A stretch of 21,952 bases of DNA from a virus, in the IMG/VR virus record IMGVR_UViG_3300007734_000472, positions 1-21,952 of that record; one strand, given 5' to 3'. This document shows positions 1 to 21,952 of this stretch, in pieces. The notes under the pieces were generated by a model. The model worked only from the letters and a program-made list of their open reading frames with translations. It searched no databases and was not told where the DNA came from. Every line of letters begins with the position of its first letter. The first letter of the stretch is position 1. A program made the translations under genes and the position numbers.

Positions 1-1
1 C

Positions 2-229
2 TTATCTAGAATGAAAGAAGATAAGGTTTTAGGAACAGGAAGAATTCACGTTATGAAGAACAGATATGGAATGGACGGTATGACCTGGGATGCAAAAGTA
101 GATACAAATAATGGTCATATTGAGATTTTAGGAAACATGTTAATGGACGAATCAGGCGATAAACCTAGAGGAAGTTATAAAGAAATAGCTAATAAGTTCT
201 TCGAATTAGAAACTCAAGTTCCTTTCTAA
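2..229 (+). CDS. C-terminal end of a probable phage replicative helicase/recombinase-type ATPase (5' truncated)
   Basis: The frame is open to the window edge, so the visible part (about 75 residues from 'LSRMKEDKVLGTG') is the tail of a longer protein; the ATG at 11 need not be the start. The stretch with 'KNRYGMDGMTWDAKVD' followed by 'GHIEI' resembles the end of phage DnaB/gp41-like helicases (or UvsX-type recombinases), where an 'LKNRYG.DG' strand closes the RecA fold. No Walker motif lies inside the window, so the family is inferred from this tail alone. Position upstream of nrdBA fits a DNA-replication region. It ends about 50 bp before nrdB. Confidence 0.45.
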   Translation, partial: LSRMKEDKVLGTGRIHVMKNRYGMDGMTWDAKVDTNNGHIEILGNMLMDESGDKPRGSYKEIANKFFELETQVPF

Positions 230-282
230 AGCCTATTTATTTCTACAGTACTATTTTATAACGAATATTAAAAAAAGCCAAT

Positions 283-1260
283 ATGAGTCTAAAAGACGAA
301 CGCATAGTTTATAAGCCATTTGAATACCCACAAGCTCACGATTACTGGCTTAAAGCACACCAAGCTCATTGGTTACATACAGAAGTTCCAATGTCACAAG
401 ACGTAGCAGATTGGAGTTCAAACCTTAAACCGCATGAAAAAAATGTTATAGGAGGAATCTTAAAAGGATTTGCTCAAACAGAAACGGTTGTAAATGATTA
501 CTGGACATCTTTAGTAACAAAATGGTTTAGAAAGCCTGAAATTATTATGATGGCAGTTACCTTCGGAGCCTTTGAAACTATCCATGCTGAAGCATATGCT
601 CTACTAAACGAACAGTTAGGATTAGATAATTTTGCAGAATTCTTAGAAGATGAATCAACTGCAGCTAAAATCCAATCTTTAATGGATGTTCGTGATGGAA
701 ATGCAGGGGAAACAGATTGGCATGAAGCAGCTAGGTCTCTAGCAATATTCTCAGCATTTACCGAAGGAGTAAACCTATTCTCTTCTTTTGCAGTTCTATT
801 ATCATTTAAAATGAGAAATAAACTAAAAGGAGTAGGACAAATAGTTGAATGGTCTGTAAGAGATGAATCACTTCACTCAGAGGCAGGATGCTGGTTATTC
901 AGAGAACTAATGAATGAGTATCCTGAACTAAAAACAGAAAGACTTATTAACGATATTAGAGAAGCAGCAACTCTTGCTCTTCAATTAGAATTCAATTTTA
1001 TCGATAAGATATTTGAAATGGGAGATTTAGAAAATTTAACTAAAGATGAGTTAAAGAACTTTATCAAACATAGAGTAAATACTAAGATGGGAGATTTAGG
1101 ATTAAAACCTCTAATTCCTTCAGATCAAATAGATAAAGGAGCTTTAAAACAAATGTTATGGTTTGATGCAGTAGTTGCAGGTAAACAACATACAGATTTT
1201 TTCGCATCAAGAGTAACGAATTATGCTAAAGGGCATATGGATTGGGACAACGCATTTTAA
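283..1260 (+). CDS. nrdB: Class I ribonucleotide reductase, small (beta) subunit
   Basis: Supplies the radical for reduction of ribonucleotides to deoxyribonucleotides by NrdA, feeding phage DNA synthesis. The 325 residues match the family length. Metal ligands are readable: E67 (TETVV), E98 and H101 (ETIHAEAY), E161 (TEGVNLF), E195 and H198 (RDESLH). Y105, four residues after H101, sits at the position of the E. coli Y122 radical, so a tyrosyl-radical enzyme is likely. The first ligand is Glu rather than the Asp of E. coli NrdB. nrdA follows after 9 bp, so the two are co-transcribed; thioredoxin at 10399 is a likely reductant for the complex. Confidence 0.96.
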   Translation: MSLKDERIVYKPFEYPQAHDYWLKAHQAHWLHTEVPMSQDVADWSSNLKPHEKNVIGGILKGFAQTETVVNDYWTSLVTKWFRKPEIIMMAVTFGAFETIHAEAYALLNEQLGLDNFAEFLEDESTAAKIQSLMDVRDGNAGETDWHEAARSLAIFSAFTEGVNLFSSFAVLLSFKMRNKLKGVGQIVEWSVRDESLHSEAGCWLFRELMNEYPELKTERLINDIREAATLALQLEFNFIDKIFEMGDLENLTKDELKNFIKHRVNTKMGDLGLKPLIPSDQIDKGALKQMLWFDAVVAGKQHTDFFASRVTNYAKGHMDWDNAF

Positions 1261-1269
1261 TTTAATTTT

Positions 1270-2979
1270 ATGGGAATAGATTATAGTACCTGGAAACCAG
1301 GTGTAGATTATCCGGAATGGATGAACGAAGTATCTTTGGCTACAATCTCAAACGGATATTTACTTCCGGACGAGAATCCAAAGAAAGCATATAGAAGAGT
1401 TGCTGAAGCAGTAGCAAAAAGATTAGATCGTCCTGATCTAGCAAATAAGTTTTTTAAATATATGTGGAAGGGTTGGTTAAACCTAGCTTCACCTGTGCTC
1501 TCAAATACTGGAACAGATAAAGGATTACCAATCTCATGTTTCGGTATAGATACTCCTGATTCAATCAGAGGTATAGGATTAACCAATGCAGAACTAATGA
1601 GACTTACCTCTTTAGGAGGAGGAGTTGGAATTGGCTTAGGTAGAGTTAGAGGAAGAGGAAAGAAAATCGCAAATGGCGATACAGGTAACTCAGAAGGAAT
1701 TGTACCTTGGGCTAAAATTTATGATTCAACAATCATTGCTACAAATCAAGGATCAGTTCGTAGAGGAGCAGCATCTGTAAATCTAGATATTAATCATACA
1801 GATATAAAAGAGTTTTTACGTATCAGAAGACCTCAAGGAGATCCAAATCGTCAATGTCTAAACCTACATCAGTGTATTTCTATCGATGATAAGTTTATGA
1901 AGAGATTAGAGCATAGAGATCCAGAAGCAATGGAACTGTGGGTTGAGATTCTTAAATCAAGAGTTGAAACAGGAGAACCTTATATTATGTTTAAGGATAA
2001 CGTTAATAACGCTAATCCGCCAGCATATGTAAAAAATAATCTAGATGTAACAATGACAAACATCTGTTCAGAGATTGCTTTACATACTGATGAAGAGCAT
2101 TCATTTGTTTGTTGTTTATCTTCTTTGAATATTACAAAGTACGATGAGTGGAAAGATACTGACTTAGTTGAGACAGCAGTCTATTTCTTAGATGGAGTAT
2201 TAGAAGAGTTTTTAGTTAAAACAAATGGTAAAGATTCTTTAATTAGAGCACATCGTTCAGCTAAAAAGGGAAGAGCATTAGGATTAGGAGTTTTAGGATG
2301 GCATACATTCTTACAATCAAAGGGAATTCCATTTACTTCTATCGCTGCAACATCTTGGACAAACAAAATATTCTCTCAGATTAAAAATCAAGCAGAAGAT
2401 GCTTCTAGAAAACTAGCTGAAGAATACGGAGAGCCAATCTGGTGTAAAGGAACAGGAATGAGAAATACGCATTTAATTGCAATTGCTCCTACAGTTTCTA
2501 ATTCAACAATCTCAGGAGGAGTATCAGCAGGTATTGAACCAATTCCAGCTAACGTCTATACTTTTAATTCTTCTAAAGGAACCTTTATTAGAAAGAATCC
2601 AGTATTAGAAAAATACCTAGAAGATAAAGGACATAATTCAGAAGAAGTATGGCAACAGATCCTTAAAGATAGAGGATCAATTGCAAACCTACCGGAAGAT
2701 ATTATGCCAGTAGTTGATAAAGAAGTCTTTTTAACCTTTGCAGAAATAAATCAATTAGCTTTAGTTGAGCAAGCAGCTATTAGAGGAAAGTATATTGATC
2801 AAGCTCAATCATTAAATTTAGCATTTGATCCAGGTGATAGTCCTAAATTTATAAACCTTGTTCACCAGACAGCTTGGAAACTTGGACTAAAAACACTGTA
2901 TTACCTAAGGACAGACAGCGTTATTAATGGGGATATCGCGAGTAGAACTAGCACTGATTGCACTTCATGTGATGGATAA
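1270..2979 (+). CDS. nrdA: Class I ribonucleotide reductase, large (alpha) subunit
   Basis: Catalytic subunit of ribonucleotide reductase, 569 residues. N264, C266 and E268 in 'TNICSEI' form the active site, with C266 the expected thiyl radical. C90 (PISCFG) and C281/C282 provide the redox pair, and the C-terminal 'DCTSCDG' is the swinging dithiol re-reduced by thioredoxin. 'LASPVLSNTG', 'RRGAASVNLDI' and 'APTVSNSTISGG' are family blocks. The N-terminal ATP-cone of cellular NrdA is absent, so ATP/dATP overall-activity control is probably lost, as often in phages. Just after the stop an 8-bp repeat of the last codons (TGTGATGG) precedes the hairpin and GIY-YIG gene, possibly a trace of endonuclease insertion. 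Confidence 0.96.
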   Translation: MGIDYSTWKPGVDYPEWMNEVSLATISNGYLLPDENPKKAYRRVAEAVAKRLDRPDLANKFFKYMWKGWLNLASPVLSNTGTDKGLPISCFGIDTPDSIRGIGLTNAELMRLTSLGGGVGIGLGRVRGRGKKIANGDTGNSEGIVPWAKIYDSTIIATNQGSVRRGAASVNLDINHTDIKEFLRIRRPQGDPNRQCLNLHQCISIDDKFMKRLEHRDPEAMELWVEILKSRVETGEPYIMFKDNVNNANPPAYVKNNLDVTMTNICSEIALHTDEEHSFVCCLSSLNITKYDEWKDTDLVETAVYFLDGVLEEFLVKTNGKDSLIRAHRSAKKGRALGLGVLGWHTFLQSKGIPFTSIAATSWTNKIFSQIKNQAEDASRKLAEEYGEPIWCKGTGMRNTHLIAIAPTVSNSTISGGVSAGIEPIPANVYTFNSSKGTFIRKNPVLEKYLEDKGHNSEEVWQQILKDRGSIANLPEDIMPVVDKEVFLTFAEINQLALVEQAAIRGKYIDQAQSLNLAFDPGDSPKFINLVHQTAWKLGLKTLYYLRTDSVINGDIASRTSTDCTSCDG

Positions 2980-2998
2980 TGTGATGGCTGAAAACATA

Positions 2999-3029
2999 AA
3001 AAGAGCCTATTTATAATAAAGGCTCTTTT
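2999..3029 (+). promoter_or_regulatory. Perfect 9-bp hairpin with a TATTTATAAT promoter-like loop before the GIY-YIG gene
   Basis: AAAAGAGCC (2999-3007) pairs with GGCTCTTTT (3021-3029) around the loop TATTTATAATAAA. It could terminate nrdA transcription (U-rich 3' arm). The loop carries CTATTTATAATAAAG, a string also present before the second GIY-YIG gene (16324-16338). In T4, homing endonucleases are silenced on early read-through mRNA by a hairpin and made from a late promoter within it; this layout would allow the same. Function is inference. Confidence 0.6.
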
Positions 3030-3032
3030 AAT

Positions 3033-3686
3033 ATGTTTAATATTTACGAAATAAGGAATACTGTAACAGGTTTTAGATATATCGGTTGCAGTAAGAATCT
3101 CGAAAGAAGGTGGAAAGAACATAGGAGACACCTCCTACAGGGAATACATCACAGCGTACATTTACAAAATGCTTGGAAGAAGTATGGTGAATACGCTTTT
3201 GACTGGAAAATACTCTTAGAATGCCCTTCAGAAGAGGTAATGTTTTTACAGGAGAAGAGGTTAATTGAAGAGGGAGAAGATCTATACAATATAGCTAAAG
3301 GAGGATTAGGAGGAGATAAGGTAAGTGATTTGTCTGAGGAACAGTACAAGTCCTTTTTAATTAACTGCTCTAATGCACAAAAGTCGAGATATAAAGATCC
3401 TGAGGAAAGAAAGAAAGCAAACTGCTTTAAAGGATTGACACAAGAGGAAAGAGATCAGAGAATTAAAATCTGGAGTGAAGCTAAACTGGGATCTAAAAAT
3501 AATAAATATAAATACGATAAACCAGTTCTTCAAATTGATAGAAGTACAGGAAAGACTGTAAAAGAATGGAAAGATGTTTGTGAAGCATCTTATGCCGGAT
3601 TTGAAAGAAGATATGTTATATCTTGTTGTAAAGAAAAAAAAGGATATAATAGTCATAAAGGCTTCATCTGGAGATGGAAAAACTAA
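3033..3686 (+). CDS. GIY-YIG homing endonuclease, free-standing, next to nrdA
   Basis: A 217-residue site-specific DNA endonuclease that would spread its own gene into related phages. The GIY-YIG nuclease domain is at residues 3-90: 'NIYEI' and 'YIGCS' (residues 16-20), followed by R25/R26 and H30. The C-terminal part (about 165-215), 'PVLQIDRSTGKTVKEW' and 'GFIWRW', matches the NUMOD1 DNA-binding module found behind GIY-YIG and HNH nucleases. It lies 53 bp downstream of nrdA, recalling nrd-associated homing genes of T4 and Aeh1, but nrdA is intact. The hairpin just upstream may restrict its expression to one stage. Confidence 0.9.
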   Translation: MFNIYEIRNTVTGFRYIGCSKNLERRWKEHRRHLLQGIHHSVHLQNAWKKYGEYAFDWKILLECPSEEVMFLQEKRLIEEGEDLYNIAKGGLGGDKVSDLSEEQYKSFLINCSNAQKSRYKDPEERKKANCFKGLTQEERDQRIKIWSEAKLGSKNNKYKYDKPVLQIDRSTGKTVKEWKDVCEASYAGFERRYVISCCKEKKGYNSHKGFIWRWKN

Positions 3687-3704
3687 AAAACAAAAACCAA
3701 AAAC

Positions 3705-4154
3705 ATGATATACGTAATCGCAGCCAGCCTGTCTGTAATAGCAGGACTAATCTACATGTTAAACATGACTAAAGATGAAATCAAAAGGCTACAAGATCAA
3801 ATAGAACAAACAGCAGCAGCTCATATAGTTGAGAAAGCAAAAGTAAGACAGGACTCTAAGTTTAGATCCTCAGCAGTTAACTGGGGAAAGAGTATAGAGC
3901 ACTTTGTTCCGTTTATGACTAAGTTTCCACTTCCACCAGAAGATGTAGTATTCCTAGGAATGCCAATCGACTATGTAGGATTCACAGATACGGAAAGTGC
4001 AAAAAAATGTAAGGTTCATTTCATAGAAGTTAAAAGTGGAGTTTCTTTTTTATCTACAAAACAAAAAAATATTAAAAAAGCTATAGAAGAAGGAAGAGTA
4101 GTATTCCACGAAATTGCAGTTGATTCAAATCGAGCAGAAATCGTAGAAGAATAG
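3705..4154 (+). CDS. Membrane-anchored endonuclease related to archaeal Holliday junction resolvase
   Basis: 149 residues with an N-terminal transmembrane helix (about 2-20), a short coiled coil (24-50) and a PD-(D/E)XK-type nuclease domain. Candidate catalytic residues are E65 (GKSIEHF), D89 (GMPIDYVGF) and E108/K110 (FIEVKSG). 'FPLPPEDVVFLGMPIDYV' and 'LSTKQKNIKKAIEEGRV' fit the family of bacterial membrane-tethered proteins named as related to archaeal Holliday junction resolvases. Substrate is not shown by the sequence; branched DNA processing during phage recombination or packaging is a reasonable guess. It sits 18 bp after the GIY-YIG gene and 13 bp before the lectin gene. Confidence 0.75.
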   Translation: MIYVIAASLSVIAGLIYMLNMTKDEIKRLQDQIEQTAAAHIVEKAKVRQDSKFRSSAVNWGKSIEHFVPFMTKFPLPPEDVVFLGMPIDYVGFTDTESAKKCKVHFIEVKSGVSFLSTKQKNIKKAIEEGRVVFHEIAVDSNRAEIVEE

Positions 4155-4167
4155 CTATTTATATGAA

Positions 4168-5166
4168 ATGAATATATTAGCCAAAATAAAGCAATTGTTA
4201 TACCCTCTACTAATCCTAGGGGGTATTTTGTCTACACAAGGTCAGACCTTCACATACTCAGGCTACATCTATGGTTCAAACGCCGCAGGTATAGCAGGAG
4301 TACCTGTTTCTTTATACAAAAGAACAACTCCTTCTATGACAGGGTTTACTTCTCAAAACAACTACAATGGGCATTCTTACTATAGGTCAACAGGTTTAAT
4401 GACTTGGACTGCTGCAAGAGCATCTTGTATAAGTATGGGAGGGCATTTGGTAACTGTAACAACAGCAGCTGAAAATAGTTTTATATATGGGCTATGGCCA
4501 TCAGGATGGATAGGATTAACTGATGAAGTAACTGAAGGAACTTGGAAGTGGGTTACAGGGGAACCATATTCGTACTCATCATGGAATGGAGGAGAGCCTA
4601 ACAATTCAGGCAATGAAGATTACGTTCAGTTTGTAAGTGGGGGTAGGTGGAATGATTTGGGTAATAACTATTCGTTAAACTATGTACTTGAATTTGATTA
4701 TATAGTAGATTACACTCCTTGGACTTTAGTAACCACATCAACAACAGACGCTACAGGAAAGTATTCGTTTTCTACTGCAACTAATCCATCAATCGAATAC
4801 TACATCACATTTACACCACCAACACTACCAACCCCAACTCTTTTAGACGGAACAACTTGCAATAGTATCGTAATAGGAAATACTGCTTTTAAGGCAATAG
4901 ACTATTACAGATTTGATGTAAACGAAGATAATAGGTTTACAGTTTCAGACACATATTCAATTTTAGCTAAAAAATCAGGGCTGCTTTCTGCTTTTTCTCC
5001 AACACCTATTAGTAGAATTTTTACAACAACAGACTGGTCAGCTATCAATCCTTCGACATTAAACTTAAAATTAACATATCCCGGAGTACAGACAGTAACA
5101 ATTAATTCTCCTATATCAGGAGGAGGTTCAAATTACTATATTAGTAGATTAGGAAATACTAATTAA
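4168..5166 (+). CDS. Secreted C-type lectin-domain protein with a dockerin-like C-terminal region
   Basis: 332 residues with a signal peptide (about 1-26, ending STQGQ). A beta domain begins at residues 28-60 (SGYIYGSNAAGIAGVPVSL) and seems to resume at 183-215 (TTDATGKYSFS), resembling carboxypeptidase-regulatory/CNA-B folds; between them lies a C-type lectin domain (66-178). The lectin has EPN (143-145), the motif for Ca-dependent mannose-type sugar binding, and WND (161-163). It has only one cysteine in the domain, so the usual disulfides are missing. The C-terminal part has a dockerin-like Ca loop, 'DVNEDNRFTVSD' (250-261), with a similar segment in the next gene. Likely role: sugar binding at a cell or virion surface. 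The TATTTATA just before the start is too close for an ordinary promoter. Confidence 0.8.
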   Translation: MNILAKIKQLLYPLLILGGILSTQGQTFTYSGYIYGSNAAGIAGVPVSLYKRTTPSMTGFTSQNNYNGHSYYRSTGLMTWTAARASCISMGGHLVTVTTAAENSFIYGLWPSGWIGLTDEVTEGTWKWVTGEPYSYSSWNGGEPNNSGNEDYVQFVSGGRWNDLGNNYSLNYVLEFDYIVDYTPWTLVTTSTTDATGKYSFSTATNPSIEYYITFTPPTLPTPTLLDGTTCNSIVIGNTAFKAIDYYRFDVNEDNRFTVSDTYSILAKKSGLLSAFSPTPISRIFTTTDWSAINPSTLNLKLTYPGVQTVTINSPISGGGSNYYISRLGNTN

Positions 5167-5235
5167 ACAATATTTATAAAAGATAATGTGCATGAGCACT
5201 TGGTTGTATTAAACAAATAACTTAAAAACAAAAAA

Positions 5236-6327
5236 ATGAAAAAAATTCTTTTAATTTTAAGTATGATTTTAGTAACAATCACGGGCTTTGCACAACAAGT
5301 TGCACCGGATAACACTAAACCGTACTTAGTATTCGACGCTAGTTACAATCTAGCTCCTGTAGCATCAGGAACAAACACACAAGTTGCAATCTACTACAGC
5401 AACTTAAACGCAACAGCAATCAAAGCTGTTCAATTTAGATTCTGGTATGACAAAACTGTCTTCGATTCACCAGTAGTTACCTACACAGGAGCTGAAACAA
5501 ACAATGTATTTAACACAAAAGTAAACGTTGCAGAAGGTAACGTAACAGTTACTTGGGTTTATACAGGATCAAATGCTTCTTTCAATATTGCAAATGGAGC
5601 AATGTTTAACGTATCTTTACCATTCAAAGCAACTTATACAAATGGTGCAGTAACAGATATGCTATTTACAGGAGCAACAGCATTTACATCTTACGGTACT
5701 CTTGCAGCAGGAACAGATACAGCATTAGGATTACAGAACTACGGTGGTCACTTCGCAGAACCAGTATTCAACTATGCAGCTACATTTTTAAACAGTCCAA
5801 CTAATCCTTCAACTGATATTCCAGTAATCTTACAAAAATCTTCAAACGGTACAGTTTGGACAGATGTAATGACAGTTAACACTTTATCAACAGGAGTAGC
5901 AGCATTTACAACTAACTTAGATCAAAACTACTGGCAAATTAGAGTAAAAGTAGCACCAGGTTTAACAGCACCAGATGCATTAGCGGCAGCAGATGCAGAT
6001 ATGATTGCTCAAATTGCTACAGGATTACAAACTGCAACTGGAACTCAATTCTATACTGCTAACCCTAACCAAGCAAACGGAATTACAATTTCAGATTCAT
6101 ATACAGTATTCTCTAGATTAGCACAAGGCTTAACAACTTACCCAGGAAACCCTGATATCTTATTCTTTACAGAAGCTCAATACAACACTATTGCAGCATC
6201 TTCAACAGATCAATCAGCTACAATACCAGGAGAATCTACATTCCTTTCAGCTAATATCAACAATACAACAGCAGCAAACTATTACTTATTAGTATTAGGA
6301 GACGCAAACGGAACAGGTCATAACTAA
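5236..6327 (+). CDS. Secreted cohesin-like protein with a dockerin-like C-terminal region
   Basis: 363 residues with a clear signal peptide (MKKILLILSMILVTITGFAQ). Residues 28-180 have the alternating strands of a cohesin-like beta sandwich: 'AVQFRFWYDKTVFDSP', 'GNVTVTWVYTG', 'FNVSLPFKA'. The C-terminal 100 residues ('NGITISDSYTVFSRL', ending 'YYLLVLGDANGTGHN') align by eye with the end of the lectin protein upstream. Cohesins bind dockerins through Ca-dependent contacts in cellulosomes; here one protein seems to carry both kinds of partner, so chains could form. No cysteines. It is separated from the lectin gene by 69 bp and from the next gene by 1 bp. Assignments are by pattern and need profile or structure searches. 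Confidence 0.65.
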   Translation: MKKILLILSMILVTITGFAQQVAPDNTKPYLVFDASYNLAPVASGTNTQVAIYYSNLNATAIKAVQFRFWYDKTVFDSPVVTYTGAETNNVFNTKVNVAEGNVTVTWVYTGSNASFNIANGAMFNVSLPFKATYTNGAVTDMLFTGATAFTSYGTLAAGTDTALGLQNYGGHFAEPVFNYAATFLNSPTNPSTDIPVILQKSSNGTVWTDVMTVNTLSTGVAAFTTNLDQNYWQIRVKVAPGLTAPDALAAADADMIAQIATGLQTATGTQFYTANPNQANGITISDSYTVFSRLAQGLTTYPGNPDILFFTEAQYNTIAASSTDQSATIPGESTFLSANINNTTAANYYLLVLGDANGTGHN

Positions 6328-6328
6328 T

Positions 6329-7060
6329 ATGTTACGCTATATAATCATAGCGTTATTATCAATAAATTCACTTTACTCCCAGGTACAGTTTCAAGTGCCT
6401 GGGATTACTGTGACTCCTACCGGTATAATAGATCTACCAATAACTATTCAAACAAATGGAAATACAGTAGGGAGTTTAGAATTTGCTTTAAATTACGATC
6501 AAACAATCTTACAATTCTCAGAAGTAGTATTATCTGAAAAAACACAAACTTGGTTGACATATGTAATGGATACAGGAATTGGAAAAGTAAGATGGGGTGG
6601 TTATGATAAATCACATGGACAGCATTCTGTTAATACACCAACTGAATTATTTGTATTGAAATTTACAGTAATAGACCCAAACTGGATAACAACTCCAATT
6701 ACAATAGGAAGAAAGACAGCAGGAGATGTTCAAGGATGGGATATAGCAGTAACCAATACAGATGGGTACATAAATTATAATAAAACAGGCATTCCTCTGG
6801 ACGAAACTAAAATACAAGGAATTGTACACCCGAACCCTACAGATGGATTAGTAACATTAGAATTAGTGCTACCTGTAAGTGATTATTATAAATTAACAAT
6901 TCTTAATGTAAATGGAACTGAATTAAGAAGGAGAGTAGTGCAATGCATTAAAGGAGCAAACATATTGGAAGAAGACCTAACACCTTACCCAAGTGGTACC
7001 TATTTATTAAATATAACAACAAGGGACTTTACCCAAACATTTAAAATTATAAAAAAATAA
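6329..7060 (+). CDS. Secreted cohesin-like protein with type IX secretion (Por) C-terminal sorting domain
   Basis: 243 residues. Signal peptide about 1-17 (MLRYIIIALLSINSLYS). Residues 20-150 look like a cohesin domain ('GSLEFALNYDQTILQF', 'GKVRWGGYD', 'LFVLKFTV'). Residues 164-243 are a type A sorting domain of the type IX secretion system: 'HPNPTDG' (167-173), 'YKLTILNVNGTELRR', 'YPSGTYLLNI' and the end 'FKIIKK'. In Bacteroidetes such tails send proteins across the outer membrane and are cleaved as the protein is attached to the cell surface or released. A phage copy would borrow the host machinery. It sits between the other cohesin-like gene (1 bp) and a small membrane protein gene (5 bp). 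Confidence 0.82.
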   Translation: MLRYIIIALLSINSLYSQVQFQVPGITVTPTGIIDLPITIQTNGNTVGSLEFALNYDQTILQFSEVVLSEKTQTWLTYVMDTGIGKVRWGGYDKSHGQHSVNTPTELFVLKFTVIDPNWITTPITIGRKTAGDVQGWDIAVTNTDGYINYNKTGIPLDETKIQGIVHPNPTDGLVTLELVLPVSDYYKLTILNVNGTELRRRVVQCIKGANILEEDLTPYPSGTYLLNITTRDFTQTFKIIKK

Positions 7061-7065
7061 AAGCT

Positions 7066-7389
7066 ATGTCAGAAGAAGCAAACAACGAAGGAGGATTATC
7101 AGGATTAAAGAAAACTCTTATCGGAACTCTAGGAACTGTTGTAACAGCAGGAGGAGTATGGTTAACAACTCACTTAGGTGGTGGTGAAACAGAACACAAA
7201 GAAGAAGTAAAGACAGAACAAGTAGCACCTGCACCAGCAGCAGCACCTGTTGTTATTAATTTATCTAACAACAACACCAACCAACAAAAACAACAATCAA
7301 ATAATTCCAATTCAGCTAAAGCAGCACCTGCACAACAAGCAGCACCAGCTCCTGCACCAGCAGCACCAGCTCAAAAAGAATCATGGTAA
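7066..7389 (+). CDS. Small membrane protein with Pro/Ala- and Asn/Gln-rich tail
   Basis: 107 residues. A hydrophobic segment at about 16-38 (LIGTLGTVVTAGGVWLTTHL) can span a membrane; the rest is low complexity: acidic/basic 45-50, Ala/Pro runs at 54-60 and 88-103, and an Asn/Gln/Ser stretch between. No catalytic motif is seen. The long flexible tail suits crossing the periplasm or linking parts of a complex. Its last codons overlap the start of the CsgG-like gene by 7 bp, indicating translational coupling. Function not recognised. Confidence 0.7.
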   Translation: MSEEANNEGGLSGLKKTLIGTLGTVVTAGGVWLTTHLGGGETEHKEEVKTEQVAPAPAAAPVVINLSNNNTNQQKQQSNNSNSAKAAPAQQAAPAPAPAAPAQKESW

Positions 7390-8102
7390 GAAAAGTATTA
7401 TATATAATATTTTTAATCTTCAGTGTAGTAGGTGCTTTAAATGCTCAAAAAATAGGATCTGTAAAAACTGAGGAATACAAAGCCGATTTTGAAAAGAAGC
7501 AATCATTAGAGGTTGTATCTGATTATAACGGAGCTACAGTTATCCCTATTCAGATACTAAAGATTGGTATTAACGAAGAGTTATACGAGATGTATCCTGA
7601 ACTAAAAGATAAAAGAGTTGGACTAGGAGTATCAAATATAGTATTAGAATATTTAGAATCTACAAACAGATTTAAGTTTACAGAAGATAAAGAAGAAATA
7701 AAACAAAAAATGATAGCCCAGCATATAGCTTCTGCTAAGGGTATATCAGAAAATAAAATCGAAGTTAAAGGAAATGTTATATTAGCAAGATATTTTGTTT
7801 ATATAGAAGTATATGATTTCAGTATAGGAGAAGATGAAGAAGTATCAACTTCAGGAGCTGAGATAAGACAAAAAACAATACTAGGGTTACAAGTAAGATT
7901 TGTGGATGCACAAAGCGGTGAAATAATCACAGGGTCAGGATCCGGTGAGGCAGTTACAGTGAAGAAGGCAAGCTTACTAGACGGACTAGACGATATTAAA
8001 TTCAATCAATCAACCATTGGAGTATCCACTAAAAAGTCATTAGAAACTGCCTCTTCAAGAGTAGTTAGTAAAATGATTAAAAAGGGGATATTTCCAAACT
8101 AA
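7383..8102 (+). CDS. CsgG-like outer-membrane secretion pore protein
   Basis: 239 residues with signal peptide (about 1-21, ending ALNAQ). The body follows the CsgG/curli transporter fold: 'VGLGVSNIVLEYLESTNRF' (helix preceding a variable residue patch), 'IVE-type' strand 'IEVKGNVILARYFVYIEVYDF', the strand 'LGLQVRFVDAQSGEIITG' and the C-terminal helix 'SLETASSRVVSKMIKKG'. CsgG forms a ring-shaped pore that exports curli subunits. E. coli CsgG is a lipoprotein, but no lipobox cysteine is present here. CsgG-like genes are known from some marine myophages as I recall. It overlaps both neighbours (7 bp and 1 bp), so it is made with the barrel protein downstream. Confidence 0.75.
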   Translation: MVRKVLYIIFLIFSVVGALNAQKIGSVKTEEYKADFEKKQSLEVVSDYNGATVIPIQILKIGINEELYEMYPELKDKRVGLGVSNIVLEYLESTNRFKFTEDKEEIKQKMIAQHIASAKGISENKIEVKGNVILARYFVYIEVYDFSIGEDEEVSTSGAEIRQKTILGLQVRFVDAQSGEIITGSGSGEAVTVKKASLLDGLDDIKFNQSTIGVSTKKSLETASSRVVSKMIKKGIFPN

Positions 8103-9562
8103 TGATAAAATGGATTACTTTATTTTTATACTTTTCATTCCTGCAGGCTTCTGCACAGTACAGTTATACCTATACCGATCCATGTACACTTCAATCCAAA
8201 AGTGTATTCGTACCTGCTGGAGGTGGTGTAGTAGTAAACTACTTCGACAATCATAATATATTTACATCTAATGATTTTTCATCAGGAGCATTTGATAGTT
8301 GGATAGCTCAAGTATCTCAACAAAATTCTAATGCACCATGTCAATCAGTTACCACTGCAATAGTAAACACTGTTAGTACAGCTGTAGTATCAAATACAGT
8401 TAGTATAGTAACAAATGTAGTTTCAATTTCATCATTAGCCCAAACAATGGCTTCGGTTATGACTTCAGCTACAGGAGGTACCTTAACCTCGACAGCAGAA
8501 AGTATCTCCAATTCAAACACAGGAGGTAGTTCCGATAGTACTAACGAAAACAATTCAAATGAATCAACAACAGGAAGTAACACCGGAGGAAGTTCAACAA
8601 ATGCTAACTCAAATAAAGGAAACTCGCAAAGTGAAGGAAATAAAGGTACTGTTCAAGGATCTGGAACAAATACTAATAACGAAGGAGGAACAGCATCAAC
8701 AGGAAGTAATCAGGCTCAAGGAAGCACATCAAGTGGAGACAACCAAGCTCAAGGAGGAAATCAAGAGGCTGGCTCATCTTTAGAAGGAGGATCAGGATCA
8801 GGAAGTTCAGGCAATACAGCTAATTCAGTTTCTAATTCAATAGATGGAGGATCTTCAGATGGAAGTAGTAGCGGGGGAAGTTCTTCAAGTGGAGGTGGTA
8901 GTTCTAAAAAAGAATCATCAGCAAAAGCTTCTACAGGTGCTCTAATTGCATCAGGAGATATGGTTGTAATTGCAAATGCTGATAGAGATCAACCAAGCCA
9001 GTTTAAATTTGTAGGAAGTATAACACATGCTAATACAAGAGGAACTAGAATTAAAGGAATACTTTTTAATTATACTACTCAAGTAAATAACTTTAATGTA
9101 ACTTTCTATAAATCTTATGTTAATAAATCTAAAAAGCTGAACACAGTTGTAGCAAATTCAACTATGATGAATACAGCTAAAGATTTATTTAATACAACTA
9201 CAATATTAGAATCTTATAAAGCTACCAAAAAGATAACAGGAATGTTTGGTTTGAACCTTACTGGAGGGCAATTAGGAGAAAGAAGATTTTATAATATATC
9301 AGCAGTAGTAGGTGGACATGCACCAATTAAAATTAATAAAAGAGTATCAACAAGTATTTTAGTACTAGGAATTTATTCTCCATTCACACAATTCTATGAA
9401 GGAAAATGGTGGAGTGCAGGAGTATTAGTTGTACCATTCAATTCATGGGATCTTAAAATTACAAAAACATTCAAATTTAATATTTCAGCAACAGCAGTTT
9501 ACAGTTACGGAGAAACGTTTTTAAATTATCAGGTTTTAACAGGAGGTAAAATAAATTTTTAA
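8102..9562 (+). CDS. Exported protein with long Ser/Gly/Asn linker and probable outer-membrane beta-barrel C-terminus
   Basis: 486 residues. Signal peptide about 1-18 (FLQASAQ). An N-terminal domain with two cysteines ends near residue 80. Residues about 130-275 are a Ser/Gly/Asn/Thr low-complexity stretch. The C-terminal 200 residues show alternating amphipathic strands ('GMFGLNLTGGQL', 'WWSAGVLVVPF', 'TAVYSYGETFLNYQV') and end in Phe (GGKINF), the usual signal of an outer-membrane barrel. Start overlaps the CsgG-like stop by 1 bp. It could be the CsgG partner, its substrate, or the anchor. No family was recognised. Confidence 0.65.
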   Translation: MIKWITLFLYFSFLQASAQYSYTYTDPCTLQSKSVFVPAGGGVVVNYFDNHNIFTSNDFSSGAFDSWIAQVSQQNSNAPCQSVTTAIVNTVSTAVVSNTVSIVTNVVSISSLAQTMASVMTSATGGTLTSTAESISNSNTGGSSDSTNENNSNESTTGSNTGGSSTNANSNKGNSQSEGNKGTVQGSGTNTNNEGGTASTGSNQAQGSTSSGDNQAQGGNQEAGSSLEGGSGSGSSGNTANSVSNSIDGGSSDGSSSGGSSSSGGGSSKKESSAKASTGALIASGDMVVIANADRDQPSQFKFVGSITHANTRGTRIKGILFNYTTQVNNFNVTFYKSYVNKSKKLNTVVANSTMMNTAKDLFNTTTILESYKATKKITGMFGLNLTGGQLGERRFYNISAVVGGHAPIKINKRVSTSILVLGIYSPFTQFYEGKWWSAGVLVVPFNSWDLKITKTFKFNISATAVYSYGETFLNYQVLTGGKINF

Positions 9563-9566
9563 AACT

Positions 9567-10022
9567 ATGAAAAAACTATTACTATTATTACCGTTACTAT
9601 TCTTATTATCAGCAGATACAGCACCTAAATGCTATAAAGTAACTAAAGTGTCTTCTCAAGTAGAAGCACCTGAAATGAAGAAAGAAAGAGTTACATTTGG
9701 AATTAAACAAATGACAGAAGAGATCTTATCTGAAAAAATAAGTATCTGTGAAAATGGAACACCAGTTGAGGTAGAAGTTATGTCTGTTGAAGCACCAACC
9801 AATAGCACTTCTTTAGGACCTTGGGCTAAGACTAAAAAGATAACAATCGTTAAGCTGAGACTTCTAGCAGAAGGAGAAGAATACTGGGGTCAAGGTGAAG
9901 CAAACGTAACAGTTCAATCTACATTCTTAGATTTGAACGATGATAATCTCCCATTTAATAAGACTGCATTCTCAGGAGCAGTTAAAAAAGCTTTAGTAGA
10001 AGCAGTTGGAGAAATGAAATAA
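9567..10022 (+). CDS. Small exported (periplasmic) protein of the CsgG cluster
   Basis: 151 residues with a strong signal peptide (MKKLLLLLPLLFLLSADTA). The mature part is mixed alpha/beta with two cysteines (C22 and C61) that may form a disulfide, a strand 'KKITIVKLRLLAEGEEYWGQGEANVT' in shorter pieces, and a C-terminal helix 'AFSGAVKKALVEAVGEMK' typical of small lipoprotein/CsgG-associated families. Function is not recognised. It closes the exported-protein block: 4 bp after the barrel gene and before the promoter that starts the next unit, whose TTG lies in its last codons. Confidence 0.6.
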   Translation: MKKLLLLLPLLFLLSADTAPKCYKVTKVSSQVEAPEMKKERVTFGIKQMTEEILSEKISICENGTPVEVEVMSVEAPTNSTSLGPWAKTKKITIVKLRLLAEGEEYWGQGEANVTVQSTFLDLNDDNLPFNKTAFSGAVKKALVEAVGEMK

Positions 10023-10036
10023 ATTTCGTATCTTTA
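10006..10036 (+). promoter_or_regulatory. Promoter, TTG-N20-TATCTTTA
   Basis: TTG at 10006-10008, a 20-nt spacer ending TTCG, then TATCTTTA at 10029-10036, like the Bacteroidetes housekeeping promoter (TTG / TAnnTTTG). The ATG of the next gene is 4 nt after the box, so transcripts may be leaderless. Confidence 0.75.
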
Positions 10037-10040
10037 TGAT

Positions 10041-10244
10041 ATGGAAGAATTTACTTTTAAATTTAAAGGAAAGACATACCAACTTACTGATAAGTGGGAG
10101 GAAACCTGTGTGAACGATTCTAAAGCATTTCAAATGGACCAATTCAAATATGTAGACAGTATAGGAGATTATACTACTATGGAAAATAGAATAAATAATC
10201 AAATAATACTTGGATATCTGAAAGAAATTTCTTATATTAAATAA
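10041..10244 (+). CDS. Small hypothetical protein, possibly from a leaderless mRNA
   Basis: 67 residues, acidic to neutral, no signal peptide or membrane helix; strand-rich N-terminus 'EEFTFKFKGKTYQLTDKWEE'. Not recognised. The ATG lies 4 nt behind the promoter box at 10029-10036, so the mRNA probably starts at or near the A of ATG. The promoter of the next unit (TTG at 10210) is within its 3' end. Confidence 0.6.
   Translation: MEEFTFKFKGKTYQLTDKWEETCVNDSKAFQMDQFKYVDSIGDYTTMENRINNQIILGYLKEISYIK
10210..10240 (+). promoter_or_regulatory. Promoter, TTG-N20-TATATTAA
   Basis: TTG 10210-10212 and TATATTAA 10233-10240 with the same 20-nt spacing as the other promoters of this window. It overlaps the end of the upstream gene and drives the 51-residue gene and thioredoxin. 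Confidence 0.65.
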
Positions 10245-10262
10245 TAATCAAAAACAAAATAT

Positions 10263-10418
10263 ATGTCAAAGAATTCAGCAAAACAAAACTACGAACAATT
10301 GATGGCATGGTTACCAACTTTAAACCAGCCTAAAGCAGTAAAAGAACAATCATCAACCAAATTCAGCAAAGCTGATCACTACAAATCAAAAGGAGCATAT
10401 GGCAAAGCAGGTAATTAA
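10263..10418 (+). CDS. Small hypothetical protein overlapping thioredoxin gene
   Basis: 51 residues (MSKNSAKQNYEQLMAW...), basic, Lys/Ser/Gln-rich and without membrane segments. The start follows an A-rich leader 23 nt behind a promoter box. Its last 20 bp overlap the thioredoxin gene in another frame, so translation of the two is probably coupled. Not recognised. Confidence 0.6.
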   Translation: MSKNSAKQNYEQLMAWLPTLNQPKAVKEQSSTKFSKADHYKSKGAYGKAGN

Positions 10419-10662
10419 ATTCTACGCTGACTGGTGCGGACCTTGCAAAGTATATGGACCAACTTTTGAAAGAGTAAAACAAGACCTACAAGACATTGTA
10501 GAATTTAAAGAAGTAAATATTGAAGATGATCCTGAAAACTTATCAGGTGAATATAAAGTAAGAGGAATTCCACATACTATTATAGTAGAAGACGGAAAAG
10601 TTATTAAAGCACAATCCGGAAGAATTCCAGAACAAGAATTAAGAACTTTTATTTTAACTTAA
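10399..10662 (+). CDS. Thioredoxin
   Basis: 87-residue dithiol oxidoreductase, shorter than the usual 105 residues. Active-site WCGPC at residues 12-16 and the cis-proline P58 in 'RGIPHT' are intact; 'FKEVNIEDDPE' and 'PHTIIVEDGKVI' fit the fold. Expected to reduce the C-terminal dithiol of the phage NrdA. Start ATG overlaps the upstream small gene. Confidence 0.93.
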   Translation: MAKQVIKFYADWCGPCKVYGPTFERVKQDLQDIVEFKEVNIEDDPENLSGEYKVRGIPHTIIVEDGKVIKAQSGRIPEQELRTFILT

Positions 10663-10673
10663 AATTTTAAAAA

Positions 10674-10985
10674 ATGTTACGAAATCCAAACACTATCCCA
10701 GCAGGGGATACAGTTATAGAAGATCCAATCATGGAGCCTTTTTTTATTACACATTCTTCATCAGGAGGATATGCAGTATATGAAAGAGTAAATAGAGGTA
10801 AAGATGGTAAACCGTATTTAAGAACTGTATGCTATCCATCCACATTTAACTATGCATTAAAGTCTATTTCAAAAGAATTATTAAACATAGGTAATAAAAA
10901 ACATTTTGGTACTATAAAAGAGTATATTGAAGAGTGGAACTCTATTGAAAAAAATATGAGAACAATGACCACATTAGATAGTTAA
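10674..10985 (+). CDS. Hypothetical protein
   Basis: 103 residues; begins 'MLRNPNTIPAGDTVIEDP', has a beta-rich middle 'GGYAVYERVNRGKDGKPYLRTV' and a helical C-terminus with 'GTIKEYIEEWNSIEK'. No signal or membrane segment; family not recognised. 11 bp after thioredoxin and 1 bp before the next small gene, so part of the same operon. Confidence 0.65.
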   Translation: MLRNPNTIPAGDTVIEDPIMEPFFITHSSSGGYAVYERVNRGKDGKPYLRTVCYPSTFNYALKSISKELLNIGNKKHFGTIKEYIEEWNSIEKNMRTMTTLDS

Positions 10986-10986
10986 C

Positions 10987-11133
10987 ATGGAAGATGTTAT
11001 AAATCATATTTGTGGATGTTGTGGCGATGCTCATCCAAGTCTTTTAAATATTTCTCCAATATTAGTTGCTTTTGGAGGATATTTTTCATATATTAAATAT
11101 AAAATTAAATCAAAGTTATGCAAGAAGAATTAG
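10987..11133 (+). CDS. Small cysteine-containing membrane protein
   Basis: 48 residues. A CGCC cluster (residues 9-12) precedes a hydrophobic segment (about 19-36, 'LLNISPILVAFGGYFSYI') and a Lys-rich tail. It resembles small single-span phage proteins with a Cys/His head. The last 16 bp overlap the next gene. Function unknown. Confidence 0.6.
   Translation: MEDVINHICGCCGDAHPSLLNISPILVAFGGYFSYIKYKIKSKLCKKN
11066..11096 (+). promoter_or_regulatory. Promoter, TTG-N20-TATATTAA
   Basis: TTG 11066-11068 and TATATTAA 11089-11096, spacing 20 nt. It lies inside the small membrane-protein gene and can drive the 81-residue gene and the queC-like gene. Confidence 0.6.
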
Positions 11134-11363
11134 TTTCATTATACGATTACTTAGGCTATGCAGCCGGAGGTACGTTAGGAAAAGAAGTAGCTACAGCAGC
11201 TGTTCAAGCTAAAGAGCAAATAGGTAAAAGAGCAATCAGCAATACTCGGTATAAAGGGGAAGTTATGCTATATCGCAAAGCATTTTTAAAAGAATACTTT
11301 GAGATGAAACAAAAACAGGGAGTAGAGCCTTCTTTAGGAGATCGTCAAAATTACAGTCTATAA
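11118..11363 (+). CDS. Hypothetical protein
   Basis: 81 residues, mainly helical, with 'YDYLGYAAGGTLGKEVATAA' near the N-terminus and a C-terminal 'GDRQNYSL'. Conserved small phage protein in style, but not recognised. A 5-bp hairpin (AAGCG 11367-11371 with CGCTT 11382-11386) follows the stop and may be a weak terminator. Confidence 0.6.
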   Translation: MQEELVSLYDYLGYAAGGTLGKEVATAAVQAKEQIGKRAISNTRYKGEVMLYRKAFLKEYFEMKQKQGVEPSLGDRQNYSL

Positions 11364-11417
11364 TAAAAGCGTTTGCCTATACGCTTAAAATACCTGGCTT
11401 ATTTAAAATTATAAATT

Positions 11418-12347
11418 ATGTCTAAAAAACATGTTGTAGTATCACTTTCAGGTGGTATGGACTCAAGTACTTTATTGCTTAGATGTCTAAAAGAGTATGA
11501 TAGTGTAACAGCTATTTCATTTGACTACGGTCAAAAACACAGAGTAGAGCTAGAAAGAGCTCAATCATTAGTGAATTATTTAAACGGCAGTATTGAAAGT
11601 GTTCAAAATGACCACTTAGGTAATATAACTGTAATAGGAAAAAATTACAATGAAGTAAATTACCGTCAAATTCAATTAAACGGATTAGTTGATTTATTAG
11701 ATTCAGCCTTAGTAACAGGAGGTGAAGAAGTACCAGAAGGTCACTATGCAGAAGATAATATGAAAGCAACAGTTGTTCCTAACAGAAACAAAATATTTGC
11801 TTCTATTACTCAAGCAGTAGCTTTATCAGTTGCAAATAGAACAGGAGAGACTTGTGACATTGCTTTAGGAATCCATGCAGGTGATCATGCAATCTATCCA
11901 GACTGTAGACAAGAATTCAGAGATGCAGATGATGCAGCTTTTAGAATTGGAAATTGGGATGCTGAAAGAGTAGGATATTTTACACCTTATTTAGAAGGAG
12001 ATAAATTTACTATCCTTCAAGACGGAGAAGTATTATGTAAAGAATTAGGATTAAATTTTGATGAGGTTTATAAAAGAACTAATACTTCTTATAAACCAAT
12101 TTATATTATAGAATCCTTTAAACTAAGTGAAGCTTCAATTTTAACTAACGGAGAAGTAGGGGTAGGAGGAGTACCGAAAGGTAACTGGTACTCAGATTAT
12201 AAATCAGCTTCATCAGTTGAAAGAGTAGAAGCATTTATTAAATTAGGAAGACCTGACCCCGCACCTTATGCAGACGAAACAGGACCAGTAACATGGGAAC
12301 ATGTAGTAGCAGAAGTAACAAAAGTATTAGATAATCATAACAAGTAA
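11418..12347 (+). CDS. QueC-like 7-cyano-7-deazaguanine synthase family protein lacking the zinc cysteines
   Basis: 309 residues, longer than typical QueC (about 220-230). QueC converts 7-carboxy-7-deazaguanine to preQ0 with ATP and ammonia. The PP-loop 'SGGMDS' is at residues 11-16; 'SFDYGQKH', 'VVPNRNKIFAS', 'ALGIHAGDHAIYPDCRQEF' and 'FTPYLEG' are QueC blocks. The C-terminal Cys-rich zinc site of QueC is missing: where it is expected the protein has 'RTNTSYKP' and an extra segment without cysteine. Phages use preQ0-type bases to modify DNA against restriction. No queD, queE or transglycosylase gene is in this window, so a variant chemistry, or complementation by the host, is possible. Confidence 0.85.
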   Translation: MSKKHVVVSLSGGMDSSTLLLRCLKEYDSVTAISFDYGQKHRVELERAQSLVNYLNGSIESVQNDHLGNITVIGKNYNEVNYRQIQLNGLVDLLDSALVTGGEEVPEGHYAEDNMKATVVPNRNKIFASITQAVALSVANRTGETCDIALGIHAGDHAIYPDCRQEFRDADDAAFRIGNWDAERVGYFTPYLEGDKFTILQDGEVLCKELGLNFDEVYKRTNTSYKPIYIIESFKLSEASILTNGEVGVGGVPKGNWYSDYKSASSVERVEAFIKLGRPDPAPYADETGPVTWEHVVAEVTKVLDNHNK

Positions 12348-12351
12348 AATT

Positions 12352-12744
12352 ATGAACGAAACAACAACATCGACCGGAGTAATAGGAACATCAACAACCT
12401 TAGGATATTCAGGAACAATAAATGGAGGGTACAGCGGAAACATTAACGCAATAGGAACACAAGTTAATCCAGGACTAACCCTATCAGGAAACTCAACAAT
12501 TAATTATTCACATTCAAATTTAACACCAGTAAGTAATATGAGACCAACTCAAGCAAAAGTAGCAGTATTTACAATCACAAGAGATTCAGATACAAATGAA
12601 ATCAATTCAACAAAATTCGTAAAAGAGTTATGGGTTGAGCAAAAAAATGGAGCATCAATTGATTTAATCGTTGCAAAACATTTAGACAAAGATTTCGATC
12701 CAGAAACAACTGTCATTAAAGTTCTTTCAACAGTAAGCTTCTAA
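12352..12744 (+). CDS. Hypothetical protein with Gly/Thr/Ser/Asn-rich N-terminus
   Basis: 130 residues. Residues 1-55 are low complexity, with near-repeats of 'GYSG.IN'; residues 60-130 look folded ('QAKVAVFTITRDSD', 'FVKELWVEQKNGASIDLIVAK'). No signal peptide. Lies 4 bp after the QueC-like gene and 1 bp before the next. Not recognised. Confidence 0.6.
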   Translation: MNETTTSTGVIGTSTTLGYSGTINGGYSGNINAIGTQVNPGLTLSGNSTINYSHSNLTPVSNMRPTQAKVAVFTITRDSDTNEINSTKFVKELWVEQKNGASIDLIVAKHLDKDFDPETTVIKVLSTVSF

Positions 12745-12745
12745 T

Positions 12746-13015
12746 ATGGGATTCTACAGAAAGAAACCAGTTATAATTGAAGCAATTCAACTAAAAGATC
12801 TAGATACCCTTACTCTAATGCTAATCCAAGAATTTGTTGGATTAGCTAATGACAAGGTACTAGCTGTAAGCGATGGAGTGTTGATTAATACCCTAGAAGG
12901 TACCATGAAAGCTTCAATAGGCGACTTCATCATAAAAGGAGTTGAAGGAGAGTTTTATCCATGCAAACCAGATATTTTTGAAAAAACTTACGAAAAAGTT
13001 GCAGAAGAAGAATAG
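12746..13015 (+). CDS. Conserved phage protein with C-terminal 'GEFYPCKPDIFEKTYE' motif
   Basis: 89 residues. The pattern 'YRKKPVIIEAIQL' at the N-terminus, 'NTLEGTMKASIGDFIIKGV' in the middle and 'EGEFYPCKPDIFEKTY' at the end matches a very common small phage protein family of unknown function (PGDYG-like domain). The promoter TTG of the next unit lies in its last codons. Confidence 0.8.
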   Translation: MGFYRKKPVIIEAIQLKDLDTLTLMLIQEFVGLANDKVLAVSDGVLINTLEGTMKASIGDFIIKGVEGEFYPCKPDIFEKTYEKVAEEE

Positions 13016-13029
13016 AGTTCGTATCTTTA
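12999..13029 (+). promoter_or_regulatory. Promoter, TTG-N20-TATCTTTA
   Basis: TTG 12999-13001, 20-nt spacer ending TTCG, TATCTTTA 13022-13029, followed by AGTATTA. Drives the lipoprotein gene and probably the tRNA-like elements behind it. Confidence 0.75.
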
Positions 13030-13057
13030 AGTATTATTAATAACAAAAACAATTAAA

Positions 13058-13219
13058 ATGAAAAAATTAGTTTTAGTATTAGCCGTAATGGCTTTAGTGG
13101 CAGTAAGTTGTAACAAGGTGACTCCGTCAGCTAAATTAACAACAGTAGATTCAACAGCAGTGCAAGTCGATTCAGTAGACGTAGACTCAACTTCTTTAGA
13201 TACTACAGCTGTAAAATAA
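13058..13219 (+). CDS. Small lipoprotein
   Basis: 53 residues. Lys-Lys start, hydrophobic core and lipobox 'VAVSC' give a signal-peptidase II site with the lipidated Cys near residue 17. The mature part is an acidic Asp/Ser/Thr/Val-rich tail ('VDSTAVQVDSVDVDS'). It would sit on the host membrane; superinfection exclusion is one possible role (speculative). Own promoter, 28-nt leader. Confidence 0.7.
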   Translation: MKKLVLVLAVMALVAVSCNKVTPSAKLTTVDSTAVQVDSVDVDSTSLDTTAVK

Positions 13220-13466
13220 AACACACCCCAGTAGATACGTCGCCAACTATATCTTTAAACAACGTGGGAACTGCGGCTCTCCCAATGTGGCTGGAATGTT
13301 TTATTAAAATAAAAACTACTTGAGTAAGTGGGAGTGGTCAATCAACAACCCAAAGAAGTTTCAGGTAAACCAATATATAAACGGGACTGGCGAGCCTAGA
13401 ATAGAGTAAGTAGCAAGTTGATATCTTTTTAGAAGGATTGAATAGTTTTTAATATCAGCGAAATAT
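13220..13466 (+). other. Noncoding stretch between lipoprotein and tRNA-like elements
   Basis: No convincing ORF. It contains a 7-bp AT hairpin (TTTTATT/AATAAAA around 13300-13315) and TGATAT/ATATCA pairing near 13419-13457, so the transcript is probably structured. A lone TATCTTTA at 13250 has no TTG at the right distance. No known RNA family recognised. Confidence 0.4.
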
Positions 13467-13605
13467 AGTCAGGTGGCGGAAAGCTTATAATGTGAGAAAT
13501 CCTGTTATAACGAGGCAGACGTTAACCATTGGTTGCAAATCCTTAGGTTCATCAGAAATGATAGAAGAAAGATAAAGCGTACAGGTTCGAATCCTGTCCT
13601 GACTA
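13467..13605 (+). ncRNA. Over-length tRNA-like element (139 nt)
   Basis: AGTCAGG (13467-13473) pairs perfectly with CCTGACT (13598-13604), and a canonical T arm (ACAGG-TTCGAAT-CCTGT, 13581-13597) stands before it, followed by discriminator A. The core is about 45 nt too long for a class II tRNA. It has TGGCGGAA after the acceptor, an inner GCTT/AAGC stem, a Cys-like TTGCAAA loop (13533-13539), and a GAAA-capped hairpin at 13548-13566. It may be a tRNA with an insertion, a decayed fusion, or a tRNA-ended ncRNA. Confidence 0.5.
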
Positions 13606-13645
13606 CAATTGTTACATATTCTCTTGCATTTCTAGGAATGCAGCT

Positions 13646-13723
13646 AGTCAGGTGGCGTAATGAGGCGAGGTTGCCGAACCCTTGAAATATAGGTCGCTTT
13701 AAGGTTCGAGTCCTCCCTGACTA
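13646..13723 (+). pseudogene. Aberrant tRNA-like element sharing the same acceptor stem
   Basis: Same acceptor as the preceding element (AGTCAGG 13646-13652, CCTGACT 13716-13722) and the same TGGCG start of the D region, with T-loop TTCGAGT. The D stem has three pairs, the T st stem only three, and no good anticodon stem forms; a CTTGAAA loop would suggest Ser(TGA) or Phe(GAA). Probably a decayed tRNA copy. A 6-bp hairpin (TGCATT/AATGCA, 13625-13642) precedes it. Confidence 0.45.
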
Positions 13724-13765
13724 CAAATTTAAGATTACCGTTCTTTGAATTTAAAAAACAAAACT

Positions 13766-14092
13766 ATGGAACAAATTTTAGCATTTGTTTTAGGTGTTGG
13801 TACAGTTGCCTTTGTATGGGCAGTTGTGGTAGCGTTTAAGACAACAAGTAAAGTATCAAAATTAGAAACAGATTTACAGAGCATTGTCAATATGATTGAC
13901 GATAGTAACAGATCATCACACGAACGAGATTTAGCACTCGATCGTAGAATTGATCAAGAAATTGATCGAGTAGATTTAATATACACAAATATACTATCAA
14001 CCCTAGATTCCAGAATAGATAAATTAGATGCAAAATTCTGCAAGGATGGAAAAGCATTAACTGAGAAATCAAAAGAAATTTTAAAAGGATAA
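13766..14092 (+). CDS. Membrane protein with coiled coil
   Basis: 108 residues from the ATG at 13766; a TTG 21 bp upstream in frame is less likely. One transmembrane helix (about 4-25, 'LAFVLGVGTVAFVWAVVVAF') and a long charged helix with heptad character ('LETDLQSIVNMIDD', 'RRIDQEIDRVD', 'LDSRIDKLDAKF'). Function unknown; spanin-like or membrane-organising roles cannot be judged from sequence. Confidence 0.65.
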   Translation: MEQILAFVLGVGTVAFVWAVVVAFKTTSKVSKLETDLQSIVNMIDDSNRSSHERDLALDRRIDQEIDRVDLIYTNILSTLDSRIDKLDAKFCKDGKALTEKSKEILKG

Positions 14093-14132
14093 AATAATAA
14101 AAGAACGGTAATTATTAAAAACAAATAAGATT

Positions 14133-14258
14133 ATGATAGCATTATTAACTTTTGGAATATTAACAATAGGTTGTATGATTTGGAGTGAATTAGACAGCAT
14201 AAGAATAGAATTAAAGTATATGAATACTTTAAAAGAAAAAGAACTTAAAAACAAATAA
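14133..14258 (+). CDS. Small membrane protein
   Basis: 41 residues: hydrophobic helix 1-18 (MIALLTFGILTIGCMIW) and a charged helix with 'ELDSIRIELKYMN'. Its start and its stop both sit in copies of the junction AAAAACAAATAAGATTATG, which also starts the next gene. Not recognised. Confidence 0.6.
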   Translation: MIALLTFGILTIGCMIWSELDSIRIELKYMNTLKEKELKNK

Positions 14259-14262
14259 GATT

Positions 14263-14457
14263 ATGCAAGTAAAAGAATTAATTAACAAACTTCTTGACTA
14301 CAATATGGAAGCAGAAGTTAAAGTGGTTGCAAATCACAAAAAGTATGATTACAGCATAACTTTTGGAGGTAAAGAAGGTGTAGAAAAATACAATACTAAA
14401 GAAGTTTCTTTTTATGTAGATGAACTTTGTACAAACGAAACTTTTAAAAACAAATAA
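14263..14457 (+). CDS. Small conserved phage protein
   Basis: 64 residues. 'MQVKELINKLLDYNMEAEVKV' and 'YDYSITFGG' match a small protein common in phages of Bacteroidetes and Firmicutes, of unknown role. Ends in the repeated AAAAACAAATAAGAT junction; the next gene continues in the same frame after TAA-GAT. Confidence 0.65.
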   Translation: MQVKELINKLLDYNMEAEVKVVANHKKYDYSITFGGKEGVEKYNTKEVSFYVDELCTNETFKNK

Positions 14458-14460
14458 GAT

Positions 14461-14952
14461 ATTAAAAAACTATTATACATATTATATTTCATTCCACTAC
14501 TATGTTATTCACAAAATATCATAATAGGAGATTCGCAAACACCTTATATTGATAAACATTCAGATAAGGTAGAAAAAGTAGAATCATTATGGAAAGCAGG
14601 AATAGGAGTTAAAAAATTAACTTCAATGGTTTTATATTACAAAACATCCCCTGAAATTAAAAATGTAATAATATGTATAGGAACAAATGATGCTTTTCAA
14701 AATCAAAACATCAAAGATTTATTCAAAATAGTTAAAAGAACTTTTCCAAATGCTACCATTTATGTAATAAAAGGATCATGGGGTTGGGGAAATAATAAAA
14801 GAATAACAAAACAGAAAGTAGATCAGTACTATAAAAAGTACGAACAACAAGGAGGAATCATAATTAATCCAGCAATAGGAAAGAATGAACCTCACAAAGA
14901 TCTACCAGTTTATAAAACAATAGGAAATAAATTAGATAATATTTTAAAATAA
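14461..14952 (+). CDS. Secreted SGNH/GDSL-family hydrolase, apparent ATT start
   Basis: 163 residues if read from ATT at 14461. The first residues (KKLLYILYFIPLLCYSQ) make a signal peptide; block I 'IIIGDSQTPY' carries the nucleophile Ser, 'IICIGTNDAF' is block III with Gly and Asn, and 'NEPHKDLPVY' may supply the catalytic His. SGNH enzymes are esterases or deacetylases acting on lipids, glycans or peptidoglycan. There is no ATG, GTG or TTG at the signal peptide; the first ATG (14626) would remove both export signal and catalytic Ser. The other copies of the upstream junction carry ATG, so a start mutation or in-frame readthrough of TAA from the upstream gene is possible. Confidence 0.65.
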   Translation: MKKLLYILYFIPLLCYSQNIIIGDSQTPYIDKHSDKVEKVESLWKAGIGVKKLTSMVLYYKTSPEIKNVIICIGTNDAFQNQNIKDLFKIVKRTFPNATIYVIKGSWGWGNNKRITKQKVDQYYKKYEQQGGIIINPAIGKNEPHKDLPVYKTIGNKLDNILK

Positions 14953-14964
14953 ATTAAAATATAG

Positions 14965-14995
14965 TTGGACTGGAATGGAAAAGTTCATATATTTA
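14965..14995 (+). promoter_or_regulatory. Promoter, TTG-N20-TATATTTA
   Basis: TTG 14965-14967, spacer of 20 nt ending TTCA, TATATTTA 14988-14995, then TATAAAG. Drives the 46-residue gene at 15015. Confidence 0.75.
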
Positions 14996-15014
14996 TATAA
15001 AGAAAGCAATTAAA

Positions 15015-15155
15015 ATGAAAGCAATTCAAAACATACATCAACTTAATAACCTAGCGCAGAGAGCCATTAGTATATGGTCGGATTCGTTATGCGGGGATGT
15101 TGTGTTTGGCTTTACGTATAATAACGAACCGAAACAAGGAGGTACCGAGGTATGA
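15015..15155 (+). CDS. Small hypothetical protein before terminator
   Basis: 46 residues, start 'MKAIQNIHQLNNLAQRAIS', end 'QGGTEV'. It has its own promoter (box ends 20 nt before the ATG) and is followed by a strong terminator, so it is a single-gene unit. The first codons resemble the leader ORF at 20793 (M-[KR]-A-I-Q). Function unknown. Confidence 0.6.
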   Translation: MKAIQNIHQLNNLAQRAISIWSDSLCGDVVFGFTYNNEPKQGGTEV

Positions 15156-15190
15156 TATGATATAGTATAAGATACATATTATAAGTAAGG

Positions 15191-15223
15191 TACCCGGATC
15201 AAAAAAAAGATTCGGGTTTTTTA
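15191..15223 (+). terminator. Rho-independent terminator
   Basis: ACCCGGATC (15192-15200) pairs with GATTCGGGT (15209-15217) with one G-T pair across an A8 loop, followed by a T run. It separates the 46-residue gene from the tRNA array. Confidence 0.88.
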
Positions 15224-15245
15224 TTAAAAAAAAGTTAAAAAAAAG

Positions 15246-15276
15246 TTGCCTAATAGAAAAAAAGATCATATCTTTA
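15246..15276 (+). promoter_or_regulatory. Promoter of tRNA array, TTG-N20-TATCTTTA
   Basis: TTG 15246-15248, 20-nt spacer, TATCTTTA 15269-15276, then GGTATAG. It lies right behind the terminator and 14 nt before the first tRNA-like element. Confidence 0.78.
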
Positions 15277-15290
15277 GGTATAGAAATAAA

Positions 15291-15411
15291 GGGGCGGTGG
15301 TAAACTGGTAAAGCACTCGGTCATAGAGATCGGGGAAGAGGTTCGATTCCTCGAAGTGGTTGGAAGACTACGAGTATGGTACTTTGCAGGTTCGAATCCT
15401 GCCTGCTCCAC
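15291..15411 (+). ncRNA. Over-length tRNA-like element (121 nt), first in the array
   Basis: GGGGCGG (15291-15297) pairs with CTGCTCC (15404-15410, two G-T pairs); a T arm GCAGG-TTCGAAT-CCTGC (15387-15403) precedes it. The core has a D-like segment (AAACTGGTAAAGC), a 7-bp stem with loop ATAGA (15316-15334), and a second T-arm-like hairpin (GAGG-TTCGATT-CCTC, 15338-15352). Two T arms in one element suggest fusion of two tRNA genes or a tRNA with an insertion. Confidence 0.45.
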
Positions 15412-15446
15412 GAAAAGAGTTCATTGACATATTGGATAAAGCAAAA

Positions 15447-15539
15447 GGAGAAGTAAGCCGAAAGATTCCGGGTAGCGGCGGCCGTCTTGAAAACGGAGGG
15501 TCTCAAAAGGATGTGCAGGTTCGAATCCTGTCTTCTCCG
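15447..15539 (+). tRNA. tRNA-Ser(TGA)
   Basis: Acceptor GGAGAAG/CTTCTCC, D stem GCCG/CGGC, anticodon loop CTTGAAA on a 4-bp stem, long variable arm, T loop TTCGAAT, discriminator G. No encoded CCA. Confidence 0.88.
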
Positions 15540-15545
15540 CAATAT

Positions 15546-15617
15546 TGGCTTATAGTGTAACGGTTAGCACAAAACACTTTGACTGTTTTAGTCTAGGTTC
15601 GAATCCTGGTAAGCCAA
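15546..15617 (+). tRNA. tRNA-Gln(TTG)
   Basis: Acceptor TGGCTTA/TAAGCCA, anticodon stem AAACA/TGTTT with loop CTTTGAC, T loop TTCGAAT, discriminator A. Confidence 0.92.
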
Positions 15618-15835
15618 CAAATAATTACAAGTATTGAAAGCACAGCCCAACACCTGATCAGTAAGTAGGCCTGTAAGTAAAGAAAGTATTATCAGTAAGT
15701 AGTGGAGAAATCCATATGGAGAAAACGATGCAAGACATGAGTACAGGGAACCAGCCCGATGGCTCTGCTTACGAAATTTAAAAATGTAGTTCTGAGGTGG
15801 GCGAGCTCTACAATAAAAAAGCAATCCCTCTACCA
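15618..15835 (+). other. Intervening sequence with repeats, no gene seen
   Basis: Contains a repeated ATCAGTAAGTAG (near 15659 and 15690), the palindrome TCCATATGGA, and an AGCC/GGCT hairpin near 15755. CCTCTAC (15827-15833) can pair with GTAGAGG (15842-15848), inside the next tRNA, and might affect its folding. No tRNA or ORF was identified. Confidence 0.35.
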
Positions 15836-15911
15836 CTGGTAGTAGAGGAGTCCGGTTTATCTCGCTGGCCTTGGACGCTAGAGCACGCAGGTTCGAATCC
15901 TGCCTACCAGA
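15836..15911 (+). tRNA. tRNA-Pro(TGG)
   Basis: Acceptor CTGGTAG/CTACCAG, D loop with GG, anticodon stem CTGGC/GCTAG with loop CTTGGAC, T arm GCAGG/CCTGC with TTCGAAT. Confidence 0.92.
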
Positions 15912-15969
15912 CGAGTGAGACTGTTACTAATTTATAGAACTATAGAGTGTTTGCATAGAATTAGATTTT

Positions 15970-16040
15970 GCCCTCTAGGCTTTAAAGTGAAGCACGATAC
16001 TTTTAATATCGGGAAGAAGGAGCATTACCTTCAGGGGGTA
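15970..16040 (+). tRNA. tRNA-Lys(TTT) with AGC-type T loop
   Basis: Acceptor GCCCTCT/AGGGGGT, D stem GCT/AGC, anticodon stem CGATA/TATCG with loop CTTTTAA, T stem GAAGG/CCTTC. The T loop is AGCATTA, not TTCRANN, and the D loop (TTAAAGTGA) lacks GG. All stems pair, so this is a coherent variant rather than decay. Confidence 0.85.
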
Positions 16041-16045
16041 CAAAA

Positions 16046-16141
16046 GCTACATACACAACCTTACAATCTCTCAGTTAAAAGCTGTTGTAAGATCAAGTAA
16101 TAAGCCAATATGCTTATTAGTTGTGATTAGGTGTAGCACCA
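16046..16141 (+). ncRNA. Structured RNA with tRNA-like acceptor and ACCA 3' end
   Basis: GCTACAT (16046-16052) pairs with GTGTAGC (16131-16137), followed by ACCA (16138-16141). Inside, CACAAC (16054-16059) pairs with GTTGTG (16120-16125), enclosing CTTACAA/TTGTAAG (16060-16066, 16085-16091) and TAATAAGC/GCTTATTA (16098-16105, 16112-16119). There is no T arm and no anticodon arm, so it is not an ordinary tRNA. It abuts tRNA-Val. No known family recognised. Confidence 0.65.
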
Positions 16142-16212
16142 GCCTCGTTGGCGTAATGGTAGCGTATTTGTTTTACATGCAAAGGGCAGTGGTTCGATTC
16201 CACTACGAGGTA
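16142..16212 (+). tRNA. tRNA-Val(TAC)
   Basis: Acceptor GCCTCGT/ACGAGGT, D stem GCGT/GCGT, anticodon stem TTTGT/GCAAA with loop TTTACAT, T arm AGTGG/CCACT with TTCGATT. Confidence 0.92.
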
Positions 16213-16217
16213 CAAAA

Positions 16218-16299
16218 GGGTAGCAAAAGTCGTTCGGATACGGCAGCCGGTCTGTAAAATCGGTCTCTAAAGGGAGTGGTTCGAGTCCACTGCTGCCCA
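16218..16299 (+). tRNA. tRNA-Tyr(GTA)
   Basis: Acceptor GGGTAGC/GCTGCCC, D stem GTCG/CGGC, anticodon stem CCGGT/ATCGG with loop CTGTAAA, class II variable arm, T loop TTCGAGT. Four A residues rather than two join acceptor and D stems. Confidence 0.92.
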
Positions 16300-16323
16300 C
16301 TGTAGACTTTTTGAAAAGTTAGC

Positions 16324-16338
16324 CTATTTATAATAAAG
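16324..16338 (+). promoter_or_regulatory. CTATTTATAATAAAG motif before the second GIY-YIG gene
   Basis: Identical to 3007-3021, before the first GIY-YIG gene. The two 15-base strings lie 12 and 8 nt from their start codons. A phage-specific (possibly late) promoter element is likely; not proven. Confidence 0.5.
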
Positions 16339-16345
16339 AATAGAT

Positions 16346-17002
16346 ATGGCTAACATCAAAAAGAATAAAAGATTTCATTTCATCTATAGGACTACAAATC
16401 TTATAAATGGAAGATATTACCTGGGAATGCATTCAACTAACCGTATAGATGATGGTTACTTGGGAAGTGGCAAGAGGTTGTACTATGAATTAAATAAGTA
16501 CGGTAGAAACAATTTTAAATTTGAAATACTGGAGCAATTTAATTCAAGAGAAGAATTAGTTCAAGCTGAGATAAATTTAATAACAGAACAGGATTTAAAA
16601 AATCCAAACTGTTTAAATTTAAAATCAGGAGGAGAAGGAGGATTTTCAAAAGAAATTCAAAAAATAGGATCTTTAGCAGGAAACCTAGAGAAAACAAGAC
16701 TAATGAAAGAAGATCCAGCATACAGAGCTAGGATAGTAAGAATGATCTCAGAAAACATGAAGAGACAATTTGCAGAGGGAAAACGAACATCGTTTAATGT
16801 AGGGCAGTGGATAGGGAAAAAGCATTCGGAAGAGACTAAGAAAAAGATAGGAGTAGCAAATTCAACTAACCAAAAAGGTGAGAACAATTCACAATTTGGA
16901 AAATGCTGGATTACGAATGAAGTTGAAAATAAGAAAATATACAAAGGAGATTCAATCCCAGAAGGATGGAGATTGGGACGAGTAATAGCAAAAGGGGATT
17001 AA
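16346..17002 (+). CDS. GIY-YIG homing endonuclease within the tRNA array
   Basis: 218 residues. GIY-YIG domain at residues 10-100 ('HFIYRTTNLING', 'YYLGMHS'), a NUMOD3-type helical DNA-binding motif near 153-172 ('GKKHSEETKKKIGVANS'), and a C-terminal 'FGKCWITNEVENKKIYKG' ... 'PEGWRLGR' module common in phage homing nucleases (Seg-like). Placement inside a tRNA cluster parallels segB of T4. The stop codon lies within tRNA-Phe, whose acceptor begins at 16994, so mRNA 3' processing by tRNA maturation would cut into the coding end. Only distantly similar to the gene at 3033. Confidence 0.9.
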   Translation: MANIKKNKRFHFIYRTTNLINGRYYLGMHSTNRIDDGYLGSGKRLYYELNKYGRNNFKFEILEQFNSREELVQAEINLITEQDLKNPNCLNLKSGGEGGFSKEIQKIGSLAGNLEKTRLMKEDPAYRARIVRMISENMKRQFAEGKRTSFNVGQWIGKKHSEETKKKIGVANSTNQKGENNSQFGKCWITNEVENKKIYKGDSIPEGWRLGRVIAKGD

Positions 17003-17066
17003 GCTAATCTAGTGAAAGCGCATGGTTGAAGCCCATGAGAGACAGGAGCGTAACCTGTAATCCCCA
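16994..17066 (+). tRNA. tRNA-Phe(GAA) with AGC-type T loop
   Basis: Acceptor GGGGATT/AATCCCC, D stem GCT/AGC, anticodon stem CATGG/CCATG with loop TTGAAGC, T stem ACAGG/CCTGT with loop AGCGTAA. The D loop has TAGTGA and no GG. The first 9 nt overlap the end of the GIY-YIG gene. Confidence 0.85.
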
Positions 17067-17144
17067 CGTAAGTCGCTGAAACCTTAAAACTGGCGAAATT
17101 CAAATAAGTAAGTATTAGGTGACTGTTCGGAGAGACGGATAATT

Positions 17145-17216
17145 GGACTTGTAGCTCAGAGGAAGAGCGTTTGCCTGTTAAGCAAAGGGTCGGGATTTCG
17201 AAATTCCCCAAGTCCG
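17145..17216 (+). tRNA. tRNA-Asn(GTT)
   Basis: Acceptor GGACTTG/CAAGTCC, D arm TAGCTCAGAGGAAGAGC, anticodon stem TTTGC/GCAAA with loop CTGTTAA, T loop TTCGAAA, discriminator G. Confidence 0.92.
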
Positions 17217-17225
17217 CAATTAAAT

Positions 17226-17379
17226 GTTCGTATAGATGTGCTGTGGATACGCAGGAAACACATCGAGTGGGTTAGTGATGGTAGTAGGTACACAACACTC
17301 CTTAATACTAGGATTGGAGCGAAGAGTTGATGCATACTGCAAGTAGTTAACAAGGCTGGTTCGATTCCAGTTACGGGCG
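17226..17379 (+). ncRNA. Over-length tRNA-like element (154 nt)
   Basis: The T arm GCTGG-TTCGATT-CCAGT (17355-17371) and TACGGGC (17372-17378) form a tRNA 3' end. Its only good acceptor partner upstream is GTTCGTA (17226-17232, two G-T pairs), followed by T-A and a 6-bp GATGTG/CACATC stem (17235-17240 with 17259-17264). A further CTCC/GGAG hairpin lies at 17298-17319. No clear anticodon arm. The pairing could occur by chance more easily than for the 13467 element. Confidence 0.4.
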
Positions 17380-17384
17380 CAATT

Positions 17385-17456
17385 GCTCCTATAGTAGAAT
17401 GGTTAGCACACATCTCTGATAAGGATGAAATCAAGGTTCAATTCCTTGTAGGAGTA
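17385..17456 (+). tRNA. tRNA-Ile(GAT)
   Basis: Acceptor GCTCCTA/TAGGAGT, anticodon stem CATCT/GGATG with loop CTGATAA, T arm CAAGG/CCTTG with TTCAATT. Confidence 0.92.
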
Positions 17457-17462
17457 CAAAAT

Positions 17463-17547
17463 GGAAAGTATATCAACTAGGAGTTGAGACCGCTTGCTAA
17501 GCGAATCGTGCGTTAATTCGCATGGGGTTCGATACCTCTGCTTTCCT
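17463..17547 (+). tRNA. tRNA-Ser(GCT)
   Basis: Acceptor GGAAAGT/GCTTTCC, D stem TCAAC/GTTGA, loop TTGCTAA on a 3-bp core stem, long variable arm TGCG/CGCA, T loop TTCGATA. The discriminator would be T, unusual for Ser. Confidence 0.78.
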
Positions 17548-17676
17548 CTTAAAAACCTATTCCCTGTCCTCACAAAGCATCTAAGGAATGCAGGAGTAGA
17601 AAGTACGTTCGGGGCCATGCGGTAAGACGCCGTAAAATCTAAAGTACAAAGATAAGTTAATGGGTTCTTATCAACT
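17548..17676 (+). other. Intervening sequence with hairpins, no tRNA identified
   Basis: ATTCC/GGAAT encloses 17566-17588, a CGGT/GCCG hairpin lies near 17620-17632, and GATAAG/CTTATC (17651-17672) forms a 6-bp hairpin immediately before the next tRNA. No ORF. Confidence 0.35.
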
Positions 17677-17745
17677 ACCGACTTGATCTAGGATCGAGGA
17701 TATCTCATAAGTATTCTCAGCCAGGAGCATAACCTGGAGTCGGTA
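17677..17745 (+). tRNA. tRNA(CAT), Met or Ile2, with AGC-type T loop
   Basis: Acceptor ACCGACT/AGTCGGT (perfect), T stem CCAGG/CCTGG with loop AGCATAA, anticodon loop CTCATAA on GATAT/GTATT. The D arm is short (two or three pairs). One of three CAT tRNAs here, so it may be elongator Met, initiator, or lysidine-type Ile. Confidence 0.72.
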
Positions 17746-17804
17746 CTGCATCTCCCAAGGGAGAAGGCTCTGGTTGACGATCTGACCTTATAGATCGTAA
17801 CATG

Positions 17805-17877
17805 GTGATTGTAGCTGAATTGGTAAAGCGTCTGATTGTGGTTCAGGAGATTGTGGGTTCGAGTCCCATCTTTCACA
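17805..17877 (+). tRNA. tRNA-His(GTG)
   Basis: Acceptor GTGATTG/CTTTCAC with two T-T mismatches, preceded by G (position -1 of tRNA-His at 17804). D stem GCT/AGC, anticodon stem TCTGA/TCAGG with loop TTGTGGT, T arm GTGGG/CCCAT. In the gap upstream two strong hairpins occur (TCTCC/GGAGA 17752-17765; ACGATCT/AGATCGT 17777-17798). Confidence 0.85.
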
Positions 17878-17883
17878 CTTAAT

Positions 17884-17963
17884 ATCCCTGTGATGAAACT
17901 GGTAAACATGCAGGACTTAAAATTCTGTGCTTAGGCTTGTGGGTTCGACTCCCACCAGGGATA
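17884..17963 (+). tRNA. tRNA-Leu(TAA)
   Basis: Acceptor ATCCCTG/CAGGGAT, anticodon stem CAGGA/TTCTG with loop CTTAAAA, T arm GTGGG/CCCAC with TTCGACT. Confidence 0.92.
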
Positions 17964-17968
17964 CAAAT

Positions 17969-18040
17969 GGTCTTATAGTTTAATTGGAAAAACTTATCGC
18001 TACGAACGATAGAACAAAGGTTCGACTCCTTTTAAGACTT
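17969..18040 (+). tRNA. tRNA-Arg(ACG)
   Basis: Acceptor GGTCTTA/TAAGACT, D loop with GG, anticodon stem TATCG/CGATA with loop CTACGAA, T arm AAAGG/CCTTT with TTCGACT. A34 would need deamination to inosine. Confidence 0.9.
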
Positions 18041-18041
18041 C

Positions 18042-18180
18042 AAAATATAATTACAAAGCGTAGGTAAGAAGACGTGGAGAGACGTTGCGCAAGGGTACAC
18101 ACTTAGCATCTCTATTATGGTGTGTGAAGCACTGAGCAATCAGAAACCAGATTCCTGATAAAACTTACTAATTATATTTT
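18042..18180 (+). ncRNA. Large cloverleaf-like structured RNA closed by a 12-bp stem
   Basis: AAAATATAATTA (18042-18053) pairs perfectly with TAATTATATTTT (18169-18180). Three arms lie inside: GCGTA/TTGCGC-type stem at 18058-18090 with an inner CGT/ACG hairpin; ACACAC/GTGTGT at 18097-18125; ATCAG/CTGAT-type stem at 18139-18159. No T arm, no anticodon. Fills the gap between tRNA-Arg(ACG) and tRNA-Arg(TCT). Unknown family. Confidence 0.6.
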
Positions 18181-18184
18181 ACTT

Positions 18185-18256
18185 GCCCTATTAGTTAAAC
18201 GGATATAACGAATCTCTTCTAAAGATTAATTCTAGGTTCGATTCCTGGATGGGGTA
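18185..18256 (+). tRNA. tRNA-Arg(TCT)
   Basis: Acceptor GCCCTAT/ATGGGGT, anticodon stem AATCT/AGATT with loop CTTCTAA, T arm CTAGG/CCTGG with TTCGATT. Confidence 0.92.
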
Positions 18257-18333
18257 CAAAAAAATCGCATGGATAGACAGATGATTATTTCAAAAGAGCT
18301 ATTAAAGAAGTCTGATCAACTTTGGTAGAGTAA

Positions 18334-18420
18334 GCGATACTCTGCAAATGCGTTCCGCAGACAAGGTGTCGGTACGGTCTCCAAAACTGTTACGGCTGGG
18401 TTCGATTCCTAGGGTTCGCG
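18334..18420 (+). tRNA. tRNA-Trp(CCA), aberrant acceptor side
   Basis: Anticodon stem ACGGT/ACTGT with loop CTCCAAA, D stem CCG/CGG with AAGGT loop, T arm CTGGG/CCTAG, 3' acceptor GGTTCGC and discriminator G are clear. The 5' acceptor strand is not: the best is GCGATAC (18334-18340, two mismatches), which leaves a TCTGC/GCAGA hairpin (18341-18361) competing with the D stem. The anticodon assignment is firm; the 5' end is not. Confidence 0.65.
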
Positions 18421-18455
18421 CAATAGAAAAATTGTTTCATTTAAAAATTAAAATC

Positions 18456-18962
18456 ATGAGTAAGTACCAAAGAACACTGGTAATTGATTCAAGCTTTATG
18501 GCAAGATCCATTATCTCTACCGAAAGAGCTTTCGTGATTTCGTATAAGGGTAATGCAGAAGTTATAGCTGAACATCCAGAAACATTCGGATTAGTAAATC
18601 CAAAACTAGAAATTTTTAAACCTTCAATCATTAGGGTTTACAAATACGTAAAACAAAACATTCAGAAAGTTCCTCTAACAAGAGAAAACATTTATCGAAG
18701 AGATAATTACGAATGTGTTTATTGTGGATCAAGCTACATCAAGTCACTAACACTTGACCATGTCATACCGCAATCAAAAGGTGGAGAAAATGCTTGGGAT
18801 AATTTAGTAACAGCTTGTAGAAGTTGCAATTCAGAAAAAGCAGATTTAACTCTGGAGGAATATGGTAAAGAAATAGTAGAGCCAAAAAGACCTCATTATC
18901 TGATGCTGATGAAACAACTAACACACATCCCAGTGGAGTGGGAAAAGTTTTTATTTTTCTAA
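18456..18962 (+). CDS. HNH endonuclease
   Basis: 168 residues from the ATG at 18456. The frame is open further upstream, but that part lies in tRNA-Trp. CXXC zinc ribbons at C87/C90 and C121/C124 flank the HNH core: D101-H102 ('LTLDHVIPQSKGG') and N116 ('WDNLV'). The whole protein, with 'ERAFVISYKGNAEVI' and the end 'RPHYLMLMKQL', matches a compact HNH family common in bacterial chromosomes, so it may be a host-derived or mobile nuclease. No NUMOD module is seen. It interrupts the tRNA array. Confidence 0.9.
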   Translation: MSKYQRTLVIDSSFMARSIISTERAFVISYKGNAEVIAEHPETFGLVNPKLEIFKPSIIRVYKYVKQNIQKVPLTRENIYRRDNYECVYCGSSYIKSLTLDHVIPQSKGGENAWDNLVTACRSCNSEKADLTLEEYGKEIVEPKRPHYLMLMKQLTHIPVEWEKFLFF

Positions 18963-18970
18963 CAAAAAGT

Positions 18971-19001
18971 TTGGATATTAAAAATATTGTTCGTATATTT
19001 A
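18971..19001 (+). promoter_or_regulatory. Promoter, TTG-N20-TATATTTA
   Basis: TTG 18971-18973, 20-nt spacer ending TTCG, TATATTTA 18994-19001, then AGTATAAG. Nearly identical over about 45 bp to the promoter at 19403-19433, which suggests a duplication around the gene between them. Confidence 0.8.
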
Positions 19002-19020
19002 AGTATAAGAAAAAATAGTT

Positions 19021-19413
19021 ATGGAAAAAGAATTTGTACCTTACGAACAAGCATTAGCTTTAAAAGAATTAAGAATTGGAAATTTAATTTATAAGGTATA
19101 TCCTGATGGAGAAGAAATTATAGAAGTAGAAAAAATATCAAAAAACTATATAAACAATCTGAACATTTCAGGAATTAAACCTATTCCATTGAACAAAGAA
19201 CTGTTCTTGAAGTTTGGGTTTAATGAAAGAGGGGTGAATTATACTAAATTTTTAGAGGAAGGTATAGAGTTTATAATATGGGATTGCAATGGAATCTTCA
19301 TTGAAGATAAAAATGGTGTTCGTATTAAATATGTCCACCAACTTCAAAATCTTTTTTTCTGTTTAAGAGGAAAGGAACTAACAATTAAAATTAAAAAAAA
19401 GTTTGGATATTAG
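19021..19413 (+). CDS. Conserved phage protein (FVPYEQALALKEL / VHQLQNL family)
   Basis: 130 residues. The N-terminal 'FVPYEQALALKEL' and C-terminal 'YVHQLQNLFFCLRGKELTI' are signatures of a small protein common in Bacteroidetes phages and prophages, with an 'IPLNKELFLKFGF' segment between. Function unknown. Promoters flank it on both sides; the downstream one begins in its last codons (KKFGY), so it looks like a mobile unit that brought or duplicated the promoter. Confidence 0.75.
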   Translation: MEKEFVPYEQALALKELRIGNLIYKVYPDGEEIIEVEKISKNYINNLNISGIKPIPLNKELFLKFGFNERGVNYTKFLEEGIEFIIWDCNGIFIEDKNGVRIKYVHQLQNLFFCLRGKELTIKIKKKFGY

Positions 19414-19433
19414 AAAATAAGTTCGTATATTTA
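19403..19433 (+). promoter_or_regulatory. Promoter of second tRNA block, TTG-N20-TATATTTA
   Basis: TTG 19403-19405, 20-nt spacer ending TTCG, TATATTTA 19426-19433, then AGTATAAG. Its TTG lies inside the preceding gene. Transcription would begin near 19440, just before the T-arm-first RNA element. Confidence 0.8.
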
Positions 19434-19454
19434 AGTATAAGAAAGAAATTAAAA

Positions 19455-19551
19455 TAGTAGGACGTTGGTTCGATTCCAACAAACGTAATCGTGATGACCA
19501 AGTTTTAGCTGCAATGGTAGAGCAACTATTTTAATATTAAATCACCTACTA
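19455..19551 (+). ncRNA. tRNA-like element with T arm upstream of D arm (candidate permuted tRNA)
   Basis: TAGTAGG (19455-19461) pairs with CCTACTA (19545-19551). Inside, in this order: a perfect T arm GTTGG-TTCGATT-CCAAC (19464-19480), AAAC (19481-19484) pairing with GTTT (19502-19505), then a canonical D arm beginning TAGCTGCAATGGTAGAGC (19506-19523) and an AT-rich ATAT-loop hairpin. The promoter ends 22 nt upstream and is preceded by a coding gene, so no 5' tRNA half can precede the T arm. No anticodon can be assigned with confidence. Confidence 0.4.
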
Positions 19552-19613
19552 CGTAACCAACCGGTAAAAGAAAATGGACACGTACTGTCTGGCAGGTCAG
19601 GCTAGGTGAATAG

Positions 19614-19683
19614 GGGCAGGATGGTTATGGAGACCGGCGGGATTGCAAACTCCGCAGAGCAAGTTCGATTCTTGCCTTGCCCT
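19614..19683 (+). tRNA. tRNA-Cys(GCA)
   Basis: Acceptor GGGCAGG/CTTGCCC, D stem GGT/ACC, anticodon loop TTGCAAA, T arm GCAAG/CTTGC with TTCGATT, discriminator T as expected for Cys. Confidence 0.9.
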
Positions 19684-19778
19684 CATTGAAGGTTCGACCC
19701 TCTACCAAATGTATTACACCTACAGATGGATATCGAGAGGGAGCTACCGATTGATAAGTGACCGCACATGCGGTAAAT
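19684..19778 (+). other. Intervening sequence with isolated T-loop-like hairpin
   Basis: Begins with AGG-TTCGAC-CCT (near 19690-19701) without a tRNA around it. CCCTCT (19698-19703) pairs with AGAGGG (19736-19741), and ACCGC/GCGGT forms a hairpin at 19761-19774. Could be remains of a tRNA or another structured RNA. Confidence 0.35.
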
Positions 19779-19852
19779 GCCCGAGTGGTGGAATTGGCAG
19801 ACACGCTAGACTTAGGATCTAGATATTGAGGGTTCGAGTCCCTCCTTGGGTA
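19779..19852 (+). tRNA. tRNA-Leu(TAG)
   Basis: Acceptor GCCCGAG/CTTGGGT, D loop GAATTGGCAG, anticodon stem CTAGA/TCTAG with loop CTTAGGA, T arm GAGGG/CCCTC with TTCGAGT. Confidence 0.92.
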
Positions 19853-19857
19853 CAAAA

Positions 19858-19925
19858 TTAGAGTTAGCTTATAGTAAAGCAGCGGGGGCTAACCCGCAGA
19901 ACGGATACGAAAACCGGCTCTAATT
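19858..19925 (+). pseudogene. tRNA-like element, anticodon unassigned
   Basis: ATTAGAG/CTCTAAT form a perfect acceptor and GCTT/AAGC a D stem whose loop (ATAGTA) lacks GG. The anticodon stem GCGGG/CCCGC closes a six-base GGCTAA loop without T33, and the T loop is TACGAAA on a weak stem. Either a non-decoding tRNA-like RNA or a decayed tRNA. Confidence 0.5.
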
Positions 19926-19930
19926 AATTT

Positions 19931-20004
19931 GCTTCTGACGCATGAATGGTGGTGCACCTGATTTGTAACCAGGAATAGAGTCGGTTCGATCCCGTCCAGA
20001 AGCT
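19931..20004 (+). tRNA. tRNA-Thr(TGT)
   Basis: Acceptor GCTTCTG/CAGAAGC, D stem GCA/TGC, anticodon loop TTTGTAA on CCTGA/CCAGG, T loop TTCGATC, discriminator T. Confidence 0.9.
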
Positions 20005-20009
20005 CAACT

Positions 20010-20081
20010 GCGACTATCGTATAATGGTCATTACTTTAGACTTCCAATCTAAAGATGAGAGTTCGATTCTCTCTAGTCGCT
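20010..20081 (+). tRNA. tRNA-Gly(TCC)
   Basis: Acceptor GCGACTA/TAGTCGC, anticodon stem TTAGA/TCTAA with loop CTTCCAA, T arm GAGAG/CTCTC with TTCGATT, discriminator T. Confidence 0.92.
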
Positions 20082-20089
20082 CAGGGGTA

Positions 20090-20128
20090 TGTAGGAGCCC
20101 AAGAGTATGTGATGAGCATACACCTACA
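20090..20128 (+). ncRNA. Nested hairpin between tRNA-Gly and tRNA-Glu
   Basis: TGTAGG (20090-20095) pairs with CCTACA (20123-20128), and inside it GTATG (20105-20109) pairs with CATAC (20117-20121) with a 7-nt loop TGATGAG. Possibly a processing spacer. Confidence 0.4.
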
Positions 20129-20132
20129 ACTT

Positions 20133-20204
20133 GGCCTGGTCGTCTAAAAGTAAGGACATAACACTTTCACTGTTAAAACCGGGGAGCGTTACCCCGTCAG
20201 GCTA
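20133..20204 (+). tRNA. tRNA-Glu(TTC) with AGC-type T loop
   Basis: Acceptor GGCCTGG/TCAGGCT, D stem GTC/GAC with loop lacking GG (AAAAGTAAG), anticodon stem TAACA/TGTTA with loop CTTTCAC, T stem CGGGG/CCCCG with loop AGCGTTA. Confidence 0.85.
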
Positions 20205-20314
20205 CGAAACCAGAAAGGCCATTGTTCACAACCTCTGGTGCGAAAAAGGTGAACACGAGGTTAAGGTACACTCGTAACAACAATACCTTGACAGCCTGGA
20301 ATAGACAGGTAACT
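20205..20314 (+). other. Structured spacer with crossing stems
   Basis: TGTTCAC (20223-20229) pairs with GTGAACA (20249-20255), and AACCTC (20230-20235) with GAGGTT (20257-20262); the two cross. AAGGTA (20263-20268) pairs with TACCTT (20284-20289). No ORF is credible here. Confidence 0.45.
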
Positions 20315-20387
20315 GGGGTCATAGCTCAACTGGCTGAGCGCTATCCTTGCACGGTAGAGGATGTGGGTTCGAATCCCACTGGCTCCA
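20315..20387 (+). tRNA. tRNA-Ala(TGC)
   Basis: Acceptor GGGGTCA/TGGCTCC, D arm TAGCTCAACTGGCTGAGC, anticodon stem CTATC/GGTAG with loop CTTGCAC, T arm GTGGG/CCCAC with TTCGAAT. Confidence 0.94.
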
Positions 20388-20545
20388 CAAAACATTTAGT
20401 GAGGTAAGACTGGTAGGCTTTTAATCCTAAACCTAGAAATAGGAGGGAGAGGCTAACGAAAGAACCAAACGAGTAGTTAGTTGAAGGGATTTACTTGAAA
20501 GTTAAGTTTGGTGTAGAGTAAATTGTGTAGTTAGATGTTTTAATT
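20388..20545 (+). other. 158-nt structured spacer before tRNA-Asp
   Basis: A CCTA-GAAA-TAGG tetraloop hairpin near 20431-20442; ACCAAAC (20464-20470) pairs with GTTTGGT (20506-20512), and TTTACT (20490-20495) with AGTAAA (20517-20522), crossing as in a pseudoknot. A CTTTTAA string near 20418 looks Lys-like but has no anticodon stem. No ORF. Confidence 0.45.
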
Positions 20546-20618
20546 GGCTGAGAGGTGTTATAGGTAACATGCTGCACTGTCACTGCAGAGATTGCGGGTT
20601 CGATGCCCGTGTCAGCCG
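20546..20618 (+). tRNA. tRNA-Asp(GTC)
   Basis: Acceptor GGCTGA(G)/(G)TCAGCC with a mismatch at 7:66, D stem TGTT/AACA, anticodon stem CTGCA/TGCAG with loop CTGTCAC, T arm GCGGG/CCCGT, discriminator G. Confidence 0.9.
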
Positions 20619-20624
20619 CTATAT

Positions 20625-20698
20625 CGCGAGTTGGTAGAAGATGGTATCTCGCTAGGCTCATAACCTAGAGGTCGGGGGTTCGAATCCCTCACTCGCTA
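20625..20698 (+). tRNA. tRNA-Met(CAT), possibly initiator
   Basis: Acceptor GCGAGT/ACTCGC with a C-T mismatch at 1:72, as bacterial initiators have an unpaired 1:72. Anticodon stem CTAGG/CCTAG with loop CTCATAA, T arm GGGGG/CCCTC. The three G-C pairs of a typical initiator anticodon stem are only partly present. Confidence 0.85.
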
Positions 20699-20703
20699 CA
20701 AAG

Positions 20704-20777
20704 GTCCTTTTAGCTCAGTTGGTCAGAGCAGCTCGCTCATAACGAGAAGGTCACAGGTTCGAGCCCTGTATAGGACA
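20704..20777 (+). tRNA. tRNA(CAT), elongator Met or Ile2
   Basis: Acceptor GTCCTTT/ATAGGAC with one mismatch, D arm TAGCTCAGTTGGTCAGAGC, anticodon loop CTCATAA on CTCG/CGAG, T arm ACAGG/CCTGT with TTCGAGC. Last tRNA of the array. Confidence 0.9.
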
Positions 20778-20792
20778 CTAAATTTATCCAAT

Positions 20793-20841
20793 ATGAGAGC
20801 AATTCAATCGTCTCCAATATAGTTTTAGCTATTAGCTAAAA
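20793..20841 (+). promoter_or_regulatory. Possible leader peptide plus start-blocking hairpin
   Basis: A nine-codon ORF MRAIQSSPI (20793-20822) is followed by a perfect 8-bp hairpin TTTTAGCT/AGCTAAAA (20823-20830, 20834-20841) with a 3-nt loop, two bases before the next ATG. This is the layout of a translational attenuator; the small ORF also resembles the first codons of the gene at 15015. Confidence 0.4.
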
Positions 20842-20843
20842 TT

Positions 20844-21077
20844 ATGACTCAGAAATTGAGAATTTGGAGAGTAGTCCCTACCAGCATGACTGGTGTTCAG
20901 GCTCCCACGTTTTTTGTTGAAACAACAGAGAACGGACGAGAAGAAGCAGTACGATCTGCAAACCTACAAGCAAGACAAAAATCTGGCTTGGGTAAGTTTA
21001 ACAATTGGAATTTCGAATTGACTAAAATGAATGTCAGAGTTGACAGACATGGAAAGTATATTCGTCATCACCAATAA
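20844..21077 (+). CDS. Small hypothetical protein
   Basis: 77 residues: strand-rich N-terminus 'KLRIWRVVPTSMTG' and 'TFFVETTENGREEAVRSANL', basic C-terminus 'RVDRHGKYIRHHQ'. No signal or membrane segment. Looks like a small nucleic-acid-binding or structural protein but is not recognised. Its start is covered by the upstream 8-bp hairpin. Confidence 0.6.
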   Translation: MTQKLRIWRVVPTSMTGVQAPTFFVETTENGREEAVRSANLQARQKSGLGKFNNWNFELTKMNVRVDRHGKYIRHHQ

Positions 21078-21088
21078 AAAGTATTTGG

Positions 21089-21119
21089 AGAAAGGTTTGG
21101 GTACCTGAACCTTTCTTCT
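21089..21119 (+). terminator. Terminator-like hairpin overlapping the next promoter
   Basis: AGAAAGGTT (21089-21097) pairs with AACCTTTCT (21108-21116) around a 10-nt loop, followed by a short T-rich stretch. The TTG of the promoter for the last gene (21097-21099) sits at the top of the stem. Confidence 0.6.
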
Positions 21120-21127
21120 TATATTAA
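21097..21127 (+). promoter_or_regulatory. Promoter, TTG-N20-TATATTAA
   Basis: TTG 21097-21099, 20-nt spacer, TATATTAA 21120-21127, then AGTATAA. Drives the last gene of the window. Confidence 0.72.
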
Positions 21128-21162
21128 AGTATAAATTATAAAAAACAACAAAAATCATAGTT

Positions 21163-21952
21163 ATGAAAAATTCGTTATCATCAAAAGGGTTATCAATGTC
21201 TCAAGCAGCTTCAATCTCTAACCTTTGTAATCAAAGAGCAAAAGAGATTTCTAGTCAACTAGACAACATCAACAATGTGTCTAAGGAATTAGCAATAGGT
21301 GGAGAAATCTATATTGAAACTCAAGGGAACCCAATCCCTGCAAATGTAGTAGAATTACTTGCCTCTAAAGCAAGATACTCTGCCACTCAAGCTTTCTTGA
21401 TGGAGAACATCAAAGCAAAAGATGAATTGATTAACAAAATTAAATACGAAGGATTCCAATACGACGTAGAAGCTCCAGTACGTCCTCAAACAATCTCAGA
21501 GAACCTTCCAAATGAAGTAGAAGCAAATTTTGGTATGGATCAAATGACTGCGGCCGAATACAATGAGTATTTAGAAGCAGAGGCTTATGCTTCACATATT
21601 GGTCAGTTCATTCATAAAAGAGGAACTTTAGATCGTTTAAGAGCAGAACTTCCTACCATTAAAACTTTAGAGTTTATGGAAATTGAAGTAGGAAAGAAAA
21701 CTCCACTTAAAGTATCTATTCACCACACACCTGAGCAATTGCTTGCAATTCATGAAGAGTTAGCAGCACTTCATAGAGGGTATGAGCAAAAAGTTAATTA
21801 CTTCAAATCAAAAGCAAAGAATGCTGTTACTTCTGAAAACGCTAGAATTCAGAAAGAGAGAGGTGAGATTCAAGCAAGAGTGAATCAACAAAACTCAGAT
21901 CTAGCAAATGCTTATAAATTAGCATATGAGGAGTGGACAGCCAATCAACGTA
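21163..21952 (+). CDS. Coiled-coil-rich hypothetical protein (3' truncated by window)
   Basis: 263 codons are visible with no stop. The protein starts 'MKNSLSSKGLSMSQAASISN' and is largely helical and hydrophilic: 'RAKEISSQLDNINNVSKEL' early, and later heptad-like 'RIQKERGEIQARVNQQ' and 'LANAYKLAYEEW'. No signal peptide. It has its own promoter and a 36-nt A-rich leader, so it belongs to the class of the small genes and tRNAs. Function is not recognised; long helices with conserved early promoter class could suit a host-takeover or scaffold protein, but nothing decides this. Confidence 0.75.
   Translation, partial: MKNSLSSKGLSMSQAASISNLCNQRAKEISSQLDNINNVSKELAIGGEIYIETQGNPIPANVVELLASKARYSATQAFLMENIKAKDELINKIKYEGFQYDVEAPVRPQTISENLPNEVEANFGMDQMTAAEYNEYLEAEAYASHIGQFIHKRGTLDRLRAELPTIKTLEFMEIEVGKKTPLKVSIHHTPEQLLAIHEELAALHRGYEQKVNYFKSKAKNAVTSENARIQKERGEIQARVNQQNSDLANAYKLAYEEWTANQR

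Follow-up and report, generated by a model that had tools for sequence, protein, structure and literature searches.

A conserved phage gene block that probably encodes an envelope-spanning display of exchangeable glycan-binding heads

Pelagiphages carry curli operons encoding CsgG, CsgF, and curlin proteins, and the roles proposed for phage curli are aggregation ("sibling capture"), superinfection defence, uptake, and lysis control (PMC7029224, PMC9599517, PMC9004378). Such operons occur in T4-like and other aquatic phages. Aggregation has been proposed as an effect of the pelagiphage CsgG operons (PMC7029224, PMC9599517); in culture, no clumping was observed with the methylophage Melnitz, which has both CsgG and CsgF (PMC9004378). 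The gene block described here lies in a window of 21,952 bp, the whole stretch of DNA analysed, which is a complete virus record and represents part of a larger phage. Seven ORFs, A to G, occupy positions 4168-10022 of the window and were correctly placed by an earlier note on the same DNA (Table 1). Like the curli operons of the pelagiphages (HTVC008M, HTVC023P-type) and of Melnitz, the block is a phage-borne multi-gene unit in which a predicted CsgG-fold pore protein accompanies exported surface proteins; unlike them, it adds type IX secretion system (T9SS) cargo, a cohesin-dockerin scaffold, the barrel protein F, and the CsgG-fold protein G. The earlier note knew of no phage system with this combination, which is correct for the complete set within the reach of our searches but has to be qualified, as CsgG operons that also encode exported adhesin-like proteins have been described from pelagiphages (PMC7029224, PMC9599517, PMC9004378). 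In the open-access literature searched, we found no description of phage modules with T9SS-sorted or cohesin-dockerin proteins.

Domains were assigned by Pfam and NCBIfam searches with curated cutoffs. No curlin repeats (Curlin_rpt) were found in the block proteins or the scanned orthologues, and no Pfam match to CsgF or CsgE was found in the block proteins or the orthologues of F, whereas the same searches detected curlin repeats and CsgF in HTVC008M. Profile comparison gave no link between E and the CsgG of HTVC008M, with which common ancestry is still compatible. A PA14 domain is common to the curlin-repeat protein of HTVC008M and to the A proteins of two relatives of the block (L004 and L010). 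The HTVC008M protein (AGE60352.1, positions 10638-11963 of L179), which is annotated as hypothetical, matched the curlin repeats at 5.2e-8 and PA14 at 2.7e-6, so that a head of sugar-binding type is borne by the curlin protein there, as a counterpart of the PA14 heads of A. The bacterial curli secretion system (CsgG-CsgF-CsgE with CsgA/B) shares with the block the fold predicted for E, the region of the membrane hairpins included, but the sequence of E is ~12% identical and an amyloid subunit, a chaperone, and a gate were not detected. We conclude that the block would work like a phage surface-adhesin system, yet is not a curli operon.

Table 1. Positions of the block genes and of features within or before them (window coordinates).
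Feature	Position	Strand	Description
TATTTATA before A	4156..4163	+	Putative late promoter element; same place in immuto; 12 nt from the start codon, unusually close
A	4168..5166	+	Lectin protein of 332 aa, exported; head exchangeable, dockerin-bearing tail constant
C-type lectin domain of A	4399..4686	+	EPN at 4594-4602, WND at 4648-4656
Dockerin calcium-motif-like segment of A (DVNEDNRFTVSD)	4915..4950	+	Dockerin_1 matched in 2/41 A and 9/21 BC proteins
TATTTATA before B	5171..5178	+	Putative late promoter element; motif site
B	5236..6327	+	Exported, 363 aa; cohesin-like, CpD-like, and dockerin-like; in most relatives, part of a ~630 aa scaffold, as its N-terminal half
C	6329..7060	+	Exported, 243 aa; cohesin and T9SS type A sorting domain; C-terminal half of the ~630 aa scaffold
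D	7066..7389	+	107 aa with one probable membrane segment, a tail rich in Pro and Ala, and a C-terminal Trp that is invariant
E	7383..8102	+	Predicted CsgG-fold outer-membrane pore protein, 239 aa
F	8102..9562	+	Exported; N-terminal domain (conserved), then a long linker rich in Ser, Gly, and Asn and a predicted C-terminal 12-strand barrel (8927-9559)
G	9567..10022	+	Exported, 151 aa; shortened homologue of E without membrane hairpins

The genes from B onward are closely packed. Gaps of 1, 5, and 4 bp separate B from C, C from D, and F from G, respectively, D overlaps E by 7 bp and E overlaps F by 1 bp, whereas A is separated from B by 69 bp. The statement of the earlier note that six of the seven genes are joined by 1-7 bp overlaps or gaps of at most 5 bp is exact, as these spacings were read from the ORF coordinates. 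All seven products had been taken to be exported; by a hydropathy heuristic of our own, rather than SignalP, signal-peptide-like N-termini were recognized on A, B, C, E, F, and G across lineages, so this view stands for six of them. The exception is D, which lacks a signal peptide, possesses a single moderately hydrophobic segment preceded by a cytosolic-type N-terminus according to the same heuristic, and is probably anchored in a membrane.

Relatives were collected from viral contigs with E as the query (113 stretches) and, independently, with BC (304 stretches), B and C being a single protein in most relatives. The earlier note had made its reading hinge on the gene order in related phages; this order is kept in about 160 loci from the two queries, far beyond chance. 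After removal of near-identical loci, 48 lineages remained, of which 33 had enough flanking DNA to be tested. By first count, BC, D, E, F, A, and G were encoded on one strand in 31 of these 33; D is also present in the other two (L090 and L101), where it had been dropped by the overlap filter, and the full set is thus found in 33/33. The order BC-D-E-F is fixed, while the place of A varies: it precedes B in the immuto-like group alone and follows F or G in the others. The contigs that carry the block reach 434 kb. The complete block, in the same order, is present in the cultured Flavobacterium phage immuto (NC_055915.1), a phage with T4-like capsid genes, and the amino acid identities between window and immuto are 68%, 72%, 65%, 64%, 87%, 59%, and 79% for A through G, respectively. 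The GenBank record of immuto names only a lectin, a cohesin, and hypothetical proteins in the block, and our literature search found no study of it. When 84,980 genomes of bacteria and archaea were scanned, E turned up in two MAG contigs only (L084 and L085). A host origin of E was considered and rejected, as the neighbouring genes of these contigs (tail-collar-like and endolysin-like, read from sequence) suggest misbinned phage. In the larger relatives, identity to immuto is 24-30% for the terminase, as compared with 64-75% for E and 55-67% for D; for L075 and L141, the terminases are 56-59% identical but BC, F, and G only 28-36%. This mismatch between terminase and block-gene identities, from a partial comparison in which 4 of 15 records had no phrog_2 match, suggests that the block is exchanged between phages, with strong constraint on E and D as an alternative explanation for part of it.

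The sugar binding that the earlier note had ascribed to A on account of an EPN lectin is supported by a Lectin_C match (1.1e-16, 61.9 bits against the Pfam cutoff of 22.6) with both the EPN and WND motifs present. Over its last ~150 residues, A is a homologue of the CpD-dockerin region of BC (hhalign 8e-28), and by this alignment A and B appear to share a paralogous dockerin-bearing tail; no sorting domain was found in A in any lineage examined. In comparison to the tail, the heads are variable. Among 41 lineages, the A heads comprise Lectin_C (25), LamG (9), GEVED (4), and PA14 (2). Between the window and L010, the identities are 91% for B, 90% for E (residues 2-239), and 72% for the tail of A, and the head of A is only 38% identical because a PA14-like sequence is found in place of the lectin; L004 is similar to L010, with a PA14 head on A (1.1e-6). 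These alignments indicate that the sugar-binding head of A is exchanged even where B and E are ~90% identical between phages. Where relatives have LamG heads, these are similar to a structural gene of the immuto virion (A of L160 against the gp051 region, 32.5% identity, 2.5e-9). A retroelement that diversifies the lectin was considered and seems unlikely, as the heads change by replacement of whole domains and none of the ORFs in the window stood out as a reverse transcriptase.

Profile searches upheld both the cohesins and the type IX sorted protein reported earlier. Cohesin was matched above the Pfam cutoff in C (1.3e-7) and just under it in B (1.8e-4), and the sorting domain of C exceeded the cutoffs of Pfam (Por_Secre_tail, 4.1e-7, 30.6 bits against 27) and of NCBIfam (TIGR04183, 7.9e-11, 41.8 bits against 23). 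Of 21 BC orthologues, all 21 matched Por_Secre_tail, 19 matched Cohesin, and 9 matched Dockerin_1. The cohesin and dockerin calls are weak for single proteins, the dockerin scoring 6e-4 in profile comparison with a dockerin of known structure. BC is one ORF of ~630 aa in divergent lineages, with the order cohesin, CpD-like, dockerin, cohesin, and T9SS sorting domain; in the window and in immuto two genes take its place, the break being in the linker behind GDANGTG, and C starts with its own signal-peptide-like sequence. On the basis of the sorting domain above cutoff and the signal peptide read from hydropathy, C (or BC) is a putative T9SS cargo. It resembles the T9SS cargo of Bacteroidota in having a signal peptide and a type A sorting domain but is phage-encoded; the block contains no T9SS machinery, so that of the host would have to serve. 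Cellulosome scaffolds likewise bring cohesin and dockerin domains together in one set of surface proteins, whereas the block has glycan-binding heads instead of enzymes, its cohesin-dockerin pairing is putative, and its single-sequence scores are weak. In one lineage (L141 and L147, both at 11105-11107, and L140 at 1743-1745), BC contains an in-frame TGA exactly at the linker with an ATG directly after it; the part downstream of the TGA has no signal peptide, the remaining block genes are intact, and the arrangement may represent readthrough, coupled restart, or decay.

Sequence searches of solved structures with the profiles of E and F yielded nothing useful, and predicted folds were therefore used for these two proteins. 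A Pfam search with E alone gave no match, and 4 of 22 E orthologues matched Pfam CsgG (best 8.5e-5). The AlphaFold2 model of E was of moderate quality (pLDDT 64), and its best structural match was CsgG (Foldseek 1.7e-8; VIA Z 12.9, rmsd 3.7, 164 residues). Together with the orthologue matches, this model supports the CsgG-like pore suggested by the earlier note. A lipobox is found on E in 14 of the 48 lineages and not in the window. The G family is related to the E family (hhalign probability 95.8, E 8e-9), and this profile alignment identifies G as a probable second CsgG-fold protein, a shortened relative of E. The best PDB sequence match of G, to ribosomal protein S1, was judged to be due to chance because it covers a short stretch only. 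The barrel anticipated by the earlier note was assigned to F, whose C-terminal 211 residues form a confident 12-strand barrel in the predicted model (pLDDT 85), with NalP (Z 21.6), KdgM (Z 20.8), and FapF (Z 19.0) as structural neighbours and NanC also close. F is thus like the autotransporters (NalP, EspP) and FapF in its sequence of N-terminal domain, linker, and C-terminal 12-strand barrel (Z 19-22), and unlike them in that its N-terminal domain is small and without known relatives and that the identity is ~8-10%; the porins KdgM and NanC fit the barrel equally well. No family was matched by the N-terminal domain and linker of F in profile searches. The match of F to TssR_C (0.035) and other matches below cutoff in its orthologues were judged to be due to chance.

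The motif TATTTAT[AT] precedes A and B in immuto, and both sites are kept in the window (4156 and 5171). In immuto, it is present in 22 of 38 gene-leading gaps of the virion-gene half versus 11 of 66 outside that half (Fisher p 2.3e-5); across lineages, it was found in the gap before BC in 16 of 37 cases versus 79 of 345 other gaps (p 0.009). This statistical association suggests that the block is expressed late. Sigma-70-like promoters were rejected, being at background (32 found versus 27.9 expected), and promoters of the Flavobacterium type (TAnnTTTG) showed no enrichment upstream of genes. Elsewhere in the window, two ORFs that resemble GIY-YIG-type nucleases (3033-3686 and 16346-17002, family read by eye) each stand behind an identical 16-base leader, GCCTATTTATAATAAA, as if inserted carrying their own late-type promoter. 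Many genes in the 0-78 kb half of immuto NC_055915.1 stand behind a different repeated leader, similar to TATATTTAGGTATCAATAATTAAAAC, which may be an early promoter.

We propose that the block would be made late in infection as a phage-encoded surface-display system that spans the envelope. E, as a CsgG-type ring pore, and F, with its 12-strand barrel, would reside in the outer membrane, G would be periplasmic, and D would act as the inner-membrane anchor. The B/C scaffold would cross the outer membrane via the host T9SS by virtue of its sorting domain, and A, having no such domain, would be held or carried by a dockerin-cohesin contact with B/C or else exported through E. The infected cell, and after lysis its envelope, would be studded with glycan-binding heads that stick the cell to neighbouring hosts or to glycan-bearing surfaces and so keep the progeny close to new hosts. 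As an architecture, the envelope-spanning display of glycan-binding heads on the infected cell is probable from the sequence data, and the decoration of infected cells, one of the functions offered by the earlier note, is well supported by inference; the fibre also offered there, if curli-like, is not supported, as no match to curlin repeats, CsgF, or CsgE was found. For the full reading, a late display system with adhesion as its benefit, we estimate a probability of roughly 0.4. It is slightly short of an even chance that the block represents a new class of viral system, namely a display machine that combines host T9SS, a CsgG-type pore, an autotransporter-like barrel, and exchangeable heads and is passed as a unit between phages with terminases only ~25-30% identical.

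The same heads could act in cis, binding the glycans of the infected cell itself and hiding the phage receptor, which would block superinfection or the loss of progeny on envelope debris; the lipoprotein Llp of phage T5 masks a phage receptor. Known exclusion proteins are small, however, and beside them a scaffold, a pore, and a barrel seem elaborate. The exchange of heads resembles that of receptor-binding proteins, and this and the likeness of the LamG heads to the virion gene in the gp051 region of immuto fit adhesion and masking alike. Masking would also accord with the exported non-specific nuclease that adjoins the block in 13 of the 48 lineages and with the superinfection defence proposed for pelagiphage curli (PMC9599517), while the late-type motif would suit a role in protecting progeny more than the classical exclusion of superinfecting phage early on. 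We regard masking as rather unlikely on balance. A contribution to lysis is more doubtful still: E and F would permeabilize the outer membrane, with D, E, and G replacing spanins in cooperation with neighbouring endolysin and holin-like genes. Of the 48 lineages, 25 encode a GH19 endolysin near the block, 24 have a holin-like TM protein there, and 26 have an exported HxxxH protein; the overlapping D and E look like an inner/outer pair, and a lysis role was proposed for the CsgG of Melnitz (PMC9004378). Such a breach of the outer membrane leaves T9SS sorting and the swapped sugar-binding heads unexplained, and in immuto the annotated endolysin-holin pair is ~27 kb away, albeit with a glucosaminidase-type endolysin ~6 kb downstream, so the block is not simply the lysis cassette of that phage.

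Uptake, in which surface glycan binding and import through the pore would feed the infected cell in a cellulosome-like manner, could draw on the cohesin-dockerin parts, the glycan-binding heads, and the pores, and it is the simplest proposal made for pelagiphage CsgG (PMC7029224), but neither a dockerin-bearing glycan-degrading enzyme nor a TonB-dependent transporter was seen in the block, and we consider this explanation very improbable. Decoration of the phage particle by the lectin and scaffold has even less in its favour. Lectin and LamG domains are found in virion proteins too, and the motif is common to the block and the virion genes; yet virions are assembled in the cytoplasm, whereas A, B, C, E, F, and G have signal-peptide-like N-termini across lineages, every scaffold carries a sorting domain, two outer-membrane folds are predicted, and the block is far from the structural genes of immuto.

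If the display reading with adhesion is true, large Bacteroidota phages rebuild the surface of the infected cell with a multi-protein adhesin system and borrow host type IX secretion to do so. Taken with the pelagiphage curli, this suggests sticky or masked infected cells as a general strategy of large aquatic phages. Because the block is available in a cultured phage-host pair, immuto with Flavobacterium sp. LMO8, its timing, localization, and effects on adhesion, superinfection, and lysis are directly testable, and the exchangeable heads constitute a natural series of lectin specificities.

Several further genes were noted near the block or elsewhere in these genomes. A further membrane protein is encoded near the block in about half of the lineages. 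A DNA/RNA non-specific endonuclease (Endonuclease_NS, 1e-25; L083 9935-10513 and L065 13191-13772) adjoins the block in immuto as well as in 13 lineages, and the L065 copy has a signal-peptide-like start. The window contains an array of 17 tRNA genes (15546-20778), in which several reverse-strand ORFs are probably spurious antisense-tRNA ORFs. Finally, positions 49172-59988 of immuto NC_055915.1 hold a cluster of glycosyltransferase and nucleotide-sugar genes, which could remodel surface glycans as well.
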